A stretch of DNA of 64,000 bases, taken from the NCBI RefSeq assembly GCF_000522985.1, contig NZ_CP007128.1, positions 558,001 through 622,000 on the forward strand. Reading direction: 5' to 3'. This stretch comes from Gemmatirosa kalamazoonensis (GTDB lineage Bacteria; Gemmatimonadota; Gemmatimonadetes; Gemmatimonadales; Gemmatimonadaceae). Shown one piece after another: positions 1 through 64,000 of this stretch (position 1 is the first letter of the stretch; each line of letters starts with the position of its first letter). The notes beneath the pieces were generated by a model. The model ran no database searches and was not told the origin of the DNA. It saw only the letters and a list, made by a program, of their open reading frames with translations. Position numbers and translations under genes: made by a program.

Positions 1-870
1 AAGGACCGCAAGAGCGACGGCCGCATCTTCACGCTGCTCCGCTCGCGCAATCTGTTCGACTGGGAGGAGCTCGGCGGCGCGCTCACGCCGCCGTCGACCG
101 ACGCGCGGTACGAGTACTGGGCCCCCGAGCCCGCGTTCGACGGCGGGAAGTTCTACCTGTACTACGCGCAGGGCGGCATCGAGGAGGAGAAGTTCGCCGT
201 GCGCGTCGCGGTCGCCGACCGGCCGGAGGGGCCGTACGTCGACACCGGCACGCCGCTCGTCGACTGCACCGGCAACCGCTTCACCATCGACCCGCACCCG
301 TACCGCGACACCGACGGGACGTGGTACCTGTTCTACGCGCGCAACTACCCGAACACCGAGGGCGGCTTCCACCCCGGCACCGGCCTGGCCGCCGATCGCC
401 TCGTCGGCATGACGAAGCTCGCCGGCGAGTGCCGTACCATCCTTCGCGCGCGCTACCCGTGGACGCTGTACGAGGCGCACCGCCGCATGAACGTCTACGA
501 CGCGACGTTCGACTGGCACACGATCGAGGCGCCCTACGTCAGGCGGCACGGCGGCAAGTACTATCTCTTCTACAGCGGCTCCAACTGGCAGACGCCGAAC
601 TACGGCGTGGACTACGCGGTCGCCGACCACGTGCTGGGCCCGTACACCGGCCAGGGCCAGTCGGCGCGCGTGCTGCGCGGCTCGCCCGGCGGTGCGCGCG
701 GTCCCGGCCACCACGCGATCGTCACGGGCCCCGACGGCCGCGACTGGGTGCTCTACCACGCGTGGAACAAGGAGATGACCGTGCGCCAGCTCTGCGTCGA
801 CCCGCTGCGCTGGACGCCCGACGGCCCGCGCTGCACGCCCACGGTCGCGCCGCAGAAGGTGACCAAGTGA
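1..870 (+). CDS. GH43-like glycoside hydrolase, 3' part
   Basis: The reading frame is open from the first base, so the 5' end lies outside the window; about 289 residues are visible. The product looks like a five-bladed beta-propeller glycosidase of the GH43/GH62 type, which cleaves arabinan, xylan or related side chains, probably outside the cytoplasm. Blade-like repeats are visible: YWAPEPAFDGGKFYLYYA, then TIDPHPYRDTDGTWYLFYA, then TIEAPYVRRHGGKYYLFYSG. The Asp in IDPHP fits the pKa-modulating acid and the Glu in IEAPY fits the general acid of the family. The catalytic base, expected near the N-terminus, is out of view. A palindromic repeat starts 20 bp after the TGA stop. The substrate cannot be named from the sequence. 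Confidence 0.8.
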   Translation, partial: KDRKSDGRIFTLLRSRNLFDWEELGGALTPPSTDARYEYWAPEPAFDGGKFYLYYAQGGIEEEKFAVRVAVADRPEGPYVDTGTPLVDCTGNRFTIDPHPYRDTDGTWYLFYARNYPNTEGGFHPGTGLAADRLVGMTKLAGECRTILRARYPWTLYEAHRRMNVYDATFDWHTIEAPYVRRHGGKYYLFYSGSNWQTPNYGVDYAVADHVLGPYTGQGQSARVLRGSPGGARGPGHHAIVTGPDGRDWVLYHAWNKEMTVRQLCVDPLRWTPDGPRCTPTVAPQKVTK

Positions 871-890
871 GACGCTGCGCCGCCGGCTCG

Positions 891-1123
891 TAACTGGGCG
901 CACGCGGAGCCGCGGAGGACGCGGAGACCCCTGCAAAGCCGAGCGATTCCTCGAATTCTCGAAATTCCTCGAATTGAAGACCAAGACCGTGGAGTCGTGC
1001 TCGGCGACACTGAATCGCGCCGGAGACGACTCCACGACGCGGGGCTCGATTCAGCGAATCGCGAGAGTTCGAGAAATCCGCAGGTGTTTTCCGCGTCCTC
1101 CGCGGCTCCGCGTGCGCCAGTTA
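891..1123. repeat. Large inverted repeat built of ACGCGGAG-type units
   Basis: The left arm (891-935) and right arm (1080-1123) are near-perfect inverted copies of about 44 bp, differing by one indel and a few bases. Their core is two to three ACGCGGAG-like octamers. The enclosed 144 bp holds a second, shorter inverted repeat (a GTGGAGTCGT arm and its complement). It lies between convergent genes, and its right edge supplies the TAA stop of the minus-strand gene. It shares its unit with the palindromes at 26257, 46941 and 53246. It could act as a bidirectional terminator, but no T-tract follows either side. Confidence 0.8.
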
Positions 1124-2428
1124 GGCCGATGTCCCTTCCGCGAAGTGAAACGGCAGGAACGGCCGCGACGAGCGGGCGTACTCGCGGTGCGCCGGCACGG
1201 AGACCGTCTCCAGCTCCGGCCACCGTAGCGCCGTGAGCCGCCCGCCGAACACGCACCCCGTGTCGATGTTCACCGTGCGGTGCATCCACCGCGGCTCCGC
1301 CACCGGTGTGTGCCCGTACACCACGAACCGCTCGCCGTGGTACGACGCCGCCCAGTCCAGCCGCACCGGCAGCCCGTACTGGTCCGTCTCCCCCGTCGTC
1401 TCGCCGTAGAGCGCGAAGTCGCGCACGCGCGCCGAGTCGCGCACGCGCGCCGAGTCGCGCCCCTGCAGCGACGCCTTCATGCCCGCGTGCGCGACGAGCA
1501 GTCGGCCGCCGTCGAGCACGAGATGGCTCGGCAGCGCGTCGAGGAACGCGACGACGCGCTCGCAGAACTCGCGCGGCTCGCGCTCCAGCTGCTCCAGCGA
1601 CTCGGCGAGGCCGTGCGACACCTGCACGGGGCGGCCGCGCAGCTTCTTCAGCAGCTTGCCGTCGTGGTTGCCCGGCACGCAGAACGCCGCGCCGGCGTCC
1701 ACCATGTCCATCGCGATGCGCAGCACGTCCGTCACGCGTGGGCCGCGGTCCACCAGGTCGCCGACGAACACCAGCCGCCGCCACGGGTGGCGGTACACGC
1801 CTAACGGATCGCGTGCGTACCCCAGCGCGGCGAGCAGCGCCTCCAGCTCGTCGCCGCAGCCGTGCACGTCCCCCACGACGTCGAACGGGCCGAGCTCCGT
1901 GCGGCGGTCCACCGGCAGCGGCACGCGCGACACCGTCGCCGCCGCCACGTCGTCGAACGAGCGCAGGTGGAAGACGGTGCCGAACCCCTCGTGCGGGAGC
2001 TGCGCGAGCGCCTTGTGCAGCTGCTCCCACTGCCGCCGCACGACGTCCTCGGCCACCTGTCGCTCGACGCGCTGCTCGTTGCGCGCGACGCACGTCGGCA
2101 CCGGCAGATCGAGCACGACCGCGACCGTCGGGAGGTGGTAGCGGCGCGCGAGCTCGAGCAGCGGCCGCCGCGCGTCGGGATGCGCGTTGGTCGCGTCCAC
2201 CACCGTGAAGCGGCACCGCTCCAGCCGCTTCGCGACGATGAGGTGCAGCACTTCGAACGCCGCGCGCGTCGCGGATTGATCGGCCTCGTCGTCCGACACG
2301 AGCGCGCGGCACCGGTCCGACGAGACCACCTCGGTGTCGCGGAAGTGCGCGCGCGCGAACGTGCTCTTGCCGCAGCCCGACGGGCCGACGAGCAGGACGA
2401 GCGACGGGCTGGGAATCTCGAGGCGCAT
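1121..2428 (-). CDS. Pnkp-like polynucleotide kinase / metallophosphatase
   Basis: The 435-residue protein has an N-terminal P-loop kinase (Walker A GPSGCGKST near residue 16) and a C-terminal calcineurin-type phosphoesterase with GDVHGC, GDLVDRGP, GNHD, HAGMK and YGHTP motifs. This matches the kinase and phosphatase modules of bacterial Pnkp, which heals 5'-OH and 3'-phosphate RNA ends. Full-length Pnkp of about 850 residues also carries an adenylyltransferase/ligase module, absent here, and no Hen1 methyltransferase is adjacent. A short tandem duplication (DSARVR twice, from a repeated 15-18 bp block at 1424-1460) enlarges the region before FALYGETTGE. Start: ATG at 2428. The end-healing function is inference from family. 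Confidence 0.85.
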   Translation of the reverse strand: MRLEIPSPSLVLLVGPSGCGKSTFARAHFRDTEVVSSDRCRALVSDDEADQSATRAAFEVLHLIVAKRLERCRFTVVDATNAHPDARRPLLELARRYHLPTVAVVLDLPVPTCVARNEQRVERQVAEDVVRRQWEQLHKALAQLPHEGFGTVFHLRSFDDVAAATVSRVPLPVDRRTELGPFDVVGDVHGCGDELEALLAALGYARDPLGVYRHPWRRLVFVGDLVDRGPRVTDVLRIAMDMVDAGAAFCVPGNHDGKLLKKLRGRPVQVSHGLAESLEQLEREPREFCERVVAFLDALPSHLVLDGGRLLVAHAGMKASLQGRDSARVRDSARVRDFALYGETTGETDQYGLPVRLDWAASYHGERFVVYGHTPVAEPRWMHRTVNIDTGCVFGGRLTALRWPELETVSVPAHREYARSSRPFLPFHFAEGTSA

Positions 2429-2472
2429 GCCGATGACCTGTGCTCGGCGATCTCACGCGGAGGCGAACGGCC

Positions 2473-4446
2473 TCACATGCGCCGCGTCCCCGGGATGACG
2501 GTGAGCGTCACGCTCGACGGATACTTCCGCGAGTGGTGCACGCCGTTGTGCGCCACGACGCCGGTCGCCTCGTCGTAGTTGCGGCCGCCCGTGTTCAGGT
2601 TGCGGTCGAAGCGCGGGAAGTTGCTGCTCGACACCTCGACGCGGATGCGGTGCCCGGCGTCGAAGTAGTTGCTCGTGTTCAGCGGGCCGAGCGTCACCTT
2701 GTACACCTGGCCCGGCGTCATCCACACCTGCTTGTCGTACCCCTCGCGGTAGCGCGCGCGCTGGATCGTCTCGTCGAGGTTGTAGGCGCGGCCGTCGGGG
2801 TACACGTCGAGCAGCTTCACCGTGAAGTCGGTGTCCTTCGCGTCGCTCGACACGAACAGCGTCACCTCCACCGGCCCGCTCACCTCCGTCCCCTCCTTCA
2901 GCGGGTCCGACGTGTACACGAGGATGTCGTCGCGCCGCTCCATCTCGCGCTGGTCGAGCGCGCCTCCCTGCACCGCGTTCCCCGTGCAGCACACGTTGCC
3001 CCCGTGCGACGGCACCGGGTTCATCGGGTCGTACGTGAACCCGTCGGGCCGATCCGCCGACGGTGCCGCCGGCGTGAGCCGGCCGTCGCCGTCGAGCGTG
3101 TTCGCCTTGCCGCCGCTCGCCAGGTACAGCGTGAGCGGCTTCGCGTTAGGCGGCGGCCACGTCGGCGCCGTCTGCCAGCGGTTCAGCCCCATCGTGTAGT
3201 AGCGCACCTTCGGCAGCGTGTCGAGCAGGCGGTTGTCCTCCCCCTTCAGGAAGTGGTCGAACCACCCGAACGTGAGCGCGTCGTAGTCGAGCCGCGCGTC
3301 GCCGACGTCGCGCTCGCCGACGACCGTGTGCTCCGTCGCGCGCTTGTATCCGCAGTGCAGCGTCGGCGCGATCACCGCGTACTGCTCGTTCGCCACCGCG
3401 GGCGACGCCGTCTTCCGCACGTGGTTGTACGTCGCGAGGTTCGGCCCCACCGACACGTCGTACCACGACATGAACCAGAGCCCCGGCGTGTCGATGCGCA
3501 TGTCGTCGTGGAACAGTCCCCCGCGGTACCACGCCGAGTCGTTCGGCGTGCGGCGGATCATCGCGCCGCCGGTCGCGAGGCCCGGCATGGAGTCGGCGAA
3601 GATCCCACGCGGCCCGCCGACGGCGGAGATGATGTCCATCTCCGGCAGGTGTCGCAGCGCTTGCGACCAGTCCACCGGTGGCATCTGCGGCGCGAGGTCG
3701 AACAGCTTCGACGCGAGGATCCGCTCCGCCTGCGTCGCGCTCGGCGGCATCATCGGACGCACCTGGTTCTGCTCCCCGTAGAGCCACGCGATGAACAGCA
3801 TCTGCACCGCGCCGCCGCGGTACCAGTTGCCCTGCTCCACGTACGGCCCCACGCGTCCGACGCCCGCGCCGAACCCCTGCGGCACGATCGCCGCGAGCCC
3901 CGGCGGCGACAGCGCGGCCACCGCCATCTGCCACTCCGCCGTCGACGAGCAGCCGATGAGCCCCACCTTGCCGTTCGACCACGGCTGCGACGCGAGCCAC
4001 GCGATGGCGTCGTAGCCGTCGGTGCGCGGCGCGCCGAGGATGTCGTAGCTCCCCTCGGAGAAGAAGTGGCCGCGCTCGTTCATCTCCACGTACGCATAGC
4101 CGCGCCGCACCGCGTCGAGCGCGGTGCTCATGTCGCGCCACGTGCCGTTGCGCACGTCCCAGAAGTTGAAGTTGTACGGCGTGCGCGAGAAGATGACCGG
4201 CGCCTTGGCGACGTTCTTCGGCCGGTAGACGTCCGCCGCCATGCGCACGCCGTCGCGCATCGGCACCATGATCTTGCGGTCGACCACCGCGACCGCCTCG
4301 AGCGCCCGCTCGATCGAGTCGCGCCGCGCGGCGAGCGCCGTGTCGCGGGGCGCCGGCTGCGCGGCCGTTAGGCGCGGCGCCGCGACGAGTGCGATCAGCG
4401 TCGCGATCAGCGTCGCGGCCAGCAGCGGGTGGGGGGCGCGGGACAT
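2473..4446 (-). CDS. Secreted CocE/NonD family hydrolase
   Basis: The 657-residue protein has an N-terminal signal peptide (hydrophobic [19 protein letters not shown], then AQP). The alpha/beta-hydrolase core contains a nucleophile elbow, IGCSSTAEW, and a later HCGYKRA segment that could hold the catalytic His. The C-terminal part resembles the jelly-roll domain of X-Pro dipeptidyl-peptidases and cocaine esterase-like acylases ([18 protein letters not shown]). It probably hydrolyses acyl esters or amides in the periplasm or outside the cell. Start: ATG at 4446, about 80 bp from the divergent MFS gene, so both promoters must lie in that gap. The substrate is unknown. Confidence 0.88.
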
Positions 4447-4526
4447 GCTCGGCTCCGGGTCGGGGACGCGGGGACGATATCCGCGTGCGTCATGCCGCCG
4501 CCAGGCACCGTGCTATCGTTCACGCC

Positions 4527-5714
4527 GTGACGAGCGACATCCACCGCGACACCCACCCGGATCGCTGGCGCACCCTCGTACTGCTCGCGACGGCCGAGCT
4601 CCTCGGCATGTCGCTCTGGTTCGCGGCGAGCGCCGTGAGCGCGCAGTACCAGGCGCGCTGGCACCTCTCCCCGTCCGAGACCGGCTGGCTCACCACCGTC
4701 GTGCAGGTGGGCTTCGTGGCCGGCACCGCGACGTCCGCGCTGCTCAACCTCGCTGACGTCGTCCCGTCGCGGCGACTGTTCGCGCTCTCCGCGGTCGTCG
4801 GCGCGGCGGCGAACGCCGGGCTGCTCGCCGCCGACGCGTATGCCGCGGCGCTCCTCTGCCGCTTCCTCACCGGCGTCGCGCTCGCCGGCGTCTACCCGCC
4901 GGCGATGAAGATGATCGCCACCTGGTTCCGCGCCCGCCGCGGTCTCGCCGTCGGCACCATCGTCGGCGCGCTCACGATCGGCAAGGCGACGCCGTACCTC
5001 GTGCACGCGTTCCCCGGCGCCGGGATCCGCCCCGTCGTCGCCGCGACGTCCGCCGCCGCGCTCGTCGGCGCACTGCTCGTCGGCGTCGGCTACCGCGACG
5101 GGCCGTACCCGTTTCCGCCGCGGCCGTTCTCGTGGGGACTCGTCGGCACCATCGTGCGCGATCGTCCCTGGCGGCTCGCGATGGGCGGCTACCTCGGGCA
5201 CATGTGGGAGCTCTACGCGGCGTGGACGTGGCTCCCCGTGTTCATCGCCGCGAGCGGGTTCGCGGCGGGGCGTGCGAGCGCGCTCGCGTTCGCCGCGCTC
5301 GCGGTCGGCGGGCTCGGGTGCGTGTGGGGCGGGCTCGCCGCCGACCGGCGTGGGCGCGAGTGGCTCGTCGTCGTGTCGATGGCGGCGAGCGGCGCCTGCG
5401 CGATGCTCATCGGGCTCACGTTCGCGCGCTCGGCCGGCGCGCTCGTCGTCGTCGCGCTCGCGTGGGGGTTCTTCGTCATCGCCGACAGCGCGCAGTTCTC
5501 GGTGCTCGTCACCGAGAGCGTCCCCCCGCACGCCGTCGGCACCGCGCTCACCGTACAGACGTCGATCGGCTTCCTGCTGACGATGGTCTCCATCCAGCTC
5601 GTGCCGCTGCTCGCCGCGCGCGTCGGCTGGCGGTGGGCCTTCGTGTTCCTCGCCGTCGGTCCCGCGCTCGGCATCGCGAGCATCCGGCGGCTGGCGCGAT
5701 CGCGAGGTGCCTAA
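4527..5714 (+). CDS. MFS transporter
   Basis: This is a roughly 395-residue membrane protein with about twelve hydrophobic segments, beginning TLVLLATAELLGMSLWFAAS. The MFS loop 2-3 region and a basic ATWFRARRGLAVGT loop after TM4 are visible, the latter typical of nitrate/cyanate-type MFS members. I place the start at the GTG at 4527, because the in-frame sequence upstream overlaps the divergent neighbour and is not protein-like. The next gene starts about 50 bp after the stop. The substrate cannot be deduced. Confidence 0.85.
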   Translation: MTSDIHRDTHPDRWRTLVLLATAELLGMSLWFAASAVSAQYQARWHLSPSETGWLTTVVQVGFVAGTATSALLNLADVVPSRRLFALSAVVGAAANAGLLAADAYAAALLCRFLTGVALAGVYPPAMKMIATWFRARRGLAVGTIVGALTIGKATPYLVHAFPGAGIRPVVAATSAAALVGALLVGVGYRDGPYPFPPRPFSWGLVGTIVRDRPWRLAMGGYLGHMWELYAAWTWLPVFIAASGFAAGRASALAFAALAVGGLGCVWGGLAADRRGREWLVVVSMAASGACAMLIGLTFARSAGALVVVALAWGFFVIADSAQFSVLVTESVPPHAVGTALTVQTSIGFLLTMVSIQLVPLLAARVGWRWAFVFLAVGPALGIASIRRLARSRGA

Positions 5715-5766
5715 CAGCAGTCGATCGCGGAACGGGCAGCCGCGCGGTCACCACCCTAGATTGGGC

Positions 5767-7782
5767 ATGGTTCCCGCTCCCCGTGCCCCCATGTCCGTCC
5801 CGCCGCACGCCGATCCCGCACGCGATGCTCCCGACGCCGACGCGTCGAGCGGCAGCGCTGGCGCCGGCGCGAGCGCCGCGTCGGCGTCGGAGCGGCCGAA
5901 GGAGCGGGTCGTCCTCGACGATCGGCCGAGCGTCAGCGCGCACGCGGTGTTCATGTCCGCCGCGCGCGGGCTGCGGCGGCCGTGGTGGCGTGCGCGGCTC
6001 CCCGCGTTCATGCTCGCCGGCACGCTGCTGCTCACCGTCGCCGCGTCGAGCTTCGTCCTCATGTCGCTCCACGCGTCCGACGCGGCGCGCTTCGACAACG
6101 CCGTGCAGTCCGCGGCGGATCGCGTGAGCGGCCGCTTCGACACCTACGTCGCGCTGCTCTACGGCGCGCGCGGCCTGTTCGCGGCGAGCGACGACGTGAC
6201 TGCCGCGGAATTCGGCGCCTACGTCGACCGGCTCGAGCTCGGCGTGCACTACCGAGGCGTACGCGGCATCGGCTTCAGTCGTCGGCTCGACGTCGGCCCG
6301 CGTGTCGACAGCGCGGCGCTCGCGCGGGCCGTGCGCCGCGACGGATCGCCGGCGACGTTCGTGTGGCCCGGGGGTGTACGCGACGAGTACCACGCGATCG
6401 TCTACCTCGAGCCGCGCGACGCGCGCAACCGCGCGGCGCTCGGCTACGACATGCACACCGACCCGACGCGGCGCGACGCGATGGACCGCGCGCGCGACAC
6501 CGGCCTGCCCGCCGCGTCGGGCGTCGTGCGACTGAAGCAGGAGATCGACGCCGACGAGCAGTCGGGATTCCTCGTCTACGTCCCCGTCTACACGGGGGGC
6601 GTGACGCCGGCGGACACGGCCGCGCGCCGCGAGGCCCTGCGCGGCTTCGTCTACGCGCCGTTCCGCGGCGGCGACCTGTTCGCCGGCATCTTCGGCAGCG
6701 AGAAGGAGCCGCGCGTCGCGTTCCGCGTGTTCGACGGGATCGACACGACGAGCACCCCGCTCTACGCGACCCCTGGCGCGCCCGTCGCGCACGTGGCCGA
6801 GGGACGCCGCGCCGCGTCCGCGGACGAGGCGACGAGGCTCCTCAGCGTGGTGCCGCTCGACGTCGGCGGGCGCGTGTGGACGCTCGTCTTCACGCCGCTC
6901 CCCGAGACCACCGCCAGCACGCGCAACACGCTCATCGTGAGCGCGGTCGCGCTGTTCGGTCTGCTGCTCGGCGCGCTGCTCTTCCAGATCACCGCGGCCG
7001 AGGTGCGCGCGCGCGAGTCGGCGGAGCGATCCGATGCGCTGCGCGGGCGCTTCTTCGCGGCGATGAGCCACGAGCTCCGCACGCCCGTCAACGCGGTTCT
7101 GGGGTACAACGATCTGCTCCTCGCCGGCGTCTACGGGCCGCTCTCGTCGACGCAGGAGCACGGCATCCAGCGAAGCCAGCGAGCAGCGCGTCATCTACTA
7201 GAGCTCGTGAACGACGTGCTCGATCTGAGCAAGCTCGAGGCGGGCAAGACGGAGATCGTCGTCGAGCCGGTGAAGCTGGAGGAGCTGCTCGAGGATCTGC
7301 TCGTCACCATCCGGCCACTCGCCGAGGAGCGCGGATGCGAGCTGCGGCTCGATGGGACCGACTGCGTGGCGACCGTCGAGACGGATCCGCGGCGGCTGCG
7401 GCAGGTCCTGCTCAATCTGCTGTCGAACGCGACGAAGTTCGGTGCGGGGCATCCGGTGGAGCTGCGGTGCGCACGACTGCCGCATGGCGCGCCGGTCCCG
7501 ACGCGTGGGCGCGGCAAGCGGCGCCGCACGGCGGGCGACGCGCTGCTCATCGAGGTCACCGATCACGGCCCGGGCATCGCGCCCGCGGACCAGGAGCGGA
7601 TCTTCGAGGAGTTCGTGCAGCTGCCGGGTGCGACGCCGGGTGGCACGGGCCTCGGCCTGCCGATCTCACGGCGGCTCGCCGAGCTGCTCGGCGGGAGTCT
7701 CGGCGTGACGTCGGCGCCCGGAAGAGGTAGCACGTTCTGCGTCACGATCCCGGTCACGCTGCCCACGCGACGCACGCGTTAG
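5767..7782 (+). CDS. CHASE-domain sensor histidine kinase
   Basis: The product is about 671 residues. After a Pro/Ala/Ser-rich N-terminus come TM1 (LPAFMLAGTLLLTVAASS), a periplasmic CHASE-type sensor (GARGLFAASDDVTAAEFG, then RGVRGIGFSRRL), TM2 (IVSAVALFGLLLGALLF), and a HisKA domain with the phospho-acceptor His in SHELRTPVNAVLGYND near residue 435. The HATPase domain shows NLLSNATKF, DHGPGIAPAD and GTGLGLPISRR. The CHASE ligand is unknown; small molecules such as cytokinin-like compounds or peptides are known for the family. The start could be the ATG at 5767 or 5791, and no clear ribosome site decides. The response regulator follows after about 90 bp, so the two likely form a pair. Confidence 0.9.
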   Translation: MVPAPRAPMSVPPHADPARDAPDADASSGSAGAGASAASASERPKERVVLDDRPSVSAHAVFMSAARGLRRPWWRARLPAFMLAGTLLLTVAASSFVLMSLHASDAARFDNAVQSAADRVSGRFDTYVALLYGARGLFAASDDVTAAEFGAYVDRLELGVHYRGVRGIGFSRRLDVGPRVDSAALARAVRRDGSPATFVWPGGVRDEYHAIVYLEPRDARNRAALGYDMHTDPTRRDAMDRARDTGLPAASGVVRLKQEIDADEQSGFLVYVPVYTGGVTPADTAARREALRGFVYAPFRGGDLFAGIFGSEKEPRVAFRVFDGIDTTSTPLYATPGAPVAHVAEGRRAASADEATRLLSVVPLDVGGRVWTLVFTPLPETTASTRNTLIVSAVALFGLLLGALLFQITAAEVRARESAERSDALRGRFFAAMSHELRTPVNAVLGYNDLLLAGVYGPLSSTQEHGIQRSQRAARHLLELVNDVLDLSKLEAGKTEIVVEPVKLEELLEDLLVTIRPLAEERGCELRLDGTDCVATVETDPRRLRQVLLNLLSNATKFGAGHPVELRCARLPHGAPVPTRGRGKRRRTAGDALLIEVTDHGPGIAPADQERIFEEFVQLPGATPGGTGLGLPISRRLAELLGGSLGVTSAPGRGSTFCVTIPVTLPTRRTR

Positions 7783-7875
7783 GCACACTATGACGGAGGC
7801 GTAAGGTTTTGGGCCTTCACGACATGGACCGGCCCCGTTAGCATGCCACCGAACCGACCATCCCCTGGAGGAGAC

Positions 7876-8565
7876 TTGCGCGTCCTGGTGATCGAGGACG
7901 AGCCGATGGTGGCCCGAGTCGTCGCGCGAGCGCTGGAGAGCGAGTACACGGTCGACGTCAGCGACTCGGCGACGGAGGGCGCCCACCGCGCGCTCGACGA
8001 GACGTATGACGCCATCCTGCTGGATCTCGAGCTGCCGGACGGCGATGGCCTCGACGTGGTGCGCGCGATGCGGCGCGCGGGCTCGACCACGCCCGTGCTC
8101 ATCATGACGGGGCGCGGCGACGACGAGCACATCGTGCGCGGGCTCGACGCCGGCGCCGACGACTACCTCCTGAAACCGCTCGGCAGCACCGACGTGCTGC
8201 GGGCGCGCGTGCGCGCCGCCATCCGTCGCGGCGGCTCCGGCCCGCCGGACGTCCTGAACCTCGGCCCGCTCACCGTCGACCGCCTGGGCCGCGTCGTCAC
8301 CGGCGACGGCAAGACGCTGTCGCTGACGCCGAAGGAGTTCTCGATGCTGGAGTACCTCATGCTCCGCAGCGAGCAGGTGGTCTCGCGCGCCGAGCTGCTC
8401 CAGCGCGTGTGGAACATGAGCTTCGACCCCGGCTCCAACGTCGTCGACGCGCATGTCGCGCGGCTGCGCCAGAAGCTCCGCCAGGCCATCACGACCCCCG
8501 AGATCCGCACCGTCCGCGGCATCGGCTTCCTGCTCACCGCGAAGCCCGAGGACGACGAGCGCTGA
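7876..8565 (+). CDS. OmpR/PhoB-family response regulator
   Basis: This is a DNA-binding response regulator of about 229 residues. The receiver domain begins MRVLVIEDEP, the phospho-acceptor is Asp50 in ILLDLELPDGDG, and the conserved Lys is in LLKPLG. The C-terminal winged helix has LTPKEFSMLEYLM and the recognition segment NVVDAHVARLRQKL. I chose the TTG at 7876 because GGAGGAG sits six bases upstream and it gives the standard N-terminus. An in-frame ATG at 7843 would add 11 atypical residues. It probably receives phosphate from the CHASE kinase upstream. The targets are unknown. A palindromic repeat begins 8 bp after the stop. Confidence 0.9.
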   Translation: MRVLVIEDEPMVARVVARALESEYTVDVSDSATEGAHRALDETYDAILLDLELPDGDGLDVVRAMRRAGSTTPVLIMTGRGDDEHIVRGLDAGADDYLLKPLGSTDVLRARVRAAIRRGGSGPPDVLNLGPLTVDRLGRVVTGDGKTLSLTPKEFSMLEYLMLRSEQVVSRAELLQRVWNMSFDPGSNVVDAHVARLRQKLRQAITTPEIRTVRGIGFLLTAKPEDDER

Positions 8566-8572
8566 TAGGACG

Positions 8573-8660
8573 AGGGCAGGAGGGCAGGAGCGCAGGAGGG
8601 CAGGAGAGCTTTCGAGTTCTCCTGCCCTCCTGCCCTCCTGCGCTCCTGCCCTCCTGCCCT
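8573..8660. repeat. Inverted repeat of GGGCAGGA octamers
   Basis: The left arm (8573-8607) holds four octamers read GGGCAGGA, GGGCAGGA, GCGCAGGA, GGGCAGGA. The right arm (8618-8660) is its reverse complement plus one extra octamer. The variant GCGCAGGA unit is present at the matching place in both arms, so the arms have been kept or copied as a pair. The loop is about 10 bp. It lies between two genes on the same strand. A strong hairpin would form in RNA, so it could terminate the regulator transcript, but no U-tract follows. Confidence 0.9.
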
Positions 8661-8672
8661 AGATTCCGAGTC

Positions 8673-10451
8673 ATGCGTTCCGGTGCCGCGGTCGCCTGCC
8701 TCGCACTGCTCGCGCCGCTCGCCCTCGCGCAGTCCACGGCGCCCCCCCGGTCCCGCCCTCGCTCCGCGCCGGAATCCGTCGCCGCCGCGCGCCGCGCCCA
8801 GCGCGACTTCGAGCTGCGCCGCCGCGACCGGATGCCGACGTGGCCCGGCGGATCGGGTGGGCCGTGCGACGTCCGCATCGGCCGCCTCTGCTACTGGGAC
8901 AACAATCATGAGATCCCGCCGCCGCTCGAGCCGGCGGCCATCGCGACCGCCCGCGACGCGCTGATCGAGCGGCTGTCGCGCGCCGCGCACGACGACTCCA
9001 CGAGCGACTGGGTCGCCGGCCAGTCGGTGCGCTACCTCGTGGAGGCGCGACGGTGGGACGACGCGCTGCGCGCGGCCACGGCCTGTCGCGGCACGGCATG
9101 GTGGTGCGCCGCGCTCCGCGGCTTCGCGTGGCACGAGCGCAGCGACCACGCCGCCGCCGCCGCCGCGTTCGACTCCGCGCTCGCGCTCATGCCGTCCGCC
9201 GAGCGTTGTCGCTGGACCGACCTCGCGTGGTGGCTCGAGGGCGCGCTGGAGCGCAGCTACAAGCGGCAGCCGTGCGGCCCCGCGCGCGACGCGTGGGAGC
9301 GGCGCTTCTGGGTCGCCGCGCGGCCGCTGCTCTCGCTCCCCGGCAACGACCTGCGCAGCGAGCTGCTGGCGCGCCGCACGATGTCGCGCATCCGCTCCGA
9401 GGGCGCCATCGAGTACCAGATGGCGTGGGGCGACGACCTCGCGGAGTCCGAGGTGCGCTTCGGGTGGCCCACCGCGTGGTCGGCCGCCGACCGCACGATG
9501 ATGCTCGGCAGCGAGTCGCGCTCCGTCATCGGACACGAGCCGACGCCGAGCTACGCGTTCGTGCCGCGCGCCGACGCGGTCGAGTCGCCGACGACGAGCG
9601 AGGCCGACGACTGGGAGCTCGACGCGCGGCTTCCCGCGATGCGCTACGCACCGCGCTACGCGTGGCGCGGCGTGCGCCCGCTCGAGCATCAGCTCGCGCG
9701 CTTCCGCCGCGGCGACTCCACGCTCGTCGTCGGTGCGTGGAGCGTCGCGCGGGACGGCGTGTGGCACGGCGACTCCGCGCGCGCCGACTCCGCGCGCGAC
9801 CTGCGGCGCCGTATGCCGCGTGACTCGACGCGCCCGGACACGCTGCGTGCCGCGCTCGTGCTCGTCGACACCGCGGGCCGCATGACGACGGTGGCGCGCG
9901 ACAGCGCGACGACCGCCGGCGCGCTGATCGTCGCCGTGCCGCGCGCGGCGTATCTGGCGAGCGTCGAGCTGCTCGCCCCCGCGCGCGGCCGCGCCGCCCG
10001 CGCGCGCACGGGGCTCGCCCCGCTGCCGCGCGACACGGTCGTCTCCGATCTGCTGCTCCTCGCGCACGCCGCCGCGCCCGGTGCGACGGTGGAGCAGCTC
10101 GCGCGCGACGCGCTCGGCACGCACACCATCGTCGCCGGCATGCCGGTGGGACTCTACTGGGAGACGTACCTGCCGCGCGCGGACTCCGCCGAGGTCACGG
10201 TGCAGGCCACGCGCATCGACGCCGCGTGGTACGCGCGACTCGGCCGCGCCCTCAAGCTCGCCGGCGGCCCGCCGACGCCGGTCGCCGTCCGCTTCGTGGA
10301 CGCCGCGCGGCCTAACGACGTCGCCGCCGCCCGCTCCCTCGCCCTCACCTGGCCCCCCGACGCCACCGGCACCTATCGCCTCGAGGTGACGGTGCGCACC
10401 GGCGACCGCGCCGCAACCGCAACGGACACGGTGCGAGTCGTTCGAGACTGA
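8673..10451 (+). CDS. Secreted protein of unknown function
   Basis: The 592-residue protein has a clear signal peptide (GAAVACLALLAPLALAQ). The mature part is Arg-, Asp- and Trp-rich. An early half, with helix-rich segments such as HERSDHAAAAAAFDSALALM, could be TPR-like. The C-terminal half (residues about 400-590) resembles beta-sandwich segments ending TYRLEVTVRTGDRAA. I recognise no catalytic motif. The start ATG at 8673 directly follows the octamer palindrome, so promoter and ribosome site must lie inside or very near the repeat. The next gene begins about 110 bp downstream. Confidence 0.7.
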   Translation: MRSGAAVACLALLAPLALAQSTAPPRSRPRSAPESVAAARRAQRDFELRRRDRMPTWPGGSGGPCDVRIGRLCYWDNNHEIPPPLEPAAIATARDALIERLSRAAHDDSTSDWVAGQSVRYLVEARRWDDALRAATACRGTAWWCAALRGFAWHERSDHAAAAAAFDSALALMPSAERCRWTDLAWWLEGALERSYKRQPCGPARDAWERRFWVAARPLLSLPGNDLRSELLARRTMSRIRSEGAIEYQMAWGDDLAESEVRFGWPTAWSAADRTMMLGSESRSVIGHEPTPSYAFVPRADAVESPTTSEADDWELDARLPAMRYAPRYAWRGVRPLEHQLARFRRGDSTLVVGAWSVARDGVWHGDSARADSARDLRRRMPRDSTRPDTLRAALVLVDTAGRMTTVARDSATTAGALIVAVPRAAYLASVELLAPARGRAARARTGLAPLPRDTVVSDLLLLAHAAAPGATVEQLARDALGTHTIVAGMPVGLYWETYLPRADSAEVTVQATRIDAAWYARLGRALKLAGGPPTPVAVRFVDAARPNDVAAARSLALTWPPDATGTYRLEVTVRTGDRAATATDTVRVVRD

Positions 10452-10564
10452 GAACGGCCGAATCGAGTGCCGTGCAAGCGCGTGGCGCTTCCGCAGCTCC
10501 GGCGTCCGCAGTTTCCGGTTCCGCAGTTTCGGCTTCCGCCGCCTCCGTGGATAGATTCGGGCCC

Positions 10565-11662
10565 ATGACACGAGTAGTGCTCGACGCCGCCGCCTACCGC
10601 GCGCTCACGAAGTCTCTCGACGCCGCCGCCGCGCGCGACGCCGCGCGCGCGCTCGTCGAGGGCGACGGCCGGCGCGGGCTGCGCGGCGCGGCGAGCCCGT
10701 TCGCGCTCTGGTCGCTGCTCGCCGACGTCGCGGCCTCGGTCGCGCCGCCCGCGCGTGGCGAGCGCGCGCCGAGCGAGCAGGCGCGGGAGCGGGCGCACGA
10801 GCGCGCGGGACGCGCCCGCGTGGCGCTCGCCGCGTGCGCGATCCACGCCGCGAAGGATCGCGGCGCGCCCGGCACGCACCCGTTCCTCCTGCTCGACGAT
10901 CCCGAGAGCCGGCTCTGCGCCGCGCTCGGCCTGCAGGCGCCGCCGGGGCTCGCCGCGTGGAACGAGTACCTCGCGTCGCTCGCCGCGGAGCTCGCCGAGG
11001 AGCCCACGCAGGAGCGCGCCCAACGCCTCGCCGCGCCGCTCGCCCACGTCGGCGAGCGCGCGCGCAGCATCGCCGAGGACTACGCCGACGAGATGCAGGA
11101 CGCGGTGCTCGGCGCCTATGACGCCGCGTCGGACCGCTGGGACTGGACCGACGCCATGACCGACGACGCTCGCCAGCAGGCGCTCGCCGGCCCGCTCGCG
11201 CCGGAGCCCTACGAGCGCGCGCCGGAGGGCGCCATCGGCGAGCCGCTGCTGCTCGACGTGCTGCGCCGCGACCCGCTGCTGCGCGCCGTCGCCGTCCGCC
11301 GCGCGGCGCGTGCGCACCGCCTCGTCGCCGGCGCCGCTACCGGCGCGACCGACGCCGCCACCATGCTGCGCGCCGGCGAGACCGTCGACGCCGAAGCCGA
11401 GCCGACGCTCGACGAGGCCGCGTGCGTCGCCGAGGTGTTCCCCGCCGGGCTGACGCTCGCGCGCGAGGTGCTGCGCCGCGTCATCGCCGGCGACCTCGAG
11501 ATGGCCGGCCGCGCGGCGCGGCGGTGGCTGTGGGATCTGCACGTCGCGTTAGGCCTGCGCGACGAGCGCGGCGTCACCGGCGCGCCGCCGCTGATCGACG
11601 CCGTCGCCGGCGTGCCGGGCATGGAGTCCATCGACGCCTACCGGCACGCGGCCGGCGCGTGA
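10565..11662 (+). CDS. Uncharacterised Ala/Arg-rich protein in ABC operon
   Basis: The 365-residue protein is soluble and strongly helical, with many Ala, Arg and Glu residues; no signal peptide, membrane segment or nucleotide-binding motif is visible. The start ATG at 10565 (MTRVVLDAAAYRAL) follows a 110-bp spacer of degenerate TTCCGCAG-like words. The stop overlaps the GTG of the permease (GTGA), so the two are translationally coupled and the protein may serve the importer. It occupies the place where the ATPase of an Rbs-type system would be expected, but it has no Walker A or LSGGQ motif. Its function is unknown. Confidence 0.6.
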   Translation: MTRVVLDAAAYRALTKSLDAAAARDAARALVEGDGRRGLRGAASPFALWSLLADVAASVAPPARGERAPSEQARERAHERAGRARVALAACAIHAAKDRGAPGTHPFLLLDDPESRLCAALGLQAPPGLAAWNEYLASLAAELAEEPTQERAQRLAAPLAHVGERARSIAEDYADEMQDAVLGAYDAASDRWDWTDAMTDDARQQALAGPLAPEPYERAPEGAIGEPLLLDVLRRDPLLRAVAVRRAARAHRLVAGAATGATDAATMLRAGETVDAEAEPTLDEAACVAEVFPAGLTLAREVLRRVIAGDLEMAGRAARRWLWDLHVALGLRDERGVTGAPPLIDAVAGVPGMESIDAYRHAAGA

Positions 11663-12612
11663 CGCTCGCGCGCCTCCTGCACCGCCGCGAGGCCGGCACG
11701 TTCGCCGGGCTGCTGCTGCTCTCCCTCGTGCTGTGGGCGGCGACGCCGTACTTCGCCACCGTCGACAACCTCGTCAACGTTCTCGAGCAGTCGGCGATCG
11801 TCGGCGTGCTGTCCGTCGGCATGACGTTCGTGATTCTCACCGGCGGGATCGATCTCTCCGTCGGCTCGCTCGTCGCGCTCGCCGGCATCGCGTTCGGCGC
11901 CGCGTCGCACGCCGGTCTGCCGACGGTGCTCGCCGTGCTCGCCGCGCTCGTCGTCGGCGGCGCGTCGGGTCTCGCGAACGGGCTCCTCGTCTCCCCGGGG
12001 CGTCTCCCGCCGTTCATCGCCACGCTCGGCACCATGTCCGTCGCGCGCGGGGCGGCGCTCATGCTCACCGGCGGGCGGCCGATCTCCGGCTTCCCGACGT
12101 CGGTGCGCGCCATCGCGCACGCCGAGCCGTTAGGCATTCCGGCGCCGGTGCTGCTCATGCTCGCCGTCTACGCGGCCGCGCACGTCGCGCTCACGCGCAC
12201 GGTCCTCGGCCGGTACGTCTACGCGGTGGGCGGCAACGAGGTCGCCGCCGCGCTCTCCGGCGTGAGCGTGTCGGCGTGGAAGCGCGTGGTCTACGTCCTG
12301 AGCGGCGTCGCGAGCGCGCTCACCGGCGTGCTCCTCGTGGCGCGGCTCGACTCCGCGCAGCCCGTCGCGGGCCTCGGCTACGAGCTCGACGCGATCGCCG
12401 CCGTCGTCATCGGCGGCGCGAGCCTCATGGGCGGCGCCGGCACCGTCCTCGGCACGCTCGTCGGCGCGCTGCTCATGACGGTGCTGCGCAACGGTCTCAA
12501 CCTCCTCAGCGTCTCGTCGTACCTCCAGCAGGTCGCCATCGGCCTCGTCATCATCGCCGCGGTGGTCGTCGACATGACGCTCCGCCGCCGCTCGGAGAAG
12601 CCCACCAAATGA
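11659..12612 (+). CDS. Ribose-type ABC transporter permease (RbsC-like)
   Basis: The 317-residue integral membrane protein has about eight to ten hydrophobic segments. Family signatures include VGMTFVILTGGIDLSVGSLVAL and the cytoplasmic VYAVGGNEVAAALSGVSV loop, which contacts the ATPase in sugar (BPL/CUT2) importers. It starts at GTG 11659, overlapping the preceding stop, and ends overlapping the binding-protein ATG (ATGA). No ATP-binding subunit is encoded nearby, so one must be borrowed from elsewhere in the genome. Confidence 0.92.
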   Translation: MTLARLLHRREAGTFAGLLLLSLVLWAATPYFATVDNLVNVLEQSAIVGVLSVGMTFVILTGGIDLSVGSLVALAGIAFGAASHAGLPTVLAVLAALVVGGASGLANGLLVSPGRLPPFIATLGTMSVARGAALMLTGGRPISGFPTSVRAIAHAEPLGIPAPVLLMLAVYAAAHVALTRTVLGRYVYAVGGNEVAAALSGVSVSAWKRVVYVLSGVASALTGVLLVARLDSAQPVAGLGYELDAIAAVVIGGASLMGGAGTVLGTLVGALLMTVLRNGLNLLSVSSYLQQVAIGLVIIAAVVVDMTLRRRSEKPTK

Positions 12613-13553
12613 CGCGCTCCCGCCTAACGATCGTCGCCGCGCTCCTGCTCGCGGCATTGAACGCCTGCAACCGCGGCCCCGACGCCGGCAAGCCCGTCGT
12701 CGCGCTCGTGCCGAAGACGTTGAACAACCCGTTCTTCGTCGACATGGTGCAGGGCGCGACCGCCGCCGCCGACAGCCTCGGCGTGCGGCTCGTCGTCGAG
12801 GCGCCGGAGCGCGAGATCGATCCCAACGCGCAGATGCAGATCGTCGAGAACCTCGTGCAGCGCGGCGTGAAGGTGCTCGCCATCGTGCCGAACGGCTCGC
12901 GCGAGATCGTCCCCGCCGTCGTGAAGGCGAACCGGGCGGGCATCCCCGTCGTGAACGTCGACACGCGCCTCGACACCGCCGCGCTGCGTCAGGCGGGCGG
13001 CACGATCGCCACGTTCATCGGATCGGACAACGTCGACGGCGGCCGCCTCGCCGGGAAGTTCCTCGCCGAGCAGCTCGGCGGCCGCGGCGACGTCGCGGTG
13101 CTCGAGGGCGTGCCGGGCCACGAGACGAGCGACTCGCGCCTGCGCGGCTTCCGCGAGGCGGTCGCCGGGTTCCCGAACGTCCGCATCGTCAGCTCGCAGC
13201 CGGCGAACATGGAGCGCGACCAGGCGTTCAACGTCACGCAGAACACGCTGCAGGCACACCCCCAGGTGCGCGGCTTCTTCGCCGCGAACGACGTCATGGC
13301 GCTCGGCGCGCTCGAGGCGATCGCCGCGGCGCGCAAGGCACCGCCGCCGCTCGTCGTCGGCTTCGACGCGCAGGCCGATGCGCGCACCGCCATCCGCGAT
13401 GGCCGCCTCGCCGCGTCCATCGCCCAGCACCCGGCCGAGATGGGCCGCCGCGCCGTCGAGAGCGCGTGGAAGCTGCTGCACAAGCAGCCCGTCCCCGCCG
13501 AGCAGCCGGTCGCCATCGAGCTCGTGACGAAGGCGAACGCCGGCGCGCCCTAG
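12609..13553 (+). CDS. Ribose-type substrate-binding lipoprotein (RbsB-like)
   Basis: The 314-residue periplasmic binding protein starts with a lipoprotein signal (LLLAALNAC, Cys19). The type I binding-protein fold is clear: VALVPKTLNNPFFVDMVQGA, IVPNGSREIVPAV, GIPVVNVDT, FIGSDNVDGG and GFFAANDVMALGALEA. It should deliver a monosaccharide or similar ligand to the permease encoded just upstream. The ATG overlaps the permease stop by four bases. Its own stop overlaps the stop of the convergent exporter gene within the tetramer CTAG at 13550-13553. Confidence 0.92.
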   Translation: MTRSRLTIVAALLLAALNACNRGPDAGKPVVALVPKTLNNPFFVDMVQGATAAADSLGVRLVVEAPEREIDPNAQMQIVENLVQRGVKVLAIVPNGSREIVPAVVKANRAGIPVVNVDTRLDTAALRQAGGTIATFIGSDNVDGGRLAGKFLAEQLGGRGDVAVLEGVPGHETSDSRLRGFREAVAGFPNVRIVSSQPANMERDQAFNVTQNTLQAHPQVRGFFAANDVMALGALEAIAAARKAPPPLVVGFDAQADARTAIRDGRLAASIAQHPAEMGRRAVESAWKLLHKQPVPAEQPVAIELVTKANAGAP

Positions 13554-14410
13554 CCTAACGCGAGCGCGAGCACGCCTAACAGCATCACCGCCGCCGCGAC
13601 GAGGCGCCGCGCGACGTCGCCCTCCTTCAGGATCCGCGCGCCCATCACCGCGCCCACGAGAATGCTGATCTCGCGCGCCGGCGCGAGGTACGACACCGGC
13701 GTCGTGCGCATCGCGATCATCACGAGCAGGTAGGACAGCGGGTTCAGCACGCCGACGCCGAGCGCGGCGGCGCGGTGCCGCCGCCACGCCTCGCGCACGA
13801 GCGTTCGCCCCTTCCACGCGACCGGCGCGAGCAGCAGCACCCGCGCGAGGCTCGTCGCCCACTCCATGAGGAGCGGCGAGATCCCGCGCGTCGCCACCGC
13901 GTACTTGTCCCACACGGTGTACGCGGCGATCAGCACCCCGGTGGCCAGCCCGAACGCCACACCCGCGCGGCGCGAGCCCTCGCCATTTCCCGGCGACGCG
14001 AACAGCAGCACGCCGATCACCACGAGCAGCATGCCCGCGACGGCGACCACGCTCGGCCGCTCGCCTAACAGAACCACCGCCGCGGTCGCCGACAGCAGCG
14101 GCCCCGTGCCGCGCGCGAGCGGGTAGACGACCGACAGATCGCCGTCGCGGTAGCCGCGCTGGAGCACGAGGAAGTACGCCAGGTGCACGAGCGCGCTGCC
14201 GGCCACGAGCCCGAGATCGAGCGCACCGAGCGGCGGCGCGTCGCGCAGCACCCACAGCGCCGCGGGCGTGTACAGCGCCGCCGACAGCGCGCCGTACAGC
14301 CACACGAACGCCGGTGCGCTCGTCGTCGCGCTCACGCGCTTCGCGAGCAGGTTCCACGTCGCGTGGACGAACGCGGCGGCCAGCACGAGCGACAGCGCGG
14401 CGACGGACAC
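13550..14410 (-). CDS. EamA/DMT-family transporter
   Basis: This is a roughly 286-residue membrane protein with about ten hydrophobic segments arranged as two EamA repeats, the first beginning VSVAALSLVLAAAFVHATWN. Short LLAKRVS and LGERPSVVAVAGMLLVVIGV stretches are typical of drug/metabolite exporters. I place the start at the GTG at 14410 with an AGG-rich site a few bases upstream; residues further upstream look non-coding. The last codons contain the heptamer GCCTAAC. The substrate is unknown. Confidence 0.8.
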   Translation of the reverse strand: MSVAALSLVLAAAFVHATWNLLAKRVSATTSAPAFVWLYGALSAALYTPAALWVLRDAPPLGALDLGLVAGSALVHLAYFLVLQRGYRDGDLSVVYPLARGTGPLLSATAAVVLLGERPSVVAVAGMLLVVIGVLLFASPGNGEGSRRAGVAFGLATGVLIAAYTVWDKYAVATRGISPLLMEWATSLARVLLLAPVAWKGRTLVREAWRRHRAAALGVGVLNPLSYLLVMIAMRTTPVSYLAPAREISILVGAVMGARILKEGDVARRLVAAAVMLLGVLALALG

Positions 14411-14669
14411 GGGGCACCTCACGCGAACGAGGGGACGGCTGCGCGCGCCTGCGGCGCGCCAACCTATCCCCTCGAGCGATTTGCGCTTCGGGTGCCTGCC
14501 GCCTCGGCCGGGCGGCTTTCCGTGGCGCTCGGTCCAGCGCACGCGTTAGGCAGTTCGCCGCGCTGCCGCGTGCCGGAACCCTAGCCACCAGCCGGTTGGG
14601 TCGCCGCGAAGCTGCCGCCCTCCGCCGCGGCCGTCAAGCATCGGTCGCAGCGACCCGTCTCATCGCGCG

Positions 14670-15959
14670 CTACGGCACCACGGTCAGCGTCGTCGTGATC
14701 GACTGCGCGCCCGCCGTCGCCGTGACCGTCACCGTGACCGGCGACGTCGTCGCCGCGGTCGTGAACGTGAGCGAGCGGACCTGCGGCGGCACGGGCACCG
14801 TCGTCGTCGCGGGCACGGTCACGAGTTGCGGGTGGTCGCTCGTTAGGCTCACCGTCACCGGCGCCGTCACGCCGCTCGATGCGGTCAGCGTCGCGATCGC
14901 GTTCAGCCCACCCGTCACCGTCGTCGGGCGCACCGTGAACGACGCGAGCGGCGGCGGCGGCGGTGTCACCGACAGCGTCGCCGTCGCGGTCCCGGGGCTC
15001 GGCGCCGTCTCGCCGACCTGCACGGTGTTGCTCGATCCGTCCACCAGCGTCGTCGTGATCCCGCCGGTCGTGGTGCCGCGCGCGGCGCGCAGCGTGATCG
15101 TCTGCGTGGTGGGCACCGGCGTCGTCGCGACCGGCGCGTCGACCTGGTCGGTCCCCGCCGGCACGAGCGCCGTCGACGGCACGCTCGCCGCGGCGCCCGA
15201 CGACGTCAGCGACACCGGGAATCCGCCGAGCGGCGCCTTGCCCGTGAGCTTCACGCGAGCCGTCGCCGCGCCGCCTCCCACCACCGTCGGCGGCAGCACG
15301 AGCAGCGCGCCGATCGTCGGCGGCAGCAGCGTGAACGTCGCGCTGGTCGGTGTGCCCGACGCACCGAGCGCCGCATCGAACGACACCGTCGTCTGCCGAC
15401 CGACCGGCGTCGTCGCGATCGCGAACGACGTCGACGTCGCGTTCGCCGGCACGGTGACCGTGGCCGGGAACGTCGCCGGCCCCGACGCCAGCGCCGGCCG
15501 CACCGTCACCGTCGCGCCGCCGGGAGGCGCCGCGCCGTCGAGCGTGATCGTCCCCGTGACGCCCGTGCCGCCGATCGCCGATGCCGGCGCCGCCGTCAGC
15601 GAGAGGATCGACGCCGGGACCACGGTCAGCGTCGCCGTGCCCGTGCCGCCGAGCACCGCCGCCTTCAGCGTCACCGTGGTCGGCGCGGCGACGCCGAACG
15701 TGCGAACGGGGAACGTCGCGCTCACGCTCCCCGCCGCGATCGTGAGCTGCGACGTGCCGATCGCCGGCGCGAGCCGGCCGCCGAACTGCGCCACCGAATT
15801 GTTCGAGCTCGTGAGCGTGACCTCCACGCCTCCCGCCGGCGCCGGCGCGGCGAGCGCGATCGTCGCCGTGAGCGGGTTGCCGCCGACGATCTTCGGCGAC
15901 GACAGCGTGAGCGCGATCGGGATGGCGAGCGACGCGACGAGCGAGTGCACCACGGGCAT
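14670..15959 (-). CDS. Secreted Ig-like repeat protein
   Basis: The 429-residue protein has a short hydrophobic N-terminus (VVHSLVASLAIPIALTL) and then four to five beta-rich repeats of about 85-95 residues. Each holds a VxGGxxxTATIxL-type opening and a VTLTSS or VPATTTVP-type centre (for example PTTVTGGLNAIATLTASS). Thr, Val, Ala and Pro dominate; Cys is absent. This is typical of bacterial surface Ig-like modules used in adhesion or as spacers. No anchor or catalytic domain is present, so it may be secreted or part of a larger surface assembly. The 5' end is divergent from the exoribonuclease gene. Confidence 0.75.
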   Translation of the reverse strand: MPVVHSLVASLAIPIALTLSSPKIVGGNPLTATIALAAPAPAGGVEVTLTSSNNSVAQFGGRLAPAIGTSQLTIAAGSVSATFPVRTFGVAAPTTVTLKAAVLGGTGTATLTVVPASILSLTAAPASAIGGTGVTGTITLDGAAPPGGATVTVRPALASGPATFPATVTVPANATSTSFAIATTPVGRQTTVSFDAALGASGTPTSATFTLLPPTIGALLVLPPTVVGGGAATARVKLTGKAPLGGFPVSLTSSGAAASVPSTALVPAGTDQVDAPVATTPVPTTQTITLRAARGTTTGGITTTLVDGSSNTVQVGETAPSPGTATATLSVTPPPPPLASFTVRPTTVTGGLNAIATLTASSGVTAPVTVSLTSDHPQLVTVPATTTVPVPPQVRSLTFTTAATTSPVTVTVTATAGAQSITTTLTVVP

Positions 15960-16068
15960 GTGTCCCTCCTGGTCGCCAGGAAACGGACGCAGCCGCGCCG
16001 CATTCTCACCGCGCCGGCCCCGGCAGCCTACTTGCTCAGAATCACGCAGCGACCGAGCTTACTCGCCC

Positions 16069-17064
16069 ATGGCCCTCTTGTCTCTGCCGTCCCTGTCGTT
16101 CGGCGCCCGCGTCCAGCACGAGCTGCTGGTGCGCGAGCGCACGGAGAAGAAGATGGCGGCCACCGGCGAGCCGTTCGTCATCCTGACGCTCGGCAACCGG
16201 TCCGGGCAGATCGACACGGCGCCCATCTGGCCGAGCCAGATGGAGTGGGCCGACGGGGCCGACCGCGGGAAGATCGTCCAGGCCATCGGCGAGGTCGCGC
16301 CGTACGAGAAGAACGGGCAGCTCAAGCGTCAGCTCAAGCTCACCGCGCCGCTGCGCGTGCTCCCCGCGGAGCAGTTCAACCCCGAGGAGTTCCTTCCCCA
16401 CGTCGACGAGGACCTCGACGTGCTCTGGTCGGCGCTCGACCGGGCACGCAACACCGTGCGGTCGGAGACGTTGCGCCGCGTGCTGCAGCTCGTGTTCGGC
16501 GACGACGATTTCCGCACGCGCTTCGAGCGCGCCCCCGGCTCCACGAACGGCCATCACGCGAAGATGGGCGGGCTGCTGCAGCACACGCTCGAGGTCGCGC
16601 GCATCGCCGTCGCCGCCGCGAAGACCGTGCGCCGCGCGAACGAGGACCTCGTCGTCGTCGGCGCGCTGCTGCACGACATCGGCAAGGTGGAGGCGTACGA
16701 GATCGGCGCCGGCGGCTTCACCCACACGCCCTGCGGCCTCCTCGTCGGCCACGTCGTGCTCGGCATCCTCATGCTCGAGCGGCGCCTCGCGGCGTTCGGC
16801 AAGCCGCTGTGCAGCGACGCGCAGCTCGTGGAGCTCCAGCACCTGATCCTGTCGCACCACGGGAAGCTGGAGTTCGGCAGCCCCGTGGAGCCGATGACCG
16901 TCGAGGCGGAGATCGTCCACCGCGCCGACGAGGCGAGCGCGAAGGCCACCGACTTCCTCGACGCGCTCGACGACCCCGACCTGTGGGCCGACGGCGCCGA
17001 CACGTCGAAGCGAAGCTGGCGCCTGGGACGCCGCGTCTACCGCCGGAGCCACGACTGGGACTGA
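16069..17064 (+). CDS. YhaM-like 3'-5' exoribonuclease (OB fold + HD)
   Basis: The 331-residue protein has an N-terminal OB-fold nucleic-acid domain (residues about 20-100, FVILTLGNRSGQIDTAPIWP) followed by an HD domain with HHAKMGGLLQHTLEVARI and the metal-binding LLHDIGKVEAYE. This two-domain order matches YhaM/CBF1-type exoribonucleases that degrade RNA or single-stranded DNA from the 3' end. I chose the ATG at 16069 because the long in-frame extension upstream is antisense to the Ig-repeat gene. A GTCGCCGT-rich degenerate spacer follows the stop. Confidence 0.85.
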   Translation: MALLSLPSLSFGARVQHELLVRERTEKKMAATGEPFVILTLGNRSGQIDTAPIWPSQMEWADGADRGKIVQAIGEVAPYEKNGQLKRQLKLTAPLRVLPAEQFNPEEFLPHVDEDLDVLWSALDRARNTVRSETLRRVLQLVFGDDDFRTRFERAPGSTNGHHAKMGGLLQHTLEVARIAVAAAKTVRRANEDLVVVGALLHDIGKVEAYEIGAGGFTHTPCGLLVGHVVLGILMLERRLAAFGKPLCSDAQLVELQHLILSHHGKLEFGSPVEPMTVEAEIVHRADEASAKATDFLDALDDPDLWADGADTSKRSWRLGRRVYRRSHDWD

Positions 17065-17137
17065 CGGCCGCCGTTGGGCCGTCGGCGTTGGGCCGTCGCG
17101 GTCACGCCGTCGCCGTCACCCGGTCGCCGTTAGAGAG

Positions 17138-17989
17138 TTACGAGATCTCCTTCACCTTGGAGAGATCGTTCTTCCACGGCCACGCCGGCTTCTCCGAGTA
17201 GGGCTGCCCGAACACCGCGCGCAGCACGGGCTTCGGGTCCTCGGCCACGACGACGGCGCTGAGATGGTCGGCGAGGAGCTCCGTGTGGTCGAAGTCGCGG
17301 TACCGCCGGTACCCGTGACAGAAGCACAGCGGCCCCTTTCGCGTGAGGTTGCCGAGCCAGAAGTCGGGCATCAGCAGCGACTGGATCACGTAGAAGGAGT
17401 TCAGCGACTGGTAGCGCGGCAGCCCGCCGAGCAGCATGCCGTGCGGCAGCGAGCCGTGCTTCCCCCACTGCACGTCGATCGCGACCTGCCGCTTCGGCCA
17501 CGCGGTGTGGAGGATCGTCCCGTGCCAGTACGTCCACACCTCGGTGGGCGCCCCCGTCGTGTCGTAGCCGACCCAGACGATCTCCTCGTCGGTGGGCACG
17601 GTCCTGGGAATCCACGCGCCGAAGACATCGTCCTTCCACAGTAAGTGGTACGCGATGACTCGGCGGCTGGGATGCACGACGGCGACGGCGCGGCTCAACG
17701 GGAACCACTCGTCGTGCTGCAGGTAGAGCACTGGCGCGAGGGCCCGCGCCAGTCGGGCGACGCGTCCGGTGTCGGCACCGATGGTCTGCGGGGAGGGAAC
17801 GGGCGGGACGTGCGCATGGGGGCCGCACCCGGTGAGACCGGCCAGGAGCGGCAGCAACGCCAGCACCCCCCGTGTGACGAGACGCCTCAGCGCCAGTGCC
17901 CCGTCATGCGTAACTGTATCGAGCACGATCGATCGTCGCCGTGGCAGGCCTCGCCGCCACTGTGAACAGATCATTTTCGTGGTTACCAT
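17138..17989 (-). CDS. Putative lipoprotein, unknown function
   Basis: The 283-residue product has a lipoprotein signal (VLALLPLLAGLTGC). The mature region holds LYLQHDEWFPLSRAVAVVHP, IAYHLLWKDDVFGAW and EVWTYWHGTILHTAWP. His and Trp residues are numerous, and the tail PYSEKPAWPWKNDLSKVKE is polar. I do not recognise the family with confidence. The ATG at 17989 gives a long pre-signal; a GTG at 17914 would shorten it. It is divergent from the small zinc-ribbon gene. Confidence 0.65.
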   Translation of the reverse strand: MVTTKMICSQWRRGLPRRRSIVLDTVTHDGALALRRLVTRGVLALLPLLAGLTGCGPHAHVPPVPSPQTIGADTGRVARLARALAPVLYLQHDEWFPLSRAVAVVHPSRRVIAYHLLWKDDVFGAWIPRTVPTDEEIVWVGYDTTGAPTEVWTYWHGTILHTAWPKRQVAIDVQWGKHGSLPHGMLLGGLPRYQSLNSFYVIQSLLMPDFWLGNLTRKGPLCFCHGYRRYRDFDHTELLADHLSAVVVAEDPKPVLRAVFGQPYSEKPAWPWKNDLSKVKEIS

Positions 17990-18046
17990 TCAGGGGTGAA
18001 ACTCCGCTTCGTCAACTCGAAGCGGCGGCACCCATCAGGAGGGGTC

Positions 18047-18256
18047 ATGCGTAAGCCACGCCCGAACACGTACAACCCGGCGCAGGCGCTCCACCTCATC
18101 ACGAGCGATCGAGCCGGCACGCCACTCAGCTGTCCGTCCTGCTCCGGCCCCATCGAGAGAGACCCCTCCCAGATTCCCCCGCTGCCTCGCGCGCACGTCA
18201 CGTTGCGCTGCACGAGCTGCGGGCGTTTTGCTAAGTACATCGCCGGCGCCGCCTGA
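18047..18256 (+). CDS. Small zinc-ribbon protein
   Basis: The 69-residue protein carries two CxxC knuckles, LSCPSCSGPI and LRCTSCGRFAKY, spaced about 25 residues apart, consistent with one structural zinc. The start ATG at 18047 is supported by AGGAGGGG four bases upstream; an upstream ATG at 17996 lacks such a site. A strong rho-independent terminator follows about 40 bp after the stop. The role is unknown; such proteins often bind nucleic acid or other proteins. Confidence 0.65.
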   Translation: MRKPRPNTYNPAQALHLITSDRAGTPLSCPSCSGPIERDPSQIPPLPRAHVTLRCTSCGRFAKYIAGAA

Positions 18257-18297
18257 GCGTCGACTGATCGGCTGACGGGTACGAAGAGCAAGGAACG

Positions 18298-18328
18298 GCC
18301 CCGGGGCGCACGAAGCCCCGGGGCTTTT
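18298..18328 (+). terminator. Rho-independent terminator
   Basis: A 10-bp GC-only stem (GCCCCGGGGC at 18298-18307 and again at 18315-18324) with a seven-base loop is followed by four T residues. It follows the zinc-ribbon gene and precedes the cold-shock leader. Confidence 0.88.
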
Positions 18329-18466
18329 GCGTGTCGAACGTGACGCCGGTGTAAGGGTCCGAGATTTGCTCGCCCGTCCGATTCCGAACCGCCCGCCGCC
18401 GCCGAGCCTTTGGCGAGGGCTCCACCGACACCCCGTAGGATTCGAAAGAGAAGAGAGGTACGCGGC

Positions 18467-18673
18467 ATGGATCGTATGACCGGCACCGTGAAGTGGTTCA
18501 ACGACGCCAAGGGCTTCGGGTTCATCGGCCGTGAGGGGGGACCGGACGTCTTCGTACACTTCACCGCGATCGAGTCCACCGGTTTCAAGAGCCTGGCCGA
18601 GGGCGACCAGGTCGAGTTCGAGATCGTGCAAGGACAGAAGGGCCCACAGGCGGCGAACGTCCGGAAGGTCTGA
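18467..18673 (+). CDS. Cold-shock protein (CspA family)
   Basis: The 68-residue single cold-shock domain has RNP1 (KGFGFIGRE) and RNP2 (VFVHFTAIE) intact, so it should bind single-stranded RNA and DNA as a chaperone. An AGAGAGG site lies seven bases before the ATG at 18467; an alternative ATG is three codons on (MTGTVKWF). A leader of up to about 135 bases between the upstream terminator and the start could hold a cold-responsive structure, as in other csp genes, but I cannot show that. The next gene starts 16 bp after the stop. Confidence 0.95.
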
Positions 18674-18689
18674 ACCCCACCCGGACGGC

Positions 18690-19697
18690 ATGCCCGCCAA
18701 ACGGCGCACCCAGAGCTCGAGTCGGCCCCGGCCTCCGCGACGCGGAGCCGGGGCCGATCCCTTCGCGGACGTCGTCGCCCAGCTCGAGGCGATCGAGCGC
18801 GGCGACGGCGAGGGGGAGCTGCGTCTCCCGGGCGACGTGACGCTCCGCGTCACGAGCCTCGCCAAGCCGTACTTCCCCGGTGATGGGATCACGAAGGGCG
18901 ACCTCATGCGGTTCTACGTGCGCGTCGCCCCCGTGCTCCTCGACGCCATCGCCGACCGCCCGCTCGTCCTTCGCCGCTACCCCGGTGGGATCGACGGCCC
19001 GTCGTTCCACCAGCACGACCCCGGCGACAACACCCCCGACGGCGTCCGCGTCGAGGAGGTCGTCGTGCAGCGCGGCGAGCCGGCCGAACGGCGCCTCGTC
19101 GGCGGCCCCGTCGACGAGCCGGGCGTCGCCCTCGCCACGCTGCTGTACACGGTGCAGCTGGGCACGATCCCGGTGAACGTCTGGCACTCGCGCGTCGGCT
19201 CCATCGCCAGCCCCGACTACGCGGTGCTCGACCTCGACCCCGACCCGAAGGCGGGCTTCGCGGGAGTCATCGCGGTGGCGCGCCTCGTCCACGACGCGCT
19301 CGCGCGGAGGCACCTCGCGAGCGCCGCGAAGACGTCGGGATCGCGCGGCATTCACATGCTGATCCCGCTCCCTGGCGGCTCGTCGTTCGACGACGCGGCA
19401 TCGCTGGCCGAGGAGATCGCGAGCGAGGTGGCCACCGAGCATCCGGAGATGGCCACCGTGGAGCGCTCGCTCGACGAGCGGCGGCGCGGCACGGTGTACG
19501 TCGACCATCTGCAGAACGCGGCCGGGAAGACGCTCGCCGCAGTGTTCTCGGTGCGGGCGAGGCCGCACGCGACGGTCTCCACACCGATCACGTGGCGGCA
19601 GGTCACGACCACGCTGCAGCCCGAGCGTTACACGATCCGCACCGTCACGCGCCAGCGGGACTCGCTCATGACGCGCTGGCGCTCGCTCATGGGTTAG
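18690..19697 (+). CDS. Stand-alone LigD-type DNA polymerase/primase
   Basis: The 335-residue protein corresponds to the primase-polymerase (AEP) domain of LigD. Diagnostic features are YFPGDGITKGDLMRFYVRVA, PLVLRRYPGGIDGPSFHQ, the catalytic YAVLDLDPDPKAGF and a SGSRGIHMLIPL motif. In the family this domain fills gaps and adds nucleotides during Ku-dependent end joining. No ligase or phosphoesterase domain is fused and no ku gene is near, so any partner must be encoded elsewhere. The Arg/Ser-rich N-terminus (KRRTQSSSRPRPPRRG) could be a nucleic-acid tail. The stop lies within the heptamer GTTAGGC. Start: ATG at 18690. Confidence 0.88.
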   Translation: MPAKRRTQSSSRPRPPRRGAGADPFADVVAQLEAIERGDGEGELRLPGDVTLRVTSLAKPYFPGDGITKGDLMRFYVRVAPVLLDAIADRPLVLRRYPGGIDGPSFHQHDPGDNTPDGVRVEEVVVQRGEPAERRLVGGPVDEPGVALATLLYTVQLGTIPVNVWHSRVGSIASPDYAVLDLDPDPKAGFAGVIAVARLVHDALARRHLASAAKTSGSRGIHMLIPLPGGSSFDDAASLAEEIASEVATEHPEMATVERSLDERRRGTVYVDHLQNAAGKTLAAVFSVRARPHATVSTPITWRQVTTTLQPERYTIRTVTRQRDSLMTRWRSLMG

Positions 19698-19844
19698 GCG
19701 GGGCGCGCCCGAAGTCCCGGAATTGGGACGGGCGGCGACGGAGGATATTGCCGCAAGGGACGTGATGACACACATTGGGCGCCTCTCCCTTGCGCACCAC
19801 CGGGGTCCCGCCGTTCCCGCCTCCCCCGGTCTTCCCGCCCTCCC

Positions 19845-20123
19845 GTGTCGCGCGCCATTCTCTACACCCGTGAGCTGCCGGGTGGCGGCTACGTCGCCAT
19901 CGACGCGGTCATCGACGCGCGCGGTCATCACGCACGCCTGTGGGTGGAACGTCGATCGGACCCACTGCGCCGCTCGGGGCACCTCCCGCCGATCATCGCC
20001 GAGTGCAACGCGTCCGACGCCGACGGGGCCCTCGACCGCCTGCGGCCCCTCGCGTGCGACAACCTGTCGCTGGCGCTCGCGATCCGGCGCTGGCAGGCGA
20101 CGCGCCGGCCGGGCGCGATGTGA
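19845..20123 (+). CDS. Small hypothetical protein
   Basis: The 92-residue protein starts at GTG 19845 (SRAILYTRELPGGGYVAID). It looks like a small alpha/beta protein with a beta hairpin at the N-terminus and a Leu/Ala helix at the C-terminus. No known motif is visible. Coding is supported by GC-rich third positions and by a strong hairpin right after the stop. Confidence 0.5.
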   Translation: MSRAILYTRELPGGGYVAIDAVIDARGHHARLWVERRSDPLRRSGHLPPIIAECNASDADGALDRLRPLACDNLSLALAIRRWQATRRPGAM

Positions 20124-20138
20124 GTCTCGATGTGAAAC

Positions 20139-20169
20139 GCGGCCCCCGACTCGATCGGTCGGGGGCCGC
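20139..20169. terminator. Perfect 12-bp hairpin between convergent genes
   Basis: GCGGCCCCCGAC (20139-20150) and its exact complement (20158-20169) flank a seven-base loop. It lies between the ends of a plus-strand gene and the minus-strand Nudix gene, so it can serve both. There is no T-tract on either side. Confidence 0.75.
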
Positions 20170-20195
20170 GTGACGTCGTGCCGGGCGGTGAACGG

Positions 20196-20912
20196 TTACT
20201 CGAACCGGACGCCGCGCGGCGGGTTCTTGCGGCGGCGGGGCGCGTAGCGGAACAGCTGCGCCGGACGGCCGCGCCCCTCGCTCCGCCATTCGTCGGTGGC
20301 CTCGACGATGCGCGCTGCCTGGAGCGAGCGGCGGAAGCTCGCCTTGTGGAGCGGGCGGTCGAGCAGGAGCTCGTACATCTCCTGGAGCTCGCTCAGCGTG
20401 AACGTCGGCGGCAGCAGGCGGAAGGCGACCGGCGCCTGGCTCACGCGCGACTGCACCAGCTCCACCGCGGCGTCGACCATGGCGCGCTGGCGCGGGGCGA
20501 GCGCGGGCAGGTCGGCGATGGCGAAGAACTCCGCGTCGTCCTCCGACGGCAGCGAGGTGCCGACCGGCACGAGCCCGACGAACGCCACCGAGATCTCGGA
20601 GGCGCCGGGGTGCCGGCGGCCGTCGCCGAACGCGCCGATCTGGAGCAGCCAGTCGGGCGCCTCACCGAGCGTCTCGGCGGCGATGCGCTCGGCGCCCTGG
20701 GAGAACGTCTCCTCGAAGCGGCCGATGCCCCACGGCAGCACCCACCGCTCCCGTAACCGTTCCCCGCCCTTCGCCGCGGGAGCGCGGCGCAGCGCGACGG
20801 CGAGCTGGCCGTCGAGGACGGTCAGCAGCACGACGTCCACCGAGAAGGGGCTCCGGTGGATCGCAGGCCGACGCGAAGTGCGGGGCCGCGGGGAGGTCAG
20901 AACAGGGCTCAT
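20196..20912 (-). CDS. NrtR-like Nudix/winged-helix regulator
   Basis: The 238-residue protein has an N-terminal Nudix-like domain (residues about 20-150) and a C-terminal winged helix (FTLSELQEMYELLLDRPLHKASFRRSL). The Nudix box is degenerate (GRFEETFSQGAERIAAETLG), as in NrtR, which senses ADP-ribose or related ligands instead of hydrolysing them and represses NAD-metabolism genes. A near-consensus promoter with an overlapping palindrome precedes it, suggesting autoregulation. No NAD biosynthesis gene is adjacent, so the targets are unknown. A catalytic Nudix enzyme is the alternative. Confidence 0.8.
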   Translation of the reverse strand: MSPVLTSPRPRTSRRPAIHRSPFSVDVVLLTVLDGQLAVALRRAPAAKGGERLRERWVLPWGIGRFEETFSQGAERIAAETLGEAPDWLLQIGAFGDGRRHPGASEISVAFVGLVPVGTSLPSEDDAEFFAIADLPALAPRQRAMVDAAVELVQSRVSQAPVAFRLLPPTFTLSELQEMYELLLDRPLHKASFRRSLQAARIVEATDEWRSEGRGRPAQLFRYAPRRRKNPPRGVRFE

Positions 20913-20918
20913 GGGCGC

Positions 20919-20947
20919 AATTATTCACGCGTTGACACTAAAGTCAA
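20919..20947 (-). promoter_or_regulatory. Promoter and palindromic operator of Nudix regulator
   Basis: Read on the minus strand, TTGACT is followed by a 17-bp spacer and ATAATT, a strong sigma-70-type promoter. The plus-strand palindrome TTGAC-N6-GTCAA (20932-20947) covers the -35 box and the start of the spacer, a natural repressor site. The -10 box ends only six bases before the ATG at 20912, so the transcript would start at or beside the start codon (leaderless). Confidence 0.7.
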
Positions 20948-21023
20948 GTCGTGAAAGCGGACCACCAATTGCCCTCTGTGCGTGCGTGGCGCCACGTGTG
21001 ACGACACGTGTGGCGCGCACGCC

Positions 21024-21308
21024 TCACCAGTTGATCGTGCCCTGCTTCGACGTGTCCACCTGATCGGTCAGATCCGTCTTGAACAGGAACGCGTCGCGCT
21101 GCCGGGCGAGGAAGGTCCGGGCCTGCGGGTCCATCAGGTTGAGGCCGTAGTGGTTGATCAGCATGGTCTGCTGGCGGAGCCACTGGCCCCAGCAGTCCTG
21201 GCAGATGTCGCGGACGATGCGCTCGCCCGTGGCACCCGTGACGCCGATCGGCGGCTTCTCGAACCCGGCCCGGGTCTGGCCGCAGCGGGAGCAGGTAACG
21301 TCTGGCAT
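21024..21308 (-). CDS. yggX: YggX-like Fe(II)-trafficking protein
   Basis: The 94-residue protein matches the YggX family through CWGQWLRQQTMLINHYGLNL and the following helix ARTFLARQRDAFLF, which parallel the E. coli core motif WxxWxxxQTMLINExxLN. YggX protects iron-sulfur clusters during oxidative stress. An N-terminal CSRCGQ pair and a later ICQDCW pair could form a zinc ribbon not present in the E. coli protein. Start: ATG at 21308. It lies downstream of the desaturase on the same strand, separated from it by a terminator-like hairpin. Confidence 0.8.
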   Translation of the reverse strand: MPDVTCSRCGQTRAGFEKPPIGVTGATGERIVRDICQDCWGQWLRQQTMLINHYGLNLMDPQARTFLARQRDAFLFKTDLTDQVDTSKQGTINW

Positions 21309-21359
21309 TTTCGATGGTTACGGACGGACGTTGGATCGTTGGGTACCCCCGGAAAGCTA

Positions 21360-21394
21360 ATCGGCTCCCCGACGCCGAAGCGTGGGGAGCCGAT
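21360..21394 (-). terminator. Terminator-like hairpin after desaturase
   Basis: ATCGGCTCCCC (21360-21370) pairs perfectly with 21384-21394 around a 13-base loop. On the minus strand it follows the desaturase stop by 25 bp and is followed by a weak T-containing stretch (TTAGCTTT). Confidence 0.7.
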
Positions 21395-21418
21395 GGACGT
21401 CCGAGGGTGGCGGGCCGG

Positions 21419-22222
21419 TCAGGCGGCAGCCTTCGCGGTCGGGTCCTCGCCACGGTCCCGGTCGTAGCCGGAGACGCCGTGGGCGTACTTGATCTTCGCC
21501 AGGCCGAGCAGCGAGAGCGCCCGGATGTAGATCCAGCCGATGTCGAGCTCGAAGCCGCGGTGGGCGAACTTGGCCGAGTGCGGGTCGGCGTGGTGGTTGT
21601 TGTGGAGCTCCTCGCCGCCGAGCCAGATCGCGATCGGGCTGATGTTCCGGCTCTCGTCCTTGACCTCGTAGTTGCGGTAGCCGAGGGCGTGGCCGACGCC
21701 GTTGATGACCCCTGCGGCCCAGAACGGGATCCAGATCATCTGGATCCCCCAGACGAGGGGCCCGACGAAGAAGCCGAACAGCCAGATGTCGATGCCGAGC
21801 ATCACGAGGATGCCGAACGCGGAGCGCTTGTCGAGCAGGTGCCGCTCGAGCCAGTCGTTCGGGGTGCCCTTGCCGTACTTCTCGAGCACGCCCGGCTGAC
21901 GCACCGCCTGCCGGTAATAGAGCGCCCCCTTCAGCATGATGTTGCGCAGCCCCTCGAGGAGCGGGCTGTGGGGGTCACCCTCGCGGTCGGCGAACGCGTG
22001 GTGCTTGCGGTGGCAGGCGACCCATTCCTTGGTCTTGATCGCCGTGGTCAGCCACAGCCACACGCGCATCGGCACTTCGGCCAGCCAGTGGAACTTCACG
22101 CCGCGGTGCGTCTGCGCCCGGTGCAGAAACAGGGTCACGCAGACGTTGGTGAGGTGCCCGGCGACGACGATGAAGAGCACGGGCTTCCACCAGTGCGTCG
22201 CCCAACTACCGAACTCCGGCAT
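21419..22222 (-). CDS. Membrane fatty acid desaturase (acyl-CoA delta-9 type)
   Basis: The 267-residue membrane protein has the three histidine boxes of the family: HRAQTH, HRKHH and HNNHH, which bind the di-iron centre that inserts a double bond into an acyl chain. Four hydrophobic segments are visible (PVLFIVVAGHLTNVCVTLFL, FGILVMLGIDIWLFGFFVG). The length is slightly short compared with the usual 300 or so. It probably adjusts membrane fluidity. Start: ATG at 22222; a repeat palindrome lies about 100 bp upstream. Confidence 0.92.
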   Translation of the reverse strand: MPEFGSWATHWWKPVLFIVVAGHLTNVCVTLFLHRAQTHRGVKFHWLAEVPMRVWLWLTTAIKTKEWVACHRKHHAFADREGDPHSPLLEGLRNIMLKGALYYRQAVRQPGVLEKYGKGTPNDWLERHLLDKRSAFGILVMLGIDIWLFGFFVGPLVWGIQMIWIPFWAAGVINGVGHALGYRNYEVKDESRNISPIAIWLGGEELHNNHHADPHSAKFAHRGFELDIGWIYIRALSLLGLAKIKYAHGVSGYDRDRGEDPTAKAAA

Positions 22223-22324
22223 CTCGCATCACTCCAAGAACAAGGTCGAACGACGATCCCACGAAGAGTCGTGGAATCTAGCCGACCCTGATCGCACGGC
22301 CAGTGCCGGAAAGCCTTACAGGCA

Positions 22325-22411
22325 GCGTAGAGCGTAGAGCGTAGAGCGCAGATCGGGCCCCGGGGAGAGTCCTCGGAGCCCGCTCTGCGCTCTACGCTCT
22401 ACGCTCTACGC
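22325..22411. repeat. Inverted repeat of GTAGAGC heptamers
   Basis: Perfect 28-bp arms (22325-22352 and 22384-22411) consist of three GTAGAGC heptamers plus a GCGCAGA end. The loop is 31 bp. The right arm runs into the 3' end of the minus-strand gene at 22399, and the arm sequence supplies its last residues (ERRA) and its TAG stop. Confidence 0.92.
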
Positions 22412-22665
22412 TCCTTGCGCGGCTCCTCCTCTTCCTCGACCTCTTCCTCCACGCTCTCCTCGACCTCCTCGCCCTCGTCGAGCGGGATGTCGCGGGGCGC
22501 GAGCGACGGGAGGAGCCAGTGACGCGCCTCGTCGGTCAGATCGTCGACCGGCACGCGCATCGGCTTCATGCCGACGAAGCGCAGCAGCACGCTGTTGCCT
22601 CGCAGGATCGCGCAGAGAACCTCGTCGCGATGGATGCGGAGGCGGGGGGTCACGGTCACGAGCAC
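22399..22665 (-). CDS. Small hypothetical protein with acidic tail
   Basis: From the GTG at 22665 (GAGGT about eight bases upstream) the product is 88 residues: VTVTPRLRIHRDEVLCAILR, then a core GNSVLLRFVGMKPMRVPVDD, then a very acidic Glu/Val tail ending in the basic RKERRA. The tail end is translated from the palindromic repeat, so the original C-terminus has probably been replaced. A longer frame up to 22821 exists but looks less protein-like. The function is unknown. Confidence 0.55.
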   Translation of the reverse strand: MLVTVTPRLRIHRDEVLCAILRGNSVLLRFVGMKPMRVPVDDLTDEARHWLLPSLAPRDIPLDEGEEVEESVEEEVEEEEEPRKERRA

Positions 22666-22892
22666 GGGTGCTACCTCGGAAAATCGTCCTGCGAGCAACG
22701 GAAACGAGTGTCGGCCGCGGAGCGGGCCGACGTCGGAATGATACCCCGAACCCGTCCCCGCGATTCCAGAACCTCGCTCCCCTGGGCTCAAGGAATCTAC
22801 CGAAGATCTCCCGAAACGCATACTGAAATGTTGGCGACTCGGGGCTGCCGGAACGGCCGGCGGGCCGTGCTACCGGCGTGTCTGCGATGCGT

Positions 22893-24986
22893 TCACGGCA
22901 CCACCGTGACCGCCCCCGACGCCCCGGCCGGCGGGGCGTCCCCCCACGTGTCGTTCGTCGCGTCGAAGTCGGGGACGGTGCCGTCGGGCCACAGCCGGAC
23001 GCCCACCACCCGCGCCGGCACCTCGACGCTCGCCTCGATCCGGTCGCCGGTGCTCGGCCGCGCCCACAGGTCGACCGGAAAGCGCACGTCGCGCGCGCTG
23101 CCGTCGGCGAGCTTGAGCCGAGCCGCGACGGGGAACGGGATGCTCGTCGTGCGTCGCAGGTACAGCGTCGCGATGGTGCCGGCGGGGGTCGTGTGCGTCG
23201 CCGCGCTGTCGACGGCGATGTCCAGCACGTCGCTCGTGTACCAGAAGCTCCGCCAGTACCACGACAGATCCGTCCCGCTCACGTTCTCGATCGTGCGGAA
23301 GAAGTCTCCCGGCGTCGGATGCTTGAACGCCCAACGCCGGGTGTACTCGCGGAACGCGCGGTCGAACGTGTCGGCGCCGACGACGTGGTTGCGCAAGGTG
23401 AGCAGCGCGACGCCCGGCTTGCGATACGCGATCGCGCCTAACGCGCGCGCGTCGATCCAGTCGGGGCGCGTCATGAGCGGCGCCTGCGTGCGCTGCTCCA
23501 CTGCCTGCCGCCAGTCGCCGACGTACCCCGCGTACGCGCTCATGCCAGGATAGCGGCGCTCGTTCGAGAACGCGTTGATGTAGGTGTTGAACCCCTCGTC
23601 CATCCACGCGTAGCGCCGCTCGTTCGAGCCGACGAGCATCGGGTACCACTCGTGCCCCTGCTCGTGATCGACGGTGCTGAAGATCGACGACGGATCGTCG
23701 CTGCCGTAGTGCACCATCACGAACATCGGGTACTCCATGCCGCCCACCGGGCCGGCGACGCTCGTCGCCTGCGGGTACGGATACGGGTAGAACAGCGTGG
23801 AGTAGGTGCGCATCGACCAGCAGGTCTGCTCGGCGCCGCTCTCCCACGAGCGGTGCGCCTTCTCCATCTGGTAGAACGCCTGGCACAGGATGCCGTTCCA
23901 GCTCGTCGCGTCCCACCGGAAGTCGGGAGCCCCGGCCCACGCGACGTCGCGCACGTCCTCGGCGCGGAAGCGCCACGTCTTCGTGCCCGACACGGGACGC
24001 GTGCGCGCGGCCGCCGCCTCCTCGCGCGTGACGACCGCGGCGACGGTCTCCGGACGCCCCGGCGCGGCGCTCAGCGTGCGCGCGTGCGCGAGCCGCTCGC
24101 GCTGGTCCGCGGTGAGCACCTCCGGCGCGTTCTGCAGCACGCCGCTGCCGGCGACGACGTAGCCCGCCGGCGCGGTGATGCTGTAGTCGATGTCGCCGTA
24201 CTCGAGGTAGAACTCGCCCTGGCCGAGATACGGGTCGGTGTTCCACCCGCGCACATCGTCGTACACGGCCATGCGCGGGTACCACTGCGCGATCTCGAAC
24301 AGCGTGCCGTCGCGGCCCATGCGGTCGGAGCCGTGCTCCGGGACGGCGAACCGGAAGCGGAGCGTGATCGTCGCGCGCCCGCCCTTCGGTGCGATCGGCG
24401 CGTCGAGATCGAGGCGCATCATCGTGTCGTCGATCTTCGGCGCGCCCACCGGCGGGCGGCCGTCCACGCGCACGTCGCTCAGATCGTAGCCGCCCTTGAA
24501 CCCGCGCACGCCCCAGCGCGACTCGGCGGGATTCATCGCTGAGCCCTTGCTGCCGGGGCGGTAGAGGTTCTGATCGAGCTGCAGCCAGACGAAGCGCAGC
24601 GTGTCGGGGGAGTTGTTCGTGTAGCGGATCGTCACCTGCCCGCTCACCGTGCCGCCGTTCGCCGTGTCGAGCGTGGCGGCGATCGTGTAGTCGGCGCGCT
24701 GCTGCCAGTACGCGGGGCCGGGTGCGCCCGAGGCGGCGCGGTACGGGTTCGGACCGGGCCAGTCGACGCGGCCCAGCGGGGCGAAGATCTGGAACGGGTC
24801 GCCGGCGTCCGCCGCGCGCGCCGCGCCAACCACGTTGCCGCTCATGTCGATGCGCACGGGCGTCATCACCTGCGCGGCGGGACGCGCACACCCGACGGCG
24901 AGGAGCGCGGCGAGCGCGGCACGGCGCCGGTGGAAGAGCTCAGAAGGCACGGCGAACGGGATGGAGGTCGAGCCGCTGCGGTGCAA
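22893..24986 (-). CDS. M1-family zinc metallopeptidase, secreted
   Basis: The 697-residue protein has an N-terminal lipoprotein-like signal (LAALLAVGC). The M1 catalytic site reads VDHEQGHEWYPMLVGS with the third zinc ligand Glu in WMDEGFNTYINAF. A GGMEYPMFVMV segment corresponds to the exopeptidase GxMEN motif in altered form. It is probably an aminopeptidase-like enzyme acting outside the cytoplasm. The gene could also start at an in-frame GTG at 24950, which would leave a more typical signal peptide. It is divergent from the aldo/keto reductase gene. Confidence 0.9.
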   Translation of the reverse strand: MHRSGSTSIPFAVPSELFHRRRAALAALLAVGCARPAAQVMTPVRIDMSGNVVGAARAADAGDPFQIFAPLGRVDWPGPNPYRAASGAPGPAYWQQRADYTIAATLDTANGGTVSGQVTIRYTNNSPDTLRFVWLQLDQNLYRPGSKGSAMNPAESRWGVRGFKGGYDLSDVRVDGRPPVGAPKIDDTMMRLDLDAPIAPKGGRATITLRFRFAVPEHGSDRMGRDGTLFEIAQWYPRMAVYDDVRGWNTDPYLGQGEFYLEYGDIDYSITAPAGYVVAGSGVLQNAPEVLTADQRERLAHARTLSAAPGRPETVAAVVTREEAAAARTRPVSGTKTWRFRAEDVRDVAWAGAPDFRWDATSWNGILCQAFYQMEKAHRSWESGAEQTCWSMRTYSTLFYPYPYPQATSVAGPVGGMEYPMFVMVHYGSDDPSSIFSTVDHEQGHEWYPMLVGSNERRYAWMDEGFNTYINAFSNERRYPGMSAYAGYVGDWRQAVEQRTQAPLMTRPDWIDARALGAIAYRKPGVALLTLRNHVVGADTFDRAFREYTRRWAFKHPTPGDFFRTIENVSGTDLSWYWRSFWYTSDVLDIAVDSAATHTTPAGTIATLYLRRTTSIPFPVAARLKLADGSARDVRFPVDLWARPSTGDRIEASVEVPARVVGVRLWPDGTVPDFDATNDTWGDAPPAGASGAVTVVP

Positions 24987-25085
24987 CGGGGGTGCCGCAC
25001 CCGCCGCCGGACGACGCGCCCGCGTGGCCCGGTGGAACGTAGACGCCCTTGCCGCGCCCTGCCGGGCACCGATAGCGTCCGACGC

Positions 25086-26246
25086 ATGTCACCCGGTACG
25101 CGCTCCACCCGGCCCGCCGCCACCGCGACCGCGCCCTCGCAGGAGGCCCGCCGCGCCACGCGCGAGGGGACGGCGCGCTACGTCGCGCGGTTCGCGTCGC
25201 GCTTCACGGAGGACTACTTCCGCGCCATGGGCGCCCGCGGCAGCGCGCTCGCCGTCGGGTCGATCGGGCTCGGCACGTACCTCGGCGAATGCAGCGACGA
25301 CGACGACGCGCGCTACGAGACGGCGGTGTACGCGGGCCTCGCGGCGGGATGCAACGTCGTCGACACGGCGATCAACTACCGCTGCCAGCGCTCGGAGCGC
25401 GCGGTGGGACGCGCCGTGGCGCGCGCGCTCGCCGACGGTGTCGCGCGGCGCGACGAGGTGGTCGTGTGCACGAAGGGCGGCTACATCGCGCTCGACGGCG
25501 CGCCGCCGGCGACGCGCGAGGCGTACGAGGCGTACCTCGCCGACGAGTTCTTCGGGCCGGGCGTGATGCGGCCGGAGGACGTCGTGCACGGTGGACACTC
25601 GTTCGCGCCGGGATTCCTCGCGCACCAGATCGCGCGCAGCCGCGCGAACCTCGGCGTCGACACGATCGATCTCTACTACCTGCACGAGCCGGAGCGGCAG
25701 CTCGACTCGTCGGCGGGCACCGCGTTCGCGACGACGCTGCGCCGCGCGATCGAGGCGCTCGAGGCGAGCGTGGCACGCGGCGAGATCGCGCGGTGGGGGA
25801 TCGCGACGTGGCGCGGCCTCCGCGTGCCGCCGGGCGCGAAGGCGCGCGACCACCTCGCGCTCGCCGACGTCGTCGCCGCGGCGCGCGACGTGGCGGGCGA
25901 CGCGCACCACTTCGCCGCGGTGCAGCTCCCGATCAGCCTCGCGATGCCCGAAGCGGTGCGCGCGCCGACACAGCCGCTGGCGACGCGCGGCGCGAGCCCG
26001 CAACGCACGGTGCCGCTGCTGCAGGCGGCGCAGGAGCTTGGCGTCGCGGTGGTGGCGAGCGCGCCGCTCATGCAGGCGCAGCTCGCGTCGAACCTGCCGC
26101 CGGCGCTGCGCGACGCGTTCCCCGGCTGCGAGACGGACGCGCAGCGCGCGATCACGTTCGTGCGGTCGCTCCCCGGCGTCGCGGTGGCGCTCGTCGGCAC
26201 GCGGTCGGTGGAGCATCTCACCGAGAATCTGCGCTCGGCGCGGTGA
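25086..26246 (+). CDS. Aldo/keto reductase family protein
   Basis: The 386-residue protein has the AKR (beta/alpha)8 pattern: GLGTYLGE, then VVDTAINYRCQRSERAVG with the catalytic Asp and Tyr, the Lys in VVVCTKGGYIAL, and the His in DLYYLHEPE. The C-terminal cofactor region reads GVAVALVGTRSVEHLTENL. It should reduce a carbonyl with NADPH. I chose the ATG at 25086; the in-frame sequence before it is Arg-rich and overlaps the neighbouring signal-peptide region. An octamer palindrome begins 10 bp after the stop. Confidence 0.9.
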   Translation: MSPGTRSTRPAATATAPSQEARRATREGTARYVARFASRFTEDYFRAMGARGSALAVGSIGLGTYLGECSDDDDARYETAVYAGLAAGCNVVDTAINYRCQRSERAVGRAVARALADGVARRDEVVVCTKGGYIALDGAPPATREAYEAYLADEFFGPGVMRPEDVVHGGHSFAPGFLAHQIARSRANLGVDTIDLYYLHEPERQLDSSAGTAFATTLRRAIEALEASVARGEIARWGIATWRGLRVPPGAKARDHLALADVVAAARDVAGDAHHFAAVQLPISLAMPEAVRAPTQPLATRGASPQRTVPLLQAAQELGVAVVASAPLMQAQLASNLPPALRDAFPGCETDAQRAITFVRSLPGVAVALVGTRSVEHLTENLRSAR

Positions 26247-26256
26247 GCCGTTCGGC

Positions 26257-26334
26257 CTCACGCGGAGACGCGGAGAACGCGGAGAACACCAACTGCTCTA
26301 GGTGTTCGCCGCGTTCTCCGCGTCTCCGCGTGAG
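26257..26334. repeat. Inverted repeat of ACGCGGAG units
   Basis: 34-bp arms (26257-26290 and 26301-26334) with a single mismatch flank a 10-bp loop. Each arm holds three ACGCGGAG-like octamers, and the loop side reads GGTGTT/AACACC. It lies between convergent genes, 10 bp from one stop and 6 bp from the other. The same unit occurs at 891, 46941 and 53246. Confidence 0.92.
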
Positions 26335-26340
26335 AGGATG

Positions 26341-27870
26341 TCAGAGCCCTTCGATCGAGAGGTCCGTGACGTCGCCGGTCGCCAGGTCGACCACCGCGAT
26401 CCGATGCGCGTTCGTGTCGGCGACGTAGGCGGCGCCGTCGACGATCGTTAGGCCCGCGGGCTCGTGGAGGCCGCGCACCCAGGTGGTGACGCGACGCGTG
26501 GCGGGGTCGAGCCACTTCAGCGCGTCGTTGTACGAGTCGGCGACGAGCAGACGGCCGTCGGGATGCCGCGCGAGCCCCTGCGCGTGCTGGAGGCGCACCG
26601 CGTCGCCCTCGCCGTCGCGGTCGCCGAAGTCGAACAGTCCCGTGCCGACGAGCGTGCGGACCGCGCCGGCCGAGAGGTCGGCGACGCGCACGGCGCTCGA
26701 CTCGGCGTCGGCGAAGGACACCGATGCGTCGCCCGCGGCGAGCCCCATCGGCTGCGCGAGGAGCGCGTCGGCGAGCGGCGCATCGACGAGCGCCTCGCCG
26801 CGGCCGCCGGCGAGCGGGCGCGCGCGCTCGTCGTCGAGATCGATCGCCCAGAGCTGGTGCGTGCCGGCCATCGCGACGACGAGCGTGCGCGCGACGATCG
26901 CGACGTCCCACGGCGACGCGAGGGCGCCGGCGGCGCGGTCGTCGCGCGTGCGCACGCGCGCGCCGGTGCCGGCGAGCGTACGCATCGCACCGGTGGCGAG
27001 ATCGACGGCGCGCACGGCGTGGTTGCCGGTGTCGGCGACGTAGAGGCGCCCGTCGCCGCCGAACGTTAGGCCCTGCGGGCGCTCGAACGACGCCTCGCTC
27101 GCCGGGCCGTCGGCCGCGGCGGCGAGCGCGTCGCGCGTGGCGCCCTGCGCGACGTGGCCGCGCGTGGCCGACGTCGGCGTGCCGCGGCCGACGACGCGCT
27201 CCACCTGCAGGCGGTCGCGCGCGTGGAGCGTGCCGACGAGCACGCGGCGGTGCGCCGAGTCGGCGATGGCGAGTCGTCGACCGTCGGTCGCGATCTTCGT
27301 CGGGAAGCAGAGCGCGCCGGGCGCGTGCGACGGCGCGTCGGGGATGCCACGCGCCCAGTCGGGGAGCGGGCCGCGGTCGAGCGTGCCCGCCGCGTCGTGC
27401 GCGGCGATCAGTCGCTCGACCACCGGCGTGAGCTCGTCGGCGGTGCGCTCGCCGCCGCGCGACGCGACGACGTAGCCCTGCGGGTCGATGAGCACGACGG
27501 TCGGCCACGCATTCACGGCGAACGCGCGCCAGACGCGGAACTGCCGGTCGTTCAACACCGGGTGCGTGACGCCGAGTCGGAGCGCGGCGTCGCGGATGCG
27601 CGCGGTGACGCGCTCCGCCGGGTGCTTGCCGCTGTGGACGCCGAGGACCGCGAGCGCGTCGGGGATGCGGCGCGCGAGCTCGTGGAGCTGCGGCGCGAGG
27701 TGGATGCAGTTGATGCAGCCGTAGGTCCAGAAGTCGAGCAGCACGACGCGACCGCGCAGGTCGGCGAGGCGGACCGCGCGGCCGCCGGTGTGGATCCAGT
27801 CGAGCGCCTCCGGGAACTCGGGGGCGCGCACGCGCGGGATCTCGGGGAGCGCGGGGGGCTGGGAGCTCAC
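26341..27870 (-). CDS. Thioredoxin-like / NHL-repeat protein
   Basis: The 509-residue protein starts with a TlpA-like thioredoxin domain (residues about 30-160: VVLLDFWTYGCINCIHLAP, with a CxxC pair, and INAWPTVV-like AVNAWPTVVLIDP). An NHL beta-propeller follows with repeated LYVADTGNHAVRAVDLATG-type blades. The order matches NHL-repeat-containing protein 2, whose role is unclear. No signal peptide is present. The GTG start at 27870 has GGAGG about seven bases upstream. The divergent 284-bp gap to the subtilase gene holds both promoters. Confidence 0.88.
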   Translation of the reverse strand: MSSQPPALPEIPRVRAPEFPEALDWIHTGGRAVRLADLRGRVVLLDFWTYGCINCIHLAPQLHELARRIPDALAVLGVHSGKHPAERVTARIRDAALRLGVTHPVLNDRQFRVWRAFAVNAWPTVVLIDPQGYVVASRGGERTADELTPVVERLIAAHDAAGTLDRGPLPDWARGIPDAPSHAPGALCFPTKIATDGRRLAIADSAHRRVLVGTLHARDRLQVERVVGRGTPTSATRGHVAQGATRDALAAAADGPASEASFERPQGLTFGGDGRLYVADTGNHAVRAVDLATGAMRTLAGTGARVRTRDDRAAGALASPWDVAIVARTLVVAMAGTHQLWAIDLDDERARPLAGGRGEALVDAPLADALLAQPMGLAAGDASVSFADAESSAVRVADLSAGAVRTLVGTGLFDFGDRDGEGDAVRLQHAQGLARHPDGRLLVADSYNDALKWLDPATRRVTTWVRGLHEPAGLTIVDGAAYVADTNAHRIAVVDLATGDVTDLSIEGL

Positions 27871-28154
27871 GGAGCGCCTCCTCGTGTAAGAATCGTCACG
27901 AAGTTGTCGGGGGGATGCCCTTGCGAGGATGGCCCCCGCCCGTAAACATCTGTCGATCGCAAGATGCGGGACGACGGGCGCATCGGAGCGGGACGACGAG
28001 TCTCGCGGCCGCCCCGTGGTCGCGCCTGATACTCCGAAGATCCAAGAAGATCCAGCGCGTTCGCCCTCCGGTGCCGACGACGGCTCCGGCATGGGCGTAT
28101 GAAGCGGCCGCACGGGTGCGGCGGCCGTGTGGTCCCCTTCGTGGAGGTCAGGCA

Positions 28155-29588
28155 GTGAACCGTTCGATTCGGCAGCTCCTCTCCTGCGGCGCCAGCGCCG
28201 CCCTCGTCGTCGTGCTCGCGAACTGCTCCGACGCACCCACCGCGACGTCATCGCGGAGTCCGCAGGACCCGGCGCTCGCGCGCGCCGCCGCCAGCCAGCA
28301 GGACGACGACATCGTGGCGGGCGAGATCCTCGTGGGACTGAACGACGACGCCGACGCGCCGGCACTCGCGAAGGCGCACGGCCTGGGCGTCGGGCACCTC
28401 GGGTACGCCGGGAAGTTCCGCGTCATGACCGTGGCGAACGGCAACGAGCGCGCGGCGGCGGCGCGGCTCGCGGCCGATCCGCGCGTCGCGTACGCGGAGC
28501 CGAACTACATCCGCCACGTCGACGCGATCGATTCGCGGCTGTGGGCGTTCTTCAACCCGGGCGGGTTGAACATGTCGTTCTACAACGACCCGAACGGCCG
28601 CACGGGCTCCATCGGCGCGAGCTACGCATCGAAGGCGGACGCGGACGAGGACAACGTCGAAGGGTACGCGGCGGGCGGCGCCGACGTCACGATCGGGAGC
28701 ATCGACACGGGCGTGGACTTCAACCACCCCGAGTTCACGGGGCGCCTGATCGCGGGATGCGACTGGTACTCGCAGGCGGCGGCCGGGAACGGCAGCGCGA
28801 CGTGCAGCGACTTTACGCCGTACGACACGCCGGACGAGGGGCACGGCACGCACACCACCGGCACGATGGCCGGGAACACGGTCGGCGTGGCGGGCGTCTC
28901 CGGCGCGGCGCCACACGTGAAGGTGCTCGTGCAGCGCGTGTGCGGCACCGCGGGGTGCTACACGTCGTCGATCGTGAACGCGCTGTACGCGGCGGCCGAC
29001 TACCTCGACGCGAGCGGCAACCACCTCGTCGCCGTGAACATGAGCCTCGGCGGCAACAGCGAGAGCACGTCGGAGAAGAACGCGATCAAGTACGCGACGG
29101 ACCGCGGCGTGCTCGTGATCGCGTCGGCGGGCAACTCGGGCTCGGGCAAGGTGGCGTGCCCGGCGTGCGACGCGAACGCGATCTCGGTCGCGTCGACGAC
29201 GTGGCAGGACGCGCTCGCCGCGTACTCGCAGTACGGGTCGGGGCTCGACATCAGCGCGCCGGGCGGGTACTGCTACTCGAACACGACGGAAGACGGGTGC
29301 ATCTTCAGCTCCGTCGTGAGCGGCTACACGGGCGGGCGCACGTACAGCGGTCCGCTCGCGGGCGGCACGTACGCGTACATGATGGGCACGTCGATGGCGG
29401 CGCCGCAGGTGACCGGCACGGCGGCGATCGTCGCGTCGAAGGCGGGGCTGCGCGGCAGCGCGCTGCGCTCGCGTCTCCTGTCGACGACCGACGATCTCGG
29501 CACGGCGGGCTACGACACGAAGTTCGGCTACGGCCGCGTGAACTCGTACCGCGCCGTCACCAACACGTCGCTCCCCGCCGGCCAGTAG
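28155..29588 (+). CDS. Secreted S8 family serine peptidase (subtilase)
   Basis: The 477-residue lipoprotein precursor (VVVLANC lipobox) has an I9-like propeptide (EILVGLNDDADAPALAKAHG) and a subtilisin domain. The catalytic triad is Asp in SIDTGVDFNHPEF (near 184), His in GHGTHTTGTMAG (near 231) and Ser in GTSMAAPQVTG (near 413); the oxyanion region is IASAGNSGSG. It should degrade extracellular protein. The GTG start at 28155 is supported by GGAGG seven bases before it. A degenerate palindromic spacer follows the stop. Confidence 0.93.
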   Translation: MNRSIRQLLSCGASAALVVVLANCSDAPTATSSRSPQDPALARAAASQQDDDIVAGEILVGLNDDADAPALAKAHGLGVGHLGYAGKFRVMTVANGNERAAAARLAADPRVAYAEPNYIRHVDAIDSRLWAFFNPGGLNMSFYNDPNGRTGSIGASYASKADADEDNVEGYAAGGADVTIGSIDTGVDFNHPEFTGRLIAGCDWYSQAAAGNGSATCSDFTPYDTPDEGHGTHTTGTMAGNTVGVAGVSGAAPHVKVLVQRVCGTAGCYTSSIVNALYAAADYLDASGNHLVAVNMSLGGNSESTSEKNAIKYATDRGVLVIASAGNSGSGKVACPACDANAISVASTTWQDALAAYSQYGSGLDISAPGGYCYSNTTEDGCIFSSVVSGYTGGRTYSGPLAGGTYAYMMGTSMAAPQVTGTAAIVASKAGLRGSALRSRLLSTTDDLGTAGYDTKFGYGRVNSYRAVTNTSLPAGQ

Positions 29589-29603
29589 ACTCCGACCATG
29601 TAA

Positions 29604-29708
29604 CGGCGACCTTGTGACAACGAGGTCGTGACGGCGACCCTTCGCACGGCGAGGGGTCGCCGTTTTTCGAGGTCGCCGCTTTCACGTCGTCGTTCACGAG
29701 TCGCCGTG
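29604..29708. repeat. Degenerate inverted array of ACGGCGAC units
   Basis: Units of about 13-15 bp beginning ACGGCGAC (29604, 29634, 29649) are followed by the complementary GGTCGCCG units (29658, 29672, 29700). The architecture is the same as the perfect palindromes but eroded. The start codon of the next gene lies inside the last unit. It shares the phrase ACCTTGTGAC with the region at 38820. Confidence 0.6.
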
Positions 29709-30710
29709 ACCGCACCGCATCACACGAGCAAGGGCTTTCGCAATCCGTGGCCCGGCGGCGAGCCGGCGGGGTTCGCGGGGGTGGTGAAATGGATGCTCGG
29801 CGAGCGCACGCCGCGCGCCGAGCGCGAGGGGCGCGACGGGCGCGCGTGCGCGCCACCGATGGTCGCGCCGTCGTTCCCCGTGCCGCGCGCGCCGCGCGAC
29901 GTGCTCACGGCGACGTGGGTGGGACACAGCACGTTCCTGCTGCAGCTCGGCGGGTGGAACGTGCTCACGGATCCGATGTGGAGCGAGCGCGCGTCGCCGG
30001 TGGCGTGGGCGGGGCCGCGCCGCTACGCACCGCCCGGCGTCGCGTTCGACGCGCTGCCACCGATCGATCTCGTGCTGCTGTCGCACGACCACTACGACCA
30101 CCTCGACGACGCGACGGTGCGGCGGATCGCGGCGCGGTGGCCGGCGGCCCGTTGGGCGGTGCCGCTGCGGCTCGCGCGGTGGCTCCGCGCGCGCGGCGTG
30201 CGCGCCGACGTCGTGACGGAGCTCGATTGGTGGGAGACGGCGACGGTGGGGCCGCTGTCGGTCGCGTGCGTGCCGGCGCAGCACTTCTCGGGGCGCGGCC
30301 CGGCGGATCGCGACCGCTCGCTGTGGTGCGGCTGGGCGGTGCGCGCGATCGACGCGGCGCACGCGGTGCTGTTCGCGGGGGACACGGGGCTGCACCCGGC
30401 ATTCGGCGAGATCGCGCGGCGACACGGGCCGTTCGCGCTCGCGCTGCTGCCGATCGGCGCGTACGCGCCGCGGTGGTTCATGCGCCCCGTGCACTGCGAT
30501 CCCGACGACGCGCTCGCGGCGTACGACGCGCTGTGCGCGGGCGCGCGGCACGCGCCGGTGTTCGGCGCGTCGCACTGGGGCGCGTTCGCGCTCGCCGACG
30601 AGCCGTGCGACGAGCCGCCGCGCCGGACGCGCGACGCGTGGGCGCGCTCGGGTCGCGACGCATCGCGGCTGTGGATCCCGTCGCTCGGGGAGACGCGGCG
30701 GATCGACTGA
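29706..30710 (+). CDS. NAPE-PLD-like metallo-beta-lactamase-fold hydrolase
   Basis: The 334-residue protein has the MBL metal motif LLSHDHYDHLDDATV, upstream ATWVGHSTFLLQLGGWNVLT and downstream AVLFAGDTGLHPAF, with a conserved His in GASHWGAFALADEP. This pattern is typical of the NAPE-PLD/UlaG-like branch, which cleaves phosphodiesters. The substrate is unknown. The GTG start at 29706 was preferred over a longer reading of the degenerate repeat upstream. Confidence 0.88.
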   Translation: MTAPHHTSKGFRNPWPGGEPAGFAGVVKWMLGERTPRAEREGRDGRACAPPMVAPSFPVPRAPRDVLTATWVGHSTFLLQLGGWNVLTDPMWSERASPVAWAGPRRYAPPGVAFDALPPIDLVLLSHDHYDHLDDATVRRIAARWPAARWAVPLRLARWLRARGVRADVVTELDWWETATVGPLSVACVPAQHFSGRGPADRDRSLWCGWAVRAIDAAHAVLFAGDTGLHPAFGEIARRHGPFALALLPIGAYAPRWFMRPVHCDPDDALAAYDALCAGARHAPVFGASHWGAFALADEPCDEPPRRTRDAWARSGRDASRLWIPSLGETRRID

Positions 30711-30917
30711 GCGCGCGTCGCGTGTGTCGCGCGCGTGCGTCGGACGCACGCGTCTCGCATGCGCATCGTGCGCGCGTTGGGCGCGTCGCGCGCGGATCGG
30801 ACGACAAATAAGCGTCAATTTGCCCCGAATGTCGCGCGCGGCTGTTGCGCTGGTGCCGTTCTGTGCCTAATTCTTGCGTACCCGTGAGACACACCTCCTC
30901 CAACCAGGAGCTCACCA

Positions 30918-31529
30918 ATGGCGACTCGTTCCAAGTCCTCGGGCAGCACGTCGACGCGCAAGCGCGGCACCGCGCGGCGCAGCACGCGCACCTCGGGTGC
31001 GTCGGCGACGAAGAAGACGGGCGCACGCAAGGGCGGCGCGAAGAAGTCCTCGGCGCGCAAGTCGAGCGGCGGATCGAAGCGCTCGTCGGCGAAGAAGTCC
31101 TCGGCGAAGAAGTCCTCCGCGAAGCGTTCGTCCGCGAAGCGTTCCTCCGCGAAGAAGTCGTCGGCGAAGAAGTCCTCCGCGAAGCGGTCGTCGGCGAAGA
31201 AGTCCACCAAGCGCGCGTCGAAGCGCGGGTCCGCGAAGAAGTCCAGCAAGCGCGCTTCCAGTAAGCGCGGCTCGGCGAAGAAGTCCTCCGGCAAGCGCGC
31301 GTCGAGCAAGCGCTCCTCCGGCAAGCGCGCGTCCGCGGCGAAGCGCGGCGGCTCACGGGCCGGCGCCTCCAGCAGCAGCCGCAGCGGCGGCGGATCGAGC
31401 TCGGAGGGATCGACCAGCGGTCCCGTCGCCCGCGTGAAGCGCGCGGCCGGCGCGGTCGTCGACACGGCGACGTCGCTCGGCGAGCGCGTGACGGAAGGGA
31501 TCGGGGATCTCGTGCACAAGGTGATCTGA
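30918..31529 (+). CDS. Lysine-rich histone H1-like repeat protein
   Basis: The 203-residue protein is made largely of Lys, Ser, Ala and Arg. Residues about 40-150 are tandem KKSSA and KRSSA blocks, like the C-terminal tails of histone H1 and bacterial H1-like nucleoid proteins (Hc1, AlgP-like). A short C-terminal segment (VDTATSLGERVTEGIGDLVH) is amphipathic and non-repetitive. It probably coats or bridges DNA. AGGAG lies eight bases before the ATG. The repetitive DNA makes copy-number variation likely. A long reading on the other strand is a shadow. Confidence 0.85.
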   Translation: MATRSKSSGSTSTRKRGTARRSTRTSGASATKKTGARKGGAKKSSARKSSGGSKRSSAKKSSAKKSSAKRSSAKRSSAKKSSAKKSSAKRSSAKKSTKRASKRGSAKKSSKRASSKRGSAKKSSGKRASSKRSSGKRASAAKRGGSRAGASSSSRSGGGSSSEGSTSGPVARVKRAAGAVVDTATSLGERVTEGIGDLVHKVI

Positions 31530-31858
31530 CCCGATCCAGCACGGCGGATCCGAGCAACGACGGATCCGACAACGGCGGGTGCGGTCACGACGGAGGCGGG
31601 TGCGGCGGAGTCGGCAGAATCTCCGCGGTTCCCGCCTCCGTAGTGTCTCCGTCCGCCGTTTCCGCGTCCGAGGTCGTCGCCAGTGCTGTATCCGAGATCG
31701 GACACCCTGTCCCACCAGCGGACACTCCGGGGCGCCGGGCGAAACCGGCAAACCTTTTCCAAGTCATTCGCTGTCACACGCATAGCCCGCAGAGGCGCGG
31801 CGGCACGCCCCTTCCCTTAGGGCAACGGGCTGGTGACCGCGCCAAGGCCCCTCGACTC
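31530..31858. other. 329-bp intergenic region with degenerate inverted units
   Basis: No gene is visible. From about 31540 to 31612, degenerate ACGGCGGATCCGA and ACGACGGA units appear, and from about 31620 to 31670 the complementary TCCGCC/CTCCGT words follow. This looks like an eroded copy of the palindromic repeats. The last 100 bp before the kinase start should hold its promoter, but I see no convincing consensus. Confidence 0.5.
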
Positions 31859-32833
31859 ATGTCCGCGCTGCTCTCGCTTCCGACTCCCATCGCCGACGTC
31901 CCTGCCGATCCCGACGCGGAGCGCGTCTGGTTGGCCGACGTCTTCGCCGCCGACGCGCTCGGCGCGCAGTACCAGCTCGTGCGCGAGCTGGGGCGCGGCG
32001 GCATGGGAGTGGTCGTGCTCGCGCGCGACCTCGCGCTGCATCGCGTCGTGGCGATCAAGCTGATGCGGCGCGAGCTCGCGCTGCTGGAGGACGAGCGCAC
32101 GCGCTTCCAGCGCGAGGCGCGGCTCATGGCGCGCCTCACGCACCCGAGCATCGTGCCCGTGCACGCGTTCGGCGAGGTCACGCTCGGCGCCGAGCGCGTG
32201 CCGTACTTCGTGATGCGCCACGTCGACGGCGAATCGCTCGCCGAGCGGCTGCGGCGCGAGGGCACGCTGAAGGGAAGCGAGGTGCGGCGGATCCTCGGCG
32301 AGCTCGCGCTCGCGCTCGACTACGCGCACCACGAGGGCGTGGTGCATCGCGACCTGAAGCCGGAGAACGTGCTGCTGGAGCGCTCGTCGACCGGCGCGGG
32401 TGGGCGCGTGATCCTCACCGACTTCGGCGTCGCCGCGCTCCCGTCGTACGACGCGCAGCCGATGCCGGGGTTCTCGATGGGGACGCCGCAGTACATGTCG
32501 CCGGAGCAGCTCGTCGGCGAGCATGCGATCGACCGGCGCAGCGACCTGTACGCGCTCGGCGTGCTCGGGTTCACGCTGCTCACCGGACGTCCGCCGTTCG
32601 GCGGGCGCACGCTGCGCGAGCTGTCGGCGCGTCATCTGCTGCAGCGCGTGCCCGCGCTCGCGCGGCTCGCGCCGGACGCGCCGACGTCGCTCGTCGCGGT
32701 GATCGAGCGGTGTCTCGCGAAGGATCCCGCGGCGCGCTTCGACAGCGGGCGCGAGCTGCACGACGCGCTCGAGCGCGGCGCCGGGTTCGACTGGAAGCGG
32801 TGGACGTCCGCGCTCCGCGCGGCGGTGATCTGA
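31859..32833 (+). CDS. Hanks-type Ser/Thr protein kinase
   Basis: The 324-residue soluble kinase has all catalytic motifs: glycine loop ELGRGGMGVVVLA, Lys in VVAIKLMRRE, HRDLKPENVLLE, DFGVAALP, a GTPQYMSPEQL activation segment and DRRSDLYALGVLGF. The kinase domain fills nearly the whole protein, with no transmembrane helix or sensor domain, so its input must come from partners or small molecules. Targets are unknown. An inverted repeat follows the stop. Confidence 0.93.
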   Translation: MSALLSLPTPIADVPADPDAERVWLADVFAADALGAQYQLVRELGRGGMGVVVLARDLALHRVVAIKLMRRELALLEDERTRFQREARLMARLTHPSIVPVHAFGEVTLGAERVPYFVMRHVDGESLAERLRREGTLKGSEVRRILGELALALDYAHHEGVVHRDLKPENVLLERSSTGAGGRVILTDFGVAALPSYDAQPMPGFSMGTPQYMSPEQLVGEHAIDRRSDLYALGVLGFTLLTGRPPFGGRTLRELSARHLLQRVPALARLAPDAPTSLVAVIERCLAKDPAARFDSGRELHDALERGAGFDWKRWTSALRAAVI

Positions 32834-32849
32834 AGCGGTCGCGGTAGAC

Positions 32850-32946
32850 GAAACGCGGTCGGTACTGCGTTGGCGGTACGGCGTTCCCTTCTTGCCTGGG
32901 GGTGGAAGGGGCGCGGTATCGTCAGCGCAGTACCGATCGCGTTTTC
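32850..32946. terminator. Inverted repeat between convergent genes
   Basis: GAAACGCGGTCGGTACTGCG (32850-32869) is matched by its complement with small differences at 32926-32946, enclosing about 56 bp with further short complementary words. It sits between the ends of the kinase and FKBP genes and may terminate both. Confidence 0.6.
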
Positions 32947-32950
32947 TCCG

Positions 32951-33403
32951 CTACGCCACTGACAACAGCTCCACGTCGAACACCAGCACGCTGTTGGGCG
33001 GGATGTCGGGCGGCGCGCCCTGCGCCCCGTATCCGAGACTGGCGGGGATGACGAGCTTGCGCTTGCCCCCGACCTTCATGCCGACGATGCCGTCGTCCCA
33101 CCCCACGATCACCTCGCCGGCGCCGGGGGTGAAGTCGATCTCGCCGGCGTCGAACTTCGTGCCGTTCGGCAGCCACCCGGTGTAGCGCACCTTCACCTTG
33201 CGCCCCGGGATCGACGCGATGCCAGTGCCGACGGCGACGTCCTGATAATACGTGCCGCGCTGCGTCTTGTAGAACGCCGGCAGCGCGACGCCGAGCTGCG
33301 GGGCATACGTGTTCTGCGTGGGGTCCGGATTGCCGGGCGGCGGCGGCGTCTTCGCGCTGTCGCCCCCTTCGGACGTGCACGCGAGCGTGAACACCAAAAG
33401 CAT
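32951..33403 (-). CDS. FKBP-type peptidyl-prolyl isomerase lipoprotein
   Basis: The product is about 150 residues. A lipoprotein-like start (MLLVFTLACTSEGG) precedes an FKBP domain with VKVRYTGWLPNGTKFDAGE, VIVGWDDGIVGMKVGGKRKL and GYGAQGAPPDIPPNSVLVFD. It should catalyse proline isomerisation in the periplasm. The ATG at 33403 directly abuts a heptamer palindrome, and the signal peptide from this ATG is short. An in-frame reading through the palindrome (ARSASRPRRAWSVERGAWR) supplies a basic n-region from an ATG at 33500. The repeat may therefore have inserted into the signal-peptide coding region and been partly adopted. Confidence 0.85.
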   Translation of the reverse strand: MLLVFTLACTSEGGDSAKTPPPPGNPDPTQNTYAPQLGVALPAFYKTQRGTYYQDVAVGTGIASIPGRKVKVRYTGWLPNGTKFDAGEIDFTPGAGEVIVGWDDGIVGMKVGGKRKLVIPASLGYGAQGAPPDIPPNSVLVFDVELLSVA

Positions 33404-33404
33404 C

Positions 33405-33487
33405 CTCCACGCTCCACGCTCCACGCTCCACGCCCGGCGTGGTCGCGAAGCGGAGCGAGCGTGGAGCGTGGAGCGTGGAGCGTGGGG
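33405..33487. repeat. Inverted repeat of CACGCTC heptamers
   Basis: 29-bp arms (33405-33433 and 33459-33487, one mismatch) hold four CACGCTC heptamers and their complements around a 25-bp loop. The heptamer is the same as at the four-helix-bundle element (39966-40488), but the arms face the other way: CACGCTC first, GAGCGTG second. It separates pntB from the FKBP start. Confidence 0.92.
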
Positions 33488-33498
33488 CGACCGTGTCA

Positions 33499-34899
33499 TC
33501 AATGTCCCTCGTCCATGGCCTTGATCTCGGTGATGAGCGCCGACGCGACCTTCTTCGCGTCGCCGTAGATCATGTTCGTGTTGTCGCGGAAGAACAGGGG
33601 GTTCTCGATGCCGGCGAAGCCGACGCCCTGGCCGCGCTTCACGACGAACACGCGTCCCGCGTTCCACGCCTCGAGCACCGGCATGCCGTAGATCGGGCTT
33701 CCCTCGTCGGTCTCGGCCGAGGGGTTCACGATGTCGTTCGCGCCGATGACGACGGCGACGTCGGCGCGCGAGAGCTGCTGGTTCGCGTCGTCGACGTCGG
33801 TGATGAGCCGGTCGTACTCCACGCCAGCGTCGGCGAGGATGACGTTCAGGTGCCCCGGCATGCGGCCGGCCACGGGGTGGATCGCGTAGCGCACCTCCCC
33901 GCCCCGCTTCTCGATGAGCGCCGCGAGCTCGCGCACCTGGTGCTGGCTCTGGGCGACCGCCATGCCGTAGCCGGGGATGACGACGACCTTCGACGCGTAG
34001 GCGAGCTGCATGGCCGCGTCGTCGACCGCGATCGGCTTCGCGACGAGCCCCGAGTCGACGCGCGCGGCGACGGTCGGCGCGGTGCCGAAGCCGCCGAACA
34101 GCACGTTCGTGAACGACCGGTTCATCGCCTTCGACATGAGGATCGACAGGATGAAGCCCGCCGTGCCGTCGAGCGCGCCGCAGATGATGAGCACACTGTT
34201 GCCGATCGCGAAGCCCGTCGCGCTCGCGGCGAGACCGGCGTACGAGTTCAGCAGCGAGATCACGACGGGCATGTCCGCGCCGCCGATGGGGATCACCATC
34301 GACACGCCGATCATGAGCGCGAGCGCGATCATGGCGAAGAACACCGCCGGCGTGGCGGGCGCGTACACGAGGTACGCGAGCATCACGAACGTGCCGCCGA
34401 AGATCGTGAGGTTGATCGCGTTCTGGCCCGCGAACACGATCGGCCGGTCGGGAAGGAAGCCCTGCAGCTTGCCGAACGCCATGAAGCTGCCGGTCACCGT
34501 GAGCGCGCCGAGCAGCACCTCGAAGCCGAGCGCGGTCATCGTGGCGCGCGACAGCTCGGCGCCGTAGCCGTGGGTCACGTACTCGGCGACGCCGACGAGC
34601 GTGACGGCGACGGCGCCGAACATGTGCGTGATGGCGATGAGCTGCGGCATCGCGGTCATGGCGACGCGCTTGCCGATGGGCAGCCCGATCGCGGCGCCGA
34701 GCACCATGCCGCCGACGATCCACCCGTAGGAGACGATCTCCTCGTAGAGCAGCGTGCCGACGATGGCGAGCAGCATGCCGACGCCGGCGTACTGGATGCC
34801 GCGGCGCGCGGTGTCGGGGCGCGTGAGCCCCTTGATCCCGAGGATGAGCAGGATCGACGACGCGAAGTAGAGGAGCTGGATCAGGAGGTCGCGCACCAT
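33499..34899 (-). CDS. pntB: NAD(P) transhydrogenase, beta subunit
   Basis: The 466-residue protein combines eight to nine membrane helices (residues about 1-260) with the C-terminal NADP-binding domain III (VVVIPGYGMAVAQSQHQVREL, IHPVAGRMPGHLNVILADA, VVIGANDIVNPSA). It couples proton movement to hydride transfer from NADH to NADP. The ATG at 34899 lies three bases after the pntA2 stop, so the subunits are made together. A heptamer palindrome follows the stop. Confidence 0.96.
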   Translation of the reverse strand: MVRDLLIQLLYFASSILLILGIKGLTRPDTARRGIQYAGVGMLLAIVGTLLYEEIVSYGWIVGGMVLGAAIGLPIGKRVAMTAMPQLIAITHMFGAVAVTLVGVAEYVTHGYGAELSRATMTALGFEVLLGALTVTGSFMAFGKLQGFLPDRPIVFAGQNAINLTIFGGTFVMLAYLVYAPATPAVFFAMIALALMIGVSMVIPIGGADMPVVISLLNSYAGLAASATGFAIGNSVLIICGALDGTAGFILSILMSKAMNRSFTNVLFGGFGTAPTVAARVDSGLVAKPIAVDDAAMQLAYASKVVVIPGYGMAVAQSQHQVRELAALIEKRGGEVRYAIHPVAGRMPGHLNVILADAGVEYDRLITDVDDANQQLSRADVAVVIGANDIVNPSAETDEGSPIYGMPVLEAWNAGRVFVVKRGQGVGFAGIENPLFFRDNTNMIYGDAKKVASALITEIKAMDEGH

Positions 34900-34902
34900 C
34901 GG

Positions 34903-35232
34903 TCAGCTCCGCTGGCCGTCGTTCATCACAACGCTCTTCGCTTCGCTCGAGCTCGGGGTCGGCTTCCTCTGGAACATGCCGAGGATGCGGTCGGTGACGA
35001 CGAAGCCGGCGACGACGTTGATCATCGCGAACGTCACGGCGACGAAGCCGAGGATCTGCGCGACGCGCGAGTGCGAGCCCGCGGTGAGGATGGCGCCGAC
35101 GATGGAGATGGCGGAGATGAAGTTCGCCGCCGACATGAGGGGCGTGTGCAGCAGGGGCGGCACGCGCGCGATGACGAGAAAGCCGACGAAGCCGGCGAGC
35201 ACGAACACGTAGAGCTGCATGATCGCGGTCAT
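34903..35232 (-). CDS. pntA2: NAD(P) transhydrogenase, small membrane alpha-2 subunit
   Basis: The 109-residue protein has three to four membrane helices (LYVFVLAGFVGFLVIARVPP, ISIVGAILTAG, ILGFVAVTFAMINVVAGFVV), equal to the C-terminal membrane part of E. coli PntA. Its ATG overlaps the pntA1 stop (ATGA). A separate alpha-2 gene is the three-gene arrangement known from Rhodospirillum. Confidence 0.93.
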   Translation of the reverse strand: MTAIMQLYVFVLAGFVGFLVIARVPPLLHTPLMSAANFISAISIVGAILTAGSHSRVAQILGFVAVTFAMINVVAGFVVTDRILGMFQRKPTPSSSEAKSVVMNDGQRS

Positions 35233-36338
35233 GAGCGGCGAACCTCTCCGGCGTGGGTGACGGCCATGGCGCCCGTGATCTCGTCGGCCAGATCGACGGT
35301 GAGCGCGCCGTCCTTGGTGACGTGTTGGAGGAACGTGAGGACGTTCTTGCTCAGCATCTGGCTCGCGTGGAACGGCACGCTGGCCGGAATGTTCAACGGT
35401 GCGACGATCGTGACGTCGTGCGCGACGACGGTCTCGCCGGGGCGCGTGAGCGTGCAGTTGCCGCCCGACTCCGCGGCGAGATCGACGATGACGGAGCCCG
35501 GGCGCATGGAGGCGACCATCTCCTCGGTGATGAGCTTCGGCGCGGGCCGGCCGGGGACCGACGCGGTGGTGATGACGAGGTCCATGTCGCGGATGTGCCT
35601 CGCGAGCGCGGCGGCGGTGCGCGCCTGCTCGTCCTGGCTCTGCTCCTTCGCGTAGCCGCCCGCCGTCTCCGCGCCGGCCGCGACCAGCTCCGCGGCGACG
35701 AACGACGCGCCGAGGCTCTGCACCTGCTCGCGCGCGGCGGGGCGAATGTCGAACGCGCTCACGACGGCGCCGAGCCGGCGCGCCGTGGCGATGGCCTGCA
35801 GCCCCGCGACGCCGGCGCCGATGACGAAGCACTTCGCCGGCGTGATGGAGCCGGCCGCGGTGGTGAGCATCGGCAGGAGGCGCGCGGCCTGCGCGGCGCC
35901 GAGCAGCACGGCCTTGTAGCCGGCGATCGTCGCCTGCGACGAGAGGACGTCCATCGACTGCGCGCGCGTGATGCGCGGCACGAGCTCGAGAGCGAACGCG
36001 GTGACCCTGCGCGCGGCGAGGTGCTTCAGGAGGTCGGCGCTCTGCGCGGGCTGCATGAGGCAGACGAGCGACGTGCCCTCGTCGAGCAACGCGACCTCGC
36101 CGTCGCTCGGGCGCTGCACCTTCGCGACGACCTGCGCGCCGCGCGCGGCGGCGGCCGCGCCGCCGGCGAACGTGGCGCCGGCGGCCTCGTACTGCGCGTC
36201 GGGAAAGTACGCGGCGGCGCCCGCGCCGCGCTCCACGACGACCTCGTGCCCCGCGGCGGTGAGCTTCTTCACGCTCTCGGGCACGAGCGCGACACGCCGC
36301 TCGCGCGGATCGATCTCCTTCAAAACGCTTATCCGCAT
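35229..36338 (-). CDS. pntA1: NAD(P) transhydrogenase, alpha-1 (NAD-binding) subunit
   Basis: The 369-residue soluble subunit carries domain I: RRVALVPESVKKLTAAGHEV at the start, the NAD-binding AKCFVIGAGVAGLQAIATARRLG, and SVIVDLAAESGGNCTLTRPGE. It binds NADH and delivers hydride to PntB. It is the first gene of the pntA1-pntA2-pntB operon. Alanine dehydrogenase is a relative, but the context fixes the identity. Start: ATG at 36338. Confidence 0.96.
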   Translation of the reverse strand: MRISVLKEIDPRERRVALVPESVKKLTAAGHEVVVERGAGAAAYFPDAQYEAAGATFAGGAAAAARGAQVVAKVQRPSDGEVALLDEGTSLVCLMQPAQSADLLKHLAARRVTAFALELVPRITRAQSMDVLSSQATIAGYKAVLLGAAQAARLLPMLTTAAGSITPAKCFVIGAGVAGLQAIATARRLGAVVSAFDIRPAAREQVQSLGASFVAAELVAAGAETAGGYAKEQSQDEQARTAAALARHIRDMDLVITTASVPGRPAPKLITEEMVASMRPGSVIVDLAAESGGNCTLTRPGETVVAHDVTIVAPLNIPASVPFHASQMLSKNVLTFLQHVTKDGALTVDLADEITGAMAVTHAGEVRRS

Positions 36339-36444
36339 CGATTCGGGAGGAAGGGGCTGGCTGGTCGTTGCGCGGGGGAACCTAGGGAGCGGAACGGGAG
36401 CACGGAACCGAGGCGGGCGCGACGGGACGCCGAGTCGCCGAGCA

Positions 36445-37272
36445 TCAGTGCTCGTCGATCCACGCCGCGACGAGCGCGTACACGCGCTCCTTCTCGTAGT
36501 CGACCGTGATCACGTGACCGGATCCCTCGAGCCACACCACCTCCGCTGGCGCGCCGCCGAGTCGCGCGAGGGCGGAGAGGGCGGCGGCAGGAGCGACGCG
36601 GTTGTCGCGGCGCGAGAGCACGACGAGCGTGGGCGCCGCGACCCGCGGCAGCGCCGCGCGCGCCCGGTGGACGACGCGTCCGAGCTGCGAGACGAGCCTC
36701 GGGGTGACGACGCCGTAGCCGCGGCTCGCCGCGCGGGCCACCGGCTCGTGGATGGAGCCCTCGCCCCGCGTCCGGAGCCACGGCGCGAGCAGCCCGAGCA
36801 CGCGGTGGAGCGCGCCGATGACGCGCACCACGGGCGGCGCCGAGAGATACGGCGCGAGGAGGACGAGGGCCGGCGGCGGCGCGTCCGCGGCGAGGACGAC
36901 GGCGAGCGCGGCGCCCATGGAGAGGCCGACGACCGCGACGCGCGGGCAGCGGGCGCGGAGTGCGTCGTACGCCTCGCGCGCGGCGGTGAGCCAGGCATCG
37001 GCGCCGGACGCGGCGAACGCGTCGAGGGTGCGGCCGTGACCCGGGAGCAGCGGGGCCCGCACGGTCCATCCGCGCGCGTGGAGGTGCGCCGCGAGCCCGA
37101 CGAGCGTGTCGGTGGCGTCGCCGAAGCCGTGGAGGAGGAGGACGGCGCGCCCGGGATCGCCATCGAGGGCGATCGGCTCCGCGCCGACGACGTAGCCCTC
37201 GGGGCCGAGTGGGAGACGCTCGGCGACCTCGCGGCGGAGCCGCTGGACGCGGGCGTCGAGGATCGAGGGCAC
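36445..37272 (-). CDS. Alpha/beta hydrolase (monoacylglycerol-lipase-like)
   Basis: The 275-residue protein has RAVLLLHGFGDATDTLVGLA (oxyanion region), the nucleophile VVGLSMGAALAVVL, an acid in VVLSRRDNRVAP and the catalytic His in LEGSGHVITVDYEKERV. That last segment is typical of carboxylesterase Est30-like and monoacylglycerol lipases. It is probably a cytoplasmic esterase. I chose the GTG at 37272 because GGAGG lies three bases upstream. It is divergent from the BsuPI-like lipoprotein. Confidence 0.87.
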   Translation of the reverse strand: MPSILDARVQRLRREVAERLPLGPEGYVVGAEPIALDGDPGRAVLLLHGFGDATDTLVGLAAHLHARGWTVRAPLLPGHGRTLDAFAASGADAWLTAAREAYDALRARCPRVAVVGLSMGAALAVVLAADAPPPALVLLAPYLSAPPVVRVIGALHRVLGLLAPWLRTRGEGSIHEPVARAASRGYGVVTPRLVSQLGRVVHRARAALPRVAAPTLVVLSRRDNRVAPAAALSALARLGGAPAEVVWLEGSGHVITVDYEKERVYALVAAWIDEH

Positions 37273-37326
37273 GGACCTCCGGAACGGGACGGGTGACGTG
37301 GGCGCGGACGTCGGTATCTTAACCGC

Positions 37327-37875
37327 ATGCCCAGCCCCCTCAGCGTGCGCGTCGCGGCGGTCGGCGCGCTCATGGCGCTCGCCACGGCGTGCGGCGACGT
37401 GGCCCCGATGCAGAACGACGACACGTTCGCGCTCGGGACCGCGGCGGCGAAGCAGAAGCCGTGGGTGCCGACCCCGGAAGAGCCGGTGACGGTCACGATG
37501 GACGTGCCGGGCACCGTGGCGTACGGCAAGCCGATGCCGATCCGCATCACGCTGCACAACGGCACCACGCGGCCGATCGCGGTCGGGCTCGGCCAAGTGC
37601 AGGCGTACGACGTGCTGGTCGCGCAGATCGGGATGCGCCCGGACTCGGGCGGGGTGTGGAGCCCGCCGAGGATGCAGCAGATGTCGCTCGAGGCGACGCT
37701 CACCGACCCGCTGCCCGCCGGGCGCGACACGACGTTCCAGGTGACGTGGCCGGGGACGGACGACACGGGCCGCTTCGTGCGACGCGGCCGGTACCGCGTG
37801 CGCGCCCGGGTGATGGCGCAGCTGCTGCGCACGAAGCAGCTGTGGACGCCGTGGGTGCCGATCGAAGTGCGTTAG
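37327..37875 (+). CDS. BsuPI-like lipoprotein
   Basis: The 182-residue protein has a lipoprotein signal (VGALMALATACGD). Its single Ig-like beta-sandwich (MPIRITLHNGTTRPIAVGLG, DTTFQVTWPGTDDTG, GRYRVRARV) resembles the BsuPI-type proteinase-inhibitor domain, although many such domains have no shown inhibitor activity. Its TAG stop overlaps the first base pairs of the octamer palindrome. Confidence 0.7.
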   Translation: MPSPLSVRVAAVGALMALATACGDVAPMQNDDTFALGTAAAKQKPWVPTPEEPVTVTMDVPGTVAYGKPMPIRITLHNGTTRPIAVGLGQVQAYDVLVAQIGMRPDSGGVWSPPRMQQMSLEATLTDPLPAGRDTTFQVTWPGTDDTGRFVRRGRYRVRARVMAQLLRTKQLWTPWVPIEVR

Positions 37876-37962
37876 GGCAGGAGGGCAGGAGGGCACGAAG
37901 CGAGGGCAGGAGACCTTGTGGCTCTCCTGCCCTCGCTTCGTGCCCTCCTGCCCTCCTGCCCT
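37874..37962. repeat. Perfect 40-bp inverted repeat of GGGCAGGA-type units
   Basis: The arms 37874-37913 and 37923-37962 are exact complements and flank a nine-base loop. They hold GGGCAGGA-like octamers interrupted by a GGCACGAAGCGA stretch present in both arms. The unit is the same as at 8573. It lies between convergent genes and its first bases are part of the upstream TAG stop. Confidence 0.95.
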
Positions 37963-37968
37963 CGTCCT

Positions 37969-38703
37969 TCAGATGCGCGCGACGCGGTCGGCCGGGCGCG
38001 ACTCGTCGACGAGCGGGACGATGGACTCGCTGTCGGACCAGGTGGCGCCGAGGCGGGAGCCGAGGGCGTGGAGGTCGGGAATGGTGTAGGTGGTCCCCTC
38101 GCGCTCGACGAGCCCGGCGCCGACGAGCCGGTTGAAGACGAGCGAGACGCTCTCGCGCGTGGCACCGACGAGCTCGCAGAGGAGCCGGTAGTCGGTGGAG
38201 CCGAGGCGCAGCGGGCGGCCGTCGGCCAGGCGGGACTGGTCGGCGAGGCGCAGCATCGAGGCGATGAGGCGTTCCTCGACGGACAGCGTCGCGAGCTCGT
38301 GGAGCTTGTCGAGCAGCTGCGTCCGCTCGGCCATGATCTGGCCGATGAGCGACTGGGCGTACAGCGGCTGCTCGCGGAGGAACGCGCGGAAGCGGGCGCC
38401 GCTCAGGTGCAGCGTCTCGCTCGGCTCCTCGGCGCGGGCATCGGTGGCGTATCGCCCGGCTATCTCGAGCCCCTCGGCACCGAACGTCTCCCCGTCGGTG
38501 GCGATGGCGGGCACGAAGCCGCGTCCGGCCTTCACGCGACTGCGGAGCACGATGCGACCCGACAGGACGACGAACACGCCGTCGGCCGGAGCGCCGCGCT
38601 GATAGATGCCGAATCCGGCGGGCCAGCTGGCCTTCGCGCCGTAGCTGGCGAGGGCGGCGCGCACGTCGGGCGACAGCCGCTGGATGACGCATCTCTGCTG
38701 CAC
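37969..38703 (-). CDS. Crp/Fnr-family transcription regulator
   Basis: The 244-residue protein has an N-terminal cyclic-nucleotide-like beta-roll (GIYQRGAPADGVFVVLSGRIVL, GETFGAEGLEIAGR), a dimer helix (LIGQIMAERTQLLDKLHELA) and a C-terminal HTH (TDYRLLCELVGATRESVSLV). The Cys residues are too few for an Fnr-type cluster. The effector and targets are unknown. The stop lies 6 bp from the 40-bp palindrome. Confidence 0.9.
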   Translation of the reverse strand: MQQRCVIQRLSPDVRAALASYGAKASWPAGFGIYQRGAPADGVFVVLSGRIVLRSRVKAGRGFVPAIATDGETFGAEGLEIAGRYATDARAEEPSETLHLSGARFRAFLREQPLYAQSLIGQIMAERTQLLDKLHELATLSVEERLIASMLRLADQSRLADGRPLRLGSTDYRLLCELVGATRESVSLVFNRLVGAGLVEREGTTYTIPDLHALGSRLGATWSDSESIVPLVDESRPADRVARI

Positions 38704-38802
38704 GTCTGCAACTCCCGGTGACTACGATACGACGACTGCGATGCTGACTTCGGACCACGGACTGAGGCAATCTCTAGGCCGTGCACGGACACGCTCGAGA
38801 CC

Positions 38803-38902
38803 GCGACCGTGCGGCCGCGACCTTGTGACGGCAACCGGTGGACGGCGAACGGTCGCCGGTACTAGGTCGTAGTCATCAGGTCGCAGTGCACCGGTCGCCG
38901 TA
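38803..38902. repeat. Degenerate inverted GGTCGCCG/CGGCGAAC units before moxR
   Basis: Left words of the GACGGCAACC and GACGGCGAAC type (to about 38850) face right words GGTCGCCGGTA and CCGGTCGCCGTA (38851-38902). It resembles the array at 29604 and includes the same ACCTTGTGAC phrase. It occupies most of the 212-bp divergent region between the Crp/Fnr gene and moxR, where both promoters must lie. Confidence 0.5.
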
Positions 38903-38915
38903 TTCCAGCAACGAC

Positions 38916-39962
38916 ATGGCCAACCCCGCACGACTCGACGCCCGCGCCCCGCGCGGTGCGCCCACGCTCGACGACGCCGGACCGCTCGTGGACGCCGTGC
39001 GCGCGCTGCGCGCACAGGTGGCGCGGCGGGTGGTGGGGCAGGACCAGGTGGTGGAGGAATTGCTGCTCGCGATCGTGGCCGGGGGGCACGCGCGGCTGGT
39101 CGGCGTGCCGGGGCTCGCGAAGACGCTGCTCGTGAAGAGCCTCGCGGAGGCGATGCACCTCGACTTCCGGCGGATCCAGTTCACGCCGGACCTCGTGCCG
39201 AGCGACATCACGGGCACGGAGATCCTGGAGGAGGACCACGCGACGGGCGGGCGTGCGTTCCGCTTCGTGCCGGGTCCGATCTTCGGCAACATCGTGCTCG
39301 CCGACGAGATCAACCGCGCGCCGCCGCGCACCCAGGCCGCGCTGCTGGAAGCGATGCAGGAGCACGCGGTCAGCGCGGCCGGCCGCACGATGCGGCTGCC
39401 GGAGCCGTTCTTCGTGCTCGCGACGCAGAACCCGATCGAGCAGGAGGGGACGTATCCCCTGCCCGAGGCGCAGCTCGACCGCTTCCTGTTCGACGTGCGG
39501 GTGAGCTATCCGGCGGCGGACGAGGAGGTGGCGATCCTGCGCGCGACGACGGGCGCGCCGGCGGGGCCGCTGGACGCGGTGCTCGACGCGACGCAGGCGC
39601 TCGCGCTGCAGCGGCTCGCGCGCGAGATCCCGGCGAGCGACGCCGCGCTGCGCTACGCGGCGTCGCTCGTGCGCGCGACGCGCCCCGACGACCCGAACGC
39701 GACGGCGCTGGTGAAGCGCGCGGTGCGGTGGGGCGCGGGACCGCGCGCGGGCCAGGCGCTCGTGTTAGGCGCGAAGGCGCACGCGCTGCTCGCCGGGCGC
39801 GCCGCGGTGGCGCCCGAGGATCTGCGGCGCGTCGCGGCGCCGGTGCTGCGCCACCGCGTGCTGCCGACGTTCGCCGCCGAAGCGGAGGGGATCGATGCGG
39901 ACCGGGTGGTGGCGGACCTCCTGGAACGTGTCGCGGCACCGAGCGCCGGTGTCCGCGTCTGA
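38916..39962 (+). CDS. MoxR-family AAA+ ATPase
   Basis: The 348-residue AAA+ protein has Walker A GVPGLAKT, Walker B IVLADEINRAPPRTQAALLE and the MoxR signature LATQNPIEQEGTYPLPEAQL. MoxR proteins work as chaperones with vWA-domain partners. Here DUF58 and BatA-like genes follow, but a 523-bp element with an antisense gene separates moxR from them. The element's arm begins three bases after the TGA. Confidence 0.94.
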   Translation: MANPARLDARAPRGAPTLDDAGPLVDAVRALRAQVARRVVGQDQVVEELLLAIVAGGHARLVGVPGLAKTLLVKSLAEAMHLDFRRIQFTPDLVPSDITGTEILEEDHATGGRAFRFVPGPIFGNIVLADEINRAPPRTQAALLEAMQEHAVSAAGRTMRLPEPFFVLATQNPIEQEGTYPLPEAQLDRFLFDVRVSYPAADEEVAILRATTGAPAGPLDAVLDATQALALQRLAREIPASDAALRYAASLVRATRPDDPNATALVKRAVRWGAGPRAGQALVLGAKAHALLAGRAAVAPEDLRRVAAPVLRHRVLPTFAAEAEGIDADRVVADLLERVAAPSAGVRV

Positions 39963-39965
39963 GCG

Positions 39966-40488
39966 AGCGTGGAGCGTGGAGCGTGGAGCGTGGAGCGCCT
40001 TTCCCTGCTCAGCCTCCCAGCTTGCGGCGCATCACGCGGAGCATGCGACTGACCTCGTCGCTCAGGGCCAGGGCGTCGGCGACATCCTCCGGATACAGGT
40101 GACCCACCGTGACGGCGGAAATGAGGTGGTTGTCGACCTCCTTCAGCGATGCGTGGGCCGAGGAGAGCTGGGCGAGGAACACCTTCCGGTAGGCGCTGCT
40201 GTGGCCCTCGGCGATGTTCGACGACACCGAGCCAGCGGCGCGACGCAGCTGCGATCCCATCTCGTAGCGCTCCTCCGGGGGGAGCTGCCGGTTCAAACGG
40301 TAGACCTCACGCAGCAGCTCCTGGCTGCGCTGCCAGACGATCAGGTCGCGGAAGTCGCCGGTCGCCATGTGAGGCCTCCATGTAGCGTGTCGGCGAAGTG
40401 TGCGAGGGTGCGTGCCGTCCGCCTAACCATTCCGACGCGCCGACCACCCGGAGAACGCTCCACGCTCCACGCTCCACGCTCCACGCTC
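39966..40488. mobile_element. Four-helix-bundle gene bracketed by 33-bp inverted heptamer repeats
   Basis: Exact 33-bp inverted arms, 39966-39998 (four GAGCGTG heptamers plus GAGCG) and 40456-40488 (its perfect complement), enclose 457 bp. Within lies one gene on the minus strand for a four-helix-bundle protein. The unit sits between moxR and the DUF58 gene, in an operon whose later members all overlap, so it looks inserted. In RNA the arms would form a 33-bp stem with the gene in the loop, the layout of 23S rRNA intervening sequences that encode related proteins. I see no target-site duplication and no transposase. Mobility is inference; the structure is directly seen. Confidence 0.85.
40009..40368 (-). 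CDS. Four-helix-bundle protein (S23/Avd-like)
   Basis: The 119-residue all-alpha protein has the family pattern: FRDLIVWQRSQELLREVYRL, then LPPEERYEMGSQLRRAAGSV, SSNIAEGHSS, a helix KVFLAQLSSAHASLKEVDNH and a final helix. The motif W-Q-x-S, the LRRAAxSVxSNIAEG segment and the length match the four-helix-bundle proteins found inside 23S rRNA intervening sequences and related to Avd of diversity-generating retroelements. Those form basic pentamers that bind nucleic acid. No reverse transcriptase is near. GGAGG lies six bases before the ATG at 40368. It is antisense to the surrounding operon and lies wholly inside the inverted repeats. Confidence 0.9.
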   Translation of the reverse strand: MATGDFRDLIVWQRSQELLREVYRLNRQLPPEERYEMGSQLRRAAGSVSSNIAEGHSSAYRKVFLAQLSSAHASLKEVDNHLISAVTVGHLYPEDVADALALSDEVSRMLRVMRRKLGG

Positions 40489-40511
40489 GACGTCCCCCGC
40501 GGGGGCGCGTG

Positions 40512-41390
40512 ATGCACGACTCGGACACGCGCCTGCTGGACGAGCTGCGCGGCGTGCGGTGGGCCGCACGCAAGCTGGCGGCGGCGACCCTGCCCGGCGC
40601 GCACCGCGCACGGCTGCGCAGCCCCGGCGGGGAGCTGAGCGAGTATCGCGCGTACCGACAGGGCGACGATCCGCGACGGCTCGACTGGCGGCTGCTCGCG
40701 CGCAGCGACCGCGCATTCATCCGTCTGGCCGACGACCACGCGCTGCTGCCGACGGTGCTCGTGGTGGACGCGAGCGCATCGATGGCGTTCCGCGCGAAGT
40801 GGCGCGCCGCACGTGCGCTGTCGTTAGGCCTCGCCGCGGTCGCGCACGCGGCGGGGGATCCCGTGGGCCTCGCGGTCGCGGCGCCGGACGCGCGCGACCG
40901 GTGGCTGCCGGCCCGCGCGCGGCGCGGCGTGGTACACGAGGTCGCACGCGCGCTCGACGCGGTGACGCCGGACGGGGATGCGCCGCTCGCTCCGCTCGTG
41001 ACGCACGCGGCGGCGGTGCGCGGCACGCGGCTCGTGCTCGTGTCCGACTTCCTCGGCGACGAGGCGGCGACGCTGCGCGCGGCGACGACGCACCGCGCGC
41101 AGGGCGGCGAGGTGTACGCGCTGCACGTGCTCGACGCGCAGGAGCTCGATCCGCCGCGCGGCGCGGTGCTCGCCGTGGACCCGGAGCGTCCGGACGTGCG
41201 CCGCCCGCTCGATGCGGTGTCGCGCGCCGCGTATCTCGCCGCGTTCGCGAAGTGGCGCGCGGAGACGGCGCGCGCGTGGCGCGACGCGGGCGCGACGTAC
41301 GTGGCGGTGACGACAGACGAGCCGCCGGCGCGCGCGGTGCGCCGCGTGGTGCGCGGCGCCGTCGAGAGCCACGCGGAGGCTCGGGCGTGA
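40512..41390 (+). CDS. DUF58 domain protein
   Basis: The 292-residue protein shows the DUF58 signature YRQGDDPRRLDWRLLARSDR and a vWA-like MIDAS VVDASASMAF. Such proteins partner MoxR ATPases. The ATG at 40512 is 24 bp after the right arm of the four-helix-bundle element; a GTG one codon earlier is possible. Its stop overlaps the next GTG. Confidence 0.9.
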   Translation: MHDSDTRLLDELRGVRWAARKLAAATLPGAHRARLRSPGGELSEYRAYRQGDDPRRLDWRLLARSDRAFIRLADDHALLPTVLVVDASASMAFRAKWRAARALSLGLAAVAHAAGDPVGLAVAAPDARDRWLPARARRGVVHEVARALDAVTPDGDAPLAPLVTHAAAVRGTRLVLVSDFLGDEAATLRAATTHRAQGGEVYALHVLDAQELDPPRGAVLAVDPERPDVRRPLDAVSRAAYLAAFAKWRAETARAWRDAGATYVAVTTDEPPARAVRRVVRGAVESHAEARA

Positions 41391-42850
41391 GGTTCCTCGC
41401 GCCGGGCTGGATCCTGGTGGGCGTCGCGGCGGCGCTGGCGCTCGTCGCGCTGCACCTGCTCGCGCTCGGCCGACCGGCGCCGCTGCTGCTGCCGACCGCG
41501 CGGTTCGTGCCGATGCGGTCGGCGCGGGCACGACGACTCGCGCGCCGGCCGCGCGATCTGCTGCTGCTCGCGATGCGCGCGGCGGCGGTGCTGACCGGCG
41601 CGCTCGCGCTCGCGCGGCCGACACGCACGCCGGAGCGACGGCCGATCGCGCGCGTGATCGTCGCCGACCGCTCGGGCGCGGTGCGCGACGTGGGCGCGGT
41701 GCGTGACTCGGTGCGCGCGGTCGGGTCGACGGGAGACCTCCTGGTCGCGTTCGACACGGCGGCGCGTGCCGCGATCGCGTTAGGCACCACGCCGGCGGCG
41801 CGGGACAGCGCGATCGATCGTGCGCTGGCACGCGACTCGGCGTCGTCTGCGCCGGCGGGGTCGCTGTCGGCGGCGCTCGCGGCCGCGCGGCGGGCGGCGC
41901 CGAGGCTGCGCGATGGAGCGGACTCGGTGGAGCTCGTGATCGTCGCACCGCTCACGACGCGGGAGGCGGACGCGGCGACGGGTGCGGTGCGCGCGACGTG
42001 GGCCGGGCGCGCGCGCGTCATGCGCGTGGCGGCGGCCGAGCCGCCGGCGGCGGGCGCGGTGCGCGTGACGTGGCGGCGCGGCGGTTCGGACGACGCGCTG
42101 GCCGCGGCGGCGGGCATGCTCGACGGCACGGTCCCTAGTCCCCAGGGGGGCTCCCCCCCCACGCCCAACATCGCACCCGATGCGCGCGAGCGCCGTACCG
42201 ATCCGACGCCGGGCGGATCCGCGGAACGCACGACCGCGCTCGTCGTGCGCGACGGCGCGACCGCCGCCGACTCCGCGTGGGCGCGCGCGAACGCCGGCGC
42301 GCTCGTGGACTGGCCGGCGGACGGCGTGCCTAACGGCTGGCGACCGCGCGCCCGCGTCGACACGGCGGGCGCCGTCGTCGCGGGCACCGCGGCGTTCGTC
42401 GCGCCGATCGCGCGGCGCGCGGCGTGGCCGGGGAGTGACGCGGCCGCGCGCGTGATCGCGCGGTGGGCCGACGGCGAGCCCGCCGCGGTGGAGCGCGCGC
42501 TCGGCGACGGCTGCGTGCGCGGGGTCGCCGTGCCGGTGCCGCAGGTCGGCGACGCGGCACTGCGGCCGCCGTTCCGCGCGCTGCTCGCGGCGCTGACGGC
42601 GCCGTGCGCGCACCGCGCGACCGGTGCACCGCTCGGCGACGCGACGGTCCGCGCCCTCGCCGGAAGCGGCCGCCTGCTCGCGACGGACGCGCTCGGGCGC
42701 GCGCCCACGCCGCCCGATCCGCTCGCACAGTGGCTGCTCGCCGCGGCGATCGCGCTGCTCGTGATCGAGCTGCCGCTGCGGCTCGCGCGGCGGCCCGTCG
42801 AGCCGCCTAACGACATCGCGGCCGACGCATCGACGGAGGCGGCGGCGTGA
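41387..42850 (+). CDS. BatA-like membrane protein
   Basis: The 487-residue protein begins with the BatA-type N-terminus (FLAPGWILVGVAAALALVAL, then LPTARFVP), has a second helix (LLLLAMRAAAVLTGALALAR) and a last helix near the C-terminus (QWLLAAAIALLVIELPL). The middle is Ala/Arg/Asp-rich with a vWA-like region whose MIDAS is degenerate (IVADRSGAV). Start GTG at 41387, overlapping the DUF58 stop. It probably acts with MoxR at the membrane; the exact role is unknown. Confidence 0.8.
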   Translation: MRFLAPGWILVGVAAALALVALHLLALGRPAPLLLPTARFVPMRSARARRLARRPRDLLLLAMRAAAVLTGALALARPTRTPERRPIARVIVADRSGAVRDVGAVRDSVRAVGSTGDLLVAFDTAARAAIALGTTPAARDSAIDRALARDSASSAPAGSLSAALAAARRAAPRLRDGADSVELVIVAPLTTREADAATGAVRATWAGRARVMRVAAAEPPAAGAVRVTWRRGGSDDALAAAAGMLDGTVPSPQGGSPPTPNIAPDARERRTDPTPGGSAERTTALVVRDGATAADSAWARANAGALVDWPADGVPNGWRPRARVDTAGAVVAGTAAFVAPIARRAAWPGSDAAARVIARWADGEPAAVERALGDGCVRGVAVPVPQVGDAALRPPFRALLAALTAPCAHRATGAPLGDATVRALAGSGRLLATDALGRAPTPPDPLAQWLLAAAIALLVIELPLRLARRPVEPPNDIAADASTEAAA

Positions 42851-44916
42851 GCACGGGGCGGCCGGGAGACGCGGCGCGGGCGCGGCTGCGCGGCGCGCGG
42901 CTCGGCCTGCGCGCGATCGTCGTCGCGCACGCGGTGCTGTGGGGCGCGGCGGCGGCCGCCGTGGTGGCGCTCGCGCGCGCGATGGCGGGCGACGCGCGCG
43001 CGGCGTGGTGGGACGTGCTCACGGTGGCGGCGAGCGTCGGGGTGGCGCTGCTGGCGATGCTGCGCGCGGCGCCGCGCGGCGTGTCGACGGAGCGCGCCGC
43101 ACTGTGGGTGGAGGCGCGCGTGCCGACGCTGCGCTACGCGCTCGTGACGCTTGCCGACGGCGCGCCGGTGCCCGACGCCGCGGCGCGCGCGCTCGACGCC
43201 ACGGTGCGCGCGGCGCGGTGGAGCGACGCGCTGCGCCGCGCCGCGGTGCGCGCGACGGTGGCGCCGCTCGTGGTGCTCGTCGCCGCGGTCGCGCTCGCGC
43301 GCGTGGTGCCGGCGCGCGCGGTGACGGTCCTGGGACGAGGCGGGCCCGCCGCGACGACGGCATCGATCGACCGGCTGCGGCGGGTGCGGGCGACGGTCGT
43401 GCCGCCGGCGTACAGCGGGCTGCCGTCGCAGCGGCTCGACGATCCGTCGGCGGTGGAGGCGCTCGTCGGGAGCGCGGTGGTGGTGGAGGGCGACGGACCG
43501 GCGGCGGGGCTCCTCGCGTCGGTCGCGGGTGGCGAGGACTCGTCGTCGACGCGCGCGACGCTCGTCGTCGAGTCGCGCGACGAGGGCTGGCGCGTGCGAC
43601 TCGGCATGCCGGAGCGGCCGGCCGCGCTGCGGCTCGGTGACGGCGCGCGCACGCGATTCGTCGTGCTCGCGCCGCGCGCGGATGCACCGCCGCAGGTCAC
43701 CCTGTCGCTCCCGGCGCGCGATACCGTGCTGCGCGAGGCCGTGGGCACGCTGCCGCTCGCCGCGCGCGCGGAGGACGACCTCGGGCTCGGCGCGGCGCAG
43801 TTCGAGTGGATCGTCAGCTCGGGCGAGGGGGAGAGCTTCAAGTTCCGCAACGGCGTCGTCGGGCGCACGTCGTTAGGCGGGCGCGCGGCGGCGATGCGCG
43901 CGTCGCTGTCGCTCGCCGCGCTGGAGCTCAAGCCGGGGGACATCGTGCACCTGCGGGCGGTGGCACGCGACCGACATCCCGACCCGCGGCACCCGTCGGG
44001 CGCGTCGGAGACGCGGACGCTGCGGATCGCGCGCGCGGGCGAGTACGACTCGGTCGCCGTCGACGCCGCGCCGCCGATGACGGGCGACACGTCGCAGCTC
44101 GGCCAGCGGATGCTGCTGCAGCTCACCGAGGCGCTCGTGAAGCGGCAGCGCGCGCTGCCCCGCCCCACCGTGCTGGCCGAGTCGCGCACGATCGCGCAGG
44201 ACCAGGCGCGGCTGCGAAAGCGCGTCGGCGACCTCGTGTTCCAGCGGCTCGGCGAGTCGGAGGGCGAGGAGACGCAGGGGGAGAGCGGGAAGCGCGCGAG
44301 CATGACGCCGGAGGAGCTGCTCGCGGCGGCGAACGCGGCGACGGGGCAGGATCTCGCGAAGCCGCTCGAGGGTGAGGAGGAGGAGACGCCGGTGCTCGCG
44401 GTGAACCGGCCGCTGCTCGAGGCATACAACCACATGTGGGACGCGGGGCGCGCGCTCGAGATCGGGGAGCCGGCGCGCGCGATCCCGCCGATGCGGCGCG
44501 CGATCCTCGCGCTGGAGCGGGCGCGCGCCGCGGAGCGCATCTACCTGCGCGGCCGGCCCCCGGCGGCGGTGGTGGATCTCTCGAAGGTGCGGCTGGCCGC
44601 GCGGCTGTCGCCCGACACCATGCACCTCGCGGCGCGCACGGCGCGGCCGCCGCTCGACGCGCGGACGCGCGCGCGCCTCACGTCGTTGGGCCGCGCGGTG
44701 GCGCTGCTGCCCGGCGACGCGTCGGCCGCGGCGGACACGCTCGCGCTGCTGCGCGTCGACGCGCTCGCCGACGCCCCGACGCTCGCCGCGGCGCTCGGCG
44801 AGGCGGCGGAGGCGCTGCGGGCGGGGCGCGACGCGACGGCGGCGCTCGTACGGGCGCGGCGGATCGCGGCGGGAGGAGCGGCCCGCGTGGACTCGTTAGG
44901 CGGGTGGGCGTGGTGA
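42847..44916 (+). CDS. Membrane protein, DUF4175-like
   Basis: The 689-residue protein has two N-terminal helix regions (LRAIVVAHAVLWGAAAAAVV and TVAPLVVLVAAVALARVV) and a large periplasmic part with VPPAYSGLPSQRLDDPSAVE and AEDDLGLGAAQFEWIVSSGE, typical of DUF4175-type proteins in MoxR/BatA operons. A charged Glu/Gln-rich stretch (ESEGEETQGESGKR) follows. The GTG start overlaps the upstream stop and its own stop overlaps the next GTG. Confidence 0.75.
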   Translation: MSTGRPGDAARARLRGARLGLRAIVVAHAVLWGAAAAAVVALARAMAGDARAAWWDVLTVAASVGVALLAMLRAAPRGVSTERAALWVEARVPTLRYALVTLADGAPVPDAAARALDATVRAARWSDALRRAAVRATVAPLVVLVAAVALARVVPARAVTVLGRGGPAATTASIDRLRRVRATVVPPAYSGLPSQRLDDPSAVEALVGSAVVVEGDGPAAGLLASVAGGEDSSSTRATLVVESRDEGWRVRLGMPERPAALRLGDGARTRFVVLAPRADAPPQVTLSLPARDTVLREAVGTLPLAARAEDDLGLGAAQFEWIVSSGEGESFKFRNGVVGRTSLGGRAAAMRASLSLAALELKPGDIVHLRAVARDRHPDPRHPSGASETRTLRIARAGEYDSVAVDAAPPMTGDTSQLGQRMLLQLTEALVKRQRALPRPTVLAESRTIAQDQARLRKRVGDLVFQRLGESEGEETQGESGKRASMTPEELLAAANAATGQDLAKPLEGEEEETPVLAVNRPLLEAYNHMWDAGRALEIGEPARAIPPMRRAILALERARAAERIYLRGRPPAAVVDLSKVRLAARLSPDTMHLAARTARPPLDARTRARLTSLGRAVALLPGDASAAADTLALLRVDALADAPTLAAALGEAAEALRAGRDATAALVRARRIAAGGAARVDSLGGWAW

Positions 44917-45572
44917 GAGCCGTGTCGTCCGCAGATTCCGCAGAGCCGATGAGCCTCGTCGCCGACGAGTTCGTGTTCACGACGGCGCAGTACGAGTCCG
45001 GCGACTGGGACTCGGCGCCGCTCGTGCCCGCGAACCTCATCGACTCGGTGGCGCGGTACACCAGCATCCGCGTCGCGCCGCAGGGGGCGATCGTGCCGCT
45101 GTCGTCGGACGCGCTGCTCCGGCATCCGCTCGTGTACCTCACGGGGCACCTGCCGGTGCGGTTCAACGACGCGGAGCGCGCGACGCTGCGGCGCTTCCTC
45201 GACCGCGGCGGCATGCTGTTCGTCGACGACCACAACCACGACGTCGACGGGATGTTCCACAAGACCGCGACGGAGGAGCTGACCCGCGTCGCCGGACCGC
45301 TCGCGGAGCTGCCGAACGACGACCCGCTGTACCGCGCGTTCTTCACGTTCGCCGACGGCCCGCCGACGACGAGCCACGAGCTGAACGGGTGGGGGGACAA
45401 CCTCGTGCACAAGCACCTGCTGGCGGCGAAGCGCGGCGACCGGATCGCGGTGCTGTACAGCAACAAGGACTACAGCTCGGAGTGGAACTTCCACCCCGAG
45501 AACAAGCGCTTCCAGAGCGTGGACACGACGCGCTTCGGCGTGAACATCGTGGTCTACGCGCTCACCCGATGA
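44913..45572 (+). CDS. DUF4159 domain protein
   Basis: The 219-residue protein has the DUF4159 pattern: FTTAQYESGDWDSAPLVPAN, HPLVYLTGHLPVRF, FLDRGGMLFVDDHNHDVDG and VLYSNKDYSSEWNFHPENKR, a GATase1-like fold lacking a known nucleophile. The family regularly accompanies MoxR and BatA proteins. GTG start at 44913, overlapping the preceding stop; the stop overlaps the ATG of the next gene. Confidence 0.85.
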   Translation: MRAVSSADSAEPMSLVADEFVFTTAQYESGDWDSAPLVPANLIDSVARYTSIRVAPQGAIVPLSSDALLRHPLVYLTGHLPVRFNDAERATLRRFLDRGGMLFVDDHNHDVDGMFHKTATEELTRVAGPLAELPNDDPLYRAFFTFADGPPTTSHELNGWGDNLVHKHLLAAKRGDRIAVLYSNKDYSSEWNFHPENKRFQSVDTTRFGVNIVVYALTR

Positions 45573-46917
45573 CGCGCCTCCGCGTGGTCCTCGAATGGGC
45601 GCTGCGCGCGGCGGCGCTCGCGGCGCTGGGCGTCGTGCTCTGGCGGTGGACGCACCCCGTCCCGCCGACGGCGCCGACACCGGAGGTCGCGGACGCGAGC
45701 GTCGACGCGCTGCGGCGATGGACGACGACCGACGTGCCGGCGGCGCACGCGGCGCTCGCCGCGCCGCCCGACGCACGGACGCGCGACTGGCTTCGCGCGT
45801 TAGGCGCGGCGGGGATGCGCGTGACGTGGAGCGCGACCCGGGCGCCGGCGCTCGCGGCGAGCGCGTGGGCGGCGGCGGATCCGGCGGGGGGACGCGCGTC
45901 GACGTCACGGCGCCGGCGGGATCGGCGGTCGCGATCGGCGACACGCTCGCGGCGGGCGCGGGCGCGCTCGACACGGTGCGCGTGCGCGGCACGGGCGCGT
46001 CGCTCGTCACGCCGCTCGGCGGGAGCGCGACGGTCGTGCGCGCGGGCGCCGCACAGGCAACGCTCGCCGCGCCGGCCGCACCGCGCCTCGGCGCGGTGAC
46101 GGTGCTCGGCCGCGCGGGATGGGAGGCGAAGTTCGTCGCGGCGGCGCTCGAGGAGCGCGGCTGGAGCGTGCGGCTGCGCGTCGCGGTCGCACCGGGGATC
46201 GACGTGACGCAGGGCGCGGCCGAAGCGTTCGACACCGCGACGACGGCAGCCGTGGTGGTGCTCGACAGCGGCGCGGTGGACGCGGCGACGGCGGCGCGTG
46301 TCGCGCGCTACGTGCGACAGGGCGGCGGCCTGGTGCTCGCCGGCGACGCGGCCGCGGCGTCTTCGCTGCGCACGCTCGCGGCGGGCGACGTGGGCGCGGT
46401 GGAAGCGGGCGTGCCGGGCGCGCTCGACGACGGGACACCGGAGCGCGGGCTCGCCCTCTTCCCTGTCGCACCGCACGCCGACGCGGTGCCGCTCGAGCGA
46501 CGCGGTGCGCACGTCGCGGTCGCGGCGCGCCGCGTGGGCGCCGGGCGCGTGGTGCAGGCCGGATACGTGGAGACGTGGCGGTGGCGCATGGCGGCGGCGG
46601 ACGACGCGCCGGCGGCGCACCGCGCGTGGTGGGCGCGCGTGGTCGCGGCCGCGGCGTACGCGCCGGTGTCGACGGTGCCTAACGCGACGGACGAAACCCT
46701 TGGCGTGGGCGCGGTGTCGAACGCACGGAGCTCCTCGAACGACCCCGCGCCGCTCGCCGACGCGATCGCCGCCCTCGGCTCGCCGAGTGCCGCGCCGTCC
46801 ACCGCCAGAGGCCGCACGCCGACCGGTCCACGCCCGTCGGACGGCGCCCTCGCGACGCTGGCCGGAGCCGCGCTCCTGGCAGAGGTGGCATCGCGGCGAC
46901 TGCGCGGCAGGCGCTGA
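45569..46917 (+). pseudogene. Operon-end membrane protein with a frameshift at a G6 run
   Basis: The N-terminal part (ATG 45569) reads MTRLRVVLEWALRAAALAAL with one membrane helix, then leaves the good frame near 45890. From there the protein-like sequence continues in the -1 frame (TRVDVTAPAGSAVAIGDT to the end at 46917), including a GATase1-like core VVVLDSGAVDAATAARVARY and a last helix. The switch coincides with six G residues at 45886-45891. Joined, the product would be about 450 residues. It could be a real mutation, a sequencing error or a programmed -1 shift. Confidence 0.7.
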
Positions 46918-46940
46918 TTCGCCGACACTCGACATAGATG

Positions 46941-47008
46941 TCTCACGCGGAGACGCGGAGAACGCGGAGCTGATGCTCTGTCCGCGTTCTCCGCGTCTCC
47001 GCGTGAGA
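46941..47008. repeat. Perfect inverted repeat of ACGCGGAG units
   Basis: Exact 28-bp arms (46941-46968 and 46981-47008) with a 12-bp loop, each with three ACGCGGAG-like octamers. It lies between the end of the MoxR operon and the tldD-like gene, both on the plus strand. It may end the operon transcript. Confidence 0.94.
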
Positions 47009-47120
47009 CGTCTCCGCACGCGATGCGAACGGTTCGTCCCAGTCCGGTGCGGAACGGCGCGACGCGACGTAGCGTACCGCGCTGCAGCGCCCCCGATCTT
47101 TCCCACCTGGCCGAGTGGCA

Positions 47121-48764
47121 ATGACTCACCGACGTGACTTCCTGAAGCAGAGCGGCGCCGCCGTCGGCGCGGCGGTGCTCGGCGGTAGCCCGCTGGAGGC
47201 GATCCCGCGCGTGCTCGCCGCGGCGTCCCCCGCGCCCGCAGACCGCGCGCTCGAGACGTTCGCCGACCCCGCGGCGACGCGCGCGATCATGATGGCGGCG
47301 CTCGATGCCGCGAAGGCCGCCGGCGCGACGTACGCCGACGTGCGCGTGAGCCGGCAGCGGCAGAACTTCGTGTTCACGCGCGAGCAGCAGATCCAGAACG
47401 TCGTCGACACCGACTCGGTCGGTGTCGGCGTGCGCGCGCTCGTCGACGGCACGTGGGGCTTCGCGGCGACGCGGCGCCTGACGACCGACGGCGCGGCGGC
47501 CGCGGCGCGCGAGGCGACCGCGATCGCGAAGGCGTCGCGCGTGGCGCGCGACAAGGCGGTGGAGTGGCTGCCGAGCCCCGCATACAAGGACGTGAAGTGG
47601 AAGGGCGCGTACGCCACCGATCCGTGGGACGTGCCGCTCGAGCAGAAGGCCGACCTGCTGCTGCAGGCGAACGCCGCGGCGATGAAGGCGGCGAACGTGA
47701 AGTTCGTCTTCTCGGGGCTGTTCTTCGTGAAGGACGAGCGCAACTACGCGAACAGCGACGGGTCGGTCATCGGGCAGGACGTCGTGCGCACGTGGCCGCT
47801 GATGCAGATCACCGCGGTGGCGCCCGACTTCACCGACTTCCAGAACCGCGGCAACGTCGTGCAGCCGATGGCGCGCGGATGGGAGTACGTGCTGTCGAGT
47901 GACCTCGCCGGCAACGCGAAGCGGTGGGGCGAGGAGGCGAGCGAGAAGCTGAAGGCGAAGCCGGTCGACGTGGGGCGCTACGACCTCGTGCTCGATCCGT
48001 CGAACATCTGGCTGACGATCCACGAGAGCATCGCGCACCCGACGGAGCTCGACCGCGCGATGGGCTACGAGGCGAACTACGCGGGCACGAGCTTCGTGAG
48101 CCCGCCGGAGAAGATGCTCGGCGCGTTCCGGTACGGTCCCGACATGATGCACGTCGTCGGCGACCGCACACAGGAGGGCGGGCTCTCCACCATCGGATGG
48201 GACGACGACGGCGTGAAGCCCGAGCCGTTCGACATCATCAAGGGCGGCCTCGTCGTCGACTACCAGACGACGCGCGAGCAGGCGCCGTGGCTGCGCTGGT
48301 GGTACGAGAAGAGCGGCAAGCCGGTGCAGTCGCACGGCTGCTCGTACGCGCAGGGGTGGAACAACGTGCAGTTCCAGCGCATGCCCAACGTGAGCCTGCA
48401 GCCCGGCACGCGCGACCTCACGCGCGACGATCTCGTGGCGGCGACCGACAACGGGATCCTCATCGTCGGCGACGGCTCGTTCTCGATCGACCAGCAGCGC
48501 TACAACGCGCAGTTCGGCGGGCAGACGTTCTACGAGATCAAGGGGGGCAAGGTCGCGGGGATGCTGAAGGACGTGGCCTACCAGATCCGCACCCCGGACT
48601 TCTGGCGGTCGATGGACATGTTAGGCGGCCGCCGCTCGTACCAGATGGGCGGGAGCTTCTTCGACGGGAAGGGGCAGCCGGGGCAGGTGAACGCGGTGAG
48701 CCACGGCGCGCCGGCGGTGCGCTTCAAGCAGGTCAACGTCATCAACACGGGGAGGAAGGCCTGA
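47121..48764 (+). CDS. TldD-like metallopeptidase subunit with Tat signal
   Basis: The 547-residue protein begins with a twin-arginine signal (HRRDFLKQSGAAVGAAVLGG), so it should be exported folded. The TldD fold has the metal site IHESIAHPTELDRAMGYEAN (HExxxH) and a nucleophile-free C-terminal beta region (GILIVGDGSFSIDQQRYNAQ). TldD forms a heterodimer with TldE that digests unfolded peptides. The TldE-type partner follows with a one-base overlap. A GTG at 47115 is an alternative start. Confidence 0.9.
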   Translation: MTHRRDFLKQSGAAVGAAVLGGSPLEAIPRVLAAASPAPADRALETFADPAATRAIMMAALDAAKAAGATYADVRVSRQRQNFVFTREQQIQNVVDTDSVGVGVRALVDGTWGFAATRRLTTDGAAAAAREATAIAKASRVARDKAVEWLPSPAYKDVKWKGAYATDPWDVPLEQKADLLLQANAAAMKAANVKFVFSGLFFVKDERNYANSDGSVIGQDVVRTWPLMQITAVAPDFTDFQNRGNVVQPMARGWEYVLSSDLAGNAKRWGEEASEKLKAKPVDVGRYDLVLDPSNIWLTIHESIAHPTELDRAMGYEANYAGTSFVSPPEKMLGAFRYGPDMMHVVGDRTQEGGLSTIGWDDDGVKPEPFDIIKGGLVVDYQTTREQAPWLRWWYEKSGKPVQSHGCSYAQGWNNVQFQRMPNVSLQPGTRDLTRDDLVAATDNGILIVGDGSFSIDQQRYNAQFGGQTFYEIKGGKVAGMLKDVAYQIRTPDFWRSMDMLGGRRSYQMGGSFFDGKGQPGQVNAVSHGAPAVRFKQVNVINTGRKA

Positions 48765-50209
48765 TGCCGACGCCAGACATCATGCGCCGCTCGCTGCTGA
48801 ACGCCCCCGTGCGGTCGCTGGCCGAGTCGCTGCGCCGTGCCGCGCCGTTGGGCGAGCTGGCGAAGGACGCGCTGCTGTCGCGCGAGCAGGCGCAGACGAT
48901 CGTCGAGAAGGCGCTCAAGCTCTCGAAGGCGGACGCGATCGAGGTGAGCGTGAACTCGAACTACCAGGGCAACGTGCGCTTCGCGGCGAACACGATGTCC
49001 ACCTCGGGCGGCATCGCCGACGCGGGGATCGCGGTGCAGAGCGCGTTCGGCGCGAAGCACGCCGTGGTGACGAGCAACGACCTCTCCGACGAGTCGATCC
49101 GCCGCTGCGTGGAGCAGAGCGAGCGTCTCGCGAAGCTCGCCCCCGACGACCCGGAGGCGATGCCCGAGCTGCCGTCACAGCAGTACGACACGGTGGACGC
49201 GTTCTTCGACGCGACGGCGAACCTCTCGCCCGAGGACCGCGCGCGCGCCGCGCTCGCCGCGCTGGAGCTCGCGCGCGCCGCGCCGGACCTGCGCGCCGCG
49301 GGCTACCTGCAGTCGGGGCTCAACGCGAGCGCGCTCGGCAACAACACGGGGCTGTTCGCGTACCACCGCAACACGAGCAACAACTACACGCTCACCGTGC
49401 GCACCACCGACGGCACGGGGTCGGGGTGGGCCGCCGCGGACCACCCGGACTGGGCGCAGATCGACGTGCGCGCGGTGGCGCAGCGCGCGACGGACAAGGC
49501 GCGGCTGTCGCGCAACCCGGTGGCGATCGAGCCGGGGCGCTACACGGTGATCCTCGAGCCGCAGGCGGTCGGCGATCTCGTGCAGCTGTTGGGCGGCTAC
49601 ATCGCCGCGCGCAGCGCCGACGAGGGGCGGAGCCCGTTCGTGAAGCAGGGCGCCGGCGGCGGCAACAAGATCGGCGAGAAGATCATGGACGAGCGGGTGA
49701 CGATCCTCTCCGACCCCCGCGACCCGCAGCTGTTAGGCCAGCCGTGGGACGGCGACGGGCTGCCGATCGGCCGCCAGGTGTGGGTGGACCACGGCGTCCT
49801 GAAGCAGCTCTACTACTCGCGCTTCTGGGCGAAGAAGCAGGGCAAGCAGGCGACCGGCGCGCCCACGACGATCAAGATGGAGGGCGGCACGTCGTCGATC
49901 GAGGACATGATCAAGGCGACGCCGCGCGGCGTGCTCGTGACGCGGCTCTGGTACCTGCGCGAGGTCGATCCGCGCACGGCGCTCTACACGGGGCTGACGC
50001 GCGACGGCACGTTCCTCATCGAGGACGGCAAGATCTCGAAGTCGCTCCGGAACTTCCGGTTCAACGAGAGCCCGCTGTTCATGCTGAACAACCTCGACAT
50101 GCTCGGCCGCGCGGAGCGGCTCGCGGGCACGGAGGGGGGCGGCGACATCGTGATGCCGGGGATCAAGGTGCACGACTTCAACTTCACGTCGCTGTCCGAG
50201 GCCGTGTGA
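48764..50209 (+). CDS. TldE/PmbA-like peptidase subunit
   Basis: The 481-residue protein is the TldE-type partner: KADAIEVSVNSNYQGNVRFA, a central GRYTVILEPQAVGDLVQLLG and GDIVMPGIKVHDFNFTSLSE at the C-terminus. The metal-binding HExxxH is absent, as expected for this subunit. GGAGG lies within the TldD gene and the stop and start overlap (TGATG). Unlike TldD it has no obvious signal, so co-export with the Tat-bearing partner would be needed for the pair to work together outside. Confidence 0.88.
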   Translation: MPTPDIMRRSLLNAPVRSLAESLRRAAPLGELAKDALLSREQAQTIVEKALKLSKADAIEVSVNSNYQGNVRFAANTMSTSGGIADAGIAVQSAFGAKHAVVTSNDLSDESIRRCVEQSERLAKLAPDDPEAMPELPSQQYDTVDAFFDATANLSPEDRARAALAALELARAAPDLRAAGYLQSGLNASALGNNTGLFAYHRNTSNNYTLTVRTTDGTGSGWAAADHPDWAQIDVRAVAQRATDKARLSRNPVAIEPGRYTVILEPQAVGDLVQLLGGYIAARSADEGRSPFVKQGAGGGNKIGEKIMDERVTILSDPRDPQLLGQPWDGDGLPIGRQVWVDHGVLKQLYYSRFWAKKQGKQATGAPTTIKMEGGTSSIEDMIKATPRGVLVTRLWYLREVDPRTALYTGLTRDGTFLIEDGKISKSLRNFRFNESPLFMLNNLDMLGRAERLAGTEGGGDIVMPGIKVHDFNFTSLSEAV

Positions 50210-50279
50210 GAACTCCCCGCCGATCGCTCGGCACGTGCCGAGCTTGCGCTGGGGGCCTGCGGGCACAGTTTAGCGCTCC

Positions 50280-50927
50280 ATGTTCGCCGTCCTCCTCGTC
50301 CTCGGCGTCGCGCTGCTGGTGTTCGGCGGCGTCGTGCTGCTCCGCCACTCGGACAAGCCGGGCGGGACGATCAAGATGCTCGGCGTCGAGCTCACGTCGG
50401 CCGGCGCGGGACTGCCGCTCATCGCGCTCGGCGTGCTCTGCGTCGTGCTCGGCGTGCAGCGCGCGCCGGACGGCTGGCCGCGACGGACGGCGGGCGGCGC
50501 GCGTGAGACCACCACCGCCGCGGCCGACACGAGCCTCGGCTGCGTGACAAGCATCTTCACCAACGTCGCGCCCGAGCGGATCGCGAGCATCGAGACGGGC
50601 ATGCGCGACGTCGAGGTGCTCGGCTCGAACCAACCACTCGACACGCCGTTCGGGCTCGTGCTCACCGAGAACGGCCGGCGCATCGCGGCGCTGCGGCTGC
50701 GGCTCTACCGCGCGCCGAACGCGAGCGCGGATCTCTACCGCGTCGAGTCGGCGGTCGACGCGGCGTGCCGGCCGATCGCGCAGATCCGCAACCAGTCGCG
50801 CGGCGGCGACCCGACGGCGCTCATCAACTTCGACACGGCGCGCCTTCGGGTCGACGCGCACGACTACGACCTGCGCATCGGCGGCGAGGGGAACGTGGTG
50901 GTGGGCTACTTCACGCGCCTGCCCTGA
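50280..50927 (+). CDS. Hypothetical membrane-anchored protein
   Basis: The 215-residue protein has two N-terminal membrane helices (FAVLLVLGVALLVFGGVVLL and GLPLIALGVLCVVLGVQ) and a soluble C-terminal domain of about 130 residues (SLGCVTSIFTNVAPERIASI, GNVVVGYFTRLP). I do not recognise the family. It follows tldE on the same strand after 70 bp. Confidence 0.65.
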   Translation: MFAVLLVLGVALLVFGGVVLLRHSDKPGGTIKMLGVELTSAGAGLPLIALGVLCVVLGVQRAPDGWPRRTAGGARETTTAAADTSLGCVTSIFTNVAPERIASIETGMRDVEVLGSNQPLDTPFGLVLTENGRRIAALRLRLYRAPNASADLYRVESAVDAACRPIAQIRNQSRGGDPTALINFDTARLRVDAHDYDLRIGGEGNVVVGYFTRLP

Positions 50928-50953
50928 TCGGCGACACGCGAGCGGCGACAGGC

Positions 50954-51910
50954 CTAACGGTCGTCGGCGCTCAGCTCGAGCCAGCGCGCCGCACGCTCCC
51001 AGAAGTACTCGCCCGGGCCGGGCTGCAGGAACCCGTAGTGCCCGACCCGCCGCACGCCGAGGTCGGCGGGTGCCACCACCTCGTGCGCCGCCTCGGCACG
51101 ACTCGGGTAGTAGCCGAGCAGCCGCGCGCCCGCGCGCACCGGGGCGAACGGGTCGTCCAGCGCGGTGACGGCGAGGGTGGCGGCGTGCACGTGGTCGAAG
51201 CGCCGGACGAGCTCCGCGAGCCGCGCGCGCGCCGCCGGCGAGTGCAGCACGTCGGGGTGCCGCCGCGCGGCCCAGTCGAGCGCGATGCCTTTCGGCAGGT
51301 CGTCTCCCATGCCTAACGCGCGCGCCGGGAAGTAGCCGACGAGCCGCGTGACGCCGGGCATGAGCACGTGCCACGCGAGCCGCATCACCGGTCGCCAGCG
51401 GCGCGGGTAGTCGCCCCAGTACGCGGTGTGCGGCGCGAGCAGCACCACGCGTCCGAGCCACGGCGCCCCCGGCGCGCAGCCGAGCAGGAAGCCGCCCACG
51501 CTGTGCGCGACGGCGTGCAGCTCCACCCCAGGGTAGCGCCGACGCGCGACGTGCAGCGCCGCGCCGATGTCCGCGCTCCACTCCTCGATGCGGGCGACGA
51601 GGCGCCGCAGGGCGCCGACGCGCGACGCGCCCACGCCGCGGTAGTCGAACGTGAGCACCGCGGCGCCGCACGACGCGAGATGGCTCGCGAGATGGCGGTA
51701 GGCACGCGCCGGCGCCCCCGCTCCGCCGACGATGACCACGACCGCCGCGGGCTCCTCGACGCCGGCCGGGGTGCACCACGCGCCGGTGAGCGATACGTCG
51801 CCCTGGCTCGCGAACGAGACGGCGTGCCATTCGACGTCGCGCGCGCCCGTGGACGCGCTCGGGACGAGCGGGCTGAGACGCGCCGCACCGGAGCTGGGAG
51901 TGACACGCAC
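50954..51910 (-). CDS. Alpha/beta hydrolase
   Basis: The 318-residue protein has VVVIVGGAGAPARAYRHLAS (oxyanion side), FDYRGVGAS, the nucleophile motif AVAHSVGGFLLG, an acid in LDDPFAPV and a catalytic His in GHYGFLQPG. It belongs to the serine-aminopeptidase-like S33 hydrolases; the substrate is unknown. It starts at GTG 51910, divergent from the large fusion gene. Confidence 0.85.
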   Translation of the reverse strand: MRVTPSSGAARLSPLVPSASTGARDVEWHAVSFASQGDVSLTGAWCTPAGVEEPAAVVVIVGGAGAPARAYRHLASHLASCGAAVLTFDYRGVGASRVGALRRLVARIEEWSADIGAALHVARRRYPGVELHAVAHSVGGFLLGCAPGAPWLGRVVLLAPHTAYWGDYPRRWRPVMRLAWHVLMPGVTRLVGYFPARALGMGDDLPKGIALDWAARRHPDVLHSPAARARLAELVRRFDHVHAATLAVTALDDPFAPVRAGARLLGYYPSRAEAAHEVVAPADLGVRRVGHYGFLQPGPGEYFWERAARWLELSADDR

Positions 51911-52028
51911 GGGATGTCCCTATCTTGCTGGTGGCCGATCGTATCGCTTCCGCTCGCCGTCCGTCACCGCCTCCGTACGCGAACCTGCGCACCGGCCGAT
52001 CAATTGCCGTGTGACGCGCCTCACACTC

Positions 52029-55000
52029 ATGCTCGATCACGTCCCTCGCTTCACCACCGACGCCGCCGCGCGCATCGCCCGCGAGCTCTACGACCTCGAC
52101 GCGACGGCGACGCCGCTGCCGAGCGAGCGCGATCAGAACTTCCTGCTCACGACGCCCGACGGGCCGCGCGCCGTGCTGAAGATCGCGAACGCGCGCGAGG
52201 ACCGCGCGATGCTCGACGCGCAGCAGCAGGCGCTCGCGCACCTCGCGACGACGGTGGACGTCGTGCCGCGCCCGATCCCGACGCTCGCCGGCGAGGCATT
52301 CGCCGACGTCGGCGCGCCGGACGGGCCGCGACATCTCGTGTGGGCGGTGACACACCGGCCGGGGGTGCCGCTGGCGCGTGCACGTCGTCGCTCGCCGGCG
52401 CTGCTCGAGGACCTCGGCCGACGCGCAGGGGAGCTGGCGCGCGGGCTCGCGACGTTCGACCACCCGGCGATCCATCGCGACTTCCACTGGGACCTGGCCC
52501 GCGCGCGTCACGTAGTGGCGGAGCACCGCGCGCTGCTCGACGATGCGTTAGGCGCCGACGTGGACGCGGTCATGGCGCGGTTCGACGCGGAGACGGCGCC
52601 GCTGCTCGCGTCGCTGCGCCGGAGCGCGCTGCACGGAGACCTGAACGATCACAACGTGCTCGTGCTCGACGGCGCCGACCCGTGGACGCGGGGCCAGCGC
52701 GTGACGGGGATCGTGGACCTCGGCGACATGGTGCATGGCTGGACGGCGGGCGATCTCGCGATCGCGGCGGCGTACGTGATGACGGAGGCCGACGACCCAC
52801 TCGCCGCCGCGGCGAGCCTCGTGCGCGGGTGTCACGCGACGTTCCCGCTGGAGGAGCCGGAGATCGACGCGCTGTTCGGCCTCGCGCTCATGCGGCTCGC
52901 GGCGAGCGCGTGCCTCGCCGCGCACCAGCGACGGCAGCGTCCGGAGAACGCGTACCTCGACGTGAGCCAGTCGGCGATCCGGCGCGCGCTGCCGCGGCTC
53001 GCGCGGATCCCGTTCCGGCTCGCGGCGGCGGTGTTTCGCGACGCGTGCGGGCTGGAACCGGTGCCGAGCAGCGCGCGCGTACGCGCGTGGCTCGCCGCGC
53101 ACACGGGGCAATTCGCGCCGGTGCTCGGTGTGGATCTGCGTCGCGATCCGTGCGTGGTGCTGGATCTGAGCGTGGGCAGCCCGCTCGTGAGTGGCGATCC
53201 CAGGGACAACGCCGAGCCGGCGTTGACGCAGCGCATTGCGGACGTCTCACGCGGAGGCGCGGAGGGCGCGGAGACACCGAACGAGTTGGTGTTCTCCGCG
53301 TCCTCCGCGGCTCCGCATGAGGCGATCGCGATCGGGCGGTGGGACGAGCCCCGACTGCTCTACACGGCGCCGTTCTTCGTGACGCCGGACGGCGAGCCGC
53401 GCACGATCCACATCGGCCTCGACCTGTTCGCGCCGGCGGGCACGCCGGTGTACGCGCCGCTCGACGGCACGGTGCACGCCTTCGCCGACAACCACGTGGT
53501 GCAGGACTACGGGCCGGTGATCGTGCTGCGCCACGCGACCGACGACGGCACGGCGTTCTTCGCGCTCTACGGCCATCTGAGCCGCGCGTCGCTCGACGGG
53601 CTCGCGGTCGGCCGGCGCATCGCGCGGGGCGAGCGGTTCGCGTCGCTCGGCACGCCGGAGGAGAACGTCGGCTGGACGCCGCACCTGCACCTGCAGATCA
53701 TCACCGACCCGCTCGCGTTAGGCACCGACTTCCCCGGCGTCGCGCCGGCGAGCCAGCGCGCGGTGTGGCGCTCCCTGTCGCCCGACCCGAACCTGATCGT
53801 CGGCGTGCCGGCGGAGCGCTTCCCGCCGCCCACGCCGGCGAAGCGGGAGACGCTCGCGCAGCGGCGGCGGCGGTTTCCGGCGAACCTGAGCCTCGCCTAT
53901 CGCGAGCCGCTGCGCATCGTGCGCGGGTGGATGCAGCACGTGTACGACGACGAGGGGCGCCGCTTCCTCGACGCGTACAACAACGTGCCGCACGTGGGAC
54001 ACTGCCATCCGCGCGTCGTGCGCGCCGTGCAGGCGCAGGCGGCGGTGCTGAACACGAACACGCGCTACCTCAGCGACCGCGCGGTGACGTTCGCCGAGCG
54101 ACTCGCGGCGACGCTCCCGGAGGGCCTCGAGGTCTGCGCGTTCGTCAACTCGGCCAGCGAGGCGAACGAGCTCGCGCTGCGGCTCGCGCGTGCGTACACG
54201 GGGCGCCGCGAGACGATCGTGCTCGAGGCGGCGTACCACGGCAACACGACGTCGCTCGTCGACATCAGCCCGTACAAGCACGCGGGCCCCGGCGGCACCG
54301 GGACGCCCGACTGGGTGCGCGTCGCGCCGCTGCCCGACGTCTACCGCGGCCCGTACCGGCGCGACGATCCGACCGCCGCGACGAAGTACGCGGGACACGT
54401 CGCGCAGATCGCCCGCGAGCTGGTGGACGAGGGACGTGGCGTCGCGGCGTTCATCGCCGAGACGTGTCCGAGCGTCGGCGGGCAGCTCGTGCTGCCGGCC
54501 GGCTATCTCGCGGAGGTCTACCGCCACGTGCGCGCCGCCGGCGGCGTGTGCATCGCCGACGAGGTGCAGACGGGCCTCGGCCGCATGGGGACGCACTGCT
54601 GGGCGTTCGAGGCGCACGACGTCGTGCCGGACATCGTCGTCATCGGCAAGCCGTTGGGCAACGGCCATCCCGTCGCCGCCGTGGTGACGACGCGCGCGAT
54701 CGCCGACGCGTTCGACAACGGCATGGAGTACTTCAGCACGTTCGGCGGCAACGACGTGTCGTGCGCGGCGGGGCTCGCGGTGCTCGACGTGCTGCGCGAC
54801 GAGGGGCTGCAGGCGCACGCGCACGCGGTCGGCGAGCGGCTGCTGGCGGGACTGCGGCCGCTGATCGCGCGCTACCCGATCGTGGGCGACGTGCGCGGCT
54901 CGGGGCTGTTCCTCGGCGCGGAGCTGGTGCGCGACCGCGAGACGCTGGAGCCCGCGGGCGAGGAAGCGTCGTTCGTCGCGAACCGGTTCCGCGAGCTCGG

Positions 55001-55130
55001 CATCCTGTTAGGCACCGACGGGCCGTGGCACAACGTCGTCAAGATCCGGCCGCCGATGCCGTTCGGCTTTTCGGACGCGGATCGGCTCGTGGAGACGTTC
55101 GAGCGGATCCTTGGCGAGGACTTCTCCTAG
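52029..55130 (+). CDS. Kinase-M23 peptidase-class III aminotransferase fusion
   Basis: The product is about 1033 residues in three parts. Residues about 1-390 are an APH/hydroxylysine-kinase-like phosphotransferase ([27 protein letters not shown]). Residues about 440-590 are an M23/LytM peptidase ([38 protein letters not shown]). The rest is a class III PLP aminotransferase with the lysine in [17 protein letters not shown]. The same trio is known in other bacteria and may act on amino-alcohol or phospholysine substrates, with the M23 role unclear. The linker (residues about 407-431) is translated from an ACGCGGAG palindrome. The ATG at 52029 was chosen; a GTG at 52011 is possible. Confidence 0.88.
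53246..53321. repeat. ACGCGGAG palindrome inside a coding frame
   Basis: The arms 53246-53278 and 53288-53321 are inverted copies with several mismatches and one indel around a nine-base loop. Both arms consist of ACGCGGAG-like octamers, and the loop side reads ACACC/GGTGTT as at 26257. The element is translated in frame ([16 protein letters not shown] and onward) between the kinase and M23 domains of the fusion protein. Confidence 0.85.
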
Positions 55131-55165
55131 GCGCGCCATCTCACGACGCCACACCAAAGAAGACT

Positions 55166-55227
55166 CCTTGTGTTCAGTAGCGGATCGACGAATCCAGGAA
55201 TCGTTCGATCCGCTACCGAACACGAGG
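55166..55227. terminator. Long hairpin between convergent genes
   Basis: About 30-base arms (55166-55195 and 55197-55227) share GTGTTC, GTAGCGGATCGA and AATCC with a few mismatches and almost no loop. It lies between the fusion gene and the cyclase gene, which converge, so it can stop both. Confidence 0.7.
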
Positions 55228-55272
55228 GGTCGTGCTCCACGGGAAGTCGTGAGGTGGCGCGCCGCAGCCGGT

Positions 55273-56091
55273 TCAGCTCTCGACGAGCGCCAGCACCCGC
55301 AGTGGGCTCCCGCTCCCGTGCACGATCTTTAGCGGCGCGGCGATGAGGATCGCCCCCGTCGGCGGCAGCTGGTCGAGGTTGCGGAGGCTCGCGAGGCCGA
55401 ACTTCCCGGCGCCGTGCATCGTCGCGTGGTTCGGGAACGGCGGATCGAACGTGCCCGCGCGGCCGGCGTCGGTGCCGACGGTCTCCACGCCGACGCCGAG
55501 CACGTCGCGGTCGCGGGCGAGCAGCTCGGAGGTGCTCTTGTGGAAGCCGGGGCTGTGCGGCCCGTCCTCGTGCACGTTGAGGAACCGCAGCGGCTCCTCA
55601 CGCGCGCTCCAGCCGGTGCGCAGCAGCACCCACGACTTCGGCGGGATGCGCCCGTGCTCGCGCTCCCACGCCTCCACGTGCTCCGGCATCAGCAGGAAGT
55701 CCTCGTCGGCCTCGACCTCGCGCGTCACGTCGATCACGCACGCCGGTCCCACGAACCGCTCGGCGGGGATCGTGTCGCACGCGTTGTGGGGGAGGTCCTT
55801 CCCGGTGATCCAGTGGACGGGCGCGTCGAAGTGCGTGCCGGTGTGCTCGCCGAGGTGCAGCACGTTCCAGTACCACCCCGGGCCCCGCTCGTCGAAATGC
55901 GAGATGGTCTCCATCGTCACGCCGGGCGACGCGCCGAACTGCGGCGGCAGGCCGATGACCGGCGTCTCGGGGCCTAACGGCTGCGTGAGATCCACGACGC
56001 GCACGCGGCCGGATGTCAGGGCGTCGACCAGCTCGATGAGGAGGGGCATGGAAGTGAAGACTCGGGGCTCGTCGTTTCTCGCGCGGAGCAT
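55273..56091 (-). CDS. Cyclase / kynurenine-formamidase-like hydrolase
   Basis: The 272-residue protein has the metal site LGEHTGTHFDAPVHWITG (HxGTHxDxPxH) of the cyclase family, which includes kynurenine formamidase and isatin hydrolase, and a later NHATMHGAGKFG. The ATG at 56091 overlaps the upstream stop (TGATG); a second ATG at 56049 starts nearer the conserved core. It is the last gene of a three-gene unit with a two-subunit TPP decarboxylase. The substrate is unknown, but a product of the decarboxylase pathway is plausible. Confidence 0.85.
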   Translation of the reverse strand: MLRARNDEPRVFTSMPLLIELVDALTSGRVRVVDLTQPLGPETPVIGLPPQFGASPGVTMETISHFDERGPGWYWNVLHLGEHTGTHFDAPVHWITGKDLPHNACDTIPAERFVGPACVIDVTREVEADEDFLLMPEHVEAWEREHGRIPPKSWVLLRTGWSAREEPLRFLNVHEDGPHSPGFHKSTSELLARDRDVLGVGVETVGTDAGRAGTFDPPFPNHATMHGAGKFGLASLRNLDQLPPTGAILIAAPLKIVHGSGSPLRVLALVES

Positions 56092-56660
56092 CACACCGCA
56101 ACGTTCTTCAACCAGCGCTGGAACTCGTACCGGTTCTCCAGCAGCGACAGATCCGTCACGTATCCCGACGGACCGACGGCTTCCACCTTGGCGACGATCG
56201 TCGTCAGATCCTTCCGCGCGAGCGCCTCGTCGAACGCGCGCGTGAACTCGTCGATCGTGCGAACCGTCGCCGTGTGCGGCACGCCCGCTGCCGCGGCGAC
56301 GCCGGCGATGTCGGTGCCCGTGGACGTCGCGGTCGGGAAGCCGCCCACCGACAGCAGGCTCTCGTTGTCGAACACGACGTGCACGAGGTTGCGCGGCCGG
56401 TAGCGTGCCAACGTAGTCAGGCCGCCGAGGTTCATGAGGATCGAGCCGTCGCCGTCGAACACGACGACCTGCAGCTCGGGGCGGCCGAGCGCGATGCCGA
56501 GGCCGAGCGACGACGCGAGTCCCATCGCGTGCTGCAGGTAGAAGAAGTTGGGCCGGTGCCCGATCGACTGGAGCTCCGCCGCCACCGCGCCCATGATGGT
56601 GACGACGACGCGCCCCTCGAGCTGCGGGTACACGGCGCGCATGGCGTCGACGCGCTTCAT
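56091..56660 (-). CDS. TPP-dependent decarboxylase, beta-type subunit
   Basis: The 189-residue protein is the PP/TPP-binding half: HAMGLASSLGLGIALG, then the TPP motif VFDGDGSILMNLGGLTTLAR ending in VHVVFDNE. Split subunits of this size occur in sulfopyruvate and phosphonopyruvate decarboxylases. The ATG at 56660 has GGAGGAGG about ten bases upstream inside the alpha gene; a GTG at 56669 overlaps the alpha stop. Confidence 0.85.
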   Translation of the reverse strand: MKRVDAMRAVYPQLEGRVVVTIMGAVAAELQSIGHRPNFFYLQHAMGLASSLGLGIALGRPELQVVVFDGDGSILMNLGGLTTLARYRPRNLVHVVFDNESLLSVGGFPTATSTGTDIAGVAAAAGVPHTATVRTIDEFTRAFDEALARKDLTTIVAKVEAVGPSGYVTDLSLLENRYEFQRWLKNVAV

Positions 56661-56665
56661 GGCGC

Positions 56666-57181
56666 TCACGCCTCCTCCCACATCAGGTCGCGGCAGAGCA
56701 GCAGCGCCACGGGGCGGCTGGCCGACTGGGCGAGCGTCTGCGCCTTCGCGATGCGGCTCGCGACGTGATCGGGCGACTCCAGCCGCGCGCGCGGGATGCG
56801 CAGCGCGTCGAGCACGTGCTCCGTCACGCCGCCGCCTTCCGTCTGCCACGGGTCGCGCTCGCCGAACTCGCCGCGGTGGCTGATGAGCATCAGGAGTGGG
56901 ATGCGGTAGAGCTGCGCGCACGACACGATGCCGTTCACCGACGCGAGGAAGCCGTGGTTCTGCATGAGCATCGCCGACCTCACCCCGGCCAGGTGCGCGC
57001 CCGCCGAGATCCCGACGCCCTCCTCCTCCTTCGCGAGGCGCACGAGCGTCATCTCCGGGTCGTCCTCGGCCATGCGGATGAGGTGCACGAGCCACGTCTC
57101 GGGGAGCGCCGAGACGAGACGCACGCCGACCTGCTTCAGGCAGTCGTAGATCAGCTTCGAGCTGGACGTGGAGACGGGCAT
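56666..57181 (-). CDS. TPP-dependent decarboxylase, alpha-type subunit
   Basis: The 171-residue PYR half of a TPP enzyme: LPETWLVHLIRMAEDDPEMT, the catalytic Glu in RLAKEEEGVGISAGAHLAGV and MLMQNHGFLASVNGIVS. This resembles ComD-type sulfopyruvate or phosphonopyruvate decarboxylase alpha subunits. ATG at 57181. The promoter must lie in the short divergent gap, most of which is a palindrome. Confidence 0.85.
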   Translation of the reverse strand: MPVSTSSSKLIYDCLKQVGVRLVSALPETWLVHLIRMAEDDPEMTLVRLAKEEEGVGISAGAHLAGVRSAMLMQNHGFLASVNGIVSCAQLYRIPLLMLISHRGEFGERDPWQTEGGGVTEHVLDALRIPRARLESPDHVASRIAKAQTLAQSASRPVALLLCRDLMWEEA

Positions 57182-57203
57182 GGTTTCGACGAATGGCGAC
57201 AGT

Positions 57204-57279
57204 TCTGCGTAATCTGCGTAATCTGCGGACGAACGCTCTTCCAACAGCAGTAGTCCGCAGATTACGCAGATTACGCAGA
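57204..57279. repeat. Perfect inverted repeat of TCTGCGTAA nonamers between divergent genes
   Basis: Exact 26-bp arms (57204-57229 and 57254-57279) hold TCTGCGTAA, TCTGCGTAA, TCTGCGGA and the complement around a 24-bp loop. The gap separates two divergent genes, so it cannot be a terminator; it must overlap their promoters. The AT content of the unit is higher than its surroundings. Confidence 0.94.
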
Positions 57280-57299
57280 TCCTTTCTATCACTCGGCGG

Positions 57300-58550
57300 A
57301 TGAAGATGCGCCCTGCTATCGCGTTGTCCATATCGCTCTTCCTCGGCAGCGCGCTCGGTGCGCAGCCGATCACCGCGCTCCGCTTCCGCGCGCTCGTGAA
57401 CGCCGACGGGCCGCCGGTGCGCGACGCGGTGGTGCTCGTGCAGGGCGATACGATCGTGCGGGTCGGCACCGGCGCGCGGTCCATCCCGGCGGGCGCGCGC
57501 GTCGTCGATCTGCGGCGCTACACGGCGATCCCGGGGCTGATCGACGTGCACACGCACATGACGTACTGGCGCGACCGGGCGCACCCCAACGTGCCGGGGC
57601 CGCGATCGAAGGACTCGGTGGTGATGATGGCGGCCGAGAACGCGCGGCACACGCTGGAGACCGGCGTCACGACCGTGCGCGACCTCGGCGCGTCGAACTA
57701 CACCGACATCGCCATGCGCGACTCCATCGCGAAGGGCGCGATGCTCGGGCCGCGGATGTTCGTCGCGGGCTTCGGGCTGTCGAAGGTGCAGGCCAACGCC
57801 GCGCCCGAGCGCGGCCGCGTGCGCGACTCGGCCGACATCGAGGTCGCCGTGAAGGCACAGGTCGACGCCGGCGCGGACTGGATCAAGATGTACGGGTCCA
57901 CGGGCAGCTTCCAGAACGTCACCGGCGTGCAGACGTTCACCGACGCGGAGATGCGCGTGGCCGCCGCGGCCGCGCACCGCTACGGCAAGCCGATCGCGAT
58001 CCACTCCTACGGCGACTCCGGCGGCCGCGCCGCGATGCGCGCCGGCGCCGAATCGGTGGAGCATCCCGCGGGGCTCGACGACGCCACGCTGCGCGAGTGG
58101 GCGCGCACGCGCACCGTGTACGTGCCGACGATCGACCACAATCGCTTCTACGCCGAGAACGCCTCACGGCTCGGCTACACCGCGGAGCAGGTCGCGGCGC
58201 TCGACTCGTTCCGGCTGCTCAACCTCGAGACCGCGCGCCGCGCGCACCGCGCCGGCGTGCGCATCGCCATGGGCTCGGACGCGGTCTACTGGATGTTCGG
58301 CGAGAATACCCGCGAGCTCGGGCAGCTCGTGAAGGCCGGGCTCACGCCGCGCGAGGCGCTCGCGTCGGCCACCACCGTGCCGGCCGAGCTGTTAGGCAGG
58401 CCGCGCAAGCTGGGGCGCGTCGCGCCGGGGTTCTACGCCGACGTCGTCGCGGTCGAGGGCGACCCGCTGCGCGACGTCGGCGCCGTCACCGACCACGTGG
58501 TGTGGGTGATGAAGGGCGGCGCGGTGGTCGTCGACCGGCGGGCGCGGTAG
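57300..58550 (+). CDS. Secreted amidohydrolase (prolidase/imidazolonepropionase-like)
   Basis: The 416-residue protein has a signal peptide (AIALSISLFLGSALGAQ) and the amidohydrolase metal sites: IPGLIDVHTHMTYWRD, DWIKMYGSTG, KPIAIHSYGDSG and RIAMGSDAVYWMFGEN. It belongs to the branch with Xaa-Pro dipeptidases and imidazolonepropionase-related enzymes, usually active on cyclic or peptide amides. ATG at 57300, 20 bp after the nonamer palindrome. It is divergent from the decarboxylase operon. Confidence 0.88.
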   Translation: MKMRPAIALSISLFLGSALGAQPITALRFRALVNADGPPVRDAVVLVQGDTIVRVGTGARSIPAGARVVDLRRYTAIPGLIDVHTHMTYWRDRAHPNVPGPRSKDSVVMMAAENARHTLETGVTTVRDLGASNYTDIAMRDSIAKGAMLGPRMFVAGFGLSKVQANAAPERGRVRDSADIEVAVKAQVDAGADWIKMYGSTGSFQNVTGVQTFTDAEMRVAAAAAHRYGKPIAIHSYGDSGGRAAMRAGAESVEHPAGLDDATLREWARTRTVYVPTIDHNRFYAENASRLGYTAEQVAALDSFRLLNLETARRAHRAGVRIAMGSDAVYWMFGENTRELGQLVKAGLTPREALASATTVPAELLGRPRKLGRVAPGFYADVVAVEGDPLRDVGAVTDHVVWVMKGGAVVVDRRAR

Positions 58551-58620
58551 AGTGCGGTAGAGCGATGTAAGATCCGCGGCCCCGGCGGTGTTGGATGGGG
58601 AACACCGACCGGACACCGCC

Positions 58621-59850
58621 ATGCGCCGCCTGCTCGCGACGTCGCTGCTCTGCGCCCTCCCCCTCCCCCTCCGCCACGACGCCGCGCCCGCGCGCCCGCC
58701 GCTGGAGTTCCGGCTCGACGCGGGGCACTCCAGCGTGGAGTTCTCCATCGGCTTCGGGTTCACCCACGTCCGCGGCCGCTTCACGCAGACGCACGGCACG
58801 ATCCTCTACGACTCCATCGCGCCCGGCAACTCGTCGGTCACGGTCGTCGTGGAGACGGGGAGCATCGACACCGGGTGGCCGCACCGCGACGAGCACCTGC
58901 GCACGAGCGACTTCTTCGACGTCGCGCGCTACCCGACGATCACGTTCCAGAGCGAGCGGCTCCGGCGCGCCGGCGACGACTGGGTGGCCGAGGGATCGCT
59001 CACCATGCACGGCGTCACGCGTCCCGTCGCGATCCCGTTCCGACTCACGCATCCGCTGGAGCGCGACCCGCGCTCGCGCTGGATCATGCTGAACGCCACC
59101 GGCGCGCTGCGCGTCGCGCGCAAGGACTTCGGCATCGTCGGCGGCGACACGTACAACTCGTGGTTCGACCGGGCGCGCGCCGCGACGATGGCGGACAGCG
59201 TCGACGTCACGCTCGAGATCGAGGCGTATCGCACCGACGCGGCGAGCCAGCGACTGCCGCAGATCGACGCGGCGGTGCAGCGCATCCACGACGAGGGCGT
59301 CGACGCCTACGTCAAGGTGCTGCGCGCGCGGCACGACACGGTCCCCGCTGCGCGATGGGATGCGTACTTCGTCGGTCCCGATCTCGTGGTGCGCGCGCTG
59401 CTCGCCGACGGGCGCACGGCCGACGCGCTCGCGCTGTCGCGCGCGCTGGCGGAGCTGTTCCCCACGCTCGCGAGCGCGCACCTGCTGCTCGGCCACGTGC
59501 TCGCGGTGACGGGCGACGCGCGCGGCGCGGACGCGGCGTACGCCCGTGCGCGCGAGGTGTTCCGGCCTCCGCCGCCGGATACCGCGAAGTTCAAGCAGGT
59601 GGACGGGCGCTGGTACTGGCTCGACCTCCTCGCGCGCAACGCGATCGAGTCCGGCCGCGTCGCGGAGGCGGTGCCGCTCGCGCGGACGATCGCCGAGATC
59701 TACCCGCAGACGGCGAACGCGCTCGCGACGTACGGGCTCGCGCTCGCCCTGTCCGGCGACGCGCGCGCGGCGGACGCGCAGTACGCGCGGGCGGTGGCGC
59801 TCGACCCGATGGAGACGCGCGCGCTCGCGCTGCGCCGGCTGCCGCGTTAG
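58621..59850 (+). CDS. YceI domain-TPR fusion protein, secreted
   Basis: The 409-residue protein has a signal peptide (RRLLATSLLCALPLPL), then a YceI-like lipocalin fold (LDAGHSSVEFSIGFGFTHVR, GSLTMHGVTRPVAIPF) that binds isoprenoid-like lipids in other proteins. The C-terminal half has TPR-like repeats (ADALALSRALAELFPTLASA, ADAQYARAVALDPM). The fusion is uncommon. The stop lies in the heptamer GTTAGGC. Confidence 0.82.
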   Translation: MRRLLATSLLCALPLPLRHDAAPARPPLEFRLDAGHSSVEFSIGFGFTHVRGRFTQTHGTILYDSIAPGNSSVTVVVETGSIDTGWPHRDEHLRTSDFFDVARYPTITFQSERLRRAGDDWVAEGSLTMHGVTRPVAIPFRLTHPLERDPRSRWIMLNATGALRVARKDFGIVGGDTYNSWFDRARAATMADSVDVTLEIEAYRTDAASQRLPQIDAAVQRIHDEGVDAYVKVLRARHDTVPAARWDAYFVGPDLVVRALLADGRTADALALSRALAELFPTLASAHLLLGHVLAVTGDARGADAAYARAREVFRPPPPDTAKFKQVDGRWYWLDLLARNAIESGRVAEAVPLARTIAEIYPQTANALATYGLALALSGDARAADAQYARAVALDPMETRALALRRLPR

Positions 59851-59864
59851 GCGCTCGGCGAGGC

Positions 59865-60404
59865 TCAGCGGCGCGCGACGCGGAGCCGCGCGCGGAGGCC
59901 GATCACGCGGCGCATCCACAGCCATGCGCGCGCGGCCACCTCGTAGTCGCGCAGCTCACTGGTGTCGATGACCTGCGTCGTCCACCGCGGGGGCCGGGCC
60001 GCGTCGACGACGTGCGCGCGCAGCCAGTCGGCGAACGCGACGTGGCGCGCCATGTCGGCGGGCGTGTCGCCGCGCAGGAACAGCCGCCGGCGGTGCGCGT
60101 CCTCCGACGCGTCGAGCAGGCACACCGCGAGCCCCTTCAATCGTGCCGCCGACGGCGCCGCGAGCAGCTCGGCCGGCGCGAGCGGATCGCCGCACAGCAG
60201 GAAGTGGCGGCCGGCGCGCTGCGCCGCGAGCGCACGCTGCACCGCGTGCTCCACGGCGTGCTGCCGCCAGCTCGGCGTCGCCTGCGGTGGGCCCGCGACG
60301 TCCGAGAGCTCCGTGGCATCGAGCACGCGCGCGAAGCCGCCCTGCACCAGCCGCCGCACCGTCGTCTTTCCGACGCCGCTCGCGCCGGTGATCAGCAGGA
60401 ACAT
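59865..60404 (-). CDS. P-loop NTPase, adenylate-kinase-like fold
   Basis: The 179-residue protein has Walker A LLITGASGVGKTTVRRL and no ABC signature. Later residues include FLLCGDPLAPAELL and RRRLFLRGDTP, similar to small nucleotide kinases. It is followed by a convergent YceI gene and shares a strand with the symporter gene, whose stop is 20 bp away. Confidence 0.75.
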   Translation of the reverse strand: MFLLITGASGVGKTTVRRLVQGGFARVLDATELSDVAGPPQATPSWRQHAVEHAVQRALAAQRAGRHFLLCGDPLAPAELLAAPSAARLKGLAVCLLDASEDAHRRRLFLRGDTPADMARHVAFADWLRAHVVDAARPPRWTTQVIDTSELRDYEVAARAWLWMRRVIGLRARLRVARR

Positions 60405-60423
60405 CGACCCCGTCTCTCGTCCG

Positions 60424-61755
60424 TCACACCGCGCGCACCGTGCCGAGCACGCTCGTCAGGAGCCACCACACCCCGGCCGCGACGATCGCGAGCGGGATGC
60501 CGAACCGGATCCAGTAATACAACCACGCACCGCGCCCGCCGAGTCCCAGCTCGCGCAGCGCGGCCGAGCGATTCACGCACCACCCCACCGTGAGCACGGC
60601 GAACAGCGCGCCGAGCGTCTGCATCCCCGAGCCGAACGTGAGGTCCCACGGCACGAACACGGCGTTGTTGATCGTCGGCGGGATGGCGAGCACGAACGCG
60701 GCCACCGACATGACGACGACCGCGCACCCGCGGGACAGGCGCGTGTTGTCGGTGAGCCCGGCGACGAGGACCTCGAACGCGCCGACGTCGGAGAGATAGC
60801 CCGCGCCGAGCAGCCCGGCGAAGAACAGCACCCCGAACGCCCGGCCGAACGGGATGGCCGCGAACACCTTCGGCAGCGTGGAGAAGATGAGCCCCGGCCC
60901 CGACGTCGGCTGGAGGCCGAGCGCGAACACGGCCGGGATCACCGCGAACCCGGCGAGCAGCGAGGAGACCGTGTCGCCGAACACGGTCCACAGCGCGGGC
61001 CGCGCGAGGCTCTCGCGCGCGTCGAGGTACGAGCCGTACACCACCATGAACGTGCCGCCTAACGAGAGCGAGAAGATCGCGTGGCCGAGCGCGGCGACGA
61101 GCACGCCCGCGTTGAGATCCGCGAATCGGACCTTCAAGATGTACCAGCGCACGCCCGCCATCGCGCCCGGCAGCGTGACGGAGCGCACGAGCAGCACGAG
61201 GATGACGACGAGCAGCGCGGGGACGATGATCTTGCTCGCCCGCTCGATCCCGGCGCGCAGCCCGCGGTGCACGACGAGCGCGCAGGCCACGATGACGAGC
61301 CCCGTGCACAGGAGCTGCAGCACGAACGACGTCGGCGCGAACCCGGTGTCCGGCGGGAGGATCGCCGACGCGTCGAACGACGGGTTCACGATGGCCACCG
61401 CCTGCCCGACCGCGTAGTACAGCACCCAGCCGATGACCGCGGTGTAGTACCCCGTCGCGGCGATGACGACGGCGAAGAAGAACCATCCCACCGCCCGGCC
61501 CGCGGGGAACCCGCCGCCGGCGAACGCGCCCACCGGCCCCCGCCGCGTGAGGCGGCCGAGCGCGAACTCCGCCATGAGCGCGGGGACGCCGATGGCGAGC
61601 GAGATCACGACGTAGAGGAGCACGAACGCCGCGCCGCCGAACTTCCCGACCATGTACGGGAAGCGCCACACGTTGCCGAGCCCCAGCGCCACGCCGACGA
61701 TCGTCATCAGCGTGCCGAAGCGGGAGGCGAACGTCTCGCGCGGGGTGTCTTTCAT
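60424..61755 (-). CDS. Sodium:neurotransmitter symporter family protein
   Basis: The 443-residue protein has about eleven to twelve membrane helices in the LeuT/NSS pattern: IVGVALGLGNVWRFPYMVGK contains the unwound TM1 sodium and substrate site. It should take up amino acids with sodium. ATG at 61755 was chosen; the in-frame reading further upstream runs through the CGCAGAGGA repeat and is not native. The repeat begins 22 bp upstream of the ATG. Confidence 0.92.
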   Translation of the reverse strand: MKDTPRETFASRFGTLMTIVGVALGLGNVWRFPYMVGKFGGAAFVLLYVVISLAIGVPALMAEFALGRLTRRGPVGAFAGGGFPAGRAVGWFFFAVVIAATGYYTAVIGWVLYYAVGQAVAIVNPSFDASAILPPDTGFAPTSFVLQLLCTGLVIVACALVVHRGLRAGIERASKIIVPALLVVILVLLVRSVTLPGAMAGVRWYILKVRFADLNAGVLVAALGHAIFSLSLGGTFMVVYGSYLDARESLARPALWTVFGDTVSSLLAGFAVIPAVFALGLQPTSGPGLIFSTLPKVFAAIPFGRAFGVLFFAGLLGAGYLSDVGAFEVLVAGLTDNTRLSRGCAVVVMSVAAFVLAIPPTINNAVFVPWDLTFGSGMQTLGALFAVLTVGWCVNRSAALRELGLGGRGAWLYYWIRFGIPLAIVAAGVWWLLTSVLGTVRAV

Positions 61756-61924
61756 GACGTTGTGCTCGGCGTTTTTGACCGCAGAGGACGCAGAGGGGCG
61801 CAGAGGACTGCCTCTTCCTTCTTGTGTTGAACCACAGAGGACACAGAGGACACAGAGGAGAACCACTCGTGTTGGTTTGCTCTGTGTCCTCTGTGGGCTT
61901 GACCCGCCTTTGTGGACACCCGGG

Positions 61925-62821
61925 TTATGCCGCGCTGGGCGGCACGAGCTGCGCTTCGTACTGCGCGGGACTGAGGTAACCGAGCGTCGAGTGCCGCCGC
62001 TGCCGGTTGTACCACGTTTCGATGTAGCGGAAGATCGCGCGCCGCGCCTCGTCGCGCGTGCGCCAGTCGCTGCGCGTGATCAGCTCCAGTTCGAGCGTCG
62101 CGAAGAAGCTTTCGGCCACCGCGTTGTCCCAGCAGTCCCCCTTCCGGCTCATACTCGCGACGAGCCTGTGCTGGGTGAGCAGCGCTTGATACTCGGCACT
62201 GGCGTACTGGACGCCGCGATCGGAGTGATGGACGAGGCCCGGCGCCGGCCGCCGCGCCCCGAGCGCCATGCGCAGCGCCGCGAGGGCGAGATCCACCTCG
62301 AGCGTGTCGCGCATCGCCCAACCGATGACGCGCCGCGACGCGAGATCGAGCACCGTGGCCAGATAGAGCCAGCCCGCGCGCGTCGGGACGTATGTGACGT
62401 CACTCACCCACACGCGGTCGAGGGCGCGCGGGGCGTCGCCGTCGTGCACGGCGAACTGCCGCGCGAGGACGTTCGGCGCGATCGGCCGCGCGTGCGCCGA
62501 GTGCGTCGTGCGCACGCCGCCGCGCCGGCGTACCCGCCCTACCAGGCCGTCGGCGCGCATGAGCCGCGCGACGCGCTTCTTGCCCACGCGCACCGCCTGC
62601 GCGCGGAGCTCCTGATGCACGCGCGGCGCGCCGTACGTGCCACGGCTCTCGCGATGCGCGACGCGCACGCGCGCCAGCAGCACCTCGTCGGCGAGCGCGT
62701 GGGCCGTCGGGCTCGCCCCGCGGCGCCAGGCATAGTAGCCCGACGGCGCCACGGCCAACACGCGGCACATGAGGCGCACCGGATACGAGTCGCGGTGCCG
62801 CGTGATGCAGGCGTACTTCAC
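61925..62821 (-). CDS. IS3-family transposase OrfB (DDE integrase core)
   Basis: The product is about 298 residues from the GTG at 62821, which overlaps the orfA stop. It has an HTH_21-like segment (YYAWRRGASPTAHALADEVL) and the DDE core: Asp in DRVWVSDVTYVP, Asp in VHHSDRGVQYAS and Glu in NAVAESFFATLELE. A run of seven A residues on the coding strand within orfA (62851-62857) probably allows a -1 shift to make OrfAB, the active transposase. The genes look intact. Confidence 0.93.
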   Translation of the reverse strand: MKYACITRHRDSYPVRLMCRVLAVAPSGYYAWRRGASPTAHALADEVLLARVRVAHRESRGTYGAPRVHQELRAQAVRVGKKRVARLMRADGLVGRVRRRGGVRTTHSAHARPIAPNVLARQFAVHDGDAPRALDRVWVSDVTYVPTRAGWLYLATVLDLASRRVIGWAMRDTLEVDLALAALRMALGARRPAPGLVHHSDRGVQYASAEYQALLTQHRLVASMSRKGDCWDNAVAESFFATLELELITRSDWRTRDEARRAIFRYIETWYNRQRRHSTLGYLSPAQYEAQLVPPSAA

Positions 62822-63135
62822 CGCGACTCCCTCGCGAAGAACGCCGCGGCTTTTTTTGCGAACTCGGCCTCCTGTTTGAGCGTCGCGACTTCGCGTCGGA
62901 GCCGCCGCACCTCTTGCTCGAGCGTCTCGCCGCTCGTCGAGACCGCGCTGACGGGTGTGCTCGTAGCGCGGTCCGCCTGCTGCGCCCATTCGCGCAGCTG
63001 GCCCGGACGGACGCCCAGTTCGCAGGCGACGCCGGTCACCGAGCCGCCACGCGCGCGTCGCGTCTCCAGCAGGCGGAGCGCCTCATCCTTGAACTCCGCC
63101 GTGAAGACCCGGCGCACGTGCTGTGACTTCGTCAT
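62818..63135 (-). CDS. IS3-family OrfA (HTH, leucine zipper)
   Basis: The 105-residue protein has a helix-turn-helix (FTAEFKDEALRLLETRRARG, VACELGVRPGQLREWAQQA) and a coiled coil (LEQEVRRLRREVATLKQEAE) that dimerises in this family. It binds the IS ends. The A7-G slippery site in its 3' part fuses it to OrfB. ATG at 63135. Confidence 0.93.
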   Translation of the reverse strand: MTKSQHVRRVFTAEFKDEALRLLETRRARGGSVTGVACELGVRPGQLREWAQQADRATSTPVSAVSTSGETLEQEVRRLRREVATLKQEAEFAKKAAAFFARESR

Positions 63136-63283
63136 GGACTCCCTCCTCCCTCAACCTAGACCGATGGGTGAGGTGTCCACAAAACCGGGTCAACTCCACT
63201 GTGTCCTCTGTGTCCTCTGTGTCCTCTGTGGTAAGAACAAAGAGCGAGAAGGTCTCCTCTGCGTCCTCTGCGTCCTCTGCGGT

Positions 63284-64000
63284 TCAATCGATCACGTCGA
63301 CCAGCACGTCGAGCGCCGCGTCGACGTCGTCGAGCGTGGAGTAGTAGTGCGGCGCGAGGCGGATTACCGGGCCGCGCGCCGAGGGAAGCACGCCGCGCGC
63401 GCGCATGGCGACCTCCACGGCGTGCGCGTCGCGCACGACAAAGGCGGTCGACGCGGTCTTGTGCCTAACGTCGTCGGGCCCGTGCACCGTCAGGCCGCGC
63501 GCGCGGCCGCCGTCGAGCAGGCGCCGCGCGAGCGTCTCGTGCCACGCGCGGATGCGCTCCACGCCGACGGCGATGACGAGCTCCATGCCGGCGCGCGCGA
63601 CGTACGCGCTCGGGATCGGCGGCGTGCCGAGGTCGAAGCGGCTTGCGGTCGGCGACCAGTCGAGCTCCGACACGCGGAACGCGAACGGATCGGCGCGGCC
63701 GAACCATCCCGTCATCGTCGGCTCCAGCCGCTCGATCAGCTCGCGCCGCACGTAGAGGAACGCGACGCCGGGCACGCCCATGAGGTACTTCAGGTTCCCC
63801 GCGGCGAGGAAGTCGACGTCGAGCGCGCGCACGTCGATCGGCACCGCGCCCGCGGTCTGGTACGCGTCGACGAACAGCAGGGCCCCGCGCTCGTGCGCGA
63901 CGTTCGCGATCCGCGCGACGTCCTGCACGACGCCGTTCTGGTAGTAGCCGTGGCAGGCCGAGACGAGGCGCGTGCGCTCGGTCACCGCGGTCGCGTAGTC
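63284..64000 (-). CDS. Class V aminotransferase-fold protein, 3' part
   Basis: At least 238 residues are visible and the frame continues beyond the window edge, so the start is not seen. The PLP site is present: LLFVDAYQTAGAVPIDVRAL with the Asp that contacts the pyridine, and the lysine in FLAAGNLKYLMGVPGVAFLY. This pattern is close to kynureninase and cysteine-desulfurase-like class V enzymes. The final residues (DVLVDVID) overlap the end of a CGCAGAGGA palindrome arm. The substrate is unknown. Confidence 0.85.
   Translation of the reverse strand, partial: DYATAVTERTRLVSACHGYYQNGVVQDVARIANVAHERGALLFVDAYQTAGAVPIDVRALDVDFLAAGNLKYLMGVPGVAFLYVRRELIERLEPTMTGWFGRADPFAFRVSELDWSPTASRFDLGTPPIPSAYVARAGMELVIAVGVERIRAWHETLARRLLDGGRARGLTVHGPDDVRHKTASTAFVVRDAHAVEVAMRARGVLPSARGPVIRLAPHYYSTLDDVDAALDVLVDVID

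Follow-up and report, generated by a model that had tools for sequence, protein, structure and literature searches.

The window analysed here is a stretch of 64,000 nucleotides of Gemmatirosa kalamazoonensis DNA, in which a gene for a four-helix-bundle protein of the S23/IVP type lies between the genes for a MoxR AAA ATPase and a DUF58 protein (Table 1). This gene is the sole open reading frame (ORF) between two inverted arms of 34 nt each, which are 100% complementary and spaced by 458 nt, and the outer end of the left arm lies 2 nt past the moxR stop codon. The original prediction for this locus, made from the sequence alone, had described exact inverted arms of 33 bp enclosing one complete gene with its own ribosome site; the arms prove to be one base longer, and the gene and its ribosome-binding site are as described. 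The 4-bp overlaps that it had seen elsewhere in the operon are likewise present in the genes downstream of the element (41387-41390 and 42847-42850), so that moxR-DUF58 is the only junction that has been opened. The flanking inverted-repeat score of the element is 34, and because sham positions in comparable loci reach a score of at least 20 in 0/975 cases, the arms are not a product of chance. No recognisable transposase lies between them, S23 being the only gene present, which sets the element apart from an insertion sequence.

Table 1. The caged S23 element, its neighbours, and gene-less hairpins in the window
Feature	Position	Strand	Basis or remark
5' (left) arm, CGAGCGTGGAGCGTGGAGCGTGGAGCGTGGAGCG	39964-39997	+	four GAGCGTG heptads plus GAGCG; G-rich strand
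3' (right) arm	40456-40489	+	exact complement of left arm, 34/34
S23/IVP four-helix-bundle gene, 119 aa, ATG start	40009-40368	-	PF05635, TIGR02436, AlphaFold2 model
Ribosome-binding site GGAGG, 6 nt before S23 ATG	40375-40379	-	sequence
Leader, 3' arm to S23 gene	40380-40455	-	sequence
moxR AAA ATPase gene, left neighbour	38838-39962	+	longest ORF; ATG at 38916 also possible
DUF58 gene, ATG start, right neighbour	40512-41390	+	ORF
Gene-less hairpin, unit GAGCGTG (as in the window cage)	33405-33485		C-rich arm first
Gene-less hairpin, sister unit GAGCGTA	22324-22413		
Gene-less hairpin, unit AGGGCAGG	37874-37963		cage unit of S23 gene L001 in the host genome

In a profile search, the protein matched PF05635 with 103.7 bits against a cut-off of 33.8 (E = 7.4e-30), and TIGR02436 ("four helix bundle protein") with 91.8 bits against a cut-off of 24 (E = 3e-26). 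Its AlphaFold2 model is a four-helix bundle with a pLDDT of 97. The top PDB match to this model is XCC0516 of Xanthomonas (Z = 20.5), with BT_0352 also closest, and the next structural neighbours are Avd in the ribonucleoprotein of a diversity-generating retroelement (Z about 15, rmsd 1.6), below which rank unrelated bundles with Z of 13 or less. The Avd profile gave the protein 20.7 bits, under its cut-off of 80. With profile scores above cut-off and the S23 fold, it is a member of the S23/IVP family. This family (S23, four helix bundle protein, PF05635) is among the commonest "hypothetical" families of bacteria. To our knowledge, no nuclease has the S23 fold, and we know of no catalytic residues in S23 proteins. 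A search of phage records for S23 gave zero matches.

To score caging, we took the highest-scoring inverted repeat that pairs the two 300-bp flanks of a gene, with thresholds of 16 and 20, and used sham positions in the same loci and ParE genes of the same genomes as controls. The host genome (G000, 7.48 Mb) has nine PF05635 genes, eight of which are flanked by inverted repeats, the arms being particular to each gene (repeats of GAGCGTG, TCGGGAC, AGGGCAGG, and TGCGTGGC, as well as longer 14/15-mers). S23 genes are present in 48 of 59 relatives of this genome. Across the Gemmatimonadota, 83 of 96 S23 loci score at least 16 and 71 score at least 20, whereas the sham positions do so in 5/975 and 0/975 cases, respectively, and only 1 of 29 ParE genes reaches 16. 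Flanking repeats are thus far commoner at S23 genes than at control loci, the comparison on which the original prediction had been staked. The same arrangement extends to other groups: a scan of GTDB genomes yielded 80 S23 loci from many phyla, and scores of at least 16 were found for 45 of the 75 usable ones (sham, 6/1235), for 22 of 29 S23 loci in viral contigs, and for 41 of 50 in Xanthomonadaceae. Loci below threshold number 13 of 96 in Gemmatimonadota and 30 of 75 from other phyla.

The arms usually consist of tandem short units, and the unit changes between elements. The G-rich arm is the 5' arm in 142 of 150 caged loci, and a loose profile, G-G-N-(G/T)-T-(C/A)-(G/A), is common to the 66 arms in which a heptad is clear. 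In the Xanthomonas family, the cages of S23 genes include GGGATTC/GGGAATC units (Xcc lay outside the sample), and in Nostoc, too, S23 genes are caged by heptads. It is also worth pointing out that the uncaged S23 gene of the host genome (L008) is syntenic with L116 in the nearest relative (G015), with flanks 77-89% identical, and that gene-less hairpins lie on both sides of it in G000; the L008/L116 gene has perhaps been domesticated. Some caged or heptad-flanked S23 genes lie between CRISPR genes, at cas6-cas4 (Anabaena sp. 90 and Pseudanabaena galeata) and at cas10/cmr2-cmr3 (PCC 7003) (L322, L324, and L475), where they may affect operon expression.

Repeat units of the cages also occur without a gene. 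The 19-mer GAGCGTGGAGCGTGGAGCG is present in 196 copies in G000, many of them in gene-less hairpins, versus 0 for the reversed control. In 400 kb sampled from the chromosome, there are 21 exact gene-less hairpins, which belong to few unit families; about 18 have units of S23 cages found in G000, the exceptions being families of 9/10-mers. The cage units GAGCGTG, TCGGGAC, AGGGCAGG, TGCGTGGC, ACGGCGGGACGAT, and a GAACCGC-type arm are all met again in G000 as gene-less hairpins or arrays. For the 9-/10-mer families GAGGACACG, CGCAGAGGA, CCGCAGAGGG, and TCTGCGTAA (L129-L148; window 57204-57280), there is no matching S23 cage in G000, and candidate readings are relics or a different partner. The loop of one 9-mer hairpin (CACAGAGGA) holds an IS3-type element with two transposase ORFs and TGTGGACACC ends (window 61833-63281). 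Another short sequence, GTTAGGC, is strongly enriched in G000 and often lies inside coding regions: in 464 kb with only 584 TTA on both strands, 349 of 350 TTAGGC are GTTAGGC, for which the zero-order expectation is about 40. It is found genome-wide (C2, 1.4-1.8 Mb), in the window at 39765, 40823, and 41780, and is a candidate Chi, uptake, or architecture motif.

Ten gene-less inverted repeats were sampled in other S23-positive genomes. Four of them match the arms of a single S23 element from the genome in which they lie, with scores of 31-42 over 32-42 nt or more, and the best score of these four to S23 elements of any other genome is 20; the other 6 have no match among the S23 elements compared. 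The word of a cage also predicts the genome-wide repeat in other phyla. GGGAGTC has 106 copies in a Phormidium genome with a GGGAGTC-caged S23 gene and 0-7 in nine others, and AGGATTG has 55, 43, and 20 copies in three genomes with that cage type and 0 in seven others. Arrays of 7/8-nt units number 43 in 400 kb of G000, 6 in 400 kb from nine S23-positive relatives, and 0 in 398 kb from seven S23-free relatives, the last a small and phylogenetically non-independent sample. Because the dominant word, GAGCGTG in G000 and GAGCGTC in its sister genome G015, is absent from 7 of 8 other relatives (with two matches in G005), copies of the word within a lineage change in concert. A hairpin family need not have a partner to persist, as judged from the unmatched 9-mer families (such as GAGGACACG) of G000 and from G015, which keeps GAGCGTC hairpins with neither of its two S23 genes so caged. 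Being short and non-coding, and having ends in common with an autonomous element in their genome, the gene-less hairpins have the properties of MITEs.

The original prediction had looked to relatives for empty moxR-DUF58 sites, and these exist: in ten genera, moxR and DUF58 are separated by a short, empty junction. In G015, a gene-less GAGCGTC hairpin sits exactly at this junction; in G002, a different gene-less hairpin is found there, and in G005, an AGGCATC array on one side only, AGGCATC being the unit in one of that genome's S23 cages (L076). Comparable sites were found on cyanobacterial plasmids. The traM junction is filled in Nostoc C052, empty in C057 (94% alike), and occupied by a gene-less hairpin in ATCC 53789; PCC 7003 has a filled cmr2-cmr3 junction, and PCC 7002 (91%) has an empty one; and nrdB-nrdA is filled in one and empty in the other of a pair 85% alike. 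A plasmid of Anabaena sp. 90 carries a caged S23 gene between cas6 and cas4, where a 99% identical plasmid has a different repeat. On a Dolichospermum plasmid (L323), a different cyanobacterial repeat, GTAGGTTGGGTTGA...AACCCAACCTAC, lies exactly at the site of the Anabaena sp. 90 element. Insertion is directly past the stop codon at moxR and near the stop codon at cas6, traM, and cmr2. No target-site duplication was evident at the filled and empty plasmid sites 85-94% alike, no target motif was found, and movement itself was never directly observed.

Arms and gene are copied as a unit. In genome G033, two copies of an element are 90% identical, are bounded by the outer arm edges, and have unrelated flanks; dN/dS between them is 0.07, and thus the S23 protein stays under selection. 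Paralogous S23 clades within single genomes occur in G018 and G004. Within a single element at an orthologous site, one arm is 87-97% complementary to the other, whereas arms of different species share 6-94%, mostly below 65%, which indicates that the two arms change together. At the ychF-hppA junction, S23 genes occur in six genera (L058, L062, L074, L080, L091, and L112), five of them with clear, mutually different arms, and the genes belong partly to one clade and partly to different clades, a pattern of vertical descent plus re-occupation. An in-place inversion was considered for the site shared by L048, L054, and L056 and was not retained: the tree does not place L048 beside the other two, and an independent insertion in reverse orientation would account for the site equally well.

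Taken together, since cages surround most sampled S23 genes and gene-less copies are scattered in the same genomes, caged S23 appears to be a form of mobile DNA that has gone unnoticed and that has no recognisable transposase. We consider it probable that the window feature is a widespread mobile element, consisting of an autonomous S23 hairpin and MITE-like gene-less partners, on which S23 would act in trans and host enzymes would carry out the joining. The compact element with hairpin ends proposed originally is upheld by the caging statistics, the arm-to-arm copies in G033, and the empty and gene-less sites; that proposal correctly described one caged gene and missed the gene-less partner hairpins, the rule of one unit per element, and the spread over many phyla.

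The element consists of a G-rich 5' arm of ~7-nt repeats, a leader, the S23 gene, and a complementary 3' arm. Its arms are the element ends and would fold into a DNA hairpin, and the S23 protein, with its Avd/S23 fold, would be the element's own factor. S23 oligomers would most likely bind folded arms belonging to their own unit family, after which the replication and repair enzymes of the host might copy or insert the hairpin, with the necessary cutting and joining, at intergenic junctions, often directly past a stop codon. If S23 also acts in trans on gene-less hairpins of the same unit, these could spread as non-autonomous (MITE/REP-like) partners. A broader proposition is possible and is offered tentatively: that this is a new class of mobile DNA in many phyla, in which heptad hairpins are spread by an Avd-like bundle that works with no nuclease, HUH enzyme, or reverse transcriptase, with words renewed in concert in each lineage and orphan heptamer repeats as the non-autonomous forms.

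Alternatively, heptad hairpins might spread by themselves through replication slippage and template switching, S23 genes having merely settled in their loops. Hairpins vastly outnumber S23 genes in G000, those of G015 persist with no matching S23 cage, and the 9-mer hairpin with an IS3-type element (61.9-63.2 kb) in its loop indicates that loops can be invaded. However, caging is specific to S23 genes as compared with ParE (1/29) and is found in many phyla, S23-free genomes lack the arrays, and the G033 arms and gene were copied together, with the copies under purifying selection. We therefore regard self-spreading as unlikely.

We would give the same low weight to mobilisation in trans by an unrelated transposase or reverse transcriptase, with S23 as an accessory or cargo. 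Such an enzyme would suit a protein without known catalytic residues, and the relative Avd does work with a reverse transcriptase, Avd-RT-RNA complexes being the next structural neighbours of S23. On the other hand, a profile search of G000 found zero RVT_1 genes and zero Y1_Tnp/RAYT genes, and the S23-rich genomes G018, G004, G006, and G009 have neither of these two classes. The absence of a reverse transcriptase and of a Y1/RAYT transposase in the host, in line with what had been predicted, means that group II/DGR-type reverse transcription or RAYT action is unneeded in G000, and both were rejected as mobilisers there; an enzyme of another class may still be at work.

Arm mismatches on the gene-sense strand have no excess of G-U over A-C (333 versus 301, p = 0.22; 68 versus 70 per locus), which points to maintenance of the arms at the DNA level, as hairpin DNA or by arm-to-arm conversion, though weak selection could escape this wobble test. 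Retention of the arms for RNase III removal from operon transcripts, with S23 protecting or using the excised RNA, is slightly less credible still: the Coxiella 23S rRNA intervening sequence (IVS) ends in inverted repeats of 28 bp and is excised by RNase III (PMC4990558), and elements do lie inside operons (moxR-DUF58, cas6-cas4, and cmr2-cmr3), but the wobble test lends no support to the RNA-level stem implied by the original prediction, and S23 genes occur on either strand relative to their neighbours. Transcription terminators or insulators were set aside as the main meaning of the arms, the G-rich heptads having no T tracts and most being gene-less.

The mobile hairpin proposed here would provide a candidate function and system for the very common PF05635 family and suggests an origin for the orphan heptamer repeats of Xanthomonas and Nostoc. 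Mobility of IVS-type S23 inserts, an idea of Ralph and McClelland (1993) as cited in PMC4990558, becomes directly testable with a unit of ~500 bp. Should S23 alone move the hairpins, this would be a way for DNA to move with no recognised transposase.

Among known systems, we file the window element as one of IVS/S23 type that lies outside rRNA and has hairpin partners dispersed in the genome. It shares with the 23S rRNA IVS the S23/IVP protein family, a compact insert, and complementary ends. Unlike the IVS, it lies outside rRNA, between moxR and DUF58, and caged elements have arms that are usually tandem short units differing by element, dispersed gene-less partners, and stem changes with no RNA signature. 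REP/BIME sequences with their RAYT (Y1 HUH) proteins work in a similar way, in that a gene is flanked by inverted repeats and matching gene-less repeats are dispersed genome-wide, but the caged-element protein is a four-helix bundle rather than an HUH enzyme, with zero Y1_Tnp in G000, and its arms are tandem words, whereas a REP is a palindrome with a tag. Avd of diversity-generating retroelements resembles S23 in fold (see above) and differs in that the window protein scores far under the Avd cut-off and that G000 has no RVT_1.

Published heptamer repeats also bear comparison. The TAACTGA heptamers of Beggiatoaceae are direct repeats between genes, with a proposed regulatory role (MacGregor 2015, PMC4679880); they too are intergenic heptamer arrays, AGTTATC fits the unit class of S23 arms, and they may belong to the caged-S23 repeats. 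Rehm et al. (2015) described G-rich GGGNATC-type heptads of Xanthomonas and Nostoc, intergenic and often in inverted pairs, which in Xanthomonas average 28 nt from the preceding ORF; they found no link to mobile elements and did not mention S23 (PMC4692102). Our search covered open-access papers, but neither subscription papers nor preprints, and found none that connects S23 genes and heptad repeats; the link of these orphan repeats to S23 is new relative to that literature. The repeats described here are likewise intergenic G-rich arrays, often inverted pairs and close past the preceding ORF, and differ from those of Rehm et al. as described in that, in Xanthomonadaceae and Nostoc, they surround S23 genes. 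The repeats of Rehm et al. look like gene-less forms of the caged S23 element.
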